This document shows, one piece after another, positions 1 through 64,000 of a stretch of 64,000 bases of DNA. How positions within the stretch are numbered: position 1 is the stretch's first letter; every line of letters begins with the position of its first letter. Below the pieces are notes generated by a model. That model saw only the letters and a list, made by a program, of their open reading frames with translations, had not been told where the DNA came from and made no database searches. Made by a program: the position numbers and the translations under genes. This DNA comes from SAR202 cluster bacterium (GTDB lineage Bacteria > Chloroflexota > Dehalococcoidia > Lucifugimonadales > Lucifugimonadaceae), in NCBI GenBank assembly GCA_016872495.1, contig VGZT01000001.1, positions 124,001-188,000 on the forward strand, given 5' to 3'.

Positions 1-313
1 GGTGACCACCGGCCAGGCGATCAAGGCGATCAAGACCGGGGGCACGGCCCTGATCGTCGGACTCGCGGCCGCCGGCGAGACCGTGCCGGTCGACATGGTC
101 GACCTGGTGCGAAACCAGAAGACGGTTGTCGGCAACTATTACGGGGGTGTGAGCCCACAGGAGACGTTCGGCAAGCTGGTCGACTTCTACCTGGCCGGCA
201 AGGTCGACGTCGAGGGCCTGATCACACGCTCGTACCCGCTGGAGAAGATCAACGAAGGGTTCGAGGCGCTCGCACGTGGCGAAGACGGACGAGGTGTTCT
301 TGTCTTCAAGTGA
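1..313 (+). CDS. Zinc-type alcohol dehydrogenase, C-terminal part (cut by window start)
   Basis: Only the last ~103 residues are present; the frame is open to the left edge, so the gene starts outside the window. The fragment reads as the end of the Rossmann domain and the C-terminal part of the medium-chain dehydrogenase/reductase fold: a beta strand with ALIVGLA, then the loop NYYGG, and the family-typical ending with YPLEKINEGFEAL followed by GRGVLVF. Members oxidise alcohols or reduce aldehydes with NAD(P). The catalytic zinc ligands lie in the missing part, so substrate cannot be judged. The next gene, nuoA, starts 106 bp later behind its own promoter, so this gene is probably a separate unit. 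Confidence 0.85.
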   Translation, partial: VTTGQAIKAIKTGGTALIVGLAAAGETVPVDMVDLVRNQKTVVGNYYGGVSPQETFGKLVDFYLAGKVDVEGLITRSYPLEKINEGFEALARGEDGRGVLVFK

Positions 314-356
314 CGCGCGAGGCGGAAAGTCCGCGCGCGCTGCAGGGGCCACGCGA

Positions 357-388
357 TTGTGGCAAATTTCACGCAGCGGTGATATATT
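357..388 (+). promoter_or_regulatory. Probable promoter of the nuo operon
   Basis: A good -10 box, TATATT, lies at 383-388 in a locally AT-rich patch. A partial -35, TTGTGG, lies at 357-362 with a 20-base spacer; TGGCAA at 360-365 would give 17 bases. Transcription from here would leave a ~25-base leader containing GGGGACGAGG just before the nuoA ATG at 420. Only the sequence match supports it. Confidence 0.45.
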
Positions 389-419
389 CGCCGCAAGCTA
401 ACTGGATACGGGGACGAGG

Positions 420-839
420 ATGCTGGAAGACTATTTCCGGCAGTACGCGCTGATCGGAATTTTCGCTGCTGTCGCGGTCCTGGTGCCGACCGGCATGCTC
501 TTGGCTTCCTACCTCGCGTCGCTGGCCCGCATCCGGCCCACCCGGCCCCGGCCGCCCAACTGGCGCGAGTCGCCACCGCCGTACCTGAGGACCTACGAGT
601 CGGGACTGCAGCCGATCGGCGGCCCCTGGCGCCGGATCAACATCCGGTACTACGCGTTCGGCCTCCTGTTCGTCATCTTCGACATCGAGACCATCTTCCT
701 GTACCCGTGGGCGGTCGAGTACGGAGTCCTGTCCGCGCGGTTCGGCATCTTCGCGTTCATCGAGGCCCTGATCTTCATAGGGATCCTTGCTATCGGCTGG
801 GCTTATGCCTGGCGCAAGCGCGCAATGGAGTGGACGTAG
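420..839 (+). CDS. nuoA: NADH-quinone oxidoreductase subunit A
   Basis: Small membrane subunit of respiratory complex I (139 residues, the usual size), sitting at the junction of the membrane arm and the quinone site. Three hydrophobic helices are visible: near residues 8-35, ~75-98 and ~105-130. The family signature, ending in [11 protein letters not shown], is clear around residues 88-98, preceded by [13 protein letters not shown]. The ATG at 420 has a strong ribosome site (GGGGACGAGG) directly upstream. It is the first gene of a tightly packed operon whose members mostly overlap by 1-4 bases or lie a few bases apart. Confidence 0.96.
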
Positions 840-842
840 CCC

Positions 843-1481
843 TTGCTTGAACATCACGACCCCCTGGTCATAAGGCCGACGACCGAGAACCCGCTCTATC
901 GCCAGACGAGCGCGCTCGACATCGAGGAAGGCGCAATCATCAATCAGATGAAGGCGACCCACGTCGAGCAGTTCCCCGACCCGGTAATCGATGTGCCGGC
1001 CGAGTTCCGGCGCAACATCTTCGTCGGCAGCATCGACGCCCTGCTCAACTGGGGAAGGAAGTCGTCGGTCTTCCCGCTGATGATGGGCCTGGCCTGCTGC
1101 TCGTTCGAGATGATCGCAGCGGCGATGTCGCGGTTCGACCTCTCCCGCTTCGGGATGGAGGTCTTCAGGGCGACGCCCCGACAGGCCGACCTGATGATCG
1201 TTTCCGGCACGGTGACCTGGAAGATGGCGCCGGTCGTTCGCAGGCTCTACGATCAGATGGCCGAGCCGCGCTGGGTGATCTCGCAGGGTGTCTGCGCAAC
1301 GTCGGGCGGGCCCTATTTCGAGTCGTATTCGGTTGTCCCCGGCGTGAATAAGATCATTCCGGTCGACGTCTACGTCCCCGGCTGCCCGCCTCGTCCTGAC
1401 GCGCTCATTTACGGGATCATGCAACTGCACGAGAAGATCAAGCGATACAGCGTGGCGGGCCGGGCGGCGGGCCGGGAATGA
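843..1481 (+). CDS. nuoB: NADH-quinone oxidoreductase subunit B
   Basis: Peripheral-arm subunit that holds the last iron-sulfur cluster (N2), the direct electron donor to quinone. All four cluster cysteines are visible: the tandem pair in GLACCSFEM (C85, C86), C151 in [10 protein letters not shown] and C181 in [11 protein letters not shown]. The start is TTG at 843, three bases after the nuoA stop; 212 residues is at the long end for the family because of a ~45-residue N-terminal lead, so an internal start cannot be excluded. The stop overlaps the nuoC start as ATGA. Confidence 0.96.
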
Positions 1482-1924
1482 CCGCGCTCATCCCGGGCGA
1501 GCGGATCGCATCCATGATCGCCTCGATCGTGCCTGGTGCCGTTGCCGCCCAGGACCGAGGGGCGGCCTGGATCAGGGCGGAGACCTGGCCGGCGGTGGCG
1601 CGTGGTCTTCGCGACGGCGAGGAAACCGACTTCAAGTTCCTCAGCGCAGTAACCGGCGTTGATTACATCGATCACTATGAGGTCGTCTACCACCTGACCT
1701 CCTTCCGCCTGAACCACCGGGCCGTGGTCAAGGTCCGGTGCGGGGAGGGCAGGGAAGAGCCGGCGGTCCCGAGTTGTGTTCCGGTCTGGCGCGGCGCCGA
1801 CCTCCAGGAGCGCGAGGTCTATGACCTCATGGGGATCCGTTTCGACGGTCACCCGAACCTGAAGCGCGTGATGCTCTGGGAAGGCTTCCCGGGCCACCCG
1901 CACAGGAAGGACTTCCTCCGCTAG
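1478..1924 (+). CDS. nuoC: NADH-quinone oxidoreductase subunit C
   Basis: The 30-kDa subunit of the complex I peripheral arm, which packs against NuoD and NuoB and carries no cofactor. The family signature [18 protein letters not shown] appears in the C-terminal third, followed by a typical ending with PHRKDF. At 148 residues it is compact but covers the full conserved core, and it is not fused to nuoD as in some enterobacteria. The ATG overlaps the nuoB stop by four bases, indicating translational coupling. Confidence 0.95.
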
Positions 1925-1937
1925 TGGTGACCCGCTG

Positions 1938-3044
1938 ATGTCGATGCGCACCGAGCCCGTCACGGTAAACATCGGGCCGCACCATCCCAGCACGCACGGC
2001 GTTTTCAGGCTGCGCGTCACGTTCGACGGTGAAGTCATAGTCGACGTCGAACCGGTCTTCGGGTATCTGCACCGCGGCACCGAGAAGCTCGCCGAGGAGC
2101 GCACCTACGTTCAGTTCGTGACCCTGACCGATCGCATGGACTACGTAGCATCGATGACCAACAACCAGGGCTTTGTACTGGCGGTCGAGAAGCTGGCCGG
2201 GATCACGCCATCGCCACGCGGGGTCTGGTTGCGGATGATCGCCGCAGAGCTGCAGAGGATCGCGAGCCACCTGGTCGGCATGGGGTTCTTCCTGCAGGAC
2301 CTGGGCGCGTTCGCCACGCCGTTGATGTACGCCATGCGGGAGCGGGAGCGCATTCTCGATCTGTTCGAGATGCTGTGCGGCGCCCGCATCACGAACAGCT
2401 ACATGCGGCCGGGCGGCGTGTTCATGGACGCGCCAGAGGATTTCTGGCCGGCCGTAAACAGGTTCCTCGATGAAATGCCGGGGTATGTCGATGAGTACGA
2501 GTCGCTCATCTCCGGGAATGAAATTGTTCTCTCGCGCACCAAGGGCGTGGCCAGGGTCGAGCTCGACGCGCTGATCAACGCGTCGATCAGCGGGCCGATG
2601 CTGCGGGCGGCGGGCCTGGCCTGGGACCTGCGCAAGAAGCATCCGTACGAGTTTTACGATCGCGTTGAGTTCGACGTACCGCTGGCCCAGGAGAGCGACA
2701 ACTGGGCGCGCTACATCGTCCGGATCCAGGAGATGCGCGAGTCGGTCAAGATCGTCCGCCAGTGCGTCCAGCAGATCGAGCCCGGTCCGATCAGGCCCAA
2801 AGAGGTGCCGTTCCTGGTCCGACCGCCCGCCGGCGAGGTCTATTCGTCGATTGAAGGGCCCAAAGGGGAGCTCGGGTACTACATCGTCAGCGACGGTTCG
2901 ATCGCCCCATACCGCTGCAAGGTGCGAGCGCCGTCCTACATCAATCTGACGCTCCTGAAAGACATGCTGGTGGGATGGCGGGTCGCTGACATGATCGTCA
3001 CCTTCGGCAGTATCGACATCAACATGGGGGAGGTCGACCGGTGA
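1938..3044 (+). CDS. nuoD: NADH-quinone oxidoreductase subunit D
   Basis: The 49-kDa subunit; with NuoB it forms the quinone-binding cavity of complex I and is related to the large subunit of NiFe hydrogenases. The N-terminal GPHHPSTHGVFRL and HRGTEKL motifs contain the conserved histidines lining the quinone pocket, and TDRMDY supplies the conserved Asp/Tyr region. The C-terminus reads FGSIDINMGEVDR, where most bacterial homologues have a DPVLGEVDR-type ending, a mild divergence. Length (368 residues) is slightly under the usual ~400. It ends in a GTGA overlap with nuoH. Confidence 0.96.
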   Translation: MSMRTEPVTVNIGPHHPSTHGVFRLRVTFDGEVIVDVEPVFGYLHRGTEKLAEERTYVQFVTLTDRMDYVASMTNNQGFVLAVEKLAGITPSPRGVWLRMIAAELQRIASHLVGMGFFLQDLGAFATPLMYAMRERERILDLFEMLCGARITNSYMRPGGVFMDAPEDFWPAVNRFLDEMPGYVDEYESLISGNEIVLSRTKGVARVELDALINASISGPMLRAAGLAWDLRKKHPYEFYDRVEFDVPLAQESDNWARYIVRIQEMRESVKIVRQCVQQIEPGPIRPKEVPFLVRPPAGEVYSSIEGPKGELGYYIVSDGSIAPYRCKVRAPSYINLTLLKDMLVGWRVADMIVTFGSIDINMGEVDR

Positions 3045-4282
3045 CGTCGAGCTTCCTCGACAACGCCTTCTTCCGGAATATCTACTGCAACCTGGCGAGC
3101 AGCGACTCTGCGCGCTGTGCCGGCGGCGGGCCATTCGGCGACGGCCTGTTTCCTCCCGGCTGGGAGTGGTTCGCCTTCCTGGTGACCGCCTTCCTGACCG
3201 TGTTCGTCGTCATCAACGGCGCGTTGCTGGGGGTCAATGCCTACATCTGGGGCGAGCGACGCCTGATCGGCAGGATCCAGGGCCGTCCCGGGCCCAACCG
3301 CTGGGGACCATTCGGACTGCTGACCCCGGTCGCCGACTTGATCAAGATCCTGACCAAGGAAGACATCGTCCCGGCTGCGGCCGACCGGCTTCTGTTCTTC
3401 CTGGCGCCGTTCCTGATCGTGGTCCCGGTGCTGCTCGTGTTCGCGGTCGTCCCGTTCGGCAGCTCATCCTGGGTGGCCGATCTGAACATCGGCCTGCTGT
3501 ACGTGCTGGCAGTGCTCTCGGTCGAGTCATTCGCGCCGGTAATGGCCGGCTGGGGGTCGCAGAACCGCTACGCGATGTTCGGAGCCTTGCGCGCCGTCGC
3601 CCTCCTCGTCAGCTACGAGATCCCGATGGTCCTGTCGTTGTTAGGCGTCCTGATGATCGCCGGTTCCCTCTCGCTGGTGGACGTCGTGCATGCGCAGTCC
3701 GTGCCGTTCATCCTGGTACAGCCGCTCGGCTTCCTGGTCTTCTTCATCGGGACCGTAGCCGAGATCCAGCGTGCGCCGTTCGACCTGGCCGAGGCAGAGT
3801 CGGAACTGGTGGGCGGGTACCACACCGATTACAGCGGGATTCGCTGGGGCCTGTTCCAGGCTGGCGAGTTCCTGGCCACCATCGCCGGCGCCGCAATCAT
3901 CGTGACCGTGTTCCTGGGTGGCTGGCGCGGGCCCGACTTCCTGCCCTCGCATGCGTGGTTCTTCATCAAGCTGACCGGCGTCCTGGTCGTCATGACCTGG
4001 ATTCGCGGTACGCTCCCCCGGCTGCGCATTGACCAGGTGACGAGCTTCGCCTGGAAGGGGTTGCTGCCGCTGGCAGCGCTCAACGTCGTCCTCAGCGCTC
4101 TGCTGTCGTTGATCTGGCCCGCGCCCACGAACGGTGAGCTCTGGATCATGGTGGCGATCAATATGACCGTGGCAGCTGCGGCGCTAATTGTTCTTGGCCA
4201 GTTTGGTCCGAAGGCGGGCGAACGTCCGACTCCGGCCCCGGTATCGACCCTCAGGGAAGCCACACCGGGAGGAGGTAACTGA
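3041..4282 (+). CDS. nuoH: NADH-quinone oxidoreductase subunit H
   Basis: Membrane subunit that joins the two arms of complex I and forms part of the quinone entry channel. Multiple transmembrane helices are visible, with the conserved loop after helix 1 (ERRLIGRIQGRPGPNRWGP) and the glutamate-rich loop AEAESELVGGYHTDYSG. At 413 residues it is ~80 longer than common bacterial versions: there is a ~45-residue soluble N-terminal lead with two cysteines (C16 and C26) before the first helix, and a polar tail of ~30 residues. The start is GTG, overlapping the nuoD stop. Confidence 0.95.
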   Translation: MTSSFLDNAFFRNIYCNLASSDSARCAGGGPFGDGLFPPGWEWFAFLVTAFLTVFVVINGALLGVNAYIWGERRLIGRIQGRPGPNRWGPFGLLTPVADLIKILTKEDIVPAAADRLLFFLAPFLIVVPVLLVFAVVPFGSSSWVADLNIGLLYVLAVLSVESFAPVMAGWGSQNRYAMFGALRAVALLVSYEIPMVLSLLGVLMIAGSLSLVDVVHAQSVPFILVQPLGFLVFFIGTVAEIQRAPFDLAEAESELVGGYHTDYSGIRWGLFQAGEFLATIAGAAIIVTVFLGGWRGPDFLPSHAWFFIKLTGVLVVMTWIRGTLPRLRIDQVTSFAWKGLLPLAALNVVLSALLSLIWPAPTNGELWIMVAINMTVAAAALIVLGQFGPKAGERPTPAPVSTLREATPGGGN

Positions 4283-4953
4283 TGTACGGACTGGGGATCC
4301 TCAAGGGCTTCGGGGTCACCGCCCTTAACGCGTTTCGTTCACCCTTCACGGTTGAATACCCGGACCGCCGTGTCGGGCTGCCGGGGCTTGCCCGGTCGGC
4401 CGGGATAAACCCGCTGGCCTTTGTGCTGAAGCGGCCCAAGGACGCTCTCAAGGCGGTGCTCGGCCTGGCGAAGATTCCGGCCCGATCCCAGCAGCACTCG
4501 CGCTTCCGCGGCCAGGATTTCACCTGGTACGTGGAACGCTGCACCGGGTGCGCCAGCTGCGCAAAGCTGTGCCCGCTGGGGATCATCAAGATCGTCACGG
4601 ATCCAAGCGGGCGGCAGACGCAGGAGGGCGAGGTCTACGACATCGAGACGTTCGATATCGATCTCGCTCGCTGCATGGCCTGCGGCATCTGCGTAGAAGT
4701 CTGTCCGTACGACGCCCTTCACATGGGCAGCGGATTTGAGCGGGCACGCTACGGGTTCCCGAACCTGCTCATCACGGTCGATGAGCTGAAGAAGGCCCCG
4801 AAACGCCCGAGCACCTGGTTCAGGCCGCAGCTGGAGGAGCGGGGGTACCACCCGCACAAGAGCGGCCAGGCGGACTGGCGGCTGGTCGGCCGCCACGAGC
4901 GCCCGACCGCGGGCCAACTCAAGCGCAACTGGGTGGACGATCGAGCGAAGTGA
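4282..4953 (+). CDS. nuoI: NADH-quinone oxidoreductase subunit I
   Basis: Ferredoxin-like subunit carrying the two [4Fe-4S] clusters (N6a and N6b) that pass electrons towards NuoB. Two full motifs are present: CTGCASCAKLCPLG (about residues 91-104) and CMACGICVEVCPYDA (about 132-146). At 223 residues it has a longer N-terminal lead and C-terminal tail than the minimal ~160-residue type. The ATG shares one base with the nuoH stop (TGATG) behind the ribosome site GGAGG at the end of nuoH. Confidence 0.95.
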   Translation: MYGLGILKGFGVTALNAFRSPFTVEYPDRRVGLPGLARSAGINPLAFVLKRPKDALKAVLGLAKIPARSQQHSRFRGQDFTWYVERCTGCASCAKLCPLGIIKIVTDPSGRQTQEGEVYDIETFDIDLARCMACGICVEVCPYDALHMGSGFERARYGFPNLLITVDELKKAPKRPSTWFRPQLEERGYHPHKSGQADWRLVGRHERPTAGQLKRNWVDDRAK

Positions 4954-5588
4954 CTGAATCCTCGGCCCTGGTCGACGTCATCTTCTGGGTGGGCGCCATC
5001 GCTGCGATCGGCGCCTCCGTAATGGTGGTTGCGGCGCGCGACGTCCTGAAGTCGGCGGTGTTCCTCGCGGCCTCGTTCCTGGCCGTTGGCGGGATCTACG
5101 TGCTGCTGCGAGCCGAATTCCTGGCCGCCGTCCAGGTCCTGATCTACGTCGGCGCAGTCTCGATCCTGATCATATTCACGATCATGATGGTGCGGCAGAT
5201 CGCCGGGGGAAACCGCTCAGCGGGCCCCTTCTACGTCGTCACGGGTGCGATCGCTGCGACGCTCGTGTCCCTTGCGGTGATCTATGCCGCCTACAACACC
5301 GACTGGTCTGACCTCGACGCGGCGGCCGCATCTGATCAGCGTGTCGAGGCGGCACTGACCGGGAGCTACGCGTCACAGCCCGCGCCGGGGAACCCGAAGG
5401 TCGACATCATCGTCGCCCCGGCTACCGCTGCAGCCAACTCCCATCCCGGCGTGTTCGAGCGCAGCACCGGCAACCTGGGACAGCTGTTTATCCGTGACTA
5501 TGTGCTCGCCTTCGAGATCATTTCCCTCGTCCTGCTGGCAGCTCTGATCGGCGCGCTCGTGCTCGCCAGGGAGCGGCGGCCGACATGA
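4950..5588 (+). CDS. nuoJ: NADH-quinone oxidoreductase subunit J
   Basis: Membrane subunit of the proton-pumping arm. The first ~100 residues form three closely spaced helices with the conserved FLAASFLAVGGIYVLLRAEFLAA-type core (region ~45-70), followed by VQVLIYVGAVSILIIF. A soluble loop of ~60 residues (about 115-180) separates this from a last helix near the C-terminus (FEIISLVLLAALIGALVL). GTG start, GTGA overlap with nuoI. Confidence 0.93.
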   Translation: MTESSALVDVIFWVGAIAAIGASVMVVAARDVLKSAVFLAASFLAVGGIYVLLRAEFLAAVQVLIYVGAVSILIIFTIMMVRQIAGGNRSAGPFYVVTGAIAATLVSLAVIYAAYNTDWSDLDAAAASDQRVEAALTGSYASQPAPGNPKVDIIVAPATAAANSHPGVFERSTGNLGQLFIRDYVLAFEIISLVLLAALIGALVLARERRPT

Positions 5589-5938
5589 ACCTCGAGAACG
5601 TCCTCCTGGTATCCGCCGTGATCTTCGGGATCGGGCTGTTCGGCGTTCTGACGCGGCGCAATGTCATCGTCGTCTTGATGAGCATTGAATTGATGTTTAA
5701 CGCCGTCAACCTGGCGGCAATAGCGTTCGCCCGATTCACCGTGCCGTACTCCCTGGCCGGGGGGCCGGTCTCGGTTACCTCGGACGCGGTGCGCCAGGTG
5801 CTGACCGGCCAGGCATTCGCCGTGTTCGTCATAGGCGTGGCTGCAGCAGAAGTGACGCTTGGCCTCGCGCTTGCCATGGCTATTTTCCGCCGACGTGAGA
5901 CCGTCGAAGTCACCGACCTGACGACGGCAAGGGGATAG
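5585..5938 (+). CDS. nuoK: NADH-quinone oxidoreductase subunit K
   Basis: Short three-helix antiporter-related (MrpC-like) subunit of the complex I membrane arm. The helix-2 segment VIVVLMSIELMFNAVNLA carries the conserved membrane glutamate needed for proton pumping, and a second conserved glutamate appears in helix 3 (AAAEVTLGLALAMAIFR). At 117 residues it has a short extra C-terminal tail over the usual ~100. The ATG overlaps the nuoJ stop. Confidence 0.94.
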   Translation: MNLENVLLVSAVIFGIGLFGVLTRRNVIVVLMSIELMFNAVNLAAIAFARFTVPYSLAGGPVSVTSDAVRQVLTGQAFAVFVIGVAAAEVTLGLALAMAIFRRRETVEVTDLTTARG

Positions 5939-5943
5939 GCCAG

Positions 5944-6138
5944 ATGTGGGTTGATTACAAGAAGGCGCCGAACCTGTTGATCGCCGAGATGTGGAAGGAC
6001 CTGCTGGAAGGCGAGGGGTTGCCGACCAAGATCATCCCGGAGGGCGACATCCTCGACTGGGCCGAGCGCGTGCCGTTCCGAATCCTCGTGCCGCGGGGGC
6101 GCGAGCACGTTGCCGACGAGATCCTGAGGAAGCTGTAG
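5944..6138 (+). CDS. DUF2007-like small protein inside the nuo operon
   Basis: A 64-residue soluble protein encoded between nuoK and nuoL, 5 bases after the nuoK stop and 3 bases before the nuoL start, so it is certainly co-transcribed with complex I. The pattern APNLLIAEMWKDLLEGEG, then a short segment and RILVPRGREHVADEIL, resembles the DUF2007 'signal-transducing' fold, a ferredoxin-like domain found alone or fused to zinc ribbons; this is a pattern match from memory and was not searched. No cysteines, no membrane helix. It could be an assembly or regulatory factor for complex I, but nothing in the sequence proves that. Confidence 0.75.
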   Translation: MWVDYKKAPNLLIAEMWKDLLEGEGLPTKIIPEGDILDWAERVPFRILVPRGREHVADEILRKL

Positions 6139-6141
6139 GCG

Positions 6142-8202
6142 ATGACTGAGGCTCTTGCCTGGCTGATCATCCTGCTACCGCTGGCGTCGTTTGTCGCCGT
6201 GGCGCTGGTGATCCGCCCGTTCTTCAACCGGTGGTCGATCGCCGCCGGCTGGGTGACGATCGCCGCAATTGCCGGCTCTTTCGTGCTCTCTCTCGTCGCA
6301 GCGGCGGCCGTTTTCAACGATGGATCTATCGCCTATCCGTCCCGCCAGTGGATCGCCGCGCCGGGGCTCGTCATACCCTTCGGGATCCTCCTCGACCCGC
6401 TCACCGCCGTGATGCTGGTCGTCGCATCGGGCGTGAGCCTCCTCGTGCAGATCTACTCGCAGGGATACATGCGGGGCGATCGCGGCTATGCCCGCTACTT
6501 CGCCTACATGTCCCTGTTCACGGCTTCGATGCTTGGCCTGGTGCTCGCCCGATCCATCGTCCAGATGTTCTTCTTCTGGGAGCTGGTCGGGCTGTGTTCG
6601 TATCTGCTGATCGGCTTCTGGTTCACCCGTCCGGCCGCAGCGGCCGCAGCCAAGAAGGCTTTCCTGGTCACGCGACTCGGCGACTTCGGCTTCCTGCTGG
6701 CGGTCCTGTATCTCTTCTTCCAGGGTGGCGAACTGCTCGACGTGCCCACGTTGTACGAAGCGATCCATGCCGGGCTGATTGCGACCTCGGTGGCGACCTG
6801 GATAGGACTGGGGATCTTCGCCGGCGCAGTTGGCAAGTCGGCGCAGTTCCCACTGCACACCTGGTTGCCGGACGCCATGGAAGGGCCAACCCCGGTGAGC
6901 GCCCTCATACATGCCGCGACGATGGTCGCCGCGGGCGTTTTCCTGGTGGCGCGCTTCTTCCCGCTCATCGAGCTTTCCGGCACCACGATGGACGTCATCG
7001 CGCTGATCGGCGGGTTCACCGCGGTCTTCGCAGCCTCGATGGGACTGGTCGCCAACGACATAAAGAGGGTGATGGCCTATTCCACGGTCAGCCAGCTTGG
7101 CTACATGATGCTGGCGCTCGGCGTCGGCGCATACATACCGGCGATCTTTCACCTGTTCACGCACGCCTGGTTCAAGGCGCTGCTCTTCCTGAGCGCGGGC
7201 AGCGTGAACCATGCCGCGGGTACGTTCGACATGCGTTACATGGGTGGCCTGCGCAAGTACATGCCGGCAACCTATGCCGTGATGATCATTGGCGGCCTGA
7301 GCCTCGCTGGAATCTTTCCGCTTGCAGGATTCTGGAGCAAGGATGAAGTCCTCGTGGGCGCGCTCGAAAACGGCTCGCCGGTCGGCATCATGACCTTCCT
7401 GCTCGGCCTGATCGCGGTCCTGATGACCGCGTTCTACATGTTCCGAGCGGTATTCATGACCTTCCACGGCAGCTGGCGCGGAGGCGCCGACGCCGAGGCC
7501 GCCGCCAACGCCAGCGCCCACCCCGCGCCCCAGGCAGCCGGCGGCCACGCAGGCGATGGGCACGGCGACGGGCACGGCGACGGGCACGGCGACGAGCACG
7601 GGAGCCATGGCGGCGTCCACCTTGCGGAATCTCCGCTAGTGATGGTGTTGCCGATGGGGATCCTGGCCGCCGCTGCAATCTTCGCCGGCATCCTGGTCAA
7701 CCCGCCGACCGCGCTGGGCCCGATCGAAAAGCACTTTTTCGGGGAGTATGCGGCGCACAACAAGCCTGTCTTCCCGACCCACGAAGACGCGGTCAGGGCG
7801 GGAGCCGAACCGCACTTCAACCTGGTAATTGCGCTGGCGTCGACCGCGCTGGCCGTTGCCGGCATCGGACTCGCCTACACCTTCTATGGTCGGGGCCAGG
7901 CGTCTGTGTCGCTGCCCGCGCCCCTCGCAAAGGTCCATCGTGTGCTCACTCGCAAGTACTACTTCGATGAGCTGTACGAGCGAGTGCTCGTGAACAACCT
8001 CTTCTACCGGCGATTCAGCGCCGCGTTCGAGTGGATCGACACCAACTGGATCGACGGCTTCAACTACCGGGTGACCCTCTGGACCGAACGCTCGGGGCGA
8101 GCCCTGACGCATCTCCAGAACGGCCAGATCCAGGCATACGGGACGGCTATCGCACTCGGCGTGCTCCTGACGCTCGCCGCTTACTTCGTATGGGGGGCCT
8201 GA
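6142..8202 (+). CDS. nuoL: NADH-quinone oxidoreductase subunit L
   Basis: The distal antiporter-like subunit of complex I (686 residues), with more than a dozen hydrophobic helices. The conserved proton-channel residues lie in FFFWELVGLCSYLLIGFW (helix-5 glutamate) and GKSAQFPLHTWLPDAMEGP (helix-7 lysine), with HAATMVAAGVFLVARF following. A soluble insert at about residues 446-492 is Ala/Pro- and then His/Gly/Asp-rich, encoded by tandem 12-bp repeats. The C-terminal quarter fits the long lateral amphipathic helix that clamps the membrane arm. It starts 3 bases after the small DUF2007-like gene. Confidence 0.96.
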   Translation: MTEALAWLIILLPLASFVAVALVIRPFFNRWSIAAGWVTIAAIAGSFVLSLVAAAAVFNDGSIAYPSRQWIAAPGLVIPFGILLDPLTAVMLVVASGVSLLVQIYSQGYMRGDRGYARYFAYMSLFTASMLGLVLARSIVQMFFFWELVGLCSYLLIGFWFTRPAAAAAAKKAFLVTRLGDFGFLLAVLYLFFQGGELLDVPTLYEAIHAGLIATSVATWIGLGIFAGAVGKSAQFPLHTWLPDAMEGPTPVSALIHAATMVAAGVFLVARFFPLIELSGTTMDVIALIGGFTAVFAASMGLVANDIKRVMAYSTVSQLGYMMLALGVGAYIPAIFHLFTHAWFKALLFLSAGSVNHAAGTFDMRYMGGLRKYMPATYAVMIIGGLSLAGIFPLAGFWSKDEVLVGALENGSPVGIMTFLLGLIAVLMTAFYMFRAVFMTFHGSWRGGADAEAAANASAHPAPQAAGGHAGDGHGDGHGDGHGDEHGSHGGVHLAESPLVMVLPMGILAAAAIFAGILVNPPTALGPIEKHFFGEYAAHNKPVFPTHEDAVRAGAEPHFNLVIALASTALAVAGIGLAYTFYGRGQASVSLPAPLAKVHRVLTRKYYFDELYERVLVNNLFYRRFSAAFEWIDTNWIDGFNYRVTLWTERSGRALTHLQNGQIQAYGTAIALGVLLTLAAYFVWGA
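7558..7599 (+). repeat. 12-bp tandem repeat encoding a His-Gly-Asp tract in NuoL
   Basis: Three perfect copies of GGGCACGGCGAC (7558-7569, 7570-7581, 7582-7593) and a diverged half copy. Being in-frame (12 bases is 4 codons), the repeat can change length without breaking nuoL. It encodes a Gly-His-Gly-Asp repeat in the soluble insert, a composition that could bind metal ions. Confidence 0.9.
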
Positions 8203-8206
8203 TCCG

Positions 8207-9724
8207 ATGTTCTCGGGCTTCCTGACGACGATCGTCTTCCTGCCAGCCGCGGCCGCACTGGTCGTTGCGATGCTGAGACGGGAACAGCACATCAGGTGGT
8301 TTGCGATTGGCGCGACCGTCGTTGAACTGGTGCTGACCGTCGTCCTTTTCCTCGCCTACGACCGGACCGAAGGCGGTGTCCAGTTCATCGATCGCATCGG
8401 GCAGTGGATTCCGATCGCGGGTTTCCGGGCGGAGTACCTGCTGGGCGTCGACGGGCTCAGCCTCCCGCTGGTCCTGCTGACGGGTCTCCTGGGCGCAGCT
8501 GCCGCATTCGCGTCGTGGCGGATCTCGGTGCGGGTGAAGGAGTACTTCATCTGGCTGCTGATCCTGCAGACCGCAGTGACCGGGGTGTTTGTCTCGCTCG
8601 ACTTCCTGCTCTTCTTTATCTTCTGGGAGATCGAGCTCCTACCTATGTACTTCCTGATTTCGATCTGGGGGAGCGGACGGCCGCAGTATTCGGCGCTGAA
8701 GTTCGTGATATTCACGCTGACGGGCAGCGCGTTCATGCTGGTCGGGATTTTGGCGCTTTACCTGACCGCTGACATCAACACGTTCGCAATGGTCTCGATC
8801 CCCGAAGCCGGCATCGTCGGCATCCCGGAGCTGATCCCCGGCGCCCGGCTTCTGCTGCCTGCCGGGCTGATCTTCGCCTTCCTTTTCATAGCGTTCGCCG
8901 TCAAGCTGCCGTTGTGGCCGCTCCACAACTGGCTCCCGGACGCCCATACCGATGCGCCCACCGCGGTCAGCGTCATGCTCGCGGGTGTCCTCTTGAAGAT
9001 GGGCGGCTACGGGCTGCTGCGCGTGGCGGTCGGCATGTTCCAGGAGAGCCCCGGCTTCCAGATCGACCAGGTCGCGTGGCTGCTTGCGGCGCTCGCCGCG
9101 GTGAGCGTCCTCTACGGCGCGGTACTCACGCTGCGGCAGACCGATCTGAAACGGCTGATCGCCTACAGCAGCGTGAGTCACATGGGGTATGTCGTGCTGG
9201 GCGTCTCGTCGATCGTGGCGGTCGCCGACGTTGGCACCGGCGGGCTCAACGGCGCGGCGATGCAGCTGTTCACGCACGGAGTGATCACCGGCCTGCTCTT
9301 CCTGCTGGTGGGCATGGCTTACGAGCGGACGCATACGAGGTACATCCCTGACCTTGGCGGACTGGCAGGCAAGATGCCCTTCATCGCCACCGGATTCCTG
9401 CTCGCCGGCCTCGCCTCCCTTGGGCTACCCGGGCTTGGCGGCTTTGTCGCCGAGATCATGGTGTTCCTGGGCACGTTCCCCGTCTGGGGGTGGGCGACGG
9501 TCCTCGGCGCCTTCGGCGTGGTGCTGGCGGCCGGCTATATCCTGTGGATGGTCCAGCGAGTCTTTTTCGGCCCGCCGCGACAGCACCTGGGCCATCTCCA
9601 TGACGCACACTGGGTCGACATGATTCCGGTGGTCGGCCTTGCGATCCCGATCGTCCTGATCGGCATCTATCCCGGCTGGCTGGTCGACGTCTTCAAGATG
9701 GGTATCGAGGCAACCCTACGCTGA
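8207..9724 (+). CDS. nuoM: NADH-quinone oxidoreductase subunit M
   Basis: Central antiporter-like subunit of the complex I membrane arm (505 residues, ~14 helices). The helix-5 glutamate is in LFFIFWEIELLPMYFLISIWG and the channel lysine in FAVKLPLWPLHNWLPDAH, both family signatures. GVLLKMGGYGLLRV and YSSVSHMGYVVLGV are further conserved stretches. The gene starts 4 bases after nuoL and overlaps nuoN by one base. Confidence 0.96.
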   Translation: MFSGFLTTIVFLPAAAALVVAMLRREQHIRWFAIGATVVELVLTVVLFLAYDRTEGGVQFIDRIGQWIPIAGFRAEYLLGVDGLSLPLVLLTGLLGAAAAFASWRISVRVKEYFIWLLILQTAVTGVFVSLDFLLFFIFWEIELLPMYFLISIWGSGRPQYSALKFVIFTLTGSAFMLVGILALYLTADINTFAMVSIPEAGIVGIPELIPGARLLLPAGLIFAFLFIAFAVKLPLWPLHNWLPDAHTDAPTAVSVMLAGVLLKMGGYGLLRVAVGMFQESPGFQIDQVAWLLAALAAVSVLYGAVLTLRQTDLKRLIAYSSVSHMGYVVLGVSSIVAVADVGTGGLNGAAMQLFTHGVITGLLFLLVGMAYERTHTRYIPDLGGLAGKMPFIATGFLLAGLASLGLPGLGGFVAEIMVFLGTFPVWGWATVLGAFGVVLAAGYILWMVQRVFFGPPRQHLGHLHDAHWVDMIPVVGLAIPIVLIGIYPGWLVDVFKMGIEATLR

Positions 9725-11232
9725 TGGGCGCACACGACCTCTGGCTACTCTCTCCACAGCTCGCCATGGCTGCGCTTGCGTGCACCGCCCTGGTGGTCGA
9801 CCTGGCCACGGGCAGGTCGAAGCTGGTCCTGTGGCTCTCGCTGATCGGGCTAGTGATACCGGCGGCCCTGAGCATCGCGCTGTGGGCAGCAAACCCCGCT
9901 GACACGCTGGTCTTCTTCGGCGCGGCGAGCGTGGACCGCTTCTCGCTCTTTTTCACGCTCTTGTTCACGGGCGTTGCCGCGGCCGTAATCGTCTCGGCCG
10001 AAAAGTACGCCAGCCGATTCCAGGAACAACGCGGCGAGTTCGTCGGGTTGATTCTCGCCTCTACCACCGGAATGATGCTCCTCGCTTCGGCCAACGAGCT
10101 GATCACGATCTACGTTTCGCTGGAACTGACCGCGCTCCCCGTGGCGGCGTTGCTGGCGTTTCTGCGCGAGGACCGCTCAGCCGAGGCCGGCATGAAATTC
10201 CTGATCCTGAGCGGCGTAAGCTCGGCCTTGCTGCTCTACGGGCTGGTTTTCATCTTCGGCTTCACCGGAACGACCAGGCTCGACGAGATCTTCGCCAGGA
10301 TTGGCGACCTCCAGGCCTCGGGTGGTTTCGATTCCACGGTGCCCTTCGGTAGCTACGGGTTGCTGCTGGGCATCGCGCTGGCGATCTCCGGATTTGCCTT
10401 CAAGCTGGCAGCGGCGCCGTTCCAGATGTGGGTGCCGGATGCGTACGAGGGCGGCCCCACTCCGGTCGTAGCATTCCTTTCGGTCGCCAGCAAGGCCGCC
10501 GGCTTCGCTGTGGTCCTGCGGATCCTGTACTCCGCCTTTGGATCGCCCGAGCTGGCGGTCGAGTGGTCGGCTCTCTTCGCGGTCCTCGCGGTCGTCACGA
10601 TGACGCTCGGGAACCTCATGGCGCTGCCGCAGAAGAACGTGAAGCGGCTGCTCGGGTACAGCACGATCTCGCAGGCCGGCTTCATGCTCATCGGGCTGGC
10701 GGCCGTATCGGCCAACACCTCGGCCGGCAGCCTGGTCGCGGGGCCCCAGAGCGTCGTCTTCTACCTGGCGGGCTATGCTTTTACCAATCTGGCGGTATTC
10801 CTCGGCGTCATCGCGATCACGAATCGGACCAATGACAATACGATCGCCGGGTTTGCCGGCATGGGGCGGCGGGCGCCCGTAACGGCACTGCTGCTGGCGA
10901 TCGGGCTCATCTCCCTCCTGGGGCTGCCCCCGACGGTCGGATTCATGAGCAAGATCTTCGTATTCAACGCCGCGGTCAATTCCGGGCTGGCGTGGCTCGC
11001 CCTCGCCGGCGTCCTGAACAGCGTGATCTCCGCCTACTACTACCTTCGGGTGATCCGGGCCATGTATATGGAAGCGCCCACCAGCGATGAGCGGATCACG
11101 CTCGATCCGTCCCTGGGTGTCGCAACCGGCATCGCCGCGTTTGGGGCGGTCTTGTTCGGCGTGGCTCCCTGGTTCCTGCTGCGTGCGGCCGAGATCGCCG
11201 TCCGTTCGCTGTCCGGCGTCGCCGGGAGCTAG
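9724..11232 (+). CDS. nuoN: NADH-quinone oxidoreductase subunit N
   Basis: Third antiporter-like subunit (502 residues). It shows the helix-5 region ITIYVSLELTALPVAALL with its conserved glutamate, and FAFKLAAAPFQMWVPDAYEG with the channel lysine, then YSTISQAGFMLIGLA. It is the last complex I gene here. The operon order is A-B-C-D-H-I-J-K-x-L-M-N; nuoE, nuoF and nuoG, which form the NADH-oxidising module, are absent from the operon and from the whole window. Confidence 0.96.
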   Translation: MGAHDLWLLSPQLAMAALACTALVVDLATGRSKLVLWLSLIGLVIPAALSIALWAANPADTLVFFGAASVDRFSLFFTLLFTGVAAAVIVSAEKYASRFQEQRGEFVGLILASTTGMMLLASANELITIYVSLELTALPVAALLAFLREDRSAEAGMKFLILSGVSSALLLYGLVFIFGFTGTTRLDEIFARIGDLQASGGFDSTVPFGSYGLLLGIALAISGFAFKLAAAPFQMWVPDAYEGGPTPVVAFLSVASKAAGFAVVLRILYSAFGSPELAVEWSALFAVLAVVTMTLGNLMALPQKNVKRLLGYSTISQAGFMLIGLAAVSANTSAGSLVAGPQSVVFYLAGYAFTNLAVFLGVIAITNRTNDNTIAGFAGMGRRAPVTALLLAIGLISLLGLPPTVGFMSKIFVFNAAVNSGLAWLALAGVLNSVISAYYYLRVIRAMYMEAPTSDERITLDPSLGVATGIAAFGAVLFGVAPWFLLRAAEIAVRSLSGVAGS

Positions 11233-11234
11233 TC

Positions 11235-11282
11235 ATGGCGATTAAGGTGGCCGTGTTCAGCTCGCCCGGGGAGGTTGCCTGA
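11235..11282 (+). other. 15-codon open frame between nuoN and nadK
   Basis: An ATG two bases after the nuoN stop opens a 15-codon frame (MAIKVAVFSSPGEVA) that ends exactly at the nadK ATG (TGAATG). Its last codons contain GGGGAGG, the ribosome site of nadK. It may be a coupling leader, the eroded front of a NAD-kinase-like reading frame (KVAV recurs at the nadK start), or simply spacer sequence. Confidence 0.25.
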
Positions 11283-12152
11283 ATGCCGCGCGTCCGCAAG
11301 GTAGCCGTGATCTACCACGGCCTGGTGCCGGAAGCCGGCGTACTCGCGCGGAGACTGGTCCAGCGATTCCGGACCGCGGCGCAATGGACCGCGATGGACG
11401 CCGAAGCCGCGCGTAAAGCGAAGGGCCTCGCCGACTGCGAGCTGTTCGTGACCATCGGCGGCGACGGCACGATATTGCGGGCGATGCACATCGCCGCCCC
11501 GCTCGCGGTCCCGGTGCTCGGTTTGAACATGGGCCGCGTTGGATTCATGTCGGAAGTCGATGCCGAAAACGCGCTCGATGAGATCGAGTGGTACCTGGAC
11601 GGCAACGCACGGATCGAAGAACGCGCAATGCTCCAGGTCGAATCCGCCGCGCTGCGGGGGGGGCCTCAGCACGCCCTCAACGACGTCACGATCGGGCGGG
11701 GCAGCGCGCCCAGGATAGTGAACCTGCGAACCCACATCAACGGTGTACACCTGACCAACTACCGGTCGGACGCGCTCGTCCTTGCCACCGCCACCGGATC
11801 GACCGGATACAGCCTGGCGCTGGGCGGCCCGGTGATGGACCCGGAAAGCGACGACATCCTGCTGAAGCCGGTCGCCGCGCACATGAGCCTCCAGGGCGGA
11901 TTCGTGCTGCCGGTGAGTACCGTCATCGAGGTCAAATTCGAGGGTCCGGAGGCGGGCGTTCTCAGTGTCGACGGATACGTCGACATGCCGTTGCGGCCGG
12001 GCCAGGTGGTCACCGTGCGGACCAGCCCGTACCGGGCAAGGTTCCTGAGGCGGCATTCGACCGCCGAGTTCTACGCCTCGGTAACGCGCCGGCTGGGGAT
12101 GCGACAGGAATCGCTGCCGAGGCGGCGGCAGGGGCGGCAAGCGCGGGCCTGA
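11283..12152 (+). CDS. nadK: NAD kinase
   Basis: ATP- or polyphosphate-dependent kinase converting NAD to NADP; cytoplasmic. The two diagnostic motifs are present: TIGGDGTILRAMH (GGDGT, phosphate and metal binding, about residues 57-69) and ATGSTGYSLALGGPVM (about 169-184). GRVGFMSEVD and the C-terminal beta domain with VSVDGYVDMPL-like residues also fit. Length 289 is typical. The ATG immediately follows the stop of a 15-codon frame behind a GGGGAGG site, so it is probably co-expressed with the end of the nuo operon, linking NADP supply to respiration genes. Confidence 0.95.
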   Translation: MPRVRKVAVIYHGLVPEAGVLARRLVQRFRTAAQWTAMDAEAARKAKGLADCELFVTIGGDGTILRAMHIAAPLAVPVLGLNMGRVGFMSEVDAENALDEIEWYLDGNARIEERAMLQVESAALRGGPQHALNDVTIGRGSAPRIVNLRTHINGVHLTNYRSDALVLATATGSTGYSLALGGPVMDPESDDILLKPVAAHMSLQGGFVLPVSTVIEVKFEGPEAGVLSVDGYVDMPLRPGQVVTVRTSPYRARFLRRHSTAEFYASVTRRLGMRQESLPRRRQGRQARA

Positions 12153-12171
12153 AATGGCCTGGCTCTAAGGT

Positions 12172-12747
12172 ATGATGCAATCGATGTTGTCGACCAGGAC
12201 TCTGGCTAGTCGCCGCCCCTTTAACGGGCAGATTCTTCAAGTGCGTGTCGACACCATTCAACTGGGGGACCATGCCCCCGTCGAGCGCGAGATCGTCGAA
12301 CACCCCGGCTCGATCGTCCTGGTCCCCGTGACCGAGCGATCGACCGTGCTGCTGGTCCGCCAGTGGCGCCACCCGGTCAGAGAAGCGCTGCTCGAAGCTC
12401 CCGCGGGTCACATCGACCCGGGCGAGGCACCCGAGGCAGCGGCACAGCGAGAGCTCCAGGAGGAGACCGGGTTCCGGGCCGCGCGACTTCTCAAGCTCTC
12501 GGAGTTCTGGATCGCGCCTGGCTGGTGCACGGAGTACATGTATGCCTACCTTGCGACGGGGTTGTCCCCGTCAAGGCTGGCGCAGGATGTCGACGAAGAC
12601 GTGCAGGTTGTAGAGACTGCGCTTGCTGAGATCCCGGAACTGATCAGGACAGGCGTGTTGAAGGACAACAAGTCGATCAGCGCGTTGCTGATCGCTGCGC
12701 ATATCTACCGGGACCAGCTGTCAGATCCGACGAAGCGTTCGGCCTGA
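12172..12747 (+). CDS. Nudix hydrolase, probable ADP-ribose pyrophosphatase
   Basis: Hydrolyses a nucleoside diphosphate linked to another group, most likely ADP-ribose, to AMP and ribose 5-phosphate. The complete Nudix box is visible: GHIDPGEAPEAAAQRELQEE then TGF (G-x5-E-x7-REL-x-EE-x-G), about residues 80-102. The N-terminal beta strands with VLLVRQWRHPV and the downstream EFWIAPGWCTEYMYAYLA match the ADP-ribose pyrophosphatase subgroup. 191 residues; an alternative ATG lies 12 bases inside. It starts 19 bases after nadK and probably shares its transcript, which is sensible for NAD turnover. Confidence 0.88.
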   Translation: MMQSMLSTRTLASRRPFNGQILQVRVDTIQLGDHAPVEREIVEHPGSIVLVPVTERSTVLLVRQWRHPVREALLEAPAGHIDPGEAPEAAAQRELQEETGFRAARLLKLSEFWIAPGWCTEYMYAYLATGLSPSRLAQDVDEDVQVVETALAEIPELIRTGVLKDNKSISALLIAAHIYRDQLSDPTKRSA

Positions 12748-12790
12748 GCCAACTGGCCAGGCCGGGTTACTTGCGACCACGGAGCGGGGG

Positions 12791-14470
12791 ATGTTCGAGC
12801 ACGACGTACTGATAATCGGCGCCGGACTGGCGGGCATGCGTGCCGCCGTGGAGGCCGTCAACCGTGGGGCGAACGCCGCGGTCATCACGAAGGTGCACCC
12901 GGTTCGAAGCCATTCGAACGCGGCGCAGGGCGGGATCAACGCGGCGCTGACTGATCGAGGCGACGATTGGACCGACCACGCCCTGGAAACCGTGCGCGGA
13001 AGCGACTACCTCGCCGACCAGGATGCGGTTGAGGTCATGTGTAGCGAGGCAGGCGCCGCGCTGATCGAGCTCGAGCACATGGGGGTCGTTTTCAGCCGCG
13101 ACGAGCACGGGAAGCTCGGGACCCGGCGATTTGGTGGGCAGAAGGCGGCCCGGACCTTCTTCGTGGGCGCAATCACCGGCCAGGCCATCCTGCACGTGCT
13201 GTACGAGCAGCTGATCAAGGCCAACGTGCGCGTCTACGAAGAGTGGTTCGTCACCTCGTTGATCGTGGAGGACGGCGTGTGCCGGGGTGCGGTGACGCTG
13301 GACATACGCACCGGCGAGTTGCACACGATCCGGGCGAAGGCGGTCATCAACTGCGCCGGCGGGGCAGGGCGGGTATACGAGCCGTCCACCAACGCGCTGA
13401 TTTGCACCGGCGACGGCTATGCGCTCGCCTACCGGGCGGGCGCCCCGCTGATGGACATGGAGATGGTCCAGTACCACCCCACGACGCTGGCTTCCAACGG
13501 GGTCCTGATCTCCGAGGCTGCCCGGGGCGAGGGAGGCTACCTCCTCAACTCCAAGGGTGACCGCTTCATGCTGCGGTACGCGCCGGAGTACAAGGAGCTG
13601 GCCTCACGCGATGTCGTTTCACGCTCGGAACAGACCGAGATCAACGAAGGGCGCGGGATCGACGGCACCGTGCTGCTGGACGTCCGCCACCTGGGACGCA
13701 AGGTGGTCGAAGAGAAGCTCGGCTACCTCCAGGAGGTTGCCCACGACTTCATGGGCATCGACCTCGCCGAGCAGCCGATCCCGGTCAGGCCGGGCATGCA
13801 CTACATGATGGGTGGTATCAAGACCGATATCAACGGCGCAACCAGCGTACCGGGCCTTTACGCGGCAGGGGAGGTCGCCAACGTCAGCGTGCACGGCGGG
13901 AACCGCCTCGGTGCCAACTCGCTGCTGGACACGGTGGTGTTCGGACGCCGGTCCGCGCTCGCAGCGATCGAGTACGGCAAGAGCGCAGGCGCGGGTTCCA
14001 GGAATGAGGACCTGCTCGCCTCGGAAAAGAAGCGGATCCAGGCCCTGCTGGACCGGCCAAAGGGGCTACGTAGCGCGTCCGTGCGCCGCGAACTAGCGGA
14101 GACGATGCACAGCCACGTGGCGGTCTTCCGTGACCAGCAGGGGATGGAGCGCGCCGCGGCCAAGGTGAAGGAACTGAAGAGCGCCTACGGCAAGGTGGCG
14201 GTCGATGACAAGGGAAAGGTATTCAACACCGACCTGATCTTCGCCCTCGAGCTGCGCAACGTCATCGACACTGCGGAGGCGATCTGCGCTTCGGCCCTTA
14301 CCCGCAAAGAGAGCCGGGGAGCCCACTACCGAGTCGACATGAAGAAGCGTGACGATGCCAACTGGCTGAAGCACATCCTGGTGAGGCAGAGCGCCGCCGA
14401 CGGCGATCCGAAGATCGATACAGCCCCGGTGACCATTACGCGGTGGCAGCCGGTGGAAAGGAAGTACTGA
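12791..14470 (+). CDS. sdhA: Succinate dehydrogenase / fumarate reductase flavoprotein subunit
   Basis: Oxidises succinate to fumarate (or the reverse) with covalent FAD. N-terminal Rossmann motif GAGLAGMRAAVEA, then HPVRSHSNAAQGGINAAL with the histidine expected to carry FAD (SHSxAAQGG). The active-site region HPTTLASNGVLISEAARGEGG and the C-terminal GGNRLGANSLLDTVVFGRR are both intact. 559 residues. It is the first of three coupled genes (sdhA-sdhB-sdhE, each overlapping the next by one base). The start at 12791 follows GGAGCGGGGG. Confidence 0.95.
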   Translation: MFEHDVLIIGAGLAGMRAAVEAVNRGANAAVITKVHPVRSHSNAAQGGINAALTDRGDDWTDHALETVRGSDYLADQDAVEVMCSEAGAALIELEHMGVVFSRDEHGKLGTRRFGGQKAARTFFVGAITGQAILHVLYEQLIKANVRVYEEWFVTSLIVEDGVCRGAVTLDIRTGELHTIRAKAVINCAGGAGRVYEPSTNALICTGDGYALAYRAGAPLMDMEMVQYHPTTLASNGVLISEAARGEGGYLLNSKGDRFMLRYAPEYKELASRDVVSRSEQTEINEGRGIDGTVLLDVRHLGRKVVEEKLGYLQEVAHDFMGIDLAEQPIPVRPGMHYMMGGIKTDINGATSVPGLYAAGEVANVSVHGGNRLGANSLLDTVVFGRRSALAAIEYGKSAGAGSRNEDLLASEKKRIQALLDRPKGLRSASVRRELAETMHSHVAVFRDQQGMERAAAKVKELKSAYGKVAVDDKGKVFNTDLIFALELRNVIDTAEAICASALTRKESRGAHYRVDMKKRDDANWLKHILVRQSAADGDPKIDTAPVTITRWQPVERKY

Positions 14471-15423
14471 TGCAGGCGACGGTCCGAATCCGAAGGTTCA
14501 ACCCTGAGCAACCCGCCAATAACGGGAAGTTCCAGGAGTTCAAGCTCGACGTGCCTGACAGCACCACCGTCCTGGACGCGCTGATCAAGGTGCGCGAGGA
14601 CGTCGACGGCACGCTCGGCGTTCGATGCTCCTGCCGGGCTTCGATCTGCGGTTCGTGCGGCATGCGGGTCAACGGCCAGGCGAAACTGGCCTGCAAGACC
14701 AAGATCGCCGACGTGTCCAGGCACGGCGAGCCAATCACGGTCGAGCCGATGGGCAACATGCCGGTCGTCAAGGACCTGATCACCGACATGAAGGTCTTCT
14801 GGGACAAGCTGCGCCAGGTGGAGCCCTACCTGCAACCCGAAGGTCCGGCTCCGAAAGGCGAGTACATCGCGTCCGACGAGTCCATGAATCACCTCGTTGG
14901 CGTGATGAACTGCATCATGTGTGGTGCCTGCGTGTCGGACTGCACCGTGCTGGCCGTCGACAAGAACTTCATCGCGCCTGCTGCGCTGGCCAAGGCCTAC
15001 CGGTTCGTGGCCGACCCGCGCGACTCTCGGACCAGCCAGCGCCTTGGTGTCCTCAACGAGTCGGGCGGCGTCTGGGACTGCGTACGGTGCATGTACTGCG
15101 TAGAGGTCTGCCCGAAGGGCGTCGCGCCGATGGAGCGCATCATGAAGATGCGCGACCTCGCCATGGAAGCCGGCTACAACAACACGCCGGGGGCGCGCCA
15201 CACCGAGTCGTTCGCAAGTTCGGTCAAGAGTGACGGGCTGCTTAATGAAACGAAGCTTGCGATTGACAGCACCGGGATCTTCAACATCCCGGGTCAGCTG
15301 GCGCAAGCGCCGGTCGCGGTCCGGGCGCTGTTGCGGGGCAAGCTTCCGCCGCTGTTTGGCCACAAGATCAAAGCCCGGAAGCAGATCAAGCGGGTGTTCG
15401 AGAAAGTCGAGGGCCAGGAGTAG
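14470..15423 (+). CDS. sdhB: Succinate dehydrogenase iron-sulfur subunit (type E)
   Basis: Electron-transfer subunit between the flavoprotein and quinone. The [2Fe-2S] ligands are C55, C60, C63 and C75 (CRASICGSC and the later LAC). The second centre is CIMCGACVSDC. The third motif reads CVRCMYCVEVCPKG: a fourth cysteine stands where classic SdhB has Ile/Val/Ser in its [3Fe-4S] motif, so a second [4Fe-4S] cluster is expected, as known for type-E enzymes of Sulfolobus/Acidianus. The ATG at 14470 overlaps the sdhA stop and has GGAAAGG upstream. 317 residues; the ~80-residue C-terminal extension is HdrC-like. Confidence 0.94.
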   Translation: MQATVRIRRFNPEQPANNGKFQEFKLDVPDSTTVLDALIKVREDVDGTLGVRCSCRASICGSCGMRVNGQAKLACKTKIADVSRHGEPITVEPMGNMPVVKDLITDMKVFWDKLRQVEPYLQPEGPAPKGEYIASDESMNHLVGVMNCIMCGACVSDCTVLAVDKNFIAPAALAKAYRFVADPRDSRTSQRLGVLNESGGVWDCVRCMYCVEVCPKGVAPMERIMKMRDLAMEAGYNNTPGARHTESFASSVKSDGLLNETKLAIDSTGIFNIPGQLAQAPVAVRALLRGKLPPLFGHKIKARKQIKRVFEKVEGQE

Positions 15424-16328
15424 TGAAGTACGCATGGTGGCCGGGATGCGTCGCGCGGGGCGCCACCCCGGAGCTGTATATGTCGACGGTCGCGGTGCTC
15501 GACAAGCTGGGCATCGAGTACGAGGAGATGCACGACTTCTCCTGCACCGGAGCCGGGGTGCTGCAGGAACGCAACCAGAAGCTGGGCGACACGCTCAACG
15601 TCCGTAACTTCGCGATTGCCGAGAAGCTCGGCCTGCCGATCATGACGATCTGCAGCACCTGCCAGGGTGTGATGGCCCAGGCCCATCAACGAGTCTTGAG
15701 CAACGCCGGCTATCTCAAGGAGATTAACCAGGTTCTCGCCGAGGAGGGCCTCGAGTACCGGGGCACCACGGTCATCAAGCACCTGCTCTGGATCCTGGTT
15801 GAGGAGCTGGGCGTCGAAGGCCTGAAAAAGCACTTCACGCGCGACCTTTCATGCCTCAGCGTCGCACCCTTCTACGGCTGTTACCTGATCCGGCCGTCGA
15901 ACGCGCTGGGCCTCGACAAGGTGCCGATTCGAGAGACCTCGCTGGAGAAGGTCATCGAGGCCACCGGCGCCAGGGTGATCGATTTTGCCGGCAAGAAGGC
16001 GTGCTGCGGCTTCCCGATCCTCCTGATCAACCAGGAGAACTCGCTGAAGATGGTGGCGAGTCACACCGGGACCGCGAAAGATGGCGGCGCCGACGCGATG
16101 GTCACCCCGTGCCCGCTATGTCACCTGAACCTGGACGGCTACCAGAGTAAGGCGGCGAAGAAGAACCGGCCGGACGGCCACATCGACCTGCCGATCATCC
16201 ATTTGCCGCAACTCGTTGGGCTGGCGATGGGGATTGAGCCCAGGATGCTCGGGTTCCAGAAGCACATCGTTTCGGCGAAGGACCTGCTCGAGACCTACCG
16301 CGCAAAGGCGGGGGCGATCGCCCGCTAG
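15423..16328 (+). CDS. CCG-domain subunit of type-E succinate dehydrogenase (SdhE/HdrB-like)
   Basis: A 301-residue protein with two cysteine-rich CCG domains, homologous to heterodisulfide reductase HdrB and to the SdhE/MfrE subunit that replaces membrane anchors in type-E SDH. The C-terminal motif is complete: C153, C194-C195-G, C230, C233. The N-terminal motif has C9, C41, C77 and C80 but Thr at 42 where the second cysteine of 'CCG' belongs (SCTGAG). There are no transmembrane helices, so membrane contact would be peripheral. GTG start overlapping the sdhB stop. No separate sdhC/sdhD anchor gene follows. Confidence 0.92.
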   Translation: MKYAWWPGCVARGATPELYMSTVAVLDKLGIEYEEMHDFSCTGAGVLQERNQKLGDTLNVRNFAIAEKLGLPIMTICSTCQGVMAQAHQRVLSNAGYLKEINQVLAEEGLEYRGTTVIKHLLWILVEELGVEGLKKHFTRDLSCLSVAPFYGCYLIRPSNALGLDKVPIRETSLEKVIEATGARVIDFAGKKACCGFPILLINQENSLKMVASHTGTAKDGGADAMVTPCPLCHLNLDGYQSKAAKKNRPDGHIDLPIIHLPQLVGLAMGIEPRMLGFQKHIVSAKDLLETYRAKAGAIAR

Positions 16329-16353
16329 CCGCCCGTGCGCAGGAACCGCTGAG

Positions 16354-16812
16354 ATGCAGCCCGTGCCGGCAGTGAAAACCCTCGGCAGAACGTTCACGGC
16401 GGCCGATCTGCGGTCGCTGGACGCGCCGACCGCACTGGCGCTCCGCTGGCACGCCCTGGCGCAGACCATCCCGGTCAGGGAAGATCGTTACATCGCGCTG
16501 TGGGTCAGCCTCGAGGCGTTGGCCGGCGGACCGGGCACCGACCTGCTAAAGCGTATCTGGGAACTCTTCGTCCAGGCGGTCGGCAGGGAAGAGGCCGACG
16601 CGGCCCGGCCCGGCTTCGATCTCAGAGCTCTGCGCGACCTCCGCAACCGGCTGGTCGCCGGCACGGCACGCGAACAGGCGCCGACGATCGTCGAATACGC
16701 CGTTTCGGACCGCAGCGTCGCGCTCGTGGATGCGCTGGTAGCGGACACCCTGCGAAGCCGTCTCGGCATCGAGGCCGAGAAGTCGCTGGCGAAACGGCTC
16801 GTCGAGTCCTGA
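16354..16812 (+). CDS. HEPN-fold-like (Apea-type) small protein
   Basis: 152 residues, mostly alpha-helical by composition, beginning at ATG 16354, 25 bases after the CCG gene. RYIALWVSLEAL (residues 45-56) followed much later by LRDLRNRLVAG (93-103) resembles the Apea-like HEPN pattern, where the first helix carries a bulky-hydrophobic EAL and the second an RNxxxH motif. Here the histidine position is Ala102 (R97-N98-R-L-V-A102), so RNase activity would not be expected. The family call is from pattern memory only. It may be the last gene of the sdh transcript or independent. Confidence 0.6.
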   Translation: MQPVPAVKTLGRTFTAADLRSLDAPTALALRWHALAQTIPVREDRYIALWVSLEALAGGPGTDLLKRIWELFVQAVGREEADAARPGFDLRALRDLRNRLVAGTAREQAPTIVEYAVSDRSVALVDALVADTLRSRLGIEAEKSLAKRLVES

Positions 16813-16818
16813 AGAAGC

Positions 16819-17136
16819 TCAGCGCCTGAACTTCGCCCGGCTAACTTCGCAGTGCCTGGGCACCGCAAGGCGCCCCTGGAACTCGACCCCGTCCCTGGCC
16901 AGGGCAGGGTGCCGGTCGGGTTCGAGTTCGAGGTACTGGTTTTCCTGCCTGAACTGGGCCGTGGCGTTCGAACAAACGGGCCTCCCGGGCGGCTGCGACA
17001 CGGCCTGGAGCCGGCTGGCAAGACCTTGGTCGCAGCCAGTGGATTTCGCCCGCCCGGTCATGTCCTTGAACACGTTGAAGTCACCGGTACGGGCGACGCA
17101 GCTGGCGGATATCGCGCAGGCATCCAGCATGGCCAT
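16819..17136 (-). CDS. Possible small cysteine-containing protein, unrecognised
   Basis: A 105-codon minus-strand frame converging on the HEPN-like gene with 6 bases between stops. Codon third positions are strongly GC-rich and the composition is protein-like, unlike the overlapping plus-strand frames, which read as antisense. Five cysteines (two near the N-terminus, one near residue 35, two in the C-terminal half) and no hydrophobic helix. The same frame stays protein-like for ~19 codons upstream of the ATG (PGDILDISIGS), then meets a TGA at about 17193, so the true start or integrity is uncertain. I do not recognise a family. Confidence 0.4.
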   Translation of the reverse strand: MAMLDACAISASCVARTGDFNVFKDMTGRAKSTGCDQGLASRLQAVSQPPGRPVCSNATAQFRQENQYLELEPDRHPALARDGVEFQGRLAVPRHCEVSRAKFRR

Positions 17137-17329
17137 GCTGCCGATCGAGATGTCGAGGATGTCGCCCGGTTCCCGCCCCGCCGCTGCCTCGGATCAGCTC
17201 GCCTCCGTCACGGGCGCGCCGCACCGATACCGGGAGGCGGTTGAAAAAAGAACCAGGTGGGCCAAGGGCCTCTCAGTGCGTCGGGCGCAGGCCGGTCCCC
17301 CGGTCCGGGATCGCCGAGGTGGTCCGGCG
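17137..17329. other. Intergenic region downstream of mdh
   Basis: No convincing gene. On the minus strand downstream of mdh there is a short GGCC-CTT-GGCC inverted repeat and, 11 bases further, a run of six T (about 17245-17250), a weak terminator candidate. The 5' extension of the small minus-strand frame occupies 17137-17193. Confidence 0.4.
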
Positions 17330-18265
17330 TCAGGCGGGTTGCTTCCCCATGATCGCGATCAGCTCGCGCACCGCTGCGGCCGACTTCTTCAAGGCTGCGT
17401 CTTCCTGCGGTGTCAACTTGACCTGGATCACTGATTCCACGCCGCCGGCGCCCAGCTTCACGGGGACGCCAACGTACAGCCCGTTGATCCCGTACTCACC
17501 CTCAAGCAGCGCAGCGCAGGGGAGCACGGCCTTGCGATCGAATATCACGGCCTCGACCATCTGCTCGACCGCTGCCGAGGGCGCGTAGTACGCGCTGCCG
17601 GTCTTCAAAAGGCCCACGATCTCGGCGCCGCCATTCTGGGTGCGCTTGACGATCTCATCCAGCCTGGGCGCGGGGATGAGCTCAGAGACCGGAACGCCGC
17701 CTGCTGTCGTGCTGCCGATCAGGGGAACCATCGAGTCGCCGTGGCCTCCAAGCACGTATGCCTGGACGTTGGTGATCGACATTTTCAGTTCCTGCGCCAG
17801 GAAGGTGCGAAACCGCGCCGTGTCGAGGATGCCGGCCATGCCGACCACCCGCTGCTTCGGGAATCCGCTGACGCGGTAGGCGTGCTGGACCATGGCGTCC
17901 AGCGGATTCGACACCACGATCAGGACCGACTTCGGGGACCGGGTTGCAACCTGCGAAGTGACCTCGCCAACGATCTTCATGTTGGTCATCAGGAGGTCGT
18001 CCCGGCTCATGCCGGGCTTGCGAGCGATACCGGCCGTGATCACCACCACGTCGGAGTTGGCGGTGGACTCATAGCTATTCGCGCCAGTTACGCTGGCGTC
18101 CGACCCGGTGATCGGGCCTGCCTGCAGCATGTCCAGGGCCTTGCCCTGCGGCATACCCTCCACGACGTCCACCAGCACGACGTCGGCGTAGCCCTTGTCG
18201 ACGATCCGCTGCGCAGTCGTCGCACCAACGTTGCCCGCGCCTACTACCGTAACCTTCTTCCGCAA
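17330..18265 (-). CDS. mdh: Malate dehydrogenase
   Basis: NAD-dependent interconversion of malate and oxaloacetate in the TCA cycle. LDH-like MDH family: N-terminal [15 protein letters not shown] (NAD site), [17 protein letters not shown] with the substrate arginine, [25 protein letters not shown] and the active-site histidine in [13 protein letters not shown] choose the TTG at 18265 because AGGAAGG lies ~9 bases upstream; a GTG at 18289 would add eight residues. ~311 residues. It is the last gene of the pccB-icd-mdh series; the 71-base gap to icd contains no obvious separate promoter. Confidence 0.95.
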
Positions 18266-18336
18266 TCCCGTATCCCTTCCTCGCACCACGGGCTACCGTC
18301 AGGCCGTGGGCACCCTTCGCACCCCCGGGGGGAGCG

Positions 18337-19551
18337 TTACTTCTTGGCCGAATCCTTAGCGACGAAAGCCTGCCACCGCTCCTTGAGCCGCGGGTCACGC
18401 ACGGTCTCCGTCACGTACTTGCCGAACTGCTCGCCGGTAGCGCCGGTGTCCCGGCCCGTGAGCTTGACCTTCCGTTCGTACTGCCCGCAGATCTCCAGGG
18501 CCTTGTCGACCCGGTCGCCCAGTTCGGCGAATCCGATGTGGGACAGCAGCATTGCGACCGCCTTCAACATGGAGCTCGGATCGGCGTACTGGGCCCGACC
18601 TTCCTGGACCATGCGCGGGGCCGAGCCATGGATCGCTTCGAACATGGCGAACCGCTTGCCGATGTTGGCGCTGCCTGCGGTGCCGACGCCGCCCTGGATC
18701 TCGGCCGCCTCGTCGGTGAGGATGTCGCCGTACAGGTTGGGCAGCGCGAACACCTGGAAGTCGGCCCTGCGGGCCCGGTCGAGCAGCTTGGCGGTCATGA
18801 TGTCGATGTACCAGCCGTCCCAGCTGATGCCGGGGTACCGCTCGGCAACCTTGGCCGCCACTTCCAGGAACTTCCCGTCGGTCTTCTTCACGATGTTTGC
18901 CTTGGTGACGATGGTCACCCGGGTCTTACCGGTCTTCTTCGCGTGGGCGAATGCCGCATCGATGATCCGCTCCGAGCCGGGTGTCGTGATCAGCCGGAAG
19001 TCGATCGCGATATCGGGCGTGACATCGATGCCCTGGCTGCCAAGCGCATACAGGTCCTCGGTGTTTTCCCTGAAGAAGGTCCAGTCGATGCCTTCGGACG
19101 GCACGCGTACCGGGCGCACGTTGGCGAACAGGTCCAGTTCCTTGCGCATCGACACATTTGCCGATTCCAGGTTCGGCCATGGGCCGCCCGCCTCAGGGGT
19201 GGTGGTCGGCCCCTTCAACGTGACGTGGCACTTGCGGATTTCCGCAAGCACGTCGTCGGGAATCGACTTCATGTGCTTGGCACGGTTCTCGATCGTCAGG
19301 CCATCGATCTGGCGGATCACGACCTTGCCCGACTTGATCTCCGCCGCCAGCAGGTCCTTCAGGACGTTCTCTGCGACCCTGGTGATGGCGGGGCCGATCC
19401 CATCACCGCCCAGCGTGCCGATGACGATCGGCTTGACCTGGCCGTAATCGATCCAGCCGCCCTCGCGCTTCATGCGCTCGATGCGCTCCAACTGGGGGAC
19501 GAGGATCTTCCCGAAGTGTTCCCTGGCCCGTTCAAGAGCTGCCTGACTCAT
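18337..19551 (-). CDS. icd: Isocitrate dehydrogenase
   Basis: Oxidative decarboxylation of isocitrate to 2-oxoglutarate. A 404-residue member of the isocitrate/isopropylmalate dehydrogenase family: IGTLGGDGIGPAI at the N-terminus, ENTEDLYA, metal-binding aspartates in NLYGDILTDEAAEIQGGVG (~280-298) and the nucleotide loop EAIHGSAPRM. A ~40-residue N-terminal lead precedes the GDGIGP motif. NAD or NADP preference cannot be settled by eye. Sits between pccB and mdh on the same strand, a TCA-cycle pair. Confidence 0.9.
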   Translation of the reverse strand: MSQAALERAREHFGKILVPQLERIERMKREGGWIDYGQVKPIVIGTLGGDGIGPAITRVAENVLKDLLAAEIKSGKVVIRQIDGLTIENRAKHMKSIPDDVLAEIRKCHVTLKGPTTTPEAGGPWPNLESANVSMRKELDLFANVRPVRVPSEGIDWTFFRENTEDLYALGSQGIDVTPDIAIDFRLITTPGSERIIDAAFAHAKKTGKTRVTIVTKANIVKKTDGKFLEVAAKVAERYPGISWDGWYIDIMTAKLLDRARRADFQVFALPNLYGDILTDEAAEIQGGVGTAGSANIGKRFAMFEAIHGSAPRMVQEGRAQYADPSSMLKAVAMLLSHIGFAELGDRVDKALEICGQYERKVKLTGRDTGATGEQFGKYVTETVRDPRLKERWQAFVAKDSAKK

Positions 19552-19633
19552 CTATCCCTCACCTGCGACTGCCCATGCTGCCGCCACTCGCGCGCCTCGT
19601 CGATTGTCGTCCGGCTCCCCGGCACTACCGCCC

Positions 19634-21082
19634 CTAGAGCGGGATGTTTCCGTGCTTCTTGGGCGGTACCGAATCGACCTTGGATTCGAGCATTCGGAGC
19701 GCCCTGACCACGTGCAGGCGAGTTTCCGCGGGATCTATCACGTCGTCGATGAACCCGCGCTGCGCCGCAATGTACGGATTGGCGAACTTCTCCCGGTACT
19801 CGCCGATGAGCTCGATCCGGCGCCCGGCCTGGTCGGCCGCTTCTGAGATCTCGGTGCGGTGAATGATGTTTACGGCGCCGTCCGGCCCCATGACCGCGAT
19901 TTCCGCGCTCGGCCAGGCCAGGTTCACGTCACCGCGCAGGTGCTTGCTGCCCATCACGATATAGGCCCCACCGTACGCCTTGCGCGTGATGACGGTCACC
20001 TTCGGGACGGTGGCCTCGGCATAGGCATAAATCAGCTTGGCGCCATGACGGATGATTCCGCCAAACTCCTGGGCGGTCCCGGGCATGAAGCCGGGCACGT
20101 CGACCAGGGTCACGATCGGGACGTTGAAGGCATCGCAGAAGCGGACGAACCTGGCCGCCTTGTCCGACGCATCGATATCGAGCACCCCGGCCAGGTGTGC
20201 GGGCTGCTGTCCGACGATGCCCACCGTCTTGCCGTCCATGCGGGCGAACCCGCAGATGATGTTCGGGGCAAAGCGCTCATGTACCGGGAGCACCGAACCA
20301 TCGTCCACGATCAGCCGGATGACGTCGTACATGTCGTACGCCCGCGATGGGTCATCGGGCACGACGCTCGTGAGCGCTTCATCCCGCCGCTCGGGATCGT
20401 CGTCCGACGGTGCCACCGGGGGCGACTCGGTATTGTTCGACGGAAGGTAGGACAGGAGCGCACGCACGTGCTCGTAGCACGACTTTTCATCCGGGGACAG
20501 GAAGTGGGCCACCCCGCTGCGCGCAGCATGCATGCCGGCGCCGCCCAGCTCCTCAAGCGACACCTGCTCGCCCGTGACGGCCTTAACGACGTCGGGTCCC
20601 GTGATGTACATCTGGCCGACCTTGTCGACCATGAAGATGAAGTCGGTGATGGCGGGCGAGTAGACGGCGCCCCCGGCCGCAGGCCCGGCCACGATCGTTA
20701 TCTGGGGAACTACGCCGGACGCGAGCACGTTGCGCTTGAAGATCTCCCCGTATCCGGCAAGCGATAGCACGCCTTCCTGGATGCGGGCGCCACCGGAGTC
20801 GTTGATGCCCACGATCGGCGCCCCGGTCTTCACCGCGTGGTCCATGATCTTGCAGATCTTCAGGGAAGCGGCTTCGGAGAGCGAACCGCCCAGGACCGTG
20901 AAGTCCTGCGCATAGGCGAAGACCCGGCGGCCATCGACGGTCCCGTGGCCGGTCACCACCGAGTCGCCCTCGAACCGCTGCTGGTCAAGGCCAAAGTCCG
21001 ACGAGCGATGCGTTACGAAGGAATCGATCTCGGTGAAGGACCCGGCGTCAAATAAGGCGTCCAGGCGCTCCCGGGCGACCAT
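19634..21082 (-). CDS. pccB: Acyl-CoA carboxylase carboxyltransferase (beta) subunit, propionyl-CoA type
   Basis: Transfers CO2 from carboxybiotin to propionyl- or acetyl-CoA. Crotonase-like carboxyltransferase with GGSLSEAASLKICKIMDHA, NDSGGARIQEGV, GPAAGGAVYSPA (oxyanion region) and VDVPGFMPG in the second half. From the first ATG it has 482 residues. The frame upstream of that ATG is still clearly homologous (AALAARRRAAQAGGG, then RRRGKMVARERLDAL), yet contains no ATG, GTG or TTG before a TAA at about 21312. The CTG at 21157 behind AGGCGGG is a plausible real start. No biotin carboxylase or biotin-carrier gene is nearby. Confidence 0.92.
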   Translation of the reverse strand: MVARERLDALFDAGSFTEIDSFVTHRSSDFGLDQQRFEGDSVVTGHGTVDGRRVFAYAQDFTVLGGSLSEAASLKICKIMDHAVKTGAPIVGINDSGGARIQEGVLSLAGYGEIFKRNVLASGVVPQITIVAGPAAGGAVYSPAITDFIFMVDKVGQMYITGPDVVKAVTGEQVSLEELGGAGMHAARSGVAHFLSPDEKSCYEHVRALLSYLPSNNTESPPVAPSDDDPERRDEALTSVVPDDPSRAYDMYDVIRLIVDDGSVLPVHERFAPNIICGFARMDGKTVGIVGQQPAHLAGVLDIDASDKAARFVRFCDAFNVPIVTLVDVPGFMPGTAQEFGGIIRHGAKLIYAYAEATVPKVTVITRKAYGGAYIVMGSKHLRGDVNLAWPSAEIAVMGPDGAVNIIHRTEISEAADQAGRRIELIGEYREKFANPYIAAQRGFIDDVIDPAETRLHVVRALRMLESKVDSVPPKKHGNIPL

Positions 21083-21436
21083 CTTGCCGCGCCGGCGCTG
21101 TCCTTCGACGCGCTCGGGGCCTCCGCCGGCCTGCGCAGCGCGCCGGCGTGCGGCCAGCGCGGCCCGCCTGGTGGCGGCAGCGGAATCGGTCCTACCATCG
21201 ACTGGTCTGGTTGCGATGATCGAAGCCTTTCGGAGAGCGAAATCGAGGAGCCAGTCCGGCGGGCCCGCCCCGCTTGCGAACGAGTTGCTCCAGAACCGGC
21301 CAATCGTACCTTACCACCCGTACCACGACAAGGAGAACCAAAGCTGTGCCATGCGGGTGGCAGGCAGCTGGCGCGGTGCTAGTATCGAGACCTCTGCAAG
21401 TGGTGTTCAGTCAAGTCAGCGAGCGAGCATTCCCGG
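21083..21436. other. Gap between divergent pccB and folP, including probable pccB 5' extension
   Basis: The minus strand from 21083 to about 21157 very likely encodes the N-terminal helix of PccB. On the plus strand TAGTAT at 21380-21385 is a passable -10 box for folP, without a good -35. Nothing else recognisable. Confidence 0.4.
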
Positions 21437-22324
21437 ATGAGCTCTTCATTGGTCCCGGTCGCGCATGCGGCCAGGCTCCGGTTTCCTTCGATGACCATAG
21501 GCGGCGCCAGCTTCCCCTGGGGCGCCCGCACCTACGTGATGGCCGTAATCAACGTGACGCCGGACTCTTTCTCGGGGGACGGATTCGGCGGTGACCTGGC
21601 GGCGGCGGTGGACCAGGCTCTGAGGTTCCAGGACGAAGGGGCAGACCTGATCGACGTGGGAGGCGAATCCACCAGGCCACCCAGCGTCTACCACGGCGCG
21701 ACCCCGGTGACGGCCGAGGAAGAGATATCGCGGGTCATGCCGGTGATCGAAGCCCTGGCCGGCAAATTGAACGTTCCGATAAGCATCGACACCCGTAAGG
21801 CGGTCGTCGCGAGGCGCGCCGTGGCGGCTGGCGCGGCGCTGGTCAACGACGTCTCTACGCTTGGCGACCCCGAGATGGCGCCGGCGGTGGCCGCGCTCGG
21901 CGTCCCGATCGTGATCAGTCACACGAGGTCGAAAGCCGAATACCGCGCTGTTGTCACGGAGGTCATCGAAGATCTTCGGGAAGCGACTGACCGGGGGGTG
22001 GCAGAGGGCATCGACCCGGCCGGGATCATCGTCGACCCGGGAATCGGCTTCGGGAAGACGGTGCAGCACAACCTCGAGATGTTGCGAGGCGTGGACCGGC
22101 TGCAGGTCCTCGGATTCCCGATCCTGATCGGCACGTCGAGGAAGTCGTCGATTGGCACGATCCTCGACCTTCCGCCCAACGACAGGGTCGAAGGGACCGC
22201 TGCGACCGTCGCCCTGGCGATTCAACGGGGTGTTTCCATCGTGCGCGTGCACGATGTCAAGGCCATGGTCCGCGTTGCCAGGATGTCGGACGCCGTAGTG
22301 CGTGGATGGCCCCGCCAGGCATGA
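21437..22324 (+). CDS. folP: Dihydropteroate synthase
   Basis: Joins p-aminobenzoate to dihydropterin pyrophosphate in folate synthesis. TIM-barrel with signatures VMAVINVTPDSFSGDG (residues ~35-50), ADLIDVGGESTRPP, PISIDTRKAVV, VNDVSTLGD, DPGIGFGKTVQHN and the C-terminal GTSRKSSIG and RVHDVK. The usual 'MHxxG' stretch reads VISHTRSKAEY, a deviation. The ATG at 21437 gives 295 residues; an internal ATG at 21491 would also retain the core. Its 3' end overlaps the possible upstream start of folK, so the two are coupled. Confidence 0.94.
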   Translation: MSSSLVPVAHAARLRFPSMTIGGASFPWGARTYVMAVINVTPDSFSGDGFGGDLAAAVDQALRFQDEGADLIDVGGESTRPPSVYHGATPVTAEEEISRVMPVIEALAGKLNVPISIDTRKAVVARRAVAAGAALVNDVSTLGDPEMAPAVAALGVPIVISHTRSKAEYRAVVTEVIEDLREATDRGVAEGIDPAGIIVDPGIGFGKTVQHNLEMLRGVDRLQVLGFPILIGTSRKSSIGTILDLPPNDRVEGTAATVALAIQRGVSIVRVHDVKAMVRVARMSDAVVRGWPRQA

Positions 22325-22328
22325 TCGA

Positions 22329-22829
22329 ATGACAATCGACCGGGAAAAGAACGTGTTCATCGGACTTGGTTCAAACCTCGGGGATCGCGCCGGGAAGCTT
22401 TCGGCGGCCCGCGCGGAGCTCGAGAAGCTGGCCGGCGGCATCCGATGCTCGTCTGTTTACGAGACGGCCCCCTGGCAGGTCGGCACCCAGCCCAGGTACC
22501 TCAACCAGGTCTGCCAGATCGAGACCGAGCTGGCGCCGGAGCGGCTGATGGCAAAGCTGCTCCAGATAGAGAAGCGACTGGGTCGCAAGCGGCGGCTGTT
22601 CCGCGGCGAGCCGCGCCTGATCGACATCGACCTCCTCATCTACGGCGATCGCGTCATCGATGCCAGGAGCGTGCGGGTGCCGCATCCGAGGATGGCCGAC
22701 CGCGCGTTCGTGCTGGCGCCGCTTGCCGAGCTTGCGCCCGGGCTGGTTCACCCGGTCCTGGGCCGGACCGTGTCGGAGCTGCTGCGCGCGGCCGATGCGA
22801 AGGGCGTCGAGAAGTACGCCGCGACCTGA
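22329..22829 (+). CDS. folK: 2-amino-4-hydroxy-6-hydroxymethyldihydropteridine pyrophosphokinase
   Basis: Pyrophosphorylates hydroxymethyl-dihydropterin, providing the substrate of FolP next door. Hallmarks: FIGLGSNLGDRAGKL at the N-terminus, YETAPW, LLQIEKRLGRKR and the metal-binding RLIDIDLLIYGD, then VPHPRMADRAFVLAPL. The ATG at 22329, four bases after the folP stop, gives 166 residues, normal for HPPK; an in-frame ATG at 22302 inside folP would add nine unconserved residues. Confidence 0.94.
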   Translation: MTIDREKNVFIGLGSNLGDRAGKLSAARAELEKLAGGIRCSSVYETAPWQVGTQPRYLNQVCQIETELAPERLMAKLLQIEKRLGRKRRLFRGEPRLIDIDLLIYGDRVIDARSVRVPHPRMADRAFVLAPLAELAPGLVHPVLGRTVSELLRAADAKGVEKYAAT

Positions 22830-22836
22830 GCTCCCG

Positions 22837-23322
22837 CTAAGAGGCGCGCAGGTTGGCCTGGAAGATCGCCGTCAGCAGGTCGGCCAGGAAGAAGACGATC
22901 AGTCCCAGCGCGACGATCGCGTTGTAGCCCAGCAACCACGACAGCTTGCCGGCTATCCCGGTGCGCGGCCCGGAACCGGGCGGCGACTTCCGCAGCACCC
23001 AGACCAGGTAGAACATCCCGAGGGCGAGCGCTATCTTGACTGCCAGGACGCTCACATATACGGCGTCGGCCCTGTGGGACGTCAGACGGTCCAGCGTCAG
23101 GAGAATCCCGCTGATCAGGATGGTGATGACCGCGATATCCACGATCTCGCGGTAGACCGCGGTGATCGGTCCGATAACGCGTTGCATCGCCTCCGGGTCG
23201 ATCCTCGACGCGGGACGGAGAACCAGCGCGAAGACGATGCTGCCGCCTACCCAGGCGGTCGCCGCAATGCCATGCACCCATGCGACGACCGCAAAGAAGA
23301 GGTCGCCACCACCCAGATTCAC
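22837..23322 (-). CDS. CopD-like four-helix membrane protein
   Basis: 161 residues with four hydrophobic segments (about 8-35, 60-80, 90-110 and 130-155) and a conserved-looking first helix containing WVHGIAATAWVGGSIVFALV followed by RP, typical of the CopD/DUF2269-like group of putative copper-handling or haem membrane proteins. Histidine 17 lies in the first helix. Function in this group is poorly defined; copper transport is not demonstrated by anything here. It converges on folK with 7 bases between stops and lies downstream of glyS on the same strand. Confidence 0.65.
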   Translation of the reverse strand: MNLGGGDLFFAVVAWVHGIAATAWVGGSIVFALVLRPASRIDPEAMQRVIGPITAVYREIVDIAVITILISGILLTLDRLTSHRADAVYVSVLAVKIALALGMFYLVWVLRKSPPGSGPRTGIAGKLSWLLGYNAIVALGLIVFFLADLLTAIFQANLRAS

Positions 23323-23385
23323 GTGCTCTCCCTCAGCGCGCTGGAGCGGCGCCGCAGCGTGGGCACGCCGCCTCTCGGACGGGCA

Positions 23386-24726
23386 TCAAGAGGCACTTCG
23401 CCTTCGGATTTCATCGAGGCGGTCGCGTAACGCCGCGACCAGTCCTTCGATTGGTACCCGCACCTGTTCCATCGTGTCGCGATCCCTGATCGTGACCGCC
23501 TGGTCTTTCTCGACCGTGTCGAAGTCAACGGTCACGCACAGGGGTGTTCCAATCTCATCCTGGCGGCGGTATCTGCGCCCGATGCTCTGGGTGTCGTCGA
23601 ACTGGCTGTTGAAATTGGGCCTGACCAGCTCATGTACGCGCCTGGCGGTCGGCAGCAGGCGGTCGTTGCGGCTGAGCGGCAGGATGGCGACAGCGATCGG
23701 TGCGATGTCGGGGTGCAGCCGGAGCAGGACCCTCGACTCCTTCTCACCGGGCTCTTCGTCGTAGGCGTCAGCAAGCATGGCAAGCATGGTTCGATCGGCG
23801 CCCATCGCCGGTTCGATCACATACGGCAGGTACTTTTCCTTCTTCTCTTCGTCGAAGTACTGCAGGTCCTTGCCGCTGTGCTTCGAATGGTTGGCCAGGT
23901 CGTAGTCGGTCCGGTTGTTGATCGTCTCCAGCTCGGACCAGCCGAAAGAGAACCGGTATTCGACATCGGCCGCCGCCCGTGCGTAGTGAGGCCGCTCGTT
24001 GTCGGCATGCACACGCGTCCTGAGGTTGTCGGCGCGGATCCCGAAGCGCTTGAAGAAGCCGAGACTGAAATCAATCCAGTGCTCGAACCAGGTGTCGGCC
24101 TGGTCCGGCTGACAGAAGTACTCCATCTCCATCTGCTCGAACTCGCGCGTGCGGAAGATGAAATTCCCCGGCGTGATCTCGTTCCTGAACGATTTGCCGA
24201 TCTGGGCGATCCCGAACGGCAGCTTTCGGCGTGTCGTGCCCTGGACGTTCTCGTAGTTGACGAAGATCCCCTGCGCCGTCTCGGGGCGGAGGTAGATGCG
24301 TGCGGCGTCATCTTCGACCGGCCCCATGAAGGTCTTGAACATCAGGTTGAACTGCCGGGGCTCGCCGAGCGTTCCGCCGCATTCGGGGCAGACCTTGCCG
24401 TGGACATGATCGGCACGATATCGCCGGTGGCACTTGTCGCACTCGACGAGAGGGTCGGTGAATCCCGCGACGTGCCCGCTGGCCACCCAGACGCGCGGGT
24501 CCATCAGGATCGCAGCGTCGAGGCCCACGATGTCGTCGCGCTCACGGACCATGGCTCGCCACCAGGCGTCTTTGACATTGCGCTTCATCTCGACCCCCAG
24601 CGGGCCGTAGTCCCAGACGCTGCCCAGCCCCCCGTAGATTTCGGAGCTCTGGAATACGAATCCCCGGCGCTTGGCCAGGGAGACGATCGTTTCAAGTTCG
24701 ACGGGTTTGGTAAGGGCTCGCGGCAA
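23386..24726 (-). CDS. glyS: Glycyl-tRNA synthetase (alpha2 type)
   Basis: Charges tRNA-Gly. Single-chain class II synthetase of the dimeric (Thermus/eukaryote-like) type, not the alpha2beta2 type. [14 protein letters not shown] near the N-terminus, a zinc ribbon CDKCHRRY...CPECGG at about residues 100-125, motif 2 [20 protein letters not shown] and motif 3-like [14 protein letters not shown], then an anticodon-binding domain ([11 protein letters not shown]). The TTG at 24726 is preferred: AGGAG lies 8 bases upstream, giving 446 residues. A tRNA-Gly gene occurs later in the window at 35194. Confidence 0.95.
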
Positions 24727-24890
24727 GTGGTCGCTCCTGGTTCCCGCCGGGCAGGCGGGCGCCAAATCTGAATTCGCTCCAGCTGGTCAGTGTACAGGGG
24801 ACCCCTCGGTTTCATGCTGGCAAGGCGACTCGTCCGAGGGCGGGCGTGCATAATGTGCGCCGCGCACGAGAAACCTCGGAAGGAACGGTG

Positions 24891-25724
24891 GTGAAGATGC
24901 GAGACCAGCTAGCCGGCAAGACGGCCATCATCACGGGTGCAGGCCGCGGCATCGGCCGCGGCATTGCGACGGTCCTGGCACAACGGGGCGCCACGGTGGT
25001 CGTCTGCGACCTCAACGCGAAGTCGGCACAGACCGTCGTGAGCGAGATCAATTCGGCGGGTGGTCGTGCGCTCGCGCTGGAGGCCGACGTGACCGAGCAG
25101 GCCTCTATGAACGCCGCGGTGGCGGGCGCCCTCAAGAGTATCGGACGGATCGATATTTGCGTGCCGAACGCTGGCGTGATCGGGGCAAGTGGGTACACCG
25201 AGCGGGCGCACTACTCGGAGGACGACTGGGACCGCACCTTCGAGGTGAATGTGAAGGGGATCGCTCACACCGTCGAGGCGGTCACGCCGCACATGAAGGA
25301 ACGCAAGGCGGGGAAGATCGTCATCATCGCTTCGCACGGTGGGCGGGCGCCGCGCTTCGCGGGGTTCGGGTTGGGGTCGGTCGGGATCCCGTACGCGGTT
25401 TCGAAGGCGGCGGCCATCCAGTACACGCATCACCTGGCCCTGTACCTCGCGACGTCCAACATCAATGTGAACTGCGTGTGCCCGGGAACCCTCTGGACGC
25501 CGATGTGGGAGGCGATCGCGATCAACCGCGTGGCGAACGACCCGGCCAGCAGGGACAAGACCACCAAGGACGTCTTCGACGAATCCGTTCGCCAGCGGAC
25601 GCCGCTGGGGCGGCCGCAGACGCCCGAGGACATCGGGAAAGCGGTAGCCTTCCTGGCGTCAGACGACGCCAACGAGATCACAGGCCAGGCGCTCAACGTG
25701 AACGGTGGCGCCATACTCAACTAG
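24891..25724 (+). CDS. Short-chain dehydrogenase/reductase
   Basis: NAD(P)-dependent oxidoreductase of the classical SDR family; ~277 residues. TGAGRGIGRGIA at the cofactor site, ADVTEQ, PNAG in place of NNAG, and the catalytic Ser/Tyr/Lys set with IPYAVSKAA (Y-x3-K). An insert around residues 195-235 (carveol-dehydrogenase-like, WTPMWEAIAINRVAND) suggests the extended 'mycofactocin/carveol' subgroup, but this is weak. The GTG at 24891 lies 6 bases after GGAAGGA; ATG 24897 is the alternative. It precedes an amidase by 16 bases, so an operon is likely. Confidence 0.88.
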   Translation: MKMRDQLAGKTAIITGAGRGIGRGIATVLAQRGATVVVCDLNAKSAQTVVSEINSAGGRALALEADVTEQASMNAAVAGALKSIGRIDICVPNAGVIGASGYTERAHYSEDDWDRTFEVNVKGIAHTVEAVTPHMKERKAGKIVIIASHGGRAPRFAGFGLGSVGIPYAVSKAAAIQYTHHLALYLATSNINVNCVCPGTLWTPMWEAIAINRVANDPASRDKTTKDVFDESVRQRTPLGRPQTPEDIGKAVAFLASDDANEITGQALNVNGGAILN

Positions 25725-25740
25725 TTGGAGCAACAGGGAC

Positions 25741-27186
25741 TTGAACGAACGTGAACTGATGCTGATGCCCGCCCACAAGCAGCGGGAACTCGTGGTGCAG
25801 AAGAAGGTCTCGTCGAGGGAACTGGTCGAGGCATCCCTGAAGCGGATCGACGCCCTCGATTCCAAGCTGCACGCCTTCATTACGGTTGACTACGAGGGGG
25901 CGCGTGCAGCAGCCGCGGCCGCCGACAAGGCGGTGGCGGCCTCCCGCAACCCGGCCGACCTGCCGCCGCTGATCGGCGTGCCCATCTCCATCAAAGACCT
26001 CGAGCTGACCAAAGGATTGCGCACGACCCTCGGGTGCAAGGTGTACGAAAGCTTCGTGCCCGAGTCGGACTCGATCGTCGTCGAACGAGTCCGCAAGGCA
26101 GGGGCGGTGATCGTGGGCAAGACCAACACGCCCGAGTTCGGCAACAGCGCCGAGACCTACACCAAGGTCGCGCCGGCGTGCAACAACCCCTGGGACGTCA
26201 CGAAGACCCCGGGCGGCTCAAGCGGCGGGGCCGCTGCCAGCGTCGCCGCCGGCATGGTGGCGACATCCACCGGCACGGACGGTGGAGGGTCGGTACGGCT
26301 CCCATGCCATTTCACAGGGCTGTATGGGATCAAGCCGACCCAGGGCCGGATCCCGCGCTACGGCGGCGTGGGCCGGCCGTCGACTAACCAGACCTCAACC
26401 AGCGGCCCGATGACGTGGACGGTGCTCGATTCGGCGATTCTCATGAAGGCCCTTTCAGGGCACGACAGCCGGGACCCCGGATCGCTGCGCGAGCCTGTTC
26501 CGGACTTTCCGGCGCACTGCCGCGGCGGCGTGAAGGGCATGCGTGTCGCATTTACCGTCGACTGCGGGTTCGCTGCGGTTGACCCGGAGATCGCGAAGTC
26601 GGTCGTCGATTCAGCCAGGGTCTTCGAGTCGCTCGGCGCACACGTCGCAGAAGCGAAGCTCAAATTCGATCCCCCGCCTTTCGAGTACTGGTACACCGTC
26701 TGGTGTGGCAACCAGAAGGCGATGTACGGCCACCTGGTGGAAGAGCGGCTCGCCGACCTGATGCCATATACGGTCGCCATGAACTACCGTGGGGCTCAGA
26801 TTACGGCTGCCGAGTATTCGAGGGCCCTGCGGCATGCCGACGGACTGCGCTGCCAGATGGGCGACTTCTTCGAGAAGGTCGACCTGCTGCTGATGCCGAC
26901 CGCCGCAGTGACCGCCTTCCCGCACCAGGATCCACCGAAGCACGTGGGCGGGAAGCCCGCGCTGCGCTCGGAGGCCGGTATTCCCTACGGAGCGATCCCG
27001 TTCACGATGGCGTTCAACATCGGCTGGAACCCGGCAGCTTCGATCCCGAGCGGCTTCGACTCACACGGCATGCCGATCGGGCTGCAACTCGTCGGCGACC
27101 TCTCCGATGAAGAGACCGTGCTGCGAGCATCGGCGGCGTTCGAGGAAGCTCGTCCCTGGGCGGCCCGGCGTCCACCCGTGTCCTGA
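25741..27186 (+). CDS. Amidase (GatA/amidase-signature family)
   Basis: Hydrolyses a carboxylic amide bond. The Ser-cisSer-Lys triad is identifiable with numbering from the TTG at 25741: K85 in VPISIKDLELTKG, S160/S161 in TPGGSSGGAAAS, nucleophile S184 in TDGGGSVRLPC. 481 residues, normal for the family. It is not GatA of the tRNA amidotransferase, since no gatB/gatC are near. Likely co-transcribed with the SDR just upstream. Substrate unknown; a second, different amidase lies at 35367. Confidence 0.9.
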   Translation: MNERELMLMPAHKQRELVVQKKVSSRELVEASLKRIDALDSKLHAFITVDYEGARAAAAAADKAVAASRNPADLPPLIGVPISIKDLELTKGLRTTLGCKVYESFVPESDSIVVERVRKAGAVIVGKTNTPEFGNSAETYTKVAPACNNPWDVTKTPGGSSGGAAASVAAGMVATSTGTDGGGSVRLPCHFTGLYGIKPTQGRIPRYGGVGRPSTNQTSTSGPMTWTVLDSAILMKALSGHDSRDPGSLREPVPDFPAHCRGGVKGMRVAFTVDCGFAAVDPEIAKSVVDSARVFESLGAHVAEAKLKFDPPPFEYWYTVWCGNQKAMYGHLVEERLADLMPYTVAMNYRGAQITAAEYSRALRHADGLRCQMGDFFEKVDLLLMPTAAVTAFPHQDPPKHVGGKPALRSEAGIPYGAIPFTMAFNIGWNPAASIPSGFDSHGMPIGLQLVGDLSDEETVLRASAAFEEARPWAARRPPVS

Positions 27187-27214
27187 TCCCCGTCTGGCAA
27201 GAAACTCCTCGGCA

Positions 27215-27240
27215 GCGGCCCCGGAGCGATCCGGGGCCGC
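27215..27240 (+). terminator. Strong hairpin after the amidase gene
   Basis: GCGGCCCCGGA and TCCGGGGCCGC form a perfect 11-bp stem with a GCGA tetraloop, 29 bases after the amidase stop. Only a short T run (GTTTC) follows, so it may be an imperfect or factor-assisted terminator. It sits between convergent genes and could serve both strands. Confidence 0.65.
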
Positions 27241-27352
27241 GGTCCGTTTCGGCTGCGCGCCGCCGGGCGGGCAGGGCACTGCGTAAAGGAGAGCCTCCTG
27301 ACGCTGCTCCGAAAGCTGCAGGGCTGGCTGGAAGCGCCCGCGAGCTGAAGTA

Positions 27353-28501
27353 CTACCAGTCGGCGACTGATCCGTCGTTCTCGTAGACCCATCCGGGCCC
27401 ACCGAGTTCCTCCGTGTAGGTGTCGATGTTCTTGGTCGCCGCCTTCTCGTCGATCTCGATCCCCAGCCCGGGCCCCTTTGGCAGTTCGATGTGCCCGTTC
27501 TTTACGACCCAGTCTTTCTTCAGGAGCCCGTTGCCTAGCCCGGCATCCACCTGCTCCTGGATCAGGAAGTTGGGTACACAGGCGTCAACCTGCATGCACG
27601 CTGAGAAGGCGACCGGGCCGATCGCACAGTGCGGCATGATGTGGATGTAGTAGACCTCGGCCATGTTGGCGATCTTCTTCAATTCGGAAATGCCGCCGCA
27701 GTGCGCGACGTCGGGCTGCAGGAGGGCCGCTGCCTGCTTCTCGATCACCTGGCGGAACTCCCAGCGCGAGAGCAGGCGCTCACCGGTCGCTATGTGGTAT
27801 GGCACCGCGCGTGCCACCAGCGCCAGGGCGTCCGGGTTCTCCTGCGGTACCGGCTCCTCGACGAACATCGGACGCATGCCCTTGATTTCGTGGCAGACCT
27901 CGATCGCGAGCGCGGGCGTCATCTTCCCGTGGAAATCGAACGCCAGTTCGACATTCGGGCCGACCCACTCGCGCATCATGTACGCGGCTTTCACGAACTC
28001 GTCGATCCGGGTCGGTGACTCCTGGGCATGCCATTTGCCAGCGGGGCCCGCCTTGTACGCGGTGTAGTTGCCCTTCTTCCTGAGCATGTCGAGCCGCTTC
28101 CGGGAAGCAGCCAGCCCTTCGTCGGTCAGGTCACCAATGCCCCAGTGGGCGTACACGCGAATCCGGTCGCGCGTGGCCCCGCCCATGAGCTGGTAGGAGG
28201 GCACGCCAAAGTGCTTGCCCGCGATGTCCCATAGCGCCTGGTCGATGCCGGCGAGCGCGCTCATCAGGACGTTGCCGCCCTTGAAGAATGCGCTGCGATA
28301 GATCGCCTGCCAGTGGTGCTCGATGCGGAGCGGATCCTTGCCGATGAGGTAGTCGGAGAGCTCTTCGACCGCCGCCCAGGTGCTCCTGGGTTTCCCCTCG
28401 AGCGTCGTCTCGCCCCAGCCTTCGATCCCCGTGTCGGTGGTGATCCGGATCAGCCGGCATCGATTGCGCGGCCGGTACTGATCTATTCGCTTGATCTTCA
28501 A
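27353..28501 (-). CDS. Enolase-superfamily dehydratase, galactonate-dehydratase-like
   Basis: Mandelate racemase/muconate lactonising enzyme family, 382 residues. Metal ligands and acid/base residues line up with D-galactonate dehydratase with a constant +6 offset: D189 and H191 (DFHG), E215 (VEEPVP), E241 (TGERL), H291 (MPHCAIGPVA); the E. coli DgoD set is D183, H185, E209, E235, H285. A sugar-acid dehydratase acting on galactonate or a similar aldonate is therefore probable, giving a 2-keto-3-deoxy acid. TTG start behind AGGAG. No cognate kinase or aldolase adjoins; a HpcH aldolase is 25 kb away. Confidence 0.88.
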   Translation of the reverse strand: MKIKRIDQYRPRNRCRLIRITTDTGIEGWGETTLEGKPRSTWAAVEELSDYLIGKDPLRIEHHWQAIYRSAFFKGGNVLMSALAGIDQALWDIAGKHFGVPSYQLMGGATRDRIRVYAHWGIGDLTDEGLAASRKRLDMLRKKGNYTAYKAGPAGKWHAQESPTRIDEFVKAAYMMREWVGPNVELAFDFHGKMTPALAIEVCHEIKGMRPMFVEEPVPQENPDALALVARAVPYHIATGERLLSRWEFRQVIEKQAAALLQPDVAHCGGISELKKIANMAEVYYIHIMPHCAIGPVAFSACMQVDACVPNFLIQEQVDAGLGNGLLKKDWVVKNGHIELPKGPGLGIEIDEKAATKNIDTYTEELGGPGWVYENDGSVADW

Positions 28502-28595
28502 ATAGGTCTCCTGTTCGTCATGTCTGGGCGAGTGCCGTGACGATGCCTGGCACTCGGCTCGCCCGTTCCTAAGCGGCGGGAATCATAGCAGCCGG

Positions 28596-28601
28596 TATAA
28601 G
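28596..28601 (+). promoter_or_regulatory. Possible -10 box upstream of the DUF1445 gene
   Basis: TATAAG (or TAAGAT shifted by two) lies 40 bases before the ATG at 28641, in a 139-bp divergent gap. The rest of that gap (28502-28640) contains the 5' leader of the dehydratase gene and no other gene. Confidence 0.35.
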
Positions 28602-28640
28602 ATGGGGCCTATCTAAGCAGACGCTCATGAGGTTGCCAGC

Positions 28641-29435
28641 ATGCTGCAGACCAGGACCGCCTCGACCGGCCGCGAAGCGCGTGCATTGATTCGCAAGGGG
28701 GCGCTCCGCCACCCCACCTCCGGGATCGCTCCCGGGTACGTGCAGACCAACCTCGCGATCCTTCCCATGGACCTGGCGTTTGACTTCCTCCTGTTCTGCC
28801 AGCGCAACCCCAAGCCGTGTCCTCTAATTGAGGTCCTCGAGCCCGGGCAGTTCGAGCCCCGGAGTTCCGCGCCCGGCGCCGATATCAGGACCGATGTGCC
28901 GAGATACCGGATCTACCGGCACGGAAAGCTCGAGGCAGAGGTCGAAGACCTCAAGGCGGTATGGCGGGACGACCTCGTGACGTTCCTGATCGGCTGCAGC
29001 TTTAGCTTCGAGCAGGCCCTGCTCAACAATGGGATCGAGCTTCCATACTGGGGCACCGATCAGAACGTGGCGATGTTCAAGACCAGCATTGCGACCACGC
29101 CGGCTGGCAAATTCGGCGGCCCGATGGTCGTCTCCATGCGCTGGATACCGCGTGAGAAGGTCGTTCGTGCGGTGCAGGCGACTTCTCGCTTCCCCGCGGT
29201 CCATGGCGCGCCGGTACACATCGGCGACCCCGAGGCGATCGGGATACGCGATGTCGGCAAGCCGGACTACGGCCGGGCGTGGCCGTCAAAGGCGGGCGAC
29301 GTACCGGTGTTCTGGGCGTGTGGCGTGACGCCCCAGGCCGTTGCGACCGCATCGAAACCGGCGCTGATGATCACGCACGCGCCCGGTCACATGTTCGTGA
29401 CCGACCTCAAGGACGAGGACGTGGCCGCGCTGTAG
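28641..29435 (+). CDS. DUF1445 protein: D-glutamate cyclase N-terminal half / putative hydro-lyase
   Basis: 264 residues of the DUF1445 family. Recognisable stretches: GIAPGYVQTNLAILP near the N-terminus, DLVTFLIGCSFSFEQALL, MVVSMRWIPREKV, FPAVHGAPVHIGDP and a C-terminal ITHAPGHMFVTDL. In vertebrates DUF1445 is fused to DUF4392 in mitochondrial D-glutamate cyclase (DGLUCY), which converts D-glutamate to 5-oxo-D-proline. Here the partner domain is encoded by the next gene, strong context support. Ribosome site TGAGG 7 bases before the ATG. Confidence 0.88.
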   Translation: MLQTRTASTGREARALIRKGALRHPTSGIAPGYVQTNLAILPMDLAFDFLLFCQRNPKPCPLIEVLEPGQFEPRSSAPGADIRTDVPRYRIYRHGKLEAEVEDLKAVWRDDLVTFLIGCSFSFEQALLNNGIELPYWGTDQNVAMFKTSIATTPAGKFGGPMVVSMRWIPREKVVRAVQATSRFPAVHGAPVHIGDPEAIGIRDVGKPDYGRAWPSKAGDVPVFWACGVTPQAVATASKPALMITHAPGHMFVTDLKDEDVAAL

Positions 29436-29510
29436 CCGAGCGAAAACGGGTCGAGTTTGGTGAGCGCGGGCGGGTGCCTTGCTGGCCCCGCTCGAAACCC
29501 CGGAGGCAGA

Positions 29511-30374
29511 GTGGCAAAGCCAGAACGCACAATCGAGGACATCATCCTTCAGAAGGATGGACGGAATATCGGGGCATTGAGGCCCCACCTGCCAGCCAAC
29601 TACGTCGAGGAAGCGGCCCGGCTGATCCTCGACAACCCGGCCAAAGCGCTGATCGCTACCGGATTCCATATCCTGTCGGCGGGCGCGCCGGAGACCGACG
29701 GCCCGCCGGGGGCGGTCGCGATCGGCAACGCGCTCAAGAAGCTCGGATTCGAGATCGCTTACGTCACTGACATCCATTCTTCGAAGGCGCTCAGGGCCGT
29801 CGCTCCGCGCAGCCAGAGGATTATCGACTTTCCGGTCACCGGCCACCGGGAGTCTTCCGAGTTCGCCTTCCAGGTGATCAAGGAAGAATCTCCGACGATC
29901 CTGATATCGACCGAGCGGTGTGGTCTCACCGGTGACGGCACGTATCGGAACATGCGCGGGCTCGACATATCGCAGTTCAACGCCAAGATCGACCACCTCT
30001 TCGACCTGCATCCGGCATCGGTCGGGATCGGCGACGGCGGCAACGAAATTGGCATGGGGAACCTCTACAAGGTGATCCCCAACTACGAGAAGCTGCCGAA
30101 GAGCCCCTGCGTTACCACCGTCAAGAAGCTGGTGATAGCCAGCGTGTCCAACTGGGGCAGCTACGGCCTGGTCGCAGGGCTTTCGTTGCTGGCCGGGAAG
30201 AATCTGCTGCCCACCGTTGAGCAGGAGATGAAATGGGTTGAGAACGCGGTCAAGGCCGGGGCCGTCGACGGGTTTTCCGGCGAGAGCAAGCCGTATGTGG
30301 ACGCCTTCCCGCCGGAAGTGAACTCCATCTGCCTGCGTGAATTGCACGAATTCCTGGATTCACGCGGTATCTGA
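29511..30374 (+). CDS. DUF4392 protein: D-glutamate cyclase C-terminal half
   Basis: 287 residues beginning at GTG 29511, five bases after a GGAGG site. Glycine-rich ATGFHILSAGAPETDGPPGA near residues 47-66, a Rossmann-like centre with STERCG, and GIGDGGNEIGMGNL about residues 167-180 are typical of DUF4392, the second half of D-glutamate cyclase. Together with the DUF1445 gene 75 bases upstream it forms a split DGLUCY. D-glutamate could come from peptidoglycan turnover; the product 5-oxo-D-proline would need an oxoprolinase not seen here. Confidence 0.87.
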   Translation: MAKPERTIEDIILQKDGRNIGALRPHLPANYVEEAARLILDNPAKALIATGFHILSAGAPETDGPPGAVAIGNALKKLGFEIAYVTDIHSSKALRAVAPRSQRIIDFPVTGHRESSEFAFQVIKEESPTILISTERCGLTGDGTYRNMRGLDISQFNAKIDHLFDLHPASVGIGDGGNEIGMGNLYKVIPNYEKLPKSPCVTTVKKLVIASVSNWGSYGLVAGLSLLAGKNLLPTVEQEMKWVENAVKAGAVDGFSGESKPYVDAFPPEVNSICLRELHEFLDSRGI

Positions 30375-30426
30375 GTCACGCCCCGGCGCCATGCACCGCT
30401 TTGAGATCGAACGGGACCTCCCGATA

Positions 30427-30449
30427 CTAGATCAAGCGTTCTGATCTAG
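30427..30449. repeat. Perfect 8-bp inverted repeat (possible operator or hairpin)
   Basis: CTAGATCA and TGATCTAG separated by the 7-base AGCGTTC, 53 bases after the DUF4392 stop. The AT-rich, exact symmetry stands out in GC-rich surroundings. No T tract follows, so it is a poor terminator; it could be a protein-binding site or an RNA hairpin. Confidence 0.55.
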
Positions 30450-30879
30450 CAGGAAGGGCCCGTGACCGAATGACTCCGCTCTGGGTCGCTGATCGTGTGT
30501 GGCGAGAGACGTTGTTGTTGCCTGCCGGTGACCGCCAGCAGAATCTGTTCCGGTCGTTGTTCTCGACCCGTCGCGAGCAGGACCTCCTTACCGACGAAAG
30601 TGCGCGGCCCCGCGAGGCGCTGGACTGGGCCCTCATTCGGACGCGCACCAGGTATCCGGGATACCGGCCACAAGTGAGCGTGGAGTTGCTGCGCGGCTGA
30701 CGGCCGGATCGTCCTCTGTGGTTCAGGCGCCTGGCGTGTCCTGTCCAAGACCTGGCGACAGTTCCCCACTGTTGAATCGCCCTAAACCTGACGACCTTCA
30801 ATAGAGGGTGCGCCGTCTCATTCGCGGCGCAGGGAAAACTAGGCCCGGAGTGTCGCCTCTACTCGTGGATCGGACAGCC
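30450..30879. other. 430-bp stretch without an assignable gene
   Basis: Lower GC than its neighbours. A plus-strand frame at 30470-30700 (76 codons) and minus-strand frames at 30427-30801 and 30446-30769 overlap one another; none has clear codon bias, ribosome site or recognisable domain. It may be a decayed gene or foreign insert. No terminal inverted repeats or transposase motifs were seen. Confidence 0.35.
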
Positions 30880-32133
30880 CTAGCGTTTGCCCCGATCGGT
30901 CCTCGTCAGGGTCTCCCGGAAGAGGACCGACATCCAGACCGCCCCGAACCCGCCCATCCCGGCGGTGACGAGGCCGCCTACGGCCAGCGAAACGGCGGAG
31001 GCGACCGCGCCGATCGCAAACGGCGCAATCATTCCACCGGTGTCCGTGAAGAAGCGCCAGACACCCAGGAATTCGCCAGCCCTGCCGCGCGGGGCGAGGT
31101 CGGCCCCCAGAGTGAGGACGGCGCCGCTGCTGAGTCCATTGCCAATGCCGGCCAGCACGGCGACACACAGCAGGCCCCAGAACGAGGTCGTGAGAGGCAT
31201 CAGTGCCAGGGCCGAGGAGATGACCAGCAGGCTGGGCACGATGGCAAATTTGCGGCCGAACCGGTCCATCAGCAGCCCGGCCGGATAGAAGAACAGCATG
31301 TCGACGGCCGCCGCGATTCCGATCGCCAGGCCGATGTCTCCGGCGCCCAGGCCGATCTCGGAGCCCCAGAGCGGGATCATCACTTGCCGGGCGTTCCTTA
31401 CCAGCTGCAGCGCCATCGCGGCTACGCCAGCGGTGAGGAACGCGCGGCGGTGCTCGGTCAGGGTCGAGCCGATCCGCGCATAGGCGTTGCGAGTCGGCCG
31501 GACGTTCGGCTGCTCCTGGCCTTCCTTCATCAGCACGACCACGAGCCCCAGCGTGATGAGCGCGAACCCGGACTGGACGAAGAATGGCACTCCGAGGCCA
31601 AAATGTTCTCCTACGAAGCCGCCGATGATTGGCCCGATGAAGGTGCCTAGCCGTCCCATTCCGCCAAAGAGTGAAAGCGCCCGCCCTCGATGTTGGACAG
31701 GCACGGTATCGGCGATGTAGGTGTGCCGCGAGATCGACCAGAGCGCCATTGCGCCCCCGATCAGGAAGCGCAGCGCGATGAACTGCCAGATCATGGTCGT
31801 CAGGCCGGTGAGCAGGGACAGCACCAGGATCGCAATCGTTCCGGCGATCATCGTCCTGCGACGCCCGAACCGGGCGACCAGCGTGCCGACCGGTAGGTCG
31901 AAAAGCACCGTGCCGAGTTCCCTGGCGCCGACCGCGAAAGCGGCAAGCCCGACGCTCGCGCCCAGGTCTCGTGCGAACAGCGGCACGATCGGGACGAGCA
32001 GCCCGGTGCCGATCGAGAGCAGGAATGAAGGCGCGTAGACGGTCCAGATGAGGCTGCGAATTCTGAACTCGCGGCCGTCGGTGCTCGACGGAGTCGAGGC
32101 CACGGGACTCGTCGTGCTATCCGTTGCAGGCAC
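30880..32133 (-). CDS. Major facilitator superfamily transporter
   Basis: 417 residues with about twelve hydrophobic helices after a ~25-residue Ser/Thr-rich N-terminal lead. The MFS loop-2/3 signature is present as LPVGTLVARFGRRRTM (about residues 78-93), and a second copy-like motif LLMDRFGRKFAI occurs in the second half. Drug-efflux-type antiporters share this layout, but substrate cannot be told. GTG start with a weak ribosome site. It follows an aminotransferase gene on the same strand but is separated from it by a strong hairpin. Confidence 0.85.
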   Translation of the reverse strand: MPATDSTTSPVASTPSSTDGREFRIRSLIWTVYAPSFLLSIGTGLLVPIVPLFARDLGASVGLAAFAVGARELGTVLFDLPVGTLVARFGRRRTMIAGTIAILVLSLLTGLTTMIWQFIALRFLIGGAMALWSISRHTYIADTVPVQHRGRALSLFGGMGRLGTFIGPIIGGFVGEHFGLGVPFFVQSGFALITLGLVVVLMKEGQEQPNVRPTRNAYARIGSTLTEHRRAFLTAGVAAMALQLVRNARQVMIPLWGSEIGLGAGDIGLAIGIAAAVDMLFFYPAGLLMDRFGRKFAIVPSLLVISSALALMPLTTSFWGLLCVAVLAGIGNGLSSGAVLTLGADLAPRGRAGEFLGVWRFFTDTGGMIAPFAIGAVASAVSLAVGGLVTAGMGGFGAVWMSVLFRETLTRTDRGKR

Positions 32134-32174
32134 TTTTTCGGGTCCTGATGCCGTTCTGAAACTCGGCCAAAGGG

Positions 32175-32201
32175 GAGGGCCCCCTCGTCGAGGGGGCCCT
32201 C
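32175..32201 (-). terminator. Strong hairpin after the aminotransferase gene
   Basis: GAGGGCCCCCTC and GAGGGGGCCCTC make a perfect 12-bp stem with a 3-base loop (GTC), 24 bases beyond the stop of the minus-strand aminotransferase and upstream of the MFS start. Only a short T run follows on the minus strand. It probably uncouples the two genes. Confidence 0.65.
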
Positions 32202-32225
32202 GATCTTAGAACTGGTCGGGGAAGC

Positions 32226-33449
32226 CTAGCGCCGGCCGGGAGCGACCCTCGCCTTGCCCCTGGACATCTGCTTTTCGATGATCGACGCAAGCAATGCTAT
32301 CCCGTCGCGGTTGTAGTCGGGCGACGGGTGGCCGTAGCAGAGACGGGCAAAGTTATCGCCGTTCCCGTTGGGGGCGAAATTGGACCCGGCCGAGTATCCA
32401 ACGCCAGCCTCGAAGCAGATTGGCTGAAGCGCGGTCATGTCGTAGTTCTTCGGCATCTCGAGCCAGATGTAGAGCCCGCCCGCCGGGTTGGTCCACTTCG
32501 CACCCATTCCGCCGAAATGCTCGCCGAGGGCCGAGACCATGGCGTCGCGCTTGGCCCTCTGGACATCGTTGATCTCGCTGATGTGCCCGTACATGTCCTT
32601 CTTGAGGTACTCGACGACCGCATAAGACGTGAACTGGCTTGGACCGCCGCCGGCCCGGAAGCTCAGGGCCCTGCGCTGCACGTCCTCGGGCACCGTGAAG
32701 TACCCGTGTCGGAGGCCGGGCGCCAGGATCTTCGAGAACGATGCCACGTAGTTGACGATCCCGCTGTCGTCGAGCGTGCGGAAGGCCGGCTGGGTCTCCC
32801 CCTCGATGCGCAGATCGACGTAGCAGTCGTCCTCAAGGATCGGCATGTTGTGGCGATGGGCGATTTCTAGGATCTTCTCGCGCCGCGCGCGCGGCAGGGT
32901 CGAGCCGGTGGGGTTCTGGAACTCGGGGATCGTATAGAGGTACTTGGGCTTCTTGCCCTGTTTGGTCAGGAGCTTGATCAGGTCTTCCAGGGCCTCCGGA
33001 ATGATGCCCTGATCGTCGAGCGGGGTTCCGACCACGTTGGCGCCCGCACGACGAAGCTGCGCCAGGGTACCGGTGTAGACGAATTCCTCGGTAATCACCG
33101 TGTCGCCTGGATTCGTCAGGGCCTGCACAACGAGCCAGTTGGCCTCGCTGGAGCCGGCCGTGATCACGACCTCCTCAGGGGTCACCTTGAAGCCGCGATC
33201 GCGCTCGAGCTTCGTGACCACGAGTTCGCGCAGCTCCGGCAAGCCGAGCGGGTGGGGGTAGTAGGCGAGGTCCTGCCCATCGCGCGCGAGCCCTGCCTTG
33301 AGCCCGTCCATCAGGCCTTCGAGCGGCACCGTCTCCGGGTCAGGATATGCCACCACGAAGTCGTACTTGGGGTGGATGACCTTGCGGGTTGGCAGGTCCT
33401 GCGACCTGCTCGAGAACAGGCCGGCGTAGCTGAATTTCGCCGAGGACAT
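32226..33449 (-). CDS. PLP-dependent aminotransferase (class I/II, 2-aminoadipate/LysN-like)
   Basis: 407 residues, fold type I. LAYYPHPLGLPELRELV near the N-terminus, PEFQNPTGSTLP, the aspartate in LEDDCYVDLRIEG and the PLP lysine in VASFSKILAPGLRHGY. This set is typical of the 2-aminoadipate/aromatic aminotransferases related to the MocR C-domain; no DNA-binding domain is fused. Amino donor and acceptor are not deducible. AGGAG sits 8 bases before the ATG. Confidence 0.88.
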   Translation of the reverse strand: MSSAKFSYAGLFSSRSQDLPTRKVIHPKYDFVVAYPDPETVPLEGLMDGLKAGLARDGQDLAYYPHPLGLPELRELVVTKLERDRGFKVTPEEVVITAGSSEANWLVVQALTNPGDTVITEEFVYTGTLAQLRRAGANVVGTPLDDQGIIPEALEDLIKLLTKQGKKPKYLYTIPEFQNPTGSTLPRARREKILEIAHRHNMPILEDDCYVDLRIEGETQPAFRTLDDSGIVNYVASFSKILAPGLRHGYFTVPEDVQRRALSFRAGGGPSQFTSYAVVEYLKKDMYGHISEINDVQRAKRDAMVSALGEHFGGMGAKWTNPAGGLYIWLEMPKNYDMTALQPICFEAGVGYSAGSNFAPNGNGDNFARLCYGHPSPDYNRDGIALLASIIEKQMSRGKARVAPGRR

Positions 33450-33689
33450 GTAATGATCTCCTGTTGTTGCTCGTCCGATTCGGCGCTGCGAAGCGTCTTC
33501 GGAGCGGGTTCCGTAGAGCCTGCCAATGTTAGTTCCGGATCAAATCGTTGACAACCGGAGGCCGCGCCGGCGTCCATGTCTGCCGCCTGGGGCTATGACG
33601 TGTTCACGCGCACGCGGTGGCGATGCGAACGGGCCAAAACCCGCGGTCGCGTGGATGGGACGCACGATGCCCACCACCCTTTGCAACCC

Positions 33690-33702
33690 TAGACTGGGTC
33701 AA
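33690..33702 (+). promoter_or_regulatory. -10 box suggesting a leaderless transcript for the transhydrogenase gene
   Basis: TAGACT at 33690-33695 lies six bases before the ATG at 33702, and no Shine-Dalgarno sequence is present. This spacing places the transcript start at or next to the start codon. The remaining 33450-33689 has one TTGACA at 33548-33553 without a matching -10, and no gene. Confidence 0.4.
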
Positions 33703-35114
33703 TGCGAACGTTCGACGTTGTAGTCGTCGGCACCGGGCCTGCTGGCCAGCGTGCCGCGATTCAGGCAGCCAAACTCGGCCGCAAGGTCCTTGCGATCGAG
33801 CGACGCCGCACGGTCGGGGGCGGGGCCGTGGCGACCGGCACGATCCCGAGCAAGACGCTGCGCGAGGCGGTAATGCATCTCACGGGGCTGCGTGAGCGCA
33901 GCATCTACGGCGTCAGCTACGCGGTCAAGCGCAACATCACCGTCGCCGACCTGACTTTCCGGCTCGACCACGTGATCCGCAATGAGGTCGCGGTGGTCGA
34001 GTCTCAGCTGATGCGCAACGGCGTCGAGCTGGCCTACGGGGTCGCATCTTTCAACGGCCCCCACCGCATGCGGATTGGCACCGGAACCGAACAGGATGAG
34101 ATCGAGGCCGGCCTCGTCGTACTCGCCCCTGGTAGCGAACCGGCGTTGTCGCCGAAGTTCCCGGTCGATGGCAAGAACATCCTCGACACCGAGTGCCTGT
34201 TCGGAATCCGTTGTATTCCGAAACGCCTGACCGTAGTCGGCGGTGGCGTGATCGGGGTCGAGTACGCCAACATCTTCGCCGCCCTTGGCGTGAAGGTAAC
34301 CCTCGTCGAGCGTCTCGACCGCATTCTCGGGTTCGTCGATCGCGAGGTCGTCGATGCCCTCGTCTATCACATGCGCGATCAGGGCGTCGTCTTCCGGCTC
34401 GGTGAGGAAGTCGAAAGCTGCGTACTCGATGGGGAAACCGTGGTCGCCACGACGGCCAGCCGAAAGACGATCACCGGCGACTGCCTGCTCTACACCGTGG
34501 GCAGGCAGGGCGCCACGGCGGACCTGAACCTCGAAAGCGTCGGGCTGACCGCCGACGCGCGCGGGAGGATCCCGGTGGACGCCCACTATCAGACGGCCGT
34601 CCCATGGGTCTACGCAGCCGGCGACGTGATCGGCTTTCCGGCGCTTGCCGCGACATCGCTTGAGCAGGGGAGGGCTGCCGTCCGGCACGGGCTGGGAGTC
34701 GCCACGAACGGGGTCAACCGGGTGTTCCCGCTGGGGATCTACACGGTTCCTGAAATCTCCATGGTGGGCAGGACCGAGGAAGAGTTAACGCACGATGGGG
34801 TGCCCTACGAGACAGGCACCGCCCGCTACGGGGAGACCGCGCGCGGCCAGATCCTCGGTGATAACACCGGGCGGCTGAAGATCCTGGTGCACGCGCAGGA
34901 CCGCGCGCTGCTGGGCGTCCACATCATCGGTGAGGGCGCCACCGAACTCGTACATATTGGCCAGATGGTGATGGGTCTGGGCGGGAAGCTGGACTTCCTG
35001 GTCGATAGTGTCTTCAACTATCCCACCCTGGCCGAGTGCTACAAGATCGCCGCGCTCGATGCTTTCAACCGCCTGAGTGTCCGCGCCTGCACCAACGGGG
35101 TAAGGGCCGCCTGA
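33702..35114 (+). CDS. sthA: Soluble (Si-specific) NAD(P)+ transhydrogenase
   Basis: FAD enzyme that moves reducing equivalents between NADPH and NAD. 470 residues of the dihydrolipoamide-dehydrogenase fold: VVVGTGPAGQRAAIQAAKLG at the FAD site, then TVGGGAVATGTIPSKTLREA, where the redox CxxxxC pair of true dehydrogenases is missing, as expected for SthA. Second nucleotide motif VVGGGVIGVEYANIF, FAD-binding YAAGDVIGFPALA and the dimer-interface C-terminus with HIIGEGATELVHIGQ. Together with NAD kinase at 11283 it speaks to NADP balance. Confidence 0.9.
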   Translation: MRTFDVVVVGTGPAGQRAAIQAAKLGRKVLAIERRRTVGGGAVATGTIPSKTLREAVMHLTGLRERSIYGVSYAVKRNITVADLTFRLDHVIRNEVAVVESQLMRNGVELAYGVASFNGPHRMRIGTGTEQDEIEAGLVVLAPGSEPALSPKFPVDGKNILDTECLFGIRCIPKRLTVVGGGVIGVEYANIFAALGVKVTLVERLDRILGFVDREVVDALVYHMRDQGVVFRLGEEVESCVLDGETVVATTASRKTITGDCLLYTVGRQGATADLNLESVGLTADARGRIPVDAHYQTAVPWVYAAGDVIGFPALAATSLEQGRAAVRHGLGVATNGVNRVFPLGIYTVPEISMVGRTEEELTHDGVPYETGTARYGETARGQILGDNTGRLKILVHAQDRALLGVHIIGEGATELVHIGQMVMGLGGKLDFLVDSVFNYPTLAECYKIAALDAFNRLSVRACTNGVRAA

Positions 35115-35193
35115 CGGAAGCTCGAAGGCGATCGATTCCCACTTCACGGATCCAAGGTTGCGCAGATAGACTAGGGACGCCGGAAAGCTGCGA

Positions 35194-35270
35194 GCGGCGG
35201 TAGCTCAGCCTGGTAGAGCGCCGTCCTTCCAAGTCGGAGGTCGCGGGTTCGAGTCCCGTCCGCCGCTCCA
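35194..35270 (+). tRNA. tRNA-Gly (anticodon TCC), CCA encoded
   Basis: Full cloverleaf: acceptor GCGGCGG (35194-35200) with CCGCCGC (35260-35266), D arm GCTC/GAGC, anticodon loop CTTCCAA with TCC at 35228-35230, T arm with TTCGAGT, discriminator T and encoded CCA at 35268-35270. The anticodon stem CCGTC/GTCGG contains one T-T mismatch at the fourth pair. It would read GGA and GGG codons. Confidence 0.95.
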
Positions 35271-35366
35271 CTCACAGGCGCCCCCTGAGTCACATCGCCA
35301 CTTCACCTGGTAGCACCTTCGGCTATCATGCGCCGGCTGTCGACACCACCTCGAGCGGAACGAGCG

Positions 35367-36776
35367 ATGGACAAACCCCTGCACTTCAAGACGATCACCG
35401 AAGTAGCCTCGCTGATCAAGGCGAAGAAGCTCTCCCCGGTGGAACTGACGAGTTCGCAACTGGCGCGCATCGCGAAGATCGATGGGCGGCTCAAGTCATA
35501 CGCCACCGTCACCTCCGAGCTAGCCATGGAGCAGGCCAGCCGCGCCGAGAAGGAGATCATGCGGGGACGCTACCGCGGACCGCTGCACGGCGTCCCGGTG
35601 GCCGTCAAGGACCTTTGTTACACGAAGGGTGTCCGGACCATGGGCGGCACAGCGGTGCTGATGGACCACATTCCGGACCACGATTCGACGGTAGTCGATC
35701 GCCTGGCCGGAGCAGGGTCGATCCTGCTCGGCAAGCTGAACCTGACCGAAGGCGCCATGGGCGGGTACAACCCGAAGTTCAAGGTGCCGGAGAACCCGTG
35801 GCGCAAGAGCCACTGGGCCGGCGCGTCGTCGAGTGGCAGCGGCGCCGCTGCGGCTGCCGGGGTCGCCTATGCAACCCTGGGTTCTGACACCGGGGGCTCG
35901 ATCCGCAACCCTTCCTCGGTGTGTGGCCTCGTGGGAATCAAGCCGACCTGGGGACGCGTGAGCCGGTATGGCGTGCTCGCCCTTGCTGAATCTCTGGACC
36001 ACGTCGGACCAATGACGCGTAGTGTCGTCGACGCTGGCGTGATGCTCGAAGCGATCGCCGGATATGACCAAAACGACCCGACGACCCTTCCGCAGAGTGT
36101 GCCGTCCATGCTGCGCGGGATCGACCGGGGCGTGAAGGGGCTGCGCATCGGGTACGACCCGGGATTCACCTGGGTCGACAGCCCGGCCGACTACGCCTGG
36201 GCCATCGAAAAGGCGGTTGGCGTGATGAAGGGGCTGGGCGCCACGATCGTCCCGGTACAGATGCCGGGCCACCTGCGCGACTACCTGCCCGCATGGCAGA
36301 CGCTGTGCACGGCGGAGGCGCTCAATGCGCACCGGGCCCACTTCCCGGCCCGTGCGAAGGAGTACGGGCCATTCTTCCGGCAGTGGCTGGAGCGGGGCGC
36401 GGCAGTAACCGGCGCCGACTACGCCGCGGCCAACAACCTGCGCGACGCCTGCACCGGGGAGCTCCGGGTGATGATGCGCGAGATCGACGTGTTCGCCTGC
36501 CAATCGACCGGCAGATACGCCTATCCGGTGACTCCTGAACTGCTCTACGGTCCGATTCCGCTCGACCGGGATCCCTGGCATTCGCGTTACACGGCGCCGT
36601 TCAACTTCGCCGGCCTGCCAACGATTTCACTGCCGTGCGGCTTGTCGGACGGCGGACTTCCGCTATCGCTCCAGTTGGTCGGCAAGCACCTGGCGGAGCC
36701 ATTGCTGCTCAGGGCCGCCTGTGCCTACGAGCAGGCGACCGACTGGCACACGAAAAATCCGGAGGGCTGGGACTAG
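35367..36776 (+). CDS. Amidase (amidase-signature family), second copy type
   Basis: 469 residues from ATG 35367. Triad residues: K81 in VPVAVKDLCYTKGV, cis-serine within AGASSSGSGAAAA (154-156), nucleophile S178 in GSDTGGSIRNPS. The G-S-S loop is unusual (ASSSGSG in place of GGSSGGS). It belongs to the same family as the amidase at 25741 but differs throughout, so it is not a recent duplicate. It lies 96 bases after tRNA-Gly and converges on the NHL gene. Substrate unknown. Confidence 0.9.
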   Translation: MDKPLHFKTITEVASLIKAKKLSPVELTSSQLARIAKIDGRLKSYATVTSELAMEQASRAEKEIMRGRYRGPLHGVPVAVKDLCYTKGVRTMGGTAVLMDHIPDHDSTVVDRLAGAGSILLGKLNLTEGAMGGYNPKFKVPENPWRKSHWAGASSSGSGAAAAAGVAYATLGSDTGGSIRNPSSVCGLVGIKPTWGRVSRYGVLALAESLDHVGPMTRSVVDAGVMLEAIAGYDQNDPTTLPQSVPSMLRGIDRGVKGLRIGYDPGFTWVDSPADYAWAIEKAVGVMKGLGATIVPVQMPGHLRDYLPAWQTLCTAEALNAHRAHFPARAKEYGPFFRQWLERGAAVTGADYAAANNLRDACTGELRVMMREIDVFACQSTGRYAYPVTPELLYGPIPLDRDPWHSRYTAPFNFAGLPTISLPCGLSDGGLPLSLQLVGKHLAEPLLLRAACAYEQATDWHTKNPEGWD

Positions 36777-36791
36777 CCGGACTCGTATGCG

Positions 36792-37721
36792 TCAGGCACG
36801 CACGAACTTCTGGAGTCGGTTGAGCCCGCCGACCTCGGCTATGTAGATCGACTCATCCGGGTCGATCCAGACCCCGTGTGGGGAGCCGGCGAACTGGCCC
36901 GGTGCATTGCCTTTCTCGCCCCAGCGGCCGACCAGCTTGCCATCCAGGCTGCGGAGCTCGACTCCCGCCGCGCTCACGATGTGCATGACGCCGTGGCGAT
37001 CGATGAACGAGTCATTGGGTCCCCGGACGTCGGACCATTCCCTCAGGTACTTGCCGTCCATGTTGAAGACCTGGCAACGGTTATTTGTGCGGTCCATGAC
37101 GTACACGTTGCCGGCCGCATCCGTGTTGACGTCGTGCGGCAGGTTGAACTGGCCCGGGCCAGTGCCAGCTTTCCCGGTGACCGGCAGCTTCGCCCACTGC
37201 TGATAGAACACCGGGTCGCCTGAACCCCACGACTTGATGAGTTCACCCTTTGGAGAGTAGCGGTGGACCCGATTCTGGCCATACCCGTCCGAGACGATGA
37301 TGTCACCGTTGGCCGCCCGCTTCGCCCTGGTTGGCATGTTGAACGGGCTGCCGGCGGGGCCGGTCTTGCCCCTGGTACCCAGCGATAGCTGGACCCGGCC
37401 GCTGGTGGTGTGCATCGTCACGAGGTGGAATCCGGTGTCGGCGTGAAAGACTTCGTCGTCCTTGCTGACCCAGATCCCGTGCGGCGCCGAAAAGATCTCG
37501 CCCCAGTCGGAGACCCGCTTCCCGTCCTTGTCGAGGACGAGCACGGTGCCTCTGCCGGGCCCGATACTCGCAGCTTCACCGTTTACCGGACTGCGGACCG
37601 CGACGTAGGCGCGTCCTTTTGAATCGAGCGCCACATCGGCCGCGACGCCGTTGATCTTCTCCTTCGGCCAGCCCTTCGCGAGCTCATAGCGGTACGTTCC
37701 GACTCCGAATGTCGATGCCAT
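36792..37721 (-). CDS. NHL-repeat beta-propeller protein
   Basis: 309 residues built of repeated ~45-residue NHL blades, each with the pattern of a hydrophobic strand, then GNVYVMDRTNNRCQVF or a relative, and a final W-G strand: SDGYGQNRVHRYSP, ADTGFHLV, IAEVGGLNRLQKF. No signal peptide is evident, so it is probably cytoplasmic. Similar proteins are annotated as peptidylglycine lyase-like or SMP-30-like, but the lyase metal residues cannot be confirmed by eye. Upstream on the same strand is an amidohydrolase, 110 bp away. Confidence 0.8.
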   Translation of the reverse strand: MASTFGVGTYRYELAKGWPKEKINGVAADVALDSKGRAYVAVRSPVNGEAASIGPGRGTVLVLDKDGKRVSDWGEIFSAPHGIWVSKDDEVFHADTGFHLVTMHTTSGRVQLSLGTRGKTGPAGSPFNMPTRAKRAANGDIIVSDGYGQNRVHRYSPKGELIKSWGSGDPVFYQQWAKLPVTGKAGTGPGQFNLPHDVNTDAAGNVYVMDRTNNRCQVFNMDGKYLREWSDVRGPNDSFIDRHGVMHIVSAAGVELRSLDGKLVGRWGEKGNAPGQFAGSPHGVWIDPDESIYIAEVGGLNRLQKFVRA

Positions 37722-37831
37722 TGAGCCTGACCCTTCCCGAGTTCAAGTTCGTCCGTGGCCTTGCGAGCACCACAGGATACCTGCAATGCCGTCGCCTGAA
37801 CGCTGACCCGCGCGCCGCCGGCCCCGCCGCC

Positions 37832-38731
37832 CTAGAGCCGGTAGATCCGCACCGCGTTGTCGTGGAACAGGCGTGAGCGCTCGCCAGCCGGAAACCGGGC
37901 GGTGATCGCGTCGTAGCACTCCCAGAGGTGCACATAAGAGCTTGCGAGGCTGTCCACCGGGAAGTTGCTGGCGAACATGCTGCGTCCGACGCCAAAAGTC
38001 TCGATCGTGTCCAGAACGAACGGCTTGATGTCGTCGGCCTTGAAGCTTCGCTGGAACATGCCGAGGCCGGAGATTTTCACATTGACATGGGGGACCGCCG
38101 CCAGCGCGCGCATGCCCTTCCGCCACTCCTCGATCCCGTCCCGGTCCCTGCGGATCGGCAACCCCGTGTGGTTGAGGATCATCGGGACTTCCGGGATCTC
38201 CTGCGCGAGCGCCGCAGCCTCCGCCAGCTGCCAGGGCCAGACCTGCATGTCGAACGACATTCCGAACCTGGCGAGCAGGCGATACCCGGCCCGCCACTTG
38301 CGGTCGCCCATCAGGTCGCCGCGTCCAATGAACCTGAGCTCCGGCCGATCCGCAGACCAGTTGAGGATCTGCCGGATGCCGCGCATCGTCGGGAAGGCCG
38401 CGTGCCGGGCGAGCACGCGCTCGACGTCCGGGGCCGAGAAATCGGCATAGCCGACAACCGCAGTTGGCAGCCCTTTCGAACCAGGCGAGTCATGGACTCC
38501 CTGCAGCCACTCGGTTTCCTTCGCCGGGTCCTGCGTGTGGTCGAACTCAGCCTGCAGGTGCACCGACTTGACGATGCCGGCGGGCAGGGCGTCTTTCAAG
38601 AAGTCCTTGACCAGGTAGGTCCTGCGGATCGAGCTGTAATCGCCCGCGAAGTGGTCAACCGGCTTTGCGAGCCACGGATAGTGGTGCTTTTCCAGGTCCC
38701 ACAGGTGGTGATGCGGATCGGCTATCTGCAC
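37832..38731 (-). CDS. Amidohydrolase family 2 (TIM-barrel metal-dependent hydrolase)
   Basis: 299 residues starting at GTG with GGGAGG six bases upstream. The N-terminal metal motif ADPHHHLWDL is the family-2 hallmark; further ligands are the histidine in LNHTGLPI (about residue 180) and the aspartate in FASNFPVDSL near the C-terminus. Relatives hydrolyse lactones such as 2-pyrone-4,6-dicarboxylate or L-fucono-lactone, so a sugar or aromatic lactone is a reasonable guess. Divergent from the P-loop-like gene at 38860. Confidence 0.85.
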   Translation of the reverse strand: MQIADPHHHLWDLEKHHYPWLAKPVDHFAGDYSSIRRTYLVKDFLKDALPAGIVKSVHLQAEFDHTQDPAKETEWLQGVHDSPGSKGLPTAVVGYADFSAPDVERVLARHAAFPTMRGIRQILNWSADRPELRFIGRGDLMGDRKWRAGYRLLARFGMSFDMQVWPWQLAEAAALAQEIPEVPMILNHTGLPIRRDRDGIEEWRKGMRALAAVPHVNVKISGLGMFQRSFKADDIKPFVLDTIETFGVGRSMFASNFPVDSLASSYVHLWECYDAITARFPAGERSRLFHDNAVRIYRL

Positions 38732-38761
38732 TGGCTGCCTCCCGATGACTTTGCGGGAAGT

Positions 38762-38818
38762 CTAATACCGGTGGGGCATGCGCGGCGTCCTGCGCCAGTG
38801 GGCTGCTTCCGATATGAT
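38762..38818. promoter_or_regulatory. Divergent promoter region between amidohydrolase and P-loop-like gene
   Basis: A minus-strand -10 candidate TATTAG (complement of 38762-38767) stands 31 bases before the amidohydrolase start, and a plus-strand -10 candidate TATGAT (38813-38818) stands 42 bases before the GTG at 38860. Neither has a strong -35. Confidence 0.35.
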
Positions 38819-38859
38819 CCCGCCCGAATGGGAGGCGAGCGTTTCACGGGAGGACACAC

Positions 38860-39540
38860 GTGCGCCTGGTAATTGCGGGATGCGAGTACGCCGGTACGAC
38901 TTCGATCGCGCACGCGATCGATGACTGGATGGCCGAAACAATGGGCGCGCGATTCTCGCTGATCCACGACCATTACAAGGTGCCGCACACTTCGGGCCAC
39001 CCGGACGACACCACGCCCGAGGAGAGGAAGCAGATCCTGGCGCTCAGTCCGAAATTGAAGGAGATGACGCAGCGTCACAGCCTCTACTACCACGTGCAGC
39101 CGGGGTCGTTTGATGGGCCGGACTGGCTTGCAATCGGCCTTCATATCGAAGACGCCGTCTACGGCCCGCTCTACTTCGGATACGGCGCCGACGGCAAGCC
39201 GCACGATCGCAAGGTGGTGGCGATGCAGGTCGAGAAGGCGATCATGCGCTTCGCACCCGATACGACGCTGGTGCATGTGAAGGCTTCGCCAGAAGTCATC
39301 GCCAGGCGCATGAAGGCAGAGCCTCACGAGCATGAACTTGTAAAGGCTGCGGACATCAAGAGGGTGCTTGGCCTCTTCGAAGAAGCCTGCGCACGCTCAA
39401 CCCTGCGTCACAAGATCTCGATCGACACCAGCAAGTCGACGCCCGCGCAGGCGGCGGCCGAGTTCGCACGCAAGGTCGAACCGTACCTGACCGATACCGA
39501 CCGGCTGCGTGTGCTGACGCGCCGGGCCTTGAACCGGTAG
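38860..39540 (+). CDS. P-loop-like kinase-fold protein lacking the Walker lysine
   Basis: 226 residues from GTG with GGGAGG seven bases upstream. The N-terminus reads LVIAGCEYAGTTSIAHAI, which has the shape of a Walker A strand-loop-helix, but the usual GK[ST] is G-T-T, so nucleotide binding would be abnormal. LVHVKASPEVIARRMKAEP at about 145-163 resembles the LID/arginine region of nucleoside and thymidylate kinases. No family name can be given with certainty; a degenerate kinase or a sulfotransferase-like protein are options. It converges on the LON-domain gene. Confidence 0.65.
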   Translation: MRLVIAGCEYAGTTSIAHAIDDWMAETMGARFSLIHDHYKVPHTSGHPDDTTPEERKQILALSPKLKEMTQRHSLYYHVQPGSFDGPDWLAIGLHIEDAVYGPLYFGYGADGKPHDRKVVAMQVEKAIMRFAPDTTLVHVKASPEVIARRMKAEPHEHELVKAADIKRVLGLFEEACARSTLRHKISIDTSKSTPAQAAAEFARKVEPYLTDTDRLRVLTRRALNR

Positions 39541-39546
39541 CGCCGC

Positions 39547-40197
39547 CTAGTTCAGGCCGAACGTCGTGGGACCGCGCCCGGGCCCGGAGCGCATGATCTT
39601 TTTCTCGATCGTTCGTGCCGAGCGTTCCAGCGCGCGTGTCATCAAGCGAAGCCGCGCGCTCAGCGGCTCCGCCTCGAGGACCGTCTGGCGGAGCTCTGGT
39701 GTCTGGTCGTAGAGCAGGGTGCCCGCGAGGTCGGACAGGGTCGCGGGGTCGCCGGGGAGGTCGATCTGCCCCCGGTACTCTCCCTGGGAGGCGAAGAGCA
39801 GTCTTACGTACTTCTGCGCAACTGGACGCAGCGCTTCCGCCGCCAACCCGGCCTCCGGGTCGTCTTCGTCGCGCAGCATGGCCACCTCTCCGACGAGGTA
39901 GGGCAGCGAGCGGTCCAGGGAGGAGATCCGGAAACGGCGCTCGCCGACCAGCGTCAGTGGAATCGCGCCGGCGGCGGGCGCACCCAGCTCGTCGATACGG
40001 CACTGTGTCCCGATAGAGTAAGGTTCGGCAGGGCCGCCAACCTCGAGCCCGCTCTTGATCAGCACGATGCCCATCGTGCGGTCCGACTCCAGGCAGTCCT
40101 TGAGGAGCTGTTTGTACCGCGGCTCAAAGATCCGCAACGGGAGCCGCCCGCCGGGGAATACGACGGTGTTGAGCGGGAAGAGCGGCAATCTGGGCAT
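39547..40197 (-). CDS. LON-substrate-binding-domain protein
   Basis: 216 residues from the ATG at 40197 (GGAGG nearby). The N-terminal LPLFPLNTVVFPGGRLPLRI, then FEPRYKQLLKDCL and GIVLIKSGLEVGG match the PUA-like N-terminal domain of Lon protease, present alone without ATPase or protease domains. Such stand-alone proteins (also called peptidase S16 lon-domain proteins) have no firm role; protein quality control is assumed. The gene is divergent from the M20 hydrolase with about 47 bp between starts, so their promoters must overlap. Confidence 0.88.
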   Translation of the reverse strand: MPRLPLFPLNTVVFPGGRLPLRIFEPRYKQLLKDCLESDRTMGIVLIKSGLEVGGPAEPYSIGTQCRIDELGAPAAGAIPLTLVGERRFRISSLDRSLPYLVGEVAMLRDEDDPEAGLAAEALRPVAQKYVRLLFASQGEYRGQIDLPGDPATLSDLAGTLLYDQTPELRQTVLEAEPLSARLRLMTRALERSARTIEKKIMRSGPGRGPTTFGLN

Positions 40198-40244
40198 CGT
40201 GGCCTCCCATGCTAGACTCCGCGCCTCAATTCGGGGAGGGGTTA

Positions 40245-41414
40245 TTGGCTCCGGACGCGCTTTCGGTTGATATCGCCAGGCTCGCACCAGGGGTGGTCGA
40301 GCTGCGACGGGACCTCCACCAGAACCCTGAGCTCGCCTTCAAGGAGACGCGTACTGCCGCGCTGATTGCCGAGCGGTTGGGCAAGGCCGGGTACCGCGTC
40401 GAGGCCGAAGTAGGCGGGACGGGTGTCGTCGCCACCCTGGAAGGCGTCTCCCCTGGCCCGACCCTCATGATCCGGGCCGATATCGACGCGCTTCCGGTGA
40501 CCGAACTGACGGGACTGCCGTTCGCATCAAAGAACGGAAACATGCACGCGTGCGGGCACGATGGCCATATCGCCATCGCAGTGGGCGCCGCCGAGATCCT
40601 GAGCAAATATCGAAATTCCCTGCGAGGCGCATTGAAGTTCGTGTTCCAGCCCGCTGAGGAGATCACGCAGGGGGCGCTCGCGATGCTTGGCGATCGCGCG
40701 CTCGCCGGGCTGACCCCGGACCGCGTGATAGGGCTTCACATCTGGAACCGACTGCCTGCGGGACACGTGCTGGTTAACCAGTCGACGGTCTTTGCCAGCG
40801 CCGACGCGATACGCATCACGGTCAAGGGGAGGGGCGGGCACGGCGCCATGCCGCACCTGGCGGTCGACCCCGTAGTAGCGGCCGCGCTCGTGGTAGCGAA
40901 CGCACAGACCGTCGTAAGCAGGGAAGTCCCACCCAATGAGATGGGCGTACTCACCTTCGGGCAGATACACGGAGGATCGGCACCGAACGTGATCGCGGAC
41001 CAGGTAACGATCGAGGGTACCGTCCGAGCCTACCGTCCGGAGGTCCGCAGCCTCATCCTCGCGGCAGCCAAACGGGTCGCGATCGAAACGGCACGCAGCG
41101 TTCGCGCTGAGGCCGTCTTCGAACGCCTCTACGGGTCGCCCCCGGTCGTAAACAACCCTGAGGTTGCAAGCTGGCTCGGGGCGGTGGCCCGGCAGATCGT
41201 CGGCGATGGGCGGGTCGGGGAGCATGATCCGGTGAGCGTGGGCGACGACATGGCCGAGTTTCTGAATCGCGCCCCCGGGTGCTACTTCATGCTCGGCGGG
41301 GGGCGACCGGGGGCCGAGAATCACCACAATGCTCGTTTCGATTTTGACGAGGCTTGCCTGCCCGTAGGCGTGGAAGTCTTCGTGAGGGCCGCCCTCGATT
41401 ACCTCGGAGCCTGA
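40245..41414 (+). CDS. M20-family amidohydrolase (N-acyl-amino-acid / IAA-amide hydrolase type)
   Basis: Zinc-dependent hydrolase removing an acyl group from an amino acid. ELRRDLHQNPELAF near the N-terminus, zinc motif MHACGHDGHIAIAVGAA, FQPAEEITQGA with the catalytic glutamate pair, and the dimerisation-domain stretch GRGGHGAMPHLAVDP. I prefer the TTG at 40245 because GGGGAGGGG precedes it by 5 bases, giving 389 residues; ATG 40209 would add 12. The stop is next to the DUF885 start, so the two hydrolases form an operon. Confidence 0.92.
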   Translation: MAPDALSVDIARLAPGVVELRRDLHQNPELAFKETRTAALIAERLGKAGYRVEAEVGGTGVVATLEGVSPGPTLMIRADIDALPVTELTGLPFASKNGNMHACGHDGHIAIAVGAAEILSKYRNSLRGALKFVFQPAEEITQGALAMLGDRALAGLTPDRVIGLHIWNRLPAGHVLVNQSTVFASADAIRITVKGRGGHGAMPHLAVDPVVAAALVVANAQTVVSREVPPNEMGVLTFGQIHGGSAPNVIADQVTIEGTVRAYRPEVRSLILAAAKRVAIETARSVRAEAVFERLYGSPPVVNNPEVASWLGAVARQIVGDGRVGEHDPVSVGDDMAEFLNRAPGCYFMLGGGRPGAENHHNARFDFDEACLPVGVEVFVRAALDYLGA

Positions 41415-43091
41415 ATGTCGAAGGTCTATGCGGTCGCGGATCGCTACGTAGAGGATTTCGCCCGGCTGCATCCGGTGGCCGCAACCCATGCCGGCATCGG
41501 CGGCTACGACGACAGGATGACCGACTTCTCGCCGGAGGGCGAGGAGGCCAGGAACGAGCTGGCGGTGCGGACGATGGCGGCGTTGCGGGCCGCGCCGATC
41601 GAATCGGAGCGCGATCGCATCGCCAGGGATTCGATGATCGACGAGTTGACGGTCCAGACCGACCACCACGCGGCGGGCGGCCATCAGCACGATCTGAACG
41701 TCATATGGTCGCCGTTCCAATCGATCCGCCTCGTATTTGACCTGATGCCACGGGCCACCGAGCGCGACTGGCGCGCCATCGCGACGCGCATGAACCTCGT
41801 CGAGTCTGCGCTGGCCGGGTACCTCGAGACGCTCAAGTCTGGCCTGGCCAGCGGCCGCACCGCGGCGCAGCGGCAGGCCCGCGAATGCGCGTCACAGGCC
41901 GCGATCTGGTCAGGCGGCAGGGAGGCGGTCTCGTACTTCCAGGGGATTTTGGACGAGTACCGCAGGTCCTCGGTCAGGTCGCGGTCCCTCGAGCTGGAGC
42001 TGGCGCGCGGCGTCAAGTCTGCGAATACGGCGTACGACGAGGCCGGACGATATCTGGCCCACGAGTACTTGCCGAGGGCGACCTCCCGGGACGCCGTCGG
42101 GCGCGACCGATATGCCCTCCGCGCCCGTGCTTTCTGTGGAATGGAGATCGATCTTGAGGACACCTATGAGTGGGGCTGGAACGAAGTCCGAAGAATAGGC
42201 CGGGAGATGGAGCAGACGGCTGGCCGGATCCTGCCCGGCAAGAGTCTCACCGAGGTGAAGGAGTTCCTGAACACCGATCCTGCACGCCTGGTGGACGGCG
42301 TGGACCGCTTCCGCGGCTGGATGCAGGAGCTGGTCGATCGCACGACTGCCGAACTGGATGGCGTGCATTTCGACATCCCTGACCGGGTCAAGAAGATCGA
42401 GGCCATGATCGCCCCGCCGGGCGGCGCGCTGGCGATGTACTACACCGGGCCGTCGGAGGATTTTTCACGTCCGGGCCGGATGTGGTGGCCGGTGGATGGA
42501 AAGACCAGGTTCCCGCTCTGGGAGGAGATCACCACCGTCTACCATGAGGGCGTTCCCGGCCACCACTTCCAGGTCGGCTACACCGTCCACCTGGCCGATC
42601 GCCTGTCCCGCTTTCAGCGGATGCTGGGCGGCACGTCGGGCCACAGCGAGGGCTGGGCCCTGTACTCGGAGCGTCTGATGGCCGAGCTCGGCTATCTCGA
42701 GAACCCGGACTACTACCTCGGCATGCTGGCTGCGCAGGCGCTGCGCAGCGTGAGGGTGGTCGTCGACATTGGCATGCACCTGGAGCTGGCGATCCCACGC
42801 GACTCCGACTTCCACCCCGGTGAGCGATGGACGCCCGAGCTCGGGTACCAGTTCGCGGTCGAGAAGAGCCACGCGCCACCCAGGTTCCTGCGCAGCGAGG
42901 TTGATCGGTATCTCGGGTGGCCGGGGCAGGCGATCAGTTACAAGGTCGGCGAGCGCGTCTGGATGGCGGCACGAGCCAGTGCGAGGAGCCGCCATGGCGC
43001 CAGCTTTGATCTCAAGCGGTTCCACACACGCGCGCTCGAACTCGGGCCAATGGGACTTGCGCAACTCGAGCGCGAGGTCAGCCGGATTTAG
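41415..43091 (+). CDS. DUF885 family putative metallopeptidase
   Basis: 558 residues. The zinc-site-like VYHEGVPGHHFQVGY (about residues 375-389) and GHSEGWALYSERLMAELGY (about 408-426) are the DUF885 signatures, with PGQAISYKVGERVW near the C-terminus. The HExxxHH arrangement plus the downstream glutamate suggests a metallopeptidase. No signal peptide, so a cytoplasmic peptide hydrolase is likely. It begins at the base after the M20 stop, so both would act on peptides or acyl amino acids brought into the cell. Confidence 0.88.
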   Translation: MSKVYAVADRYVEDFARLHPVAATHAGIGGYDDRMTDFSPEGEEARNELAVRTMAALRAAPIESERDRIARDSMIDELTVQTDHHAAGGHQHDLNVIWSPFQSIRLVFDLMPRATERDWRAIATRMNLVESALAGYLETLKSGLASGRTAAQRQARECASQAAIWSGGREAVSYFQGILDEYRRSSVRSRSLELELARGVKSANTAYDEAGRYLAHEYLPRATSRDAVGRDRYALRARAFCGMEIDLEDTYEWGWNEVRRIGREMEQTAGRILPGKSLTEVKEFLNTDPARLVDGVDRFRGWMQELVDRTTAELDGVHFDIPDRVKKIEAMIAPPGGALAMYYTGPSEDFSRPGRMWWPVDGKTRFPLWEEITTVYHEGVPGHHFQVGYTVHLADRLSRFQRMLGGTSGHSEGWALYSERLMAELGYLENPDYYLGMLAAQALRSVRVVVDIGMHLELAIPRDSDFHPGERWTPELGYQFAVEKSHAPPRFLRSEVDRYLGWPGQAISYKVGERVWMAARASARSRHGASFDLKRFHTRALELGPMGLAQLEREVSRI

Positions 43092-43117
43092 GCCGGGCCC
43101 TCAGCCAGGGCGCCGGG

Positions 43118-43912
43118 CTACACGACCGGCGCGTTCCCGCCATCGACATTGATCGCTGTGCCTGAGATGTAGCTGGCCTTCTCGGAAGCCAGGAAGCAGA
43201 TCAGGTCCCCCGCTTCGTGCGCCTCACCGACCCGCCCGAGCGGGACGGTCTTCCCGAGGTTGCCGTAGAAAGACTCGAGCGTCAGGGCCGGCTCCGACTG
43301 CTTGAGGCGTTCATATCTTCGCTCGTGCTGGCCGCTCTTGATCAGGCCGATGCACACCGTATTCACGAGGACGTTGTCGGCAGCGTAATCCTTCGACATG
43401 GCCTTGGTCATGGCGATCCCGGCGGCGCGCGATAGCGAGGTCGGCAGGGTGCCGCCCGGCGCGGCCTTGCCGCCCGGCGTCGTGATGTTGATGATGCGGC
43501 CCCAGCGCGCCTTCCGCATGTGGGGCAGGGCGGCCCGGGAGAAGTAGAACGCGCCGTAGACCTTGATCTTGAGGTCCTCGCTGAGCATTTCGTCGGTCAC
43601 GCTGTCGAACTTCGCCGCGGAAGAAGTCCCGGCATTGTTGACCAGAATGTCGAGCCGGCCCCATGTCTCAGCCACCGACTGCACGGCCGCCTTCGCTTCG
43701 GTCTCATTGCGCACATCGCAGGAAACCGCGATTACGTCCTGGTTGCCGGTCTTCTTGCGGATCTCGCCAGCGGCTTTCTCGAGGACGTCCTTGCGCCGGG
43801 CAACGATCGCCACCCGGGCGCCCTCGCGGGCCATCGAAGCCGCCGCGGCCTTTCCGATGCCTTCGCTGCCGCCCGTCACGATTGCGACTCTGCCCTTGAG
43901 GCCCAGTTCCAT
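43118..43912 (-). CDS. Short-chain dehydrogenase/reductase
   Basis: 264 residues from ATG 43912, with AGGAG seven bases upstream; longer upstream reading is unsupported. TGGSEGIGKAAA cofactor loop, CDVRNE, VNNAG, and a catalytic region where the Tyr of Y-x3-K is not obvious: the segment after INITTPGGKAAPGG reads LPTSLSRAAGIAMTKAMSKDY, with S-L-S-R where YxxSK is expected. The C-terminal TAINVDGGNAP is standard. The missing YxxxK may mean altered chemistry or a different active-site arrangement. It is transcribed away from the aminotransferase at 44014. Confidence 0.85.
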   Translation of the reverse strand: MELGLKGRVAIVTGGSEGIGKAAAASMAREGARVAIVARRKDVLEKAAGEIRKKTGNQDVIAVSCDVRNETEAKAAVQSVAETWGRLDILVNNAGTSSAAKFDSVTDEMLSEDLKIKVYGAFYFSRAALPHMRKARWGRIINITTPGGKAAPGGTLPTSLSRAAGIAMTKAMSKDYAADNVLVNTVCIGLIKSGQHERRYERLKQSEPALTLESFYGNLGKTVPLGRVGEAHEAGDLICFLASEKASYISGTAINVDGGNAPVV

Positions 43913-43950
43913 TGAGAAACTCCTTGGCTGCGTGTGTCCTGTGTGCTCGC

Positions 43951-43967
43951 GGCCCATTATATGGGCC
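43951..43967. promoter_or_regulatory. Palindrome with embedded -10 box for the minus-strand SDR
   Basis: GGCCCAT-TAT-ATGGGCC is a 17-bp inverted repeat. On the minus strand its centre reads TATAAT (43961 down to 43956), a perfect -10 box 44 bases before the SDR start. A protein bound to the palindrome would block this promoter. Confidence 0.55.
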
Positions 43968-43986
43968 GTGATAGCCTGATTCTTTC

Positions 43987-44000
43987 CTTCTGGCCAGAAG
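43987..44000. promoter_or_regulatory. Perfect 14-bp palindrome upstream of the aminotransferase
   Basis: CTTCTGGCCAGAAG is a perfect palindrome 13 bases before the ATG at 44014 and 20 bases from the palindrome at 43951-43967. Position and symmetry suggest an operator, or a leader hairpin near the ribosome site. Confidence 0.45.
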
Positions 44001-44013
44001 TCCGGAGTTAGCC

Positions 44014-45213
44014 ATGCCCGAGTTCGTTCCAGGTCCGTTTTCCGTTCCCAGACGCACGTTGATGGGGCCGGGACCGCTGAACATCCACCCACGGGTCCTG
44101 CGTGCGATGTCCACGCCCATCACCGGCTACCTCGACACGGCCTATTTCAAGGTGCTCGACGAAGTCGTCGAGATGCTGCGCCACGTGTACCAGACGACCG
44201 CAAGGACCATGGCGGTCTCCGGATCAGGCTCGGCCGGCATGGAAGCGGGCCTGACCAGTCTCCTGGAGCCGGGTCAGAAGGTGATCATCTGCTCGTACGG
44301 CTACTTCTGCGAGCGCATGGTCAGCATGGCCGAGAGGATCGGCGCCGAGGTTATCCAGGTGCGATCGGAATGGGGCAGGGTCATGGACCGGGCGCTGTTG
44401 CGTACCGCCCTCGAACGCAACAAGGACGTAAGGCTCGTCACGGCGATCCAGGCGGAAACGTCGACCGGCGTGCTGCAGCCGGTCGCCGAGCTCTCAAAGC
44501 TGGCGCACGACCACGGAGCCCTGTTCATGGTCGACTGCGTCACATCGTTCGCCGGCGCGGAGATCAAGTTCGACGGTTGGGACATCGACTACGCCTACTC
44601 CGCGCCTCAGAAGTGCCTTGCAGGCCCTCCTGGCGTGTCGCTCGTGGCGCTGTCGGAGCGCGGCATGCAGGCCGTGCGCGGCCGGAAGCGCCCACCAAGC
44701 TCGTGGTGCTTCGACCTCGGGCTGATTGCGGACTACTGGGGCCCCGAGCACAAGCACCACCACACCAGCCCGATTCCACTCATCTTCGGCGTGCGCGAAG
44801 CCCTTGCGATGGCCCTCGAAGAGGGGGTGCCGCAGCGTATCGAACGGCACGCCCGCGTCGCCGAGGCCTTCCGCGCCGGCGTCACCGCCCTTGGACTGCG
44901 GTTACCGATCCCACCGGACAGCCGGCTCAATCAATTGACCGTGATCGGAGTTCCGGCCGGGATCGACGACCAGAAGGTCCGCCAGCAGTTGCTCGATCAC
45001 CACGGCATAGAAATCGGGCGCGGTCTCGGCCAGTTCCAGGGCAAGGTCTGGCGGGTCGGGCTCATGGGCGAGTCGTCGCAACCCGCCAACGTACTGGCCC
45101 TGTTGTCCGCGCTGGAGCGCGTCCTGCCTGAGTTCGGTCACGAGGTAGCAAGCGGCGCTGGCGTCACGGCGGCCAGCCGGGTCTTTGCGGAGAAGCCGGT
45201 ACAGGTTCCCTGA
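44014..45213 (+). CDS. Class V aminotransferase, alanine-glyoxylate / serine-pyruvate type
   Basis: 399 residues. LMGPGPLNIHPRVLRAM and ITGYLDTAYF at the N-terminus, AVSGSGSAGMEAGL, the PLP lysine in SAPQKCLAGPPGVS (about residue 201), and HHTSPIPLIFGVREAL are all typical of AGXT/SPT. It would aminate glyoxylate to glycine using alanine or serine. It converges with 11 bases on glcF, the end of the glycolate oxidase operon, which fits use of the glyoxylate that operon makes. GGAG lies 6 bases before the ATG. Confidence 0.92.
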   Translation: MPEFVPGPFSVPRRTLMGPGPLNIHPRVLRAMSTPITGYLDTAYFKVLDEVVEMLRHVYQTTARTMAVSGSGSAGMEAGLTSLLEPGQKVIICSYGYFCERMVSMAERIGAEVIQVRSEWGRVMDRALLRTALERNKDVRLVTAIQAETSTGVLQPVAELSKLAHDHGALFMVDCVTSFAGAEIKFDGWDIDYAYSAPQKCLAGPPGVSLVALSERGMQAVRGRKRPPSSWCFDLGLIADYWGPEHKHHHTSPIPLIFGVREALAMALEEGVPQRIERHARVAEAFRAGVTALGLRLPIPPDSRLNQLTVIGVPAGIDDQKVRQQLLDHHGIEIGRGLGQFQGKVWRVGLMGESSQPANVLALLSALERVLPEFGHEVASGAGVTAASRVFAEKPVQVP

Positions 45214-45224
45214 TGCCCGGGAGC

Positions 45225-46538
45225 TTACGCCTGCTTCTCCAGTGCGTAGGCCCGGTCCAGCAGATCGACGACGTAGGCGACTTCCGTTTCGGAGCCGAGC
45301 TGCCTGAGCGCGTTCTCCATCTGGATCGCGCAGCCGGGGTTCGGCGTCGCCACAACCGCCGCCTTCGTCGTGACCACGTTGCTCGCCTTCCTCTTTGCCA
45401 GCCGCCTGGACATTTCCGGTTCCTGCAGGAAATAGGTGCCGCCGGCACCGCAGCAAACCGACGATTCGGGCATCTCGACCAGGCGTACGCCCGGGATTGC
45501 CCTTAGCAGCGCACGGGGCGGCTTCGATATGCGCTGCGCGTGCGCCAGGTGGCAGGCGTCCTGGTATGTCACCGTCATATCCAAGGCGGCCCTGGGCGGG
45601 TCGAGCGGCAGCCCTGCGAGAAACTCGTGCACGTCCTTGACCAGCTTGCCGAACCGGGCTGCGCGCTCCCGGTAAGAGGGATCGTCCCGCAGCAGCTCTC
45701 CGTACTCCTTCATGGCCGAGCCGCAACCCGCCGACGCCACGACGATGGCATCGATCCCGTCGATCATTAGCGAATCGATCGTCTGGCGCGCCAGCGCGCG
45801 CGCCCTGTTGCGCTCGCCGGCATGCACGTTGAGCGTGCCGCAGCACCCCTGGTCTGCGGGCACCACTACTTCGACGCCGTTACGCGACAGCACGCGCAGC
45901 GTGGCTTCCATGGTCGGCCCGTGAACCAGGGGCATGACGCAGCCCGAGAGCAGCGTCACGCGTGCCCGGCGAACGCCACGCGCGGGCAGTAGCTGGCCCC
46001 TGGGGATGAAGAAGCGCCCCCTGATCTCGGGCGCAGCCCGTTCGAGGTTATAAATGCCGCCGGGGGCGAGCTTCAGGATTCTTGAAGCCTGAATCGCCCG
46101 CCTTACGCCCGACTTCTGGTACAGCTTCAGCCCGACCCCGGCCATGCGTAGCTTGCGCGGGCTAGGCAGCAGGACCTGGTATCCGAGCGCCCGACCGAGC
46201 CGCTCCGGGACGCTGCGGCTTGCCTGCGCGACCATCTCGGTCCGGGTGGCCTCCATTAGCCGCCCGTACGGCACGTTTGAAGGGCAGGCCGCCTCGCAGG
46301 CCCTGCATTGCAGGCAGAGGTCCCAGTGCTTGACAAGGCTGGGCGTCATGGTCGCGCGGCCCTCTCGGACCGCCTTCATCAGTGCAATCCGGCCCCTGGG
46401 CGACTCAGCCTCGAGGCCGGTCTCCAGGTAGGTCGGGCACGCGTTCAGGCAGAGGCCGCAGTGCACGCACTTGTACAGGTCTTCGTCGGCCGGCGCGTCC
46501 GGCCCTGTGAAGCCCGAAAGCCCTCGTGACTGGGTCAC
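45225..46538 (-). CDS. glcF: Glycolate oxidase iron-sulfur subunit
   Basis: Electron-transfer subunit of glycolate dehydrogenase. 437 residues: two [4Fe-4S] motifs at C24/C27/C30/C34 (CVHCGLCLNACP) and C75/C78/C81/C85 (CLQCRACEAACP), then two CCG-type domains visible as DQGCCGTLNVHAGE and SSVCCGAGGTYFL, the latter followed by NPGCAIQ. GTG start, 4 bases after the glcE stop. Last gene of an eight-gene minus-strand operon. Confidence 0.94.
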   Translation of the reverse strand: MTQSRGLSGFTGPDAPADEDLYKCVHCGLCLNACPTYLETGLEAESPRGRIALMKAVREGRATMTPSLVKHWDLCLQCRACEAACPSNVPYGRLMEATRTEMVAQASRSVPERLGRALGYQVLLPSPRKLRMAGVGLKLYQKSGVRRAIQASRILKLAPGGIYNLERAAPEIRGRFFIPRGQLLPARGVRRARVTLLSGCVMPLVHGPTMEATLRVLSRNGVEVVVPADQGCCGTLNVHAGERNRARALARQTIDSLMIDGIDAIVVASAGCGSAMKEYGELLRDDPSYRERAARFGKLVKDVHEFLAGLPLDPPRAALDMTVTYQDACHLAHAQRISKPPRALLRAIPGVRLVEMPESSVCCGAGGTYFLQEPEMSRRLAKRKASNVVTTKAAVVATPNPGCAIQMENALRQLGSETEVAYVVDLLDRAYALEKQA

Positions 46539-46542
46539 GACG

Positions 46543-47826
46543 TCATATCCCGGCGACGAATCGCCCGGGGCTCAAGACGTCCCCGGGGTCGTACTGTTTC
46601 TTCATGTTGCGCATTATCCCTGCCGCCTGCGGCTCGCCCCAAACGTCGATTTCCTTCTTGAGCGCCACCGAGCATCGTTCCACGACTACGGTCACGCCAT
46701 GCGGACGCGCCTGAGCGCGCGCCTGTTCGACCACCGCCCTGGCGCGTTCGGTCAGGCTTCCGGGTGGGGCGTCCTCAGGGTGCGACCAGTGGGAGAGGAC
46801 GGTCCCGAATCCAACGTGCAGCACGCTTCCGCCGCGCGCGGGGTCGTCCTTCGTTGCGAGGCTGTCTAGGAACTCGAACGCGGGCACCGGCTTCATGGTG
46901 GCACGCATCGAGAGCGCGGGCGGCGAGTCGAGCGCGGGGTCCAGGCAGCCCCAGAGCGGGTCTGCGGGACCATCCATCGAATTCGACCAGGCCGGGCCAT
47001 ACTTCTTGAGAGTGTCGAGGCTCGTGCGGGTCATCCTTGCTACCGCTTTTTCCCCGGCCGCCAGCTGCGCCAGCACGACGAACCGCGATGACCCGGGAGG
47101 TTCTCCGAGCGCGGCCCCGATTCTGCCGGCGATGTCGCCAGTCGCACAGATGAATCGCTCGGGCTGGAAAGGCGCGCGCAGTAGCGCAACACAGGCGCTG
47201 CGAGCCGATTCCAGTGAGTCGAAGCCGCCGGCGACCGCCGCGCTGGCGTGGGGCATCGGGACCAGCTTGAAGGCGGTCTCGACGATCACGCCCAGGGTGC
47301 CGATCGCGCCGATGTGCGGGCGCATGAGGTCATAGCCGGACACGTTCTTGACGACCTTGCCGCCGCTCTTGGTCACGGTCCCGGTACCCTGTACGACCTT
47401 CATGCCGATCACCAGGTCGCGAACGCCGCCGAAAGTCGATCTGAGCGGGCCGACTGCGTTCGAGGCGAGCGATCCACCCACGGTTGCGGTGCGGGCGTAC
47501 GGTGGATCGAAGGCCAGCCGCTGCCGCTTCTCGGCCAATGCCGCCTGGAGCGCCGAAATGGAGACGCCCGCCTGGACGATGACCGTCAGGTCCGCGGGCT
47601 GGTACTCGACGATTCGATTGAGGCCCGTCACGTCGATCGCAACGTCGTAGCGTCTGGGCAGGTTGCCCAGTTGCATCCTCGATCCACCGCCCCATGGGAT
47701 GGCCGCCAGTCGATCCGCCGAGCAGCCGCGCAGGACATCGGACAGGTCAGAAAGCGTCTGAGGTGCGGCGACCTTTACAGGGGTCATGCCGTCGACCTCA
47801 TATACGTTGACTGGTTGCTGGGTCAT
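46543..47826 (-). CDS. glcE: Glycolate oxidase FAD-binding subunit
   Basis: 427 residues of the PCMH-type FAD family, shorter in its N-terminal half than GlcD. IPWGGGSRMQLGN, TVIVQAGVSISALQAAL, ARTATVGGSLASNAVGPLR and SGGKVVKNVSGYDLMRPHIG, typical of GlcE, fill the first 190 residues. It pairs with GlcD and GlcF to oxidise glycolate to glyoxylate and pass electrons to the quinone pool. GlcD is encoded ~3 kb upstream on the same strand with three genes in between, an unusual split. Confidence 0.93.
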   Translation of the reverse strand: MTQQPVNVYEVDGMTPVKVAAPQTLSDLSDVLRGCSADRLAAIPWGGGSRMQLGNLPRRYDVAIDVTGLNRIVEYQPADLTVIVQAGVSISALQAALAEKRQRLAFDPPYARTATVGGSLASNAVGPLRSTFGGVRDLVIGMKVVQGTGTVTKSGGKVVKNVSGYDLMRPHIGAIGTLGVIVETAFKLVPMPHASAAVAGGFDSLESARSACVALLRAPFQPERFICATGDIAGRIGAALGEPPGSSRFVVLAQLAAGEKAVARMTRTSLDTLKKYGPAWSNSMDGPADPLWGCLDPALDSPPALSMRATMKPVPAFEFLDSLATKDDPARGGSVLHVGFGTVLSHWSHPEDAPPGSLTERARAVVEQARAQARPHGVTVVVERCSVALKKEIDVWGEPQAAGIMRNMKKQYDPGDVLSPGRFVAGI

Positions 47827-47851
47827 CCTCGGGCTCTCGTAGGCAAGTTGG

Positions 47852-48826
47852 TCAGGCCACCAGCGGCGCGTGGTCGCGGTACCAGTCCGCTATCTCGTCG
47901 GCCACTTTGAGGGCCTCGGCCGGCACCGGCCGTTCCCAGTCGGCCAGGTTAGAGGCAAGTTGCTCCTCGGTCCGGGCGCCGACGATCAGAGAGGTGACGA
48001 CCGGGTTCTTCCGCACCCAGCCGGCACCCAGCTGGAACTGGCTGACACCGTGCTGCTTTGCCGCGGCCAGGAAACGGTCGACCGCCGTGAATGCGACGTC
48101 GTTCCAGTAGGTCCTGCGATAGAACTGCGCGGCACGGAAGGTGGTGTCGAAGCGTGTGCCGGGCGCGGCAGCCTCCTTGCGGTGCTTGCCCTGCAGGAAA
48201 CCGCCGGCCATGGGCGAGTAGACGATCACTCCGACCTTCTCATCGGCGCATGCCGGCAGCAGTTCGAGTTCCGGGTACCGGTAAAGCATGTTGTACCTGG
48301 GCTGCACGGAATCGAACCTGGCCAGCCCACGTCGATCGCTCATCCACAGCGCCTTTACCAGCTGATACCCGGCGAAGTTGCAGCACCCGATGTAGCGCAC
48401 CTTGCCCTGGTGAACGAGGTCGTCGAACGCCCGCAGGGCTTCGTCGATCGGCGAATCTGGATCATACGAGTGGACCTGGTAGAGGTCGATGAAATCGGTC
48501 TGTAAGCGCCTGAGCGAGTCCTCGATCGCCTTCATCACCGCCTTGCGGGAGATACCGATGTCGTGCAGCCCGGGGCCCGCCTTGCTGCGGCACTTGGAGG
48601 CCAGGACGATGTCGTGGCGGCGTCCCTTCAGAAACTTCCCGACGATCTCCTCCGACTTGCCAGCGATATAGGAGTTGGCGGTGTCAATGAAATTCACGCC
48701 GGCCTCGACCGCCTGGCCCATCATCCGGAGCGCGGTCGGCTCGTCGGTCTGGTCGCCGAAGTTGTCGGCGCCCATGCAATATTGCGAGACCTTGAGACCG
48801 GTACGGCCAAGTCGGCGGTAGTTCAC
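47852..48826 (-). CDS. Aldo/keto reductase (first of a tandem pair)
   Basis: NADPH-dependent carbonyl reductase, 324 residues starting at GTG 48826 behind AGAGGA. YRRLGRTGLKVSQYCMG, catalytic Asp/Tyr in FIDTANSYIAGKSEE, Lys in LASKCRSK and His in YQVHSYDPDSP, then GARTEEQLASNL near the end, all typical of the AKR TIM barrel. It resembles the neighbour at 48856 in layout (roughly 40% of aligned motifs by eye), suggesting an old duplication. Stop is 25 bp before glcE. Confidence 0.92.
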   Translation of the reverse strand: MNYRRLGRTGLKVSQYCMGADNFGDQTDEPTALRMMGQAVEAGVNFIDTANSYIAGKSEEIVGKFLKGRRHDIVLASKCRSKAGPGLHDIGISRKAVMKAIEDSLRRLQTDFIDLYQVHSYDPDSPIDEALRAFDDLVHQGKVRYIGCCNFAGYQLVKALWMSDRRGLARFDSVQPRYNMLYRYPELELLPACADEKVGVIVYSPMAGGFLQGKHRKEAAAPGTRFDTTFRAAQFYRRTYWNDVAFTAVDRFLAAAKQHGVSQFQLGAGWVRKNPVVTSLIVGARTEEQLASNLADWERPVPAEALKVADEIADWYRDHAPLVA

Positions 48827-48855
48827 GTCTGGTCCTCTTCGTCCTCGATCTTCTA

Positions 48856-49887
48856 TCAGGCAGCCGGCGGGGGAGGCGGGTAGTTGGTCCAGGAACGGTT
48901 GACCGCATATTCGGCGGCAACCTTGCGCACCTTCTCCATCACCTCGGGCGGCGCCTCGCCGTTCCACGCTTCGATCAGCCCCCTGTACTGCTCCTCCGTA
49001 CGGGCGCCGATGATCGGACACGTCACGCCCGGCGTCTCCCGTACCCACTGGAGGCTCAGCCGGGCGATCGGCTGACCGCTTTCCTGCGCGATTGACTTGA
49101 GTTTGTCTACAACGTCGAACTTCAAGTCGTCCCAGTACCGCTTCGTCAGTGGACTGCCGCGCGCCCGGTCGCGTGCACCGAACTTCGAGTTCTCGAGCGG
49201 CGCTTCTCTCGGGTGCTTGCCGGTCAGGAACCCGCTGCCAAGGGCGCTGTAGGTGGTGACTGCGACCCCTTCCTCCAGGCACATCGGAAGCATCGCCTCG
49301 GCAAGCCCCGGTTGGACGATGTTGAAGACCGACTGCAGGCACTCGAACCGGACCAGGTTGCGCACGTCGCTCAACCAGAGGGACTTCATGACGACCCACG
49401 CCGGGTAGTTGGAGCAACCGACATAGCGCGCCTTGCCCTGGCGAACGATGTCGTCCAGCGCGCGCAGGGTCTCCTCGAGCGGCGTGGACGGGTCCCACGC
49501 ATGGACCAGGTAGAGGTCGACGTGATCGGTCCGGAGCCTCTTGAGCGTGCCCTCTATGGCATCCATCGCGTGCTTGCGTGAAGCGCCCACCTCGTTTGGA
49601 CCAGGCGTGGCGCCGGGCGCGCCCATCCGGAACTTGCTGGTGATCACCAGGTCCTTGCGGCGGCCCGTGCGGGCCAGGAAGTTGCCTATGACCTCTTCGG
49701 ACCGGCCACCGGCATAGACGTCGGCGGTGTCGATGAAGTTGATACCGTCTTCGATAGCATGGGCAAGGATCCGGTGGCTCGTAGACTCATCGGCGCCGTA
49801 CTGGTTGCCGAAGTTGTCGCTGCCCAGGCAGAGGTTGGAGACCTTGAGCCCGGTCCGGCCGAGCTTCCTGTAGGTAACGGCGTTCAT
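48856..49887 (-). CDS. Aldo/keto reductase (second of a tandem pair)
   Basis: 343 residues from the ATG at 49887 (an in-frame GTG six bases earlier is less likely). KLGRTGLKVSNLCLGSDNFG, catalytic FIDTADVYAGGRSEE (Asp, Tyr), VITSKFRMGA (Lys) and LVHAWDPSTP (His); GARTEEQYRGLIEAW at the C-terminus. 29 bp separate it from the partner AKR. The pair could reduce aldehydes or ketoses produced by the neighbouring dehydrogenases. Confidence 0.92.
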   Translation of the reverse strand: MNAVTYRKLGRTGLKVSNLCLGSDNFGNQYGADESTSHRILAHAIEDGINFIDTADVYAGGRSEEVIGNFLARTGRRKDLVITSKFRMGAPGATPGPNEVGASRKHAMDAIEGTLKRLRTDHVDLYLVHAWDPSTPLEETLRALDDIVRQGKARYVGCSNYPAWVVMKSLWLSDVRNLVRFECLQSVFNIVQPGLAEAMLPMCLEEGVAVTTYSALGSGFLTGKHPREAPLENSKFGARDRARGSPLTKRYWDDLKFDVVDKLKSIAQESGQPIARLSLQWVRETPGVTCPIIGARTEEQYRGLIEAWNGEAPPEVMEKVRKVAAEYAVNRSWTNYPPPPPAA

Positions 49888-49906
49888 TGCCACCCTTTGT
49901 TACCGG

Positions 49907-50953
49907 CTAGCCCTTTTTGATCGTGACCCAGCCGCCGGAGCGGGCAGAGCGATGGGCGGCGTCGACCAGCTTGGCGGCCTCGAGCCCCTCTCGGAAACTG
50001 GTCCTGACCGGCTCGCCGTGCAGTATCGCCCGTACAAACTGCTCGTAAGGCTGCGGGTATGGCCCGCGCGGGTCGAGCTGGGCCAGCGGGCCCTGCTTGC
50101 CGGTCACGCCCTTCAGGCCGAAGAGACCGTCGGTGGCGATCCGGCCGCGGCTGCCGGCGACGTCAACCTGCACGCAGGTCGTACCGTCCGGTTCGGTGCC
50201 GCGTGCGACAAAACTGGTGTGTATCACGCAGGTCGCCCCGCTCACGAACTCGAGCATGTACCCGGCGGTGTCGGGCACCTTGACCGCCATGCCCCTGGGC
50301 CGGTCTGCGAACGCCCGCTTCTTCTCGGAGGTGGCAAGCATGGCCACGATCCGCTTTACGTCGCCGCCAAGGAACCGGGCCATGTCGAACACGTGGACAA
50401 GTTCATAGACCGGGCCGCCGCCGCTCTCGGGGGAAAACCGCCAGCTGGTGATTTCCGGGCGAACATCCGGCTGGAGCGTCATCCACCATCTGATGTTCAT
50501 GGTGTAGATATGGCCGACGAACCCGTCTGCGAGGTAGCGCTGGAGCCGGCCGACCGGGGTCCGGCCGCGCTGATTGAAGTTGGTCGCGTGTACCAGGCCT
50601 GACTTCTCGGCCGCCGAGAGCATTGAGCGTGCCTGCGACGCGGTCATCGCCAGCGGCTTGTCGCACAGCACGTGCTTGCCGGCCTCGAGCGCGGCGAGCA
50701 CTATCTCGTGATGCGAATCCGTCGGCGTCACGACGTCGACGGCGTCAACTTCCTTGCGGGCGAGCAGGTCACGGTAATCCGTGAACCCGAGCGACACGCC
50801 GTATCGCTCCTGGATCTCCTTCAAGGCGGCAGGCGTGCGCCGGCTGAAGGCAACCACCCGGGCCTCGGGCACCTTCGCGAACTCGGTCATGTGCGTCTTC
50901 GTGAAGAGGCCCGCACCGACGATCCCTATCCGGACTTGCTTCTGCTTTGGCAT
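49907..50953 (-). CDS. Gfo/Idh/MocA family oxidoreductase
   Basis: 348 residues from ATG 50953. N-terminal Rossmann GIVGAGLFTKTHM, VVTPTDSHHEIVLAAL, and the catalytic lysine region HVLCDKPLA (DKP in place of EKP), followed by the alpha/beta C-domain with the conserved YELVHVFDMARFLGG. Relatives oxidise sugars, inositols or sugar acids using NAD(P). It lies 16 bp after glcD and 19 bp before an AKR, in the same operon. Confidence 0.9.
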   Translation of the reverse strand: MPKQKQVRIGIVGAGLFTKTHMTEFAKVPEARVVAFSRRTPAALKEIQERYGVSLGFTDYRDLLARKEVDAVDVVTPTDSHHEIVLAALEAGKHVLCDKPLAMTASQARSMLSAAEKSGLVHATNFNQRGRTPVGRLQRYLADGFVGHIYTMNIRWWMTLQPDVRPEITSWRFSPESGGGPVYELVHVFDMARFLGGDVKRIVAMLATSEKKRAFADRPRGMAVKVPDTAGYMLEFVSGATCVIHTSFVARGTEPDGTTCVQVDVAGSRGRIATDGLFGLKGVTGKQGPLAQLDPRGPYPQPYEQFVRAILHGEPVRTSFREGLEAAKLVDAAHRSARSGGWVTIKKG

Positions 50954-50969
50954 CTCGTCTCCGCGCGCG

Positions 50970-52415
50970 TCAGACGACGTCGCCGGTGCCGGTCTTCCGG
51001 ATGGCACCGCGATACGCCGCTCCGTGCAGATTCCGGCCGGTAGGGAAGACCTTCAACGGATTGAAGAAATCGCCGGCGCCGAACGCGACCTTCAGCCCCT
51101 CCATGGCGGCCAGGTCGTCCTGGTTGTACATGAGGCCCATATAGGCCTGCTTCTCGATACCGATGCCGTGCTCGCCGGAGAGCGCGCCGCCTGCCTCGAC
51201 GCACATCTCGAGGATCCGTTCCCCGGCAGCGATCGTCTTCTCGACCGCCCCGGGCTCCCGCTCATCGAACAGGATGCAAGGGTGCAGGTTGCCGTCCCCG
51301 GCGTGAAACACGTTGGCGATGAGAATCTCCATCTCCGCCGCCAGGTCGCTGATCTTCCGCATCGTCTCCTGCAGCTTCGTGCGCGGCACGACGCCATCCA
51401 CCAGGTAATAGTTTGGCCGCAGGCTCCCGAAGGCGCCGATCGCACCTTTGCGGGTTGCCCAGAGCTCCGCCCGGCGGACAGGATCGTCGGAACTCCGGAA
51501 GTCGCTGGCGCCGCTCCTCCGGCAGATCGCCTCTACGTGCGCCGCCTCTTCCTCGACCGTCTCGCGCATGCCATCTACTTCAACCAGCAGGACGGCCTCA
51601 GCATCGGGCGGGTAGCCGGGGTGGTAGAAGGGCTCGACCGCCGCAATCGTGACCTTGTCGATCATTTCGATGGCGGCCGGAACAACCCCGCTTCCGATGA
51701 TGTCGGACACGGCACCGGTGGCCTCGTCCAGGGAACGGAAAGTTGCCACCATCGTCTGGACCGCTTCTGGCAGCGGCAGCAGCCGCACGGCCACCTTCGT
51801 GACGATCCCGAACATGCCCTCCGAGCCGATGAACGCGCCGCGCAGGTCGTACCAGGGGGTCTCACGGGTCTCGCCGCCCAGCCAGGTCGCCTCGCCATCG
51901 GCGAGGACGACCTCCATGCCCAGGACGTGATTGGTGGTGACGCCGTACGCGAGGCAGTGCGGGCCGCCCGCGTTCTCGGCGACGTTGCCGCCGATCGTGC
52001 ACGCCTTCTGGCTGGACGGATCGGGGACGTAATACAGGCCCGAGGGCGCAACGTGCACCGACAGGTCAGCGTTGACTACGCCGGGCTCCACGACCGCGGT
52101 CCGGTTCTCGACGTCGACGCTCAGGATCCGGCGGAACCGCGTCATCACCAGCTGGACTGACTCGTCGAGCGCGATTGCGCCGCCCGAGAGCCCGGTGCCG
52201 GCGCCGCGCGGCACGAGCGGCACCTCGTAACGCCGGCAGAGACGGACGATTGCCGATACCTGCGCCACATTGGCCGGGACGACGACCGCCAGGGGCGTGG
52301 CGCGGTCAATGGAGCCGTCGTACTCGTAGACGAGCAAGTCTTCGGGCCGCCACGCGACGAACGAGGGGCCAACGATGGCCTCCAGATCGTCGATCAGCGC
52401 ATTGCGATCCACCAT
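50970..52415 (-). CDS. glcD: Glycolate oxidase FAD-linked catalytic subunit
   Basis: 481 residues from ATG 52415. FAD-binding type-4 (VAO) domain with PRGAGTGLSGGAIALDES, VEPGVVNADLSVHVAPSG, YVPDPSSQKACTIGGNVAEN and AGGPHCLAYGVT, and the C-terminal domain with FHAGDGNLHPCILFDE and GEHGIGIEKQAYM. It is the catalytic partner of GlcE and GlcF, though D-lactate dehydrogenase-type activity is possible for the family. It sits 17 bp downstream of the zinc ADH. Confidence 0.93.
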   Translation of the reverse strand: MVDRNALIDDLEAIVGPSFVAWRPEDLLVYEYDGSIDRATPLAVVVPANVAQVSAIVRLCRRYEVPLVPRGAGTGLSGGAIALDESVQLVMTRFRRILSVDVENRTAVVEPGVVNADLSVHVAPSGLYYVPDPSSQKACTIGGNVAENAGGPHCLAYGVTTNHVLGMEVVLADGEATWLGGETRETPWYDLRGAFIGSEGMFGIVTKVAVRLLPLPEAVQTMVATFRSLDEATGAVSDIIGSGVVPAAIEMIDKVTIAAVEPFYHPGYPPDAEAVLLVEVDGMRETVEEEAAHVEAICRRSGASDFRSSDDPVRRAELWATRKGAIGAFGSLRPNYYLVDGVVPRTKLQETMRKISDLAAEMEILIANVFHAGDGNLHPCILFDEREPGAVEKTIAAGERILEMCVEAGGALSGEHGIGIEKQAYMGLMYNQDDLAAMEGLKVAFGAGDFFNPLKVFPTGRNLHGAAYRGAIRKTGTGDVV

Positions 52416-52432
52416 TCGATAACTCGATGGAC

Positions 52433-53554
52433 TTAAGGGGCGACGACGGCGCGTGTGACCTTGGAGCCGCCGCTCCGACCCACCCACTCGGCTGTTCTGA
52501 ACGCCTCGTCGATCCTGTCCAGGGGGAAAGTGTGCGAGACGACGTCGGCGATCGCGTACTTGCCCTTGGCCCGCTGCATGAAATCGATCCCGGCTTTCAC
52601 GATCCAGGGATCGTAGTGCTGGATTCCGAAGAAGCGGACCTGGTTCGCGACCAGGCCCTGCACGTCGAGCGAGGCCATGCTGTTGGGCGAGATGTGACCT
52701 ACCTCAAGGTATGTCCCGCGCATCCGTAGCATCTTCACACCCTCTTCGACGACCGCCGGGAACCCGACGACCTCAACCACGATATCGGCGCCGATGCCTT
52801 GGGTGAGCTCCATGACGCGATCGATGCGCGACCTGGGGGTCGGGAACTGTCCGATGTCGATGGCGTGAGTGGCGCCCGAGCGCATGGCAAGATCGAGCCT
52901 TGGCTTCTGGCCGTCGATCGCGATGACCATCTCAGCGCCCATGTCCCTGGCCACCGCGCAGGCGTTCACACCGAGCCCGCCTGCGCCCTGGATGACGACC
53001 CGGTCGCCGAACCTGACGCGCCCAACGTGCAGGGCGTCGATCACCTGGGCCAGCGCGCAGTTGATGGGCGCCGCCGCCTCGTCGCTCAGGTCGTCGGGGA
53101 GCTTGAAGATGAAATGGGGCGTGCGGAGGTAGTAGTACTGTGCGAAGCCCCCGTTGCACACGTTCCATTCGCTGAGGGGCTTGCGCCCCCCCCGGAACTT
53201 GCACGCGCCCATTTCTCCCCTGATGCAGTTGTAGCAGGACATGCACGGGAAGAAGTACGGGAACACGACCCGGTCGCCTTCCTTGAGCGGACGTCGCAGC
53301 GAGTCGGTCTTTACGCCCTTGCCAAGCGCGGCGACCTCGCCCATCATCTCGTGCCCGAAGACGAACGGCTCGCGGGGAGGGTCCGACTCCTTCAGGCCGT
53401 CGCCACGCCAGACGTGGAGGTCGGAGCCGCAGACGCTGGTGCGCCGGACACGGATGCTGATCGCGTCGGTGTCCGGGTCGGGCACCGGCAACTCTCGCAT
53501 CTCCCATTTCTTGCCGGCATCGTGCCAGACCGCGGATATGCCTGACTTTGCCAT
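52433..53554 (-). CDS. Zinc-dependent alcohol/polyol dehydrogenase
   Basis: 373-residue medium-chain dehydrogenase. Catalytic zinc ligands in SVCGSDLHVW and FGHEMMGEV, structural zinc from the four cysteines in CMSCYNCIRGEMGAC, cofactor motif VIQGAGGLGVNACAVA. The VGHISPN and AIDIGQF segments are typical of threonine/sorbitol-type dehydrogenases. Operon context suggests oxidation of a C2-C6 polyol or hydroxyacid. The start is 17 bp upstream of glcD; the HpcH aldolase gene precedes it by 82 bp. Confidence 0.92.
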   Translation of the reverse strand: MAKSGISAVWHDAGKKWEMRELPVPDPDTDAISIRVRRTSVCGSDLHVWRGDGLKESDPPREPFVFGHEMMGEVAALGKGVKTDSLRRPLKEGDRVVFPYFFPCMSCYNCIRGEMGACKFRGGRKPLSEWNVCNGGFAQYYYLRTPHFIFKLPDDLSDEAAAPINCALAQVIDALHVGRVRFGDRVVIQGAGGLGVNACAVARDMGAEMVIAIDGQKPRLDLAMRSGATHAIDIGQFPTPRSRIDRVMELTQGIGADIVVEVVGFPAVVEEGVKMLRMRGTYLEVGHISPNSMASLDVQGLVANQVRFFGIQHYDPWIVKAGIDFMQRAKGKYAIADVVSHTFPLDRIDEAFRTAEWVGRSGGSKVTRAVVAP

Positions 53555-53603
53555 TCTCGTGTTTCCTCCGCGCCGCCCGGTCGTTGCGGGGGGGGCGCGC
53601 TGG

Positions 53604-53628
53604 GGACCCGATCCTGAGATCGGAGTCC
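53604..53628 (-). terminator. Hairpin between the aldolase and ADH genes
   Basis: On the minus strand CCGATC-TCAG-GATCGG forms a 6-bp core stem (53610-53622 region) extended by a wobble, one bulge and three more pairs. No T tract follows. It might attenuate or process the operon transcript between the first and second genes. Confidence 0.3.
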
Positions 53629-53636
53629 GGGGTTTC

Positions 53637-54386
53637 CTACTTACGACCTTTGCGTGGGGCCGCCTTGCGATCGGCCAGGATCTTCTGGCCGCCCTCGATC
53701 AGTATGGTCTGGATCCACTCCGAGCGCATGCAGTCGCCGCCGACCAACCGCCCGGCCCGGCGGATGCGGTCGTGGATGTCTTGCATCGCCGCGGTCACCT
53801 TCGGGTGCTCCGGCTCGCCCGGGAAACCAAGCGACTGCGCGAAGTCGTTCGGGCCGATGCCAAAGTAGTCGATGCCGGGCACCGACAGGATACCGTCCAG
53901 CTCCTTGATCACCGCCCGGTCTTCAAGGAGCGCGCCGACCACCATGTTGTCGTTGCGGTCCTGATAGTACTTCTTGCGGTCAGGCAGCGCCGCTGCGTAG
54001 TTGTAGTCGCTGCCGCGGTTGCCGCCGAACGAGCGCTCTCCCTGCGGTCCAAAGAGGCAGGCCTTGACCAGCTGCTCGGCATCCTTTTTGGTGGCGATGT
54101 GCGGCCCCATTATTCCCATGACGCCGCGGTCAAGGTAGCGCAGGATGGTGGACGACCCGATGTCGGGGACTCGGGCGATCGGCGTCACGCCCACCCCCTC
54201 CGCCGTCCGGCAGAGCTCCTCAATCTGGTCGAGCCCGAAGGGGCCGTGCTCGCCATCGATCCAGACGAAGTCGAAGTCGAGATAACCGAGGATCTCGATT
54301 ACCCAGGGCGATGGGAAGATCAGGTTGTACCCGTAGGCGATGCGCCCCTCGCGCAGCGCGGCCTTCAGGCGATTGGGCCGTTTCAA
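53637..54386 (-). CDS. HpcH/HpaI family aldolase
   Basis: 249 residues, class II aldolase that cleaves 2-keto-3-deoxy or related acids to pyruvate (or accepts glyoxylate). WIDGEHGPFG (residues ~42-51), MGIMGPHI, and the C-terminal IDYFGIGPNDFAQSLG are the family motifs, carrying the metal glutamate/aspartate ligands. TTG start behind AAGGAG, spacing six. It is the first gene of the glycolate operon and the natural partner of a sugar-acid dehydratase. C-terminal tail ends in a basic KAAPRKGRK stretch. Confidence 0.9.
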   Translation of the reverse strand: MKRPNRLKAALREGRIAYGYNLIFPSPWVIEILGYLDFDFVWIDGEHGPFGLDQIEELCRTAEGVGVTPIARVPDIGSSTILRYLDRGVMGIMGPHIATKKDAEQLVKACLFGPQGERSFGGNRGSDYNYAAALPDRKKYYQDRNDNMVVGALLEDRAVIKELDGILSVPGIDYFGIGPNDFAQSLGFPGEPEHPKVTAAMQDIHDRIRRAGRLVGGDCMRSEWIQTILIEGGQKILADRKAAPRKGRK

Positions 54387-54516
54387 CCAGGGCTCCTTGG
54401 TAGGTGGCGGCTAGTGGCAGTCAGGTAGAGATCAGGGCACGGCGGCGCCCGGTACGAACGGCCCGTCCGGCGGGTTCATAAGGTACCTGTGGCATCCACC
54501 GGGCGCAAGGACGCAG

Positions 54517-54542
54517 TACGATGCCGTGCGAACCACGCACGG
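54517..54542 (+). promoter_or_regulatory. -10 candidate and leader hairpin upstream of ggt
   Basis: TACGAT at 54517-54522 could be a -10 box. A perfect 7-bp stem, CCGTGCG (54524-54530) and CGCACGG (54536-54542) with loop AACCA, follows at once and ends six bases before AGGAGG. The rest of the 54387-54565 gap has no gene. Confidence 0.35.
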
Positions 54543-54565
54543 GGCGCCAGGAGGACCGCAACCGC

Positions 54566-56227
54566 ATGCGAATCGTCACCCATAAGCAACCGGCCACCGC
54601 GACCCGGGGAATGGTCGTCACGAACCACCCGCTGGGCTCCGCGGCAGGGATCGAGATGCTGGCCATGGGAGGCAATGCAGTCGATGCGGCGATCGCATCA
54701 CTGTTTGCCCTGAGCGTCGTCGAGCCCGCGATGGTCGGGCCCTTCGGCGCGGGATTCATGAACATCCGGTTGCGAGACGGGACGTACGCGGTCGTCGATA
54801 ACTATTCGGTGGCCCCGTCAGGGGCGGCACCGGATATGTACCGGACCGTTTCGGATGCCTGGCCCGATTACATGGAAGTCGAGGGCCACGAGAACCGGAT
54901 CGGATACCGTGCCGTGAGTGTCCCGGGCAACTTGAAAGCGTGGTGCGAGGCGCTTGCCGCATGGGGGACGCTCGACCTGGGCACCGTGATGCGTCCTGCG
55001 ATCGGCTACGCGCAATTCGGCTTCCCCGTGACCCGCTTCCTGTCCGACACGATCGATGCCAACGCCGAGGCGCTCGGCAGGTTCCCCGGCAGCGCCCGCA
55101 TGCTTCTGCGCAACGGCCGCGCGCCGGCGCCGGGCGAGCGGCTCGTCAGGTCGGAGTATGCGGAGTCATTGAAGGCCATCGCCGCATACGGACCTTCGGT
55201 GCTTTACGACGGCCCGCTCGGCCAGGCGATCGTGGACGACATCCGGAAGAACGGCGGCCTGATAACGATGGACGACCTCCGGGCATACCGCACCTCAACG
55301 CGCCCACCGCTGCGCGGGGCCTATCGCGGGCTGAGCGTCATAGTCCCGCCGCCAGCCTCGTCTGGTGGCACCCATGTGCTGCAGATGCTGAATCTCCTCA
55401 CCGGTTTCGACGTGCGTGGCATGGGCTTCGGCACCGTCGACGGTATCCACCTGCTGGCGGAGTGCATGGACGTCGCCTTCGCCGACCGCTTCAAATACAT
55501 GGGCGACCCTGCGACCGTTGCGATGCCGATCGAGTGGCTCACCTCCGCCGGTTATGCCGAAGAGCGCAGGCGCGACATCCGGATGGAGCGGGCGAGCCAA
55601 ATGGCGGCTGGCGTACAACGCACCAGGGAGTCGTCGAACACGACCCATCTGACCACCGCCGATTCCCTTGGCAACGTAGCCTGCGTGACCCAGACCATCA
55701 ACGAGGCGTTCGGGTCGCGGGTCACGGTGCCGGGGACCGGGATGCTCTTGAACAACAACATGCAGATGTTTGACCCCCACCCCGGTCATCCCAACTCGAT
55801 CGCGCCTGGTCGACGGCAGACCAGCAGCATGTGCCCGACGATCCTGGAGCGAAACAACAGGCCATTCCTGGCCCTCGGTACTCCCGGCGGGCTGCGGATC
55901 TTCCCATCGGTCCTCCAGGCAATCGTGAACGTGGTCGATCACGGCATGACCCTCCAGGAGGCCGTGGAGGCGCCACGCGTCTGGACGCAGGGGCAGGCGC
56001 TTGAAGTGGAAGAAGCTATCCCGGTTGCCGTCCGGGAAGGCCTGGTTGCCCGCGGCCATGAAGTGGTCCCAGTGCTGCGCGTCGCGGGTGGAATGAACGG
56101 GATCACGTTCGACTCCGAAACCGGAGTCATGACCGGGGCCGCTTGCTGGCGGGCCGACGGCGCCCCGATCGGGATCTCGGGTGGTGATGCTCGCCCCGGG
56201 GCCCACTTCGGCATGAGCGCGCGATGA
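54566..56227 (+). CDS. ggt: Gamma-glutamyltransferase family protein
   Basis: Ntn-hydrolase that self-cleaves and removes or transfers gamma-glutamyl groups from glutathione-like peptides. 553 residues from ATG 54566 (AGGAGG 11 bases upstream). GMVVTNHPLGSAAGIEMLA, GGNAVDAAIAS, and GPFGAGFM in the large subunit; the autocatalytic threonine is T359 in SSNTTHLTTAD, and PPASSGGTH precedes it by ~100 residues. No signal peptide, so likely cytoplasmic, unlike periplasmic E. coli Ggt. Stop overlaps the next gene by four bases (ATGA). Confidence 0.9.
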   Translation: MRIVTHKQPATATRGMVVTNHPLGSAAGIEMLAMGGNAVDAAIASLFALSVVEPAMVGPFGAGFMNIRLRDGTYAVVDNYSVAPSGAAPDMYRTVSDAWPDYMEVEGHENRIGYRAVSVPGNLKAWCEALAAWGTLDLGTVMRPAIGYAQFGFPVTRFLSDTIDANAEALGRFPGSARMLLRNGRAPAPGERLVRSEYAESLKAIAAYGPSVLYDGPLGQAIVDDIRKNGGLITMDDLRAYRTSTRPPLRGAYRGLSVIVPPPASSGGTHVLQMLNLLTGFDVRGMGFGTVDGIHLLAECMDVAFADRFKYMGDPATVAMPIEWLTSAGYAEERRRDIRMERASQMAAGVQRTRESSNTTHLTTADSLGNVACVTQTINEAFGSRVTVPGTGMLLNNNMQMFDPHPGHPNSIAPGRRQTSSMCPTILERNNRPFLALGTPGGLRIFPSVLQAIVNVVDHGMTLQEAVEAPRVWTQGQALEVEEAIPVAVREGLVARGHEVVPVLRVAGGMNGITFDSETGVMTGAACWRADGAPIGISGGDARPGAHFGMSAR

Positions 56228-57321
56228 GTGAAGCCCGGGCCTTCTCATTTCGTTGTATTCGCTGCGGTGCCGGCGCGCCGGCGTCGGTGTTCAACCTGTT
56301 CTCCAAGTGCTGCCAGCTGCCGTTCGAGATCGAATATCGTGACCCCGCGGCCGCCGCTTCGCCACGACTTCCGCTGAACAGGGGCCACGTCAGCGTTTCG
56401 CTCGGGGAGGGGAACACTCCCGTCATCGAGTTGAAAAAGATCGGCGCCTTGCTCGGATTAGGGAAACTCTGGGCCAAGCTCGAATACCAGGCGCCCACCG
56501 GGTCGTTCAAGGACAGAGGCAGTGCGGTACTCGTCTCGGCGGCGGTCGAAGCCGGCGTCCGGGAGTTTGTCGAAGACTCGTCCGGTAATGCCGGGGCATC
56601 GCTGTCGGCATATGCAGCGGCCGCGGGCCTGAAGGCCCACGTCTTTGTGCCCGCCTCGGCTGCACGCGGCAAGCTCGACCAGATTGCCGTCTTCGGTGCG
56701 ACGCTTCACCCGGTCGAAGGCCCGCGCCAGGCCGCCACCGATGCAGCTCGCAGGTTCGCCGAGGCAGAGCGTCTTCCATATCTTTCGCACAACCTGAGTC
56801 CCTACTTCGGCGAGGGCATGAAGGGGTTTGCCTTCGAGATCGCCGAGCTTCCCGGACCCATCGACCAGATCCTGTTTCCGGTGGGCAATGGCTCGTTGCT
56901 GGTGGGTGCGGCGCGTGGTTTCGGGGAGCTCACTGAGGCCGGTAAGCTGGCGCGCATTCCGCAATTGCACGCGGTCCAAGCGGAAGGGGTGCGGCCGCTG
57001 CTGGCGTTGCTGCTTGGTGGGCCTGCAGCCGAGATCCGTCCGACCGTGGCCAGTGGCATCGCCGTCTCGAATCCACCGAGGGCTTCGCAGGTGGTGGCGG
57101 CCGTCCGGCGCACGGGGGGCACCGGGGTCGCGGTCGCCGACGGCGCGATCCTCGAATGGCGCCGACGCCTGGCCGCCACCGAGGGCATTTTCTGCGAGGC
57201 GACGTCCGCGGCCGCGCTGGCTGGCCTTGAGCAGCTGGTCCGCAACGGGCACATCGGCCCTTCTGACCGCGTGCTGCTGCCGATCACGGGCTCGGGTCTC
57301 AAGGAACCGCTCGGCGGGTAA
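56224..57321 (+). CDS. Threonine-synthase-like PLP enzyme
   Basis: 365 residues of the fold-type II PLP family. Cysteines C11, C14, C29 and C30 suggest a small N-terminal zinc ribbon, typical of threonine synthase. The PLP lysine is K96 in PTGSFKDRGS; EDSSGNAGASLSAYAAAAGL follows (SSGNAG contact loop), and a glycine-rich PVGNGSLLVGAARGF holds the cofactor phosphate. It could be threonine synthase or a relative that deaminates or eliminates; no hom or thrB is nearby. Translationally coupled to ggt. Confidence 0.8.
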   Translation: MSEARAFSFRCIRCGAGAPASVFNLFSKCCQLPFEIEYRDPAAAASPRLPLNRGHVSVSLGEGNTPVIELKKIGALLGLGKLWAKLEYQAPTGSFKDRGSAVLVSAAVEAGVREFVEDSSGNAGASLSAYAAAAGLKAHVFVPASAARGKLDQIAVFGATLHPVEGPRQAATDAARRFAEAERLPYLSHNLSPYFGEGMKGFAFEIAELPGPIDQILFPVGNGSLLVGAARGFGELTEAGKLARIPQLHAVQAEGVRPLLALLLGGPAAEIRPTVASGIAVSNPPRASQVVAAVRRTGGTGVAVADGAILEWRRRLAATEGIFCEATSAAALAGLEQLVRNGHIGPSDRVLLPITGSGLKEPLGG

Positions 57322-57360
57322 CGCCGCAGTACTGGCACGGTAAGGACAACACCAACAAGA

Positions 57361-57394
57361 TCCGCGCCCACCGCATTGTCGGGGCGGGTGCGGA
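57361..57394 (+). terminator. Weak hairpin after the threonine-synthase-like gene
   Basis: A 12-pair stem with one G-T wobble and one A-C mismatch and a ~10-base loop, 39 bases after the stop. No T run follows; a candidate for termination only. Confidence 0.25.
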
Positions 57395-57508
57395 ACCTTG
57401 GATTGGGCCTGTGGCGGTAGTGCCTGTCCGTCCAATGGCACGTTGCGGCCTTTTTCCCGCGCGGGGCGCAAGACGGGACGAAGAGCTGGAGCACGCGCCT
57501 GCTGCGAA

Positions 57509-57598
57509 GCCGCCACGGAGGGGGCGATCTCAGTTGGAAGCGCGCCTGGCGTGGGATCGAAGTTTGCATTCTGGATCCCGAACGGAGGCGGTGTCTAA
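57509..57598 (+). pseudogene. Possible histidine-kinase C-terminal remnant
   Basis: A short frame ending with AISVGSAPGVGSKFAFWIP just before TAA. This is the pattern of the last strand-loop-strand of a sensor kinase ATPase domain (usually GG-x-I-x-V-E-S-x-PG-x-GS-x-F-x-F-x-LP). The upstream sequence in this frame is not kinase-like and in the neighbouring frame hits a TAG at 57418, so if real it is a frameshifted fragment. Confidence 0.35.
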
Positions 57599-57927
57599 CC
57601 AGGCGCGAAGGCAGGGATCGCGCCGCAGGCCGTGCGTGTGCGGATGTCGGCAAACAGCAGGTGGACGCTGCTCACCGTATTGCCGGTAGTGATCTGGGCA
57701 TGCGGCTTTTCGATAGTGGTGATCTACGTACCAGGGACGACGCTCTGCAGCTGATCGGTGATGGTGCCGATCTCGTGGCAGGTTCCCGAATGCACGTGCA
57801 CAGGCTGAGCCGCGGCCATCGATGGCGCAACCCTGGCATGAACCTTGTTCGAACCGCCATGGGCGGTCAGGGTCGCCGCGCCGGCCTGGCAGGTGCCAGC
57901 GGGCTCCGACAGGTGGATCCTGATGAG
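57595..57927 (-). pseudogene. Decayed gene for a secreted HVHSGTC-type protein (internal stop, no start)
   Basis: The minus strand reads a coherent protein from 57927: LSEPAGTCQAGAATLTAHGG, then AQPVHVHSGTCHEIGTI, QLQSVVPGT, a TAG at 57724-57726, and the same frame resumes with TTIEKPHAQITTGNTVSSVH and ACGAIP to a TAG at 57595. This strand-by-strand pattern (xHIHxGTC, then V-x-N-VVxG-x-S-x-T-x-V, then CGxI) matches small exported proteins common in Actinobacteria and Chloroflexota, which normally begin with a signal peptide. Here there is a TGA just before the first codons and no signal peptide, so the gene is both truncated and interrupted. Confidence 0.7.
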
Positions 57928-57988
57928 TCACCGACCCCGGGCTAACGCATGGCCATCTGCCTGTACGAAGTTCGAGTGTCGACGGATC

Positions 57989-59179
57989 CTAGCTTCGCGC
58001 CGTCGCCTCTGCAAAAGCACCTTCGAACCCGGCGATCGCTCCTTCCAGGGTCCGGTCGTCAACGCAGTATGACAAGCGGAAGTAGCCCGGGGCGCCGAAT
58101 CCGGTTCCCGGTACGACGAGCACCAGCCTGGATTGCAGCAGCGCGACGAACGCGCGGTCGTCCGGCAACGGCGAGCGCGGGAACATGTAGAAGGCGCCAT
58201 CCGGTTTCACGATCTCGTAGCCGATGCGCGTGAGTTCGGAGTAGAGGAAGTCTCGCTTTTTTCGATAGGCGTCGATGTCCACGGTCGCCCTCTGGATCCG
58301 CGCCACGATACGTTGCGCTATAGCAGGTGCATTCACGAAACCCAGGGTCCGGTTGGCGAAGGTCGCGGCGTCGATAAGGTCGGCCCTGGCCGGGTCGGCC
58401 GGGTTGGCCGCGATGTAGCCGATACGCTCGCCCGCCAGGCCGAGGTCCTTCGAATGGGAAGTGGCTACGACCGTGCGGACGTGGTGCGGATAGACGAACG
58501 GGTAGCTGACGCCGGAGTAGATCAGCTTGCGGTACGGCTCGTCGCTGATGAGGTAGATCTCGGTGGCAAGGCGACGTTCGGCGTCAAGCACGACCTGGCC
58601 GATCTTCGCCAGGGTTTCCTTGCTGTAGATCACACCGGTCGGATTGTTGGGCGAATTCACGATCACCGCCCGCGTGCGGCCCGTGATTGCCGAAGCTATG
58701 GATGCGGGGTCTGGCTGGAAGCCCTTGTCCGACCCTGCAACCTTCACCTGTCCGCCCTGGTTGTCGACGTAGAAGACGTACTCCGGGAAGTAGGGCGCGA
58801 TCACGACGACCTCGTCGCCCGGATCGAGCAGCGCCTTGAGGATCACGTTCATGGCGCCACCCGCGCCGCAGGTCATAATCACTTCGGAGGGTGTGAACGG
58901 GATCCCTGACTCCTCACGCAGGGCGGCGGCAACCGCAGCCCGCGTCTCGGGGAATCCACCGTTCGGCATATACCGATGGGTGCCCGGCGTCTCGTCCCGG
59001 GCGATGCGCAACAGTTCAGTCCTGAATTCGGAAGGGGGTTCGAGGACCGGGTTGCCGAGCGACAGGTCGAACACGCGGTCCGCACCATGCTGCCGCTTGA
59101 GCAGGATCCCTTCCTCGAACATCCGGCGGATCCAGGAGCCCTGGGCGATCTGCGAGCGGATCTTTTTAGATATCGCCAA
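57989..59179 (-). CDS. PLP-dependent aminotransferase (aspartate-aminotransferase family)
   Basis: 396 residues, fold type I subgroup Igamma-like. LSLGNPVLEPPSEF, HRYMPNGGFPETRAAV, VNSPNNPTGVIYS, SDEPYRKLIYSG and the PLP lysine in ATSHSKDLGLAGERIGY (about residue 245), with substrate arginine in YFRLSYC near the end. TTG start with GGAGG six bases upstream. It follows the RDD gene by 15 bases on the same strand. Substrate unclear; aspartate or a small aliphatic amino acid. Confidence 0.9.
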   Translation of the reverse strand: MAISKKIRSQIAQGSWIRRMFEEGILLKRQHGADRVFDLSLGNPVLEPPSEFRTELLRIARDETPGTHRYMPNGGFPETRAAVAAALREESGIPFTPSEVIMTCGAGGAMNVILKALLDPGDEVVVIAPYFPEYVFYVDNQGGQVKVAGSDKGFQPDPASIASAITGRTRAVIVNSPNNPTGVIYSKETLAKIGQVVLDAERRLATEIYLISDEPYRKLIYSGVSYPFVYPHHVRTVVATSHSKDLGLAGERIGYIAANPADPARADLIDAATFANRTLGFVNAPAIAQRIVARIQRATVDIDAYRKKRDFLYSELTRIGYEIVKPDGAFYMFPRSPLPDDRAFVALLQSRLVLVVPGTGFGAPGYFRLSYCVDDRTLEGAIAGFEGAFAEATARS

Positions 59180-59194
59180 GCGAGGCCTCCGAGC

Positions 59195-59740
59195 TCATTT
59201 GCGCTCGTCACGGTTTTCGCGACGCAGGATTCTTCCCAGCATTCCCGGCACGCCGGCGTCCGATTTCTTGACTACGTAGGTGCCGGCGATCTTGTCGTGC
59301 AGTCCCTGGCGGTCGTGGTCGTACAGGATCCAGGCGAAACCGATGCCGAGCGTCACCACTGATACGAACTTGCCTAGCATCTCGCGCGGGATCGCCAGCG
59401 GGAGCCCCGGCACGCGCCCCTCCCGGTCGACGACGATTATCCCGGCCGCGAACTTGCCGGCGGTCTGGCCGAGGATCCCGGTTGTGACAATGAAGTAGCC
59501 GAAGAAGATAAAGATGTCCTGGGGCGCGGCGTCCGCCGCTGCAACCCGGCCGCTGGTCACCATGTGCAGAGTGATGAACAGGACGATGATTACGCTGAAG
59601 TCGACCGCCGCGGCATATAGCCGCAACAAGGGGCTCGCGTGCTCGAGCGGATAGACTCGGTCCCGACGCCGCACCGAGGTTGGCGCGTCAGCAGGCGGGC
59701 GCGGGCCGGTACGGTTTCTTCGTTTCCTGCGGTTCGACAT
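59195..59740 (-). CDS. RDD-domain membrane protein
   Basis: 181 residues from ATG 59740 (no clear ribosome site; ATG 59752 or 59788 are alternatives). A basic N-terminus (SNRRKRRNRTG) precedes LLRLYAAAVDFSVIIVLFITL, the RDD helix 1 with its R-x-D pair, then helices around FIFFGYFIVTTGIL and VTLGIGFAWILYD, the last ending in RQGLHDKIAGTYVV, the RDD C-terminal signature. RDD proteins are predicted transporters or ion exchangers of unknown substrate. Probably co-transcribed with the aminotransferase downstream. Confidence 0.85.
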   Translation of the reverse strand: MSNRRKRRNRTGPRPPADAPTSVRRRDRVYPLEHASPLLRLYAAAVDFSVIIVLFITLHMVTSGRVAAADAAPQDIFIFFGYFIVTTGILGQTAGKFAAGIIVVDREGRVPGLPLAIPREMLGKFVSVVTLGIGFAWILYDHDRQGLHDKIAGTYVVKKSDAGVPGMLGRILRRENRDERK

Positions 59741-59832
59741 GATTAGCGTCATGATAAGGAGTTGGACCGTAGCTATGCACGCCGACACGTGGATATGGAA
59801 GGCTTAGTGGTCGAAGGCCACGGGGAGATTCG

Positions 59833-60594
59833 ATGCGTCTCAAGGACAGGGTGGCGCTGGTCACGGGGGCTGGATCAGGGATAGGGGCGGCAACGGTCGG
59901 GCTGTTCGCGCAAGAGGGCGCCAGGGTCGTGATTTCGGATCGCTCAGTGGAAGCGGCCCGGCAGGTCGCCCGGCAGGTCCGGGACAGTGGCGGTGACGTC
60001 CATGTTGCCATCGGGGACGTTACCAGCAGGGCGGACGCCGAACGCATCGTAGCCGAAACCGTGCGCCACTATGGTGCCCTCGATGTGCTCGTAAACAGCG
60101 CAGGGATCACCGGGCGACAGGTAAGACAGGGAGCCGACTTCGAGGAAGTCTTTGACACGGTGATCGACGTCAACCTGAAGGGCACCTACCTGATGTGCTG
60201 GTTCGCCGTGCCGGAGATGAAAAAACGCGGCAGGGGATCGATCGTGAACCTCTCATCCATAATCGGCCTCGTCGGGCATCCACTGAGCGATGGCTTCAAC
60301 CCGTATCCCGCGTCGAAGGGCGGGGTACTTCAGCTCACGCGCGACCTCGGCATCAACCAGGCAAGGTTCGGCATCCGGACCAACTGCATCTGCCCGGGCT
60401 TCACCCGCACCGCACTGACCAGGGGGATCACCGAGGATCCGAAGCTGCTGGCGACCCTGGAGGGGCTGCACCCAATGGGCAGGCTGGGAGAGCCCGAAGA
60501 GATCGCGAAGGCAGCCCTTTTCCTCGCCTCGGACGACGCGTCGTTCGTTACCGGGGCCTACCTGGCGGTCGACGGCGGCTACACGGCGAGGTAG
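59833..60594 (+). CDS. Short-chain dehydrogenase/reductase
   Basis: 253 residues, classical SDR. TGAGSGIGAATVGLF (cofactor), GDVTSRADAER, VNSAGITG, NLSSIIGLVG (Ser) and the catalytic NPYPASKGGVLQLT with Y-x3-K, then NCICPGFTRTAL and the C-terminal DDASFVTGAYLAVDGG. This is the FabG-like layout. GGGGAG lies six bases before the ATG. The following membrane protein starts three bases after its stop. Confidence 0.92.
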   Translation: MRLKDRVALVTGAGSGIGAATVGLFAQEGARVVISDRSVEAARQVARQVRDSGGDVHVAIGDVTSRADAERIVAETVRHYGALDVLVNSAGITGRQVRQGADFEEVFDTVIDVNLKGTYLMCWFAVPEMKKRGRGSIVNLSSIIGLVGHPLSDGFNPYPASKGGVLQLTRDLGINQARFGIRTNCICPGFTRTALTRGITEDPKLLATLEGLHPMGRLGEPEEIAKAALFLASDDASFVTGAYLAVDGGYTAR

Positions 60595-60597
60595 CGA

Positions 60598-61050
60598 TTG
60601 GCCAAGCCGGCGAGGCCGTTACGGGCGCGTCCCGACTACCTGATCGACCAGGCGATCACGGCGTTCGCGGCCGCCTCGCTCTTGCTGGGCGCGGGAGCTT
60701 TCTTCGAACAGACCGACCGCTGGGCGCTCGGCTTCCGCGGCGTCGTGCCCGAACCCGAGCTGCCCGCCTGGTTCTACAACGGGTGGGCCCTGGGCCTGCT
60801 ATTACTCTCGGCGTGCCTGGGGACCGCAGCGTTCGTCGGCCCGGTCAAGCGCATCGTCCAACGTTTCCGAGGCCTGTTTCAGATCTGGCTTCCCCTGCTA
60901 GCCTGGCTCGGGCTGCTGGCTGGCTGGCTCGGCACTCTGTCCGGCCTTGAGCGTGGGAGCCTGACGTACTCGGCTTTCCTCTGGGTCGGATTCGGATGGA
61001 CGATCGTCCTCGGCGTTCGACTGGCGCTCAGCGCCGTCCGGTCCGACTAG
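60598..61050 (+). CDS. Small four-helix membrane protein, unrecognised
   Basis: 150 residues from TTG 60598, three bases after the SDR stop. Hydrophobic segments at about 14-38, 58-82, 96-118 and 124-147 give four membrane helices with a basic N-terminus (KPARPLRARPDY). No cysteine or histidine pattern, no recognised domain. The close coupling to the SDR suggests joint expression, but no functional link can be drawn from the sequence. The ribosome site would be GGCTACACGGCGAGG within the SDR end. Confidence 0.75.
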   Translation: MAKPARPLRARPDYLIDQAITAFAAASLLLGAGAFFEQTDRWALGFRGVVPEPELPAWFYNGWALGLLLLSACLGTAAFVGPVKRIVQRFRGLFQIWLPLLAWLGLLAGWLGTLSGLERGSLTYSAFLWVGFGWTIVLGVRLALSAVRSD

Positions 61051-61065
61051 CCGGTCGACGCGACC

Positions 61066-62058
61066 CTAGTCCTCGGGCGTCACGATCGATAGCAGCGGGC
61101 GCGACTCTGCGAGCCTCAGAAAATTCGACATCGCAAAGCGCACCGCGCGTTCGTTGCCTTCGACCGTGCCCCCGGCCCAGTGCGGTGTCACGACGACGTT
61201 CGACATCCTGAGCAACGGGTTGTTCGGATCCGTCGGCTCCTGTTCGAGGACATCCAGCCCGGCGGCTGCAGGCCGGCCCTTCTTCAACGCCCGAATCAGG
61301 GCCGCCTCGTCGATGACCGGTCCGCGACAGGCATTGATCACCACCGCGGTCGGCTTCATCAGGCCAAACTCGCGATCACTCAACATCCCGCGCGTCGAGC
61401 CGTTGAGGGGCACGTGGAGCGTGACGATATCGGAGCGACGCAAGAGCTCGTCCAGGCTGGCCCGGGTCGCCCCGAGCTCGCGGTCCCGCCCGGGCACAAG
61501 CTCGACGACATCGTGGTAAAGGATGTCGACGTCCCAGCCCTGCAGCCGCCTTGCGACCTGCCGTCCGATATTGCCGAACCCGATGATTCCCACCGTCTTG
61601 CCGTTGATCTCGTGTCGCAACGGCAGCTTCTCGAGGCCCTCCCGCCACTTGCCTTGCCGGGTGGTGTCCCAGGAGTCCATGAGGCGGCGATAGACCGACA
61701 GCATCAGGCTGATCGTGTGTTCAGACACGGAAATCGCGTTCGATCCGCCGTTGTTGGCTACCTGGATGCCCAGCTTGTTCAGGCCAGGCACATCGAGGAC
61801 ATCGAAGCCCGCTGACATCAGCTGAATAAGCTTGAGCCGTCGCGCGTGCTGGGCCGTTGAAATCGGGAATTTGCCGCCGACCGCTGGGATCAGCGCATCA
61901 ATATCAGCGAGCTGTTCGATCAACTCTCCTTCCGAGGCAGTGCTATCCACCAGCCTCACGGTCACACCGGCCGGGGCCAGGTCCTTCATGACCTTGAAAC
62001 GGGATACGATTTCGTTCGATTTCGGGTTGGCCAGGAAGGCGACGTTGATCGATGGCAT
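61066..62058 (-). CDS. D-2-hydroxyacid dehydrogenase
   Basis: 330 residues. NAD-binding TVGIIGFGNIGRQVARRL (about 156-173) and the catalytic Arg/Glu/His set: NACRGPVIDE, DVLEQEPTDP, VVTPHWAGGTVEG. ISVSEHTISLMLSVYR in the substrate domain is typical. It would reduce a 2-oxo acid (glyoxylate, hydroxypyruvate or similar) to a D-2-hydroxy acid or the reverse. AAAGGAG stands seven bases before the ATG. A FAD amine oxidase gene lies just upstream on the same strand, 43 bp away. Confidence 0.92.
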   Translation of the reverse strand: MPSINVAFLANPKSNEIVSRFKVMKDLAPAGVTVRLVDSTASEGELIEQLADIDALIPAVGGKFPISTAQHARRLKLIQLMSAGFDVLDVPGLNKLGIQVANNGGSNAISVSEHTISLMLSVYRRLMDSWDTTRQGKWREGLEKLPLRHEINGKTVGIIGFGNIGRQVARRLQGWDVDILYHDVVELVPGRDRELGATRASLDELLRRSDIVTLHVPLNGSTRGMLSDREFGLMKPTAVVINACRGPVIDEAALIRALKKGRPAAAGLDVLEQEPTDPNNPLLRMSNVVVTPHWAGGTVEGNERAVRFAMSNFLRLAESRPLLSIVTPED

Positions 62059-62101
62059 TAACTGCTCCTTTGGCTGGCGATTCTAGCAACGACAGTCCTG
62101 G

Positions 62102-63226
62102 TCACCGGATTGCGAAGCGGCCGCTCCTGAACGGCGCCGGCACCGCGGCCTCGTCGGCATCGATCGCAAGGGCGGCCACCATGCGGGCGATGGCGGGGCT
62201 GAGGAGGATCCCCTTCTTGCCCGCTCCGTTGGCGAGATAGAGGCCGTCGAGCCCGCCGCGGCCGATGATCGGAAGGCCGTCCTTGGCGACCGGGCGAAGG
62301 CACGCCGTCTGCGTTACCAGGCGCGCGGCTTCCAGGGCAGGGGCGAGCCGGAGGACGCCCTCCATGATCGAGGCACGGGCGGCTTCAGTGGTTCGGTCGT
62401 CAAATCCAGGCACGGTTTCATCTGTTGTGCCGACCCAGACCAGCCCGTCGGGCTTGCGTGCTATGTAGTGGCTGTCCAGCGTGACCCGGCTCCGAAAGTC
62501 ATCGCCTGGAAATTCGAGGCGCAGGATCTCGCCCCGCGAGGCATGAATCGGCAACGGTCTGACGCCGGGGATCTCGTCCGTCGATGCCCAGGGCCCGGTG
62601 GCGAGCACGACGATTCCCGCGGGTATCGTCTCCCCGTTACTGAGCGCAACGCCTGTCGCACGTCCATCACGTTCGGTGACGGCCACTGCCGAGCTGCGAA
62701 CGATCCGGCCGCCCCGTTTTTCGAAGGCCCAGCCCAGGCCAAAGGTGTATTTATAGCTGTCGACCTCGTAATGGCTGGAGTGCAGCGCCCCGCCAATGAT
62801 GTCCGGGTTCAGGCGCGGCTCAATCTCCCGCATGCCCTTCTGATCGAGCAGTTCGACCTTGAAGCCTTCTTGCAGCTGCCACCTGGCCTCGCCCTTCAGC
62901 CAGTCGACGCGTCGCTGGTCGAACGCGACCTCGATCGACCTGGCTGGACGGAAGCCGTCGTCCAGGCCGGTCTGGTCTCTGATGTCGTCGGCCAGGCCGC
63001 GGTGGAGCTCCAAGCACTGCTTTGCGACTGGCAGGACCGGGCCCGGGATCCCGGCGCCGGTGGTCGCGTAAAGGCCGCCGTACGCGAAGCCAGATGCGTG
63101 CGAAGCGATGCCGTCTCGTTCGACCAGGCTCACTCGCAACCCACGGCGCGTGAGTTCGTATGCCGTGGCGCAGCCGACTGCGCCGCCGCCCACGACCACC
63201 GCGTCGGGCGCGTTGGGTGCGCTCAC
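62102..63226 (-). CDS. FAD-dependent oxidoreductase (DAO family, glycine/D-amino-acid oxidase-like)
   Basis: ~374 residues from GTG 63226; GTG 63235, closer to the GAGGA site, would add three. VVVGGGAVGCATAYELTRRG (FAD Rossmann), ASHASGFAYGGLYA, LATGPWAS and the C-terminal LRPVAKDGLPIIGRGGLDGL, with LYLANGAGKKGILLSP completing the FAD site, match the DAO group. Substrates in this family are secondary or primary amines and amino acids such as sarcosine, glycine or D-amino acids. Sits 16 bp downstream of the amidohydrolase. Confidence 0.9.
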   Translation of the reverse strand: MSAPNAPDAVVVGGGAVGCATAYELTRRGLRVSLVERDGIASHASGFAYGGLYATTGAGIPGPVLPVAKQCLELHRGLADDIRDQTGLDDGFRPARSIEVAFDQRRVDWLKGEARWQLQEGFKVELLDQKGMREIEPRLNPDIIGGALHSSHYEVDSYKYTFGLGWAFEKRGGRIVRSSAVAVTERDGRATGVALSNGETIPAGIVVLATGPWASTDEIPGVRPLPIHASRGEILRLEFPGDDFRSRVTLDSHYIARKPDGLVWVGTTDETVPGFDDRTTEAARASIMEGVLRLAPALEAARLVTQTACLRPVAKDGLPIIGRGGLDGLYLANGAGKKGILLSPAIARMVAALAIDADEAAVPAPFRSGRFAIR

Positions 63227-63242
63227 CGGTTCCACGCCGTCC

Positions 63243-64000
63243 TCATTTGACCCCGCGTTGTATCTGGCGTCCGGCCTGGTACACGTCCCGCACGTCCCAC
63301 AGCGTCTTGAGATCCCGCAGCGGGTCGCCGCCGACCACGAGCACGTCGGCCTGCCGTCCGGGCTCAAGCCGGCCGGCCTCACGCCCCACGCCGATCGACT
63401 CGGCCGCACCGGAGGTCGCCGACATCAGGGCGTCGCGATTCGAGAGTCCGGCGTCCGCCAGCGCCAGGATCTCGTTCACAAACTCACCCGGGGCGTACCA
63501 CCCCCAGGGCGAGTCGGAGCCTGCGACCATTCGGACGCCTGCGCCGGCCATCTTGCCGACCGCCTCGATCCGCACATCGGAAGTGCGCTTGATCGTTTCC
63601 ATCTCACGCGTTTCCTGCGGCGTCAGCTTGCCATTGATCTCGCGCTTGCGGAGCAGGCGATCGATCCGGGCTCTCTGCACGTATAGGGTTGGATTCACCC
63701 AGGCGCCTGCCTGAACCAGCCGCTCCACGAGGTCGGGCCGAAAGCGGTACTTGCCGTCGGGGTCCACGAAGATGCAGTGGATGATCATGTCCACTTCTGC
63801 GTCCAGGCAGTTCTGGACCCCCTGGGCGGACGTGCAGTGAGCGGCGGTCAGGCGAGCGGCCCGGTGCGCCTCGTCGGTCATCACCCGCAGCTCGGCGACC
63901 GTGTATGACGCACGGTTGGGGTCCGACGTACGGGTGCTGCCGCCGGTCGCCGCGATCTTGATGTAGTCGGCGCCTTCCTTGAGAAGCTTGCGGACTTCCT
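63243..64000 (-). CDS. Amidohydrolase, imidazolonepropionase/prolidase-like (cut by window end)
   Basis: The frame is open to the right edge, so the gene starts beyond 64000; ~252 residues of its C-terminal part are present. The beginning of the visible part, LLKEGADYIKIAATGGSTRT, is the conserved lysine strand of the barrel, followed by a metal histidine region (DEAHRAARLTAAHC) and SGAAESIGVGREAGRLEPGR near the end, typical of the PF01979 group with a C-terminal sandwich domain. GSDSPWGWY contains the metal aspartate. Function is hydrolysis of a cyclic amide, dipeptide or related substrate. Confidence 0.88.
   Translation of the reverse strand, partial: EVRKLLKEGADYIKIAATGGSTRTSDPNRASYTVAELRVMTDEAHRAARLTAAHCTSAQGVQNCLDAEVDMIIHCIFVDPDGKYRFRPDLVERLVQAGAWVNPTLYVQRARIDRLLRKREINGKLTPQETREMETIKRTSDVRIEAVGKMAGAGVRMVAGSDSPWGWYAPGEFVNEILALADAGLSNRDALMSATSGAAESIGVGREAGRLEPGRQADVLVVGGDPLRDLKTLWDVRDVYQAGRQIQRGVK

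Follow-up and report, generated by a model that had tools for sequence, protein, structure and literature searches.

A small conserved gene between nuoK and nuoL of Dehalococcoidia with a very likely role in complex I

The 64-codon gene (here called x) that lies between nuoK and nuoL in a SAR202 genome very likely has a dedicated role in complex I. This conclusion is drawn from its co-location with complex I genes, its dependence on their presence, its specificity for one of two complex I isoforms in one genome and the constraint on its amino acid sequence. By a narrow balance of the evidence we regard the product as a small, cytoplasmic accessory subunit that belongs to one complex I type, common in Dehalococcoidia.

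In the window, the 64,000-nucleotide stretch of contig VGZT01000001.1 that was analysed, the operon has the order nuoA-B-C-D-H-I-J-K-[x]-L-M-N and contains no nuoE, nuoF or nuoG (Table 1). The order nuoA-B-C-D-H-I is kept in relatives. Gene x is separated from the end of nuoK (5938) by 5 bases and from the start of nuoL (6142) by 3 bases, exactly as given in the preliminary description, and its 3' end contains the SD-like sequence GAGGAAG. The product, MWVDYKKAPNLLIAEMWKDLLEGEGLPTKIIPEGDILDWAERVPFRILVPRGREHVADEILRKL, has 64 residues with a GRAVY value of -0.21 and a pI of 5.3. Computation from the sequence also bore out the earlier remark that it has neither cysteines nor a membrane helix.

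Table 1. Features of the nuo operon and of gene x (window coordinates)
Feature	Position	Strand	Basis or remark
nuoA	420-839	+	sequence; upstream part of operon
nuoB	843-1481	+	sequence; upstream part of operon
nuoC	1478-1924	+	sequence; upstream part of operon
nuoD	1938-3044	+	sequence; upstream part of operon
nuoH	3041-4282	+	sequence; upstream part of operon
nuoI	4282-4953	+	sequence; upstream part of operon
nuoJ	4950-5588	+	sequence, conserved order
nuoK	5585-5938	+	upstream neighbour of x
x	5944-6138	+	64 codons, ATG to TAG; divergent DUF2007 relative, predicted soluble
x, N-terminal part	5944-5994	+	strand 1 and start of helix 1; W2, A14 and W17, each kept in 60 or more of the 61 family members
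x, C-terminal motif V-P-x-x-[KR]-x-H-V-x-x-E-[IV]-L-R-K	6088-6135	+	end of strand 3 and helix 2
nuoL	6142-8202	+	downstream neighbour of x
nuoM	8207-9724	+	downstream part of operon
nuoN	9724-11232	+	downstream part of operon

Directly after nuoN the window carries an NAD kinase-like gene (11283-12152). A homologue also trails nuoN in three relatives (L236, L237 and L238), which suggests that this gene belongs to the nuo operon. It is followed by genes recognized by eye as a NUDIX-type hydrolase (12172-12747) and as succinate dehydrogenase-like (12791-14470 and 14443-15423); a complex II-like set may therefore adjoin complex I in the window.

Full-length orthologues of x (E < 1e-19) were found in 58 of the 60 genomes compared at the level of the order, the copies other than the window's being 59-95% identical. 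All 30 order-level loci that were fetched have the arrangement nuoJ-nuoK-x-nuoL. Among 80 loci from named genomes (SAR202 and other Dehalococcoidia, including the complete genome of Candidatus Lucifugimonas marina JH1073, CP046147) 79 have nuoK-x-nuoL, and in the one exception only 93 bases of contig precede x. The same arrangement was seen on contig SMWD01000135.1 (L109, 2563-2754), which is labelled Gammaproteobacteria and carries an x 78% identical to the window's; this is probably a mislabelled or misbinned Chloroflexota contig. A search of plasmids for x gave no match.

Gene x is under strong purifying selection. Its Ka/Ks was about 0.03-0.10, whereas in the same relatives nuoK gave about 0.08-0.24 and nuoL 0.14-0.25, with nuoJ also higher; pN/pS of x was 0.05-0.18, and the synonymous sites were heavily diverged. 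The full-length orthologues and the Ka/Ks values rule out a chance ORF: x is a real gene. Mean identity to the window over the 80 named loci was 82% for x, compared with 55% for NuoK, 56% for NuoL and 41% for NuoJ. In the two relatives for which the whole operon was compared, x was 83 and 91% identical to the window's protein, NuoB 74 and 72%, NuoD 71 and 74%, and the other subunits 42-66%. Within the order, none of the compared complex I core subunits is as well conserved as x. In a class-wide alignment of 61 members M1 and A14 are invariant, and W2, W17, E24, V49, P50, H55, V56, E59 and R62 nearly so. All 61 sequences have K or R at position 53; H55 is present in 57, E59 in 60 and R62 in 58.

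The profile built from the order matched 145 of the 197 genomes of the class. Sixty class loci, in most cases a single one for each family, were fetched. In 52 of them x is flanked by nuoK as well as nuoL, and in six one of these neighbours is present and the contig then ends. At L155 x itself stands at a contig end, and another contig of the same genome (L156) has nuoK-x. In genome G185 an x-like gene (L148, 2523-2711; also L210) has no nuo gene within about 3-7 kb, nuoK being located elsewhere in the genome. The survey of nuoK-x-nuoL that had been proposed as a check found the co-location conserved in the order and in much of the class, so that x is neither absent nor unconserved at this place in close relatives.

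Dependence on complex I genes was seen in the same 197 genomes, of which 172 contain the nuoK family. Each of the 136 strong x carriers has nuoK, and x occurs in none of the 25 genomes without nuoK. Nine weak matches were set aside before this count because they proved, or were considered, to lie away from nuo; this step is a matter of judgement. Weak matches in family f41 were rejected as x; they are ordinary DUF2007 proteins encoded beside dnaE-like and radC-like genes. The NuoF family PF10589, taken as a marker of the NADH module, gave no discrimination: with NuoF paralogues being common, it matched 185 of the 197 genomes whether or not they had x.

A profile scan at full sensitivity found no x in 15 Dehalococcoidia nuo loci (L216-L226 and L228-L231), in which nuoK and nuoL are adjacent; L215, which ends after nuoK, and L227, which is no nuo locus, were left out of this count. 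Since nuo operons without x exist, x is not essential to every Dehalococcoidia complex I. The x-less loci come mostly from families f41 (which includes single-contig genomes of 1.4-1.5 Mb), f46, f72, f87 and f95, and from lineages that mostly lack COX1. The heme-copper oxidase family (COX1) was present in 110 of the 136 x carriers versus 7 of the 36 other nuoK-positive genomes (Fisher p about 1e-11, phylogeny being ignored). In a NuoL tree the x-less groups sit among x carriers, with about four changes, which suggests that x was lost several times; this tree is weakly rooted, its L227 row is not NuoL and L219 forms a long branch. An 11-subunit Nuo that lacks NuoEFG is known from cultured Dehalococcoidia (PMC4959651); it shares with the window operon the class and the set A-B-C-D-H-I-J-K-L-M-N, but in the x-less members of the class nuoK and nuoL adjoin.

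In other classes of Chloroflexota the x profile finds x-like genes with E values of 1e-13 to 1e-20. One locus (L200) has the order DRTGG/AAA - NuoE - NuoF - NuoG - x - nuoA-B-C-D-H-I-J-K-L-M, five (L203, L204, L206, L207 and L208) have x - DRTGG/AAA - NuoE - NuoF - NuoG, and three (L201, L202 and L209) have x - DRTGG - NuoE - NuoF. Taken with nuoK-x-nuoL, these arrangements tie x to complex I or to its NADH module. The window genome has a NuoE/F/G-like set on another contig, unlinked to the nuoA-N operon, and its DRTGG gene also lies elsewhere, unlinked to nuo. The set (L234, 3275-8540) is alone on its contig, C3; its G part is a molybdopterin-domain protein, and the set could serve either complex I or a formate dehydrogenase. 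In one genome, G117, x is isoform-specific: of its two nuo operons one (L240) contains x and the other (L253) is a complete A-N set without x. In the former operon nuoB and nuoI are missing from their usual places, nuoB being located elsewhere in several such genomes (L242-L248).

The preliminary description had reasoned that a conserved insertion at this place would point to a complex I accessory or regulator specific to the lineage. An accessory or a regulator is still the best reading, because the position is conserved in the order and much of the class and x carriers always have nuoK. This reading is refined in two points: x-like genes occur beyond the K-L place in other Chloroflexota, beside DRTGG and NuoEFG, and x is absent from some nuo-bearing Dehalococcoidia.

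The earlier label 'DUF2007-like' is appropriate for a distant resemblance, the window protein scoring 14.3 bits against DUF2007 (PF09413), below the Pfam gathering cut-off of 25.7. The weak match is nearly full-length, residues 10-63 aligning to positions 9-64 of the 66 in the profile. In the class-wide set 43 of 61 members match DUF2007 at E<=1 (best 1.8e-5), and of six more x or x-like proteins, tested one by one, some scored 17.5-20.8 bits and the rest did not match. Among the proteins retrieved by the x profile, however, are some that do exceed the DUF2007 cut-off (L211, L212 and L214). From the scores below the cut-off and the retrieval of true DUF2007 proteins we therefore consider x to be a divergent relative of DUF2007 rather than a certified member. 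No NCBIfam model matches x, and none of the complex I families in Pfam and NCBIfam does, so homology to the core subunits NuoA-N was not found. A profile search of all PDB chains gave no sequence relative of x and, up to E = 1, neither a complex I chain nor any of the bacterial accessory subunits with solved structures (Nqo15, Nqo16 and others).

An AlphaFold2 model built with 74 sequences (mean pLDDT 91.7, pTM 0.76) predicts a beta-alpha-beta-beta-alpha fold. Foldseek matches of the model to the PDB were weak, none having an E value below 0.05; the best were protein-docking domains of the PrgK/EscJ type, with TM-scores to 0.77. The fold is shared with 2hfv (RPA1041; probability 0.90, TM-score 0.69 to the model), which we take to be the solved structure of the Pfam family DUF2007. 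The predicted x protein resembles that family in length and fold, but it has its own W2/W17 and K/R-x-H-V-x-x-E-x-x-R-K motif and is tied to complex I loci, whereas the ordinary DUF2007 relatives of the phylum have other genomic surroundings, such as a dnaE-like gene on one side and a radC-like gene on the other. PII and PII-like proteins (GlnK, PstA and SbtB) are similar in having a small alpha/beta fold; with TM-scores of 0.38-0.51 of the query and about 0.3-0.4 of the target they fell short of 0.5 over the chain, and membership of x in the PII fold was rejected. The matched chains, of about 82-113 residues, are also longer than x with its 64.

Judged by its position, x would be co-transcribed with NuoK and NuoL in the nuoA-N operon. 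Its product is predicted to fold into a compact domain without cofactor residues, and would most likely be a docking or clamping piece with a stabilizing role. W2, W17 and the helix 2 residues K/R53-H55-E59-R62-K63 are candidates for contacts with core subunits. The likeliest binding site would be in the peripheral arm or where that arm meets the NADH module, which is encoded separately; this site is preferred because the x-like genes of other Chloroflexota adjoin NuoE/F/G; the link to the NADH module is drawn from gene order in those other classes only. The genetic linkage to complex I genes and the dependence on them are those expected of an accessory subunit. There is a precedent in Thermus, where Nqo16 is an accessory subunit wedged into the peripheral arm of complex I (PMC8762328). 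Like Nqo16 and Nqo15, x would be a small soluble accessory protein in the complex I of one bacterial lineage (PMC8762328), but it is encoded inside the nuo operon and has no sequence match to any complex I chain in the PDB.

Linkage, the restriction of x to genomes with nuoK, and isoform specificity would also fit a dedicated assembly factor that attaches to NuoL/NuoK or to intermediates of the peripheral arm during biogenesis and is released once the enzyme is complete, and a small soluble protein with a docking-type fold and no cofactor site matches such a role. We consider it unlikely, since a constraint above that of the compared core subunits within the order better suits a permanent buried interface. 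Moreover, the genes of assembly factors are often located outside the operon. We favour the accessory subunit on two grounds: a protein without cofactors that is so strongly constrained would suit a permanent interface, and there are bacterial precedents. That x was caught by chance in a conserved operon, as a housekeeping gene of unrelated function or as a spacer for translational coupling, seems highly improbable: the gaps are tight and nuoL could make use of the GAGGAAG near the 3' end of x, but amino acid selection, dependence on nuoK and linkage to complex I in other arrangements speak against both versions, and a spacer would not keep W2, W17, K53, H55 and R62.

A regulator or sensor, in which a DUF2007 signal-transduction-like domain tunes the electron input or the activity of complex I (in other Chloroflexota jointly with the adjacent DRTGG/AAA nucleotide-binding protein), is a doubtful reading of the same data. 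It is kept alive by the DRTGG neighbour in other classes, where x-DRTGG-NuoE-NuoF is a conserved unit, and draws on the distant kinship to DUF2007, a family named 'putative prokaryotic signal transducing protein', and on the weak structural similarity to PII, PstA and SbtB chains. The signalling role of DUF2007 is a label only, however, and no paper testing a function of the family was found; the TM-scores to the PII-like chains, which are longer than x, are only about 0.4-0.5, and the DRTGG gene of the window genome is not linked to nuo. A more elaborate version, to which we give little credence, would make x, as a docking protein derived from DUF2007, the complex I-bound half of a Chloroflexota control system that gates NADH input or complex I activity by nucleotide or redox state together with a nucleotide-binding DRTGG/AAA partner, whose gene adjoins NuoEFG in other classes, and that was lost in relatives mostly without COX1.

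No published description of x was found in the open-licence literature. SAR202 bacteria occur widely in the ocean, and strains of them are now in culture (PMC10444878), which makes the question of x testable. Complex I ranks with the most thoroughly studied respiratory enzymes; a new protein linked to it in much of a bacterial class, and surpassing the compared core subunits in conservation within the SAR202 order, would add a lineage-specific layer of construction or control to the bacterial enzyme. A role of x in complex I would also give DUF2007 its first concrete process.
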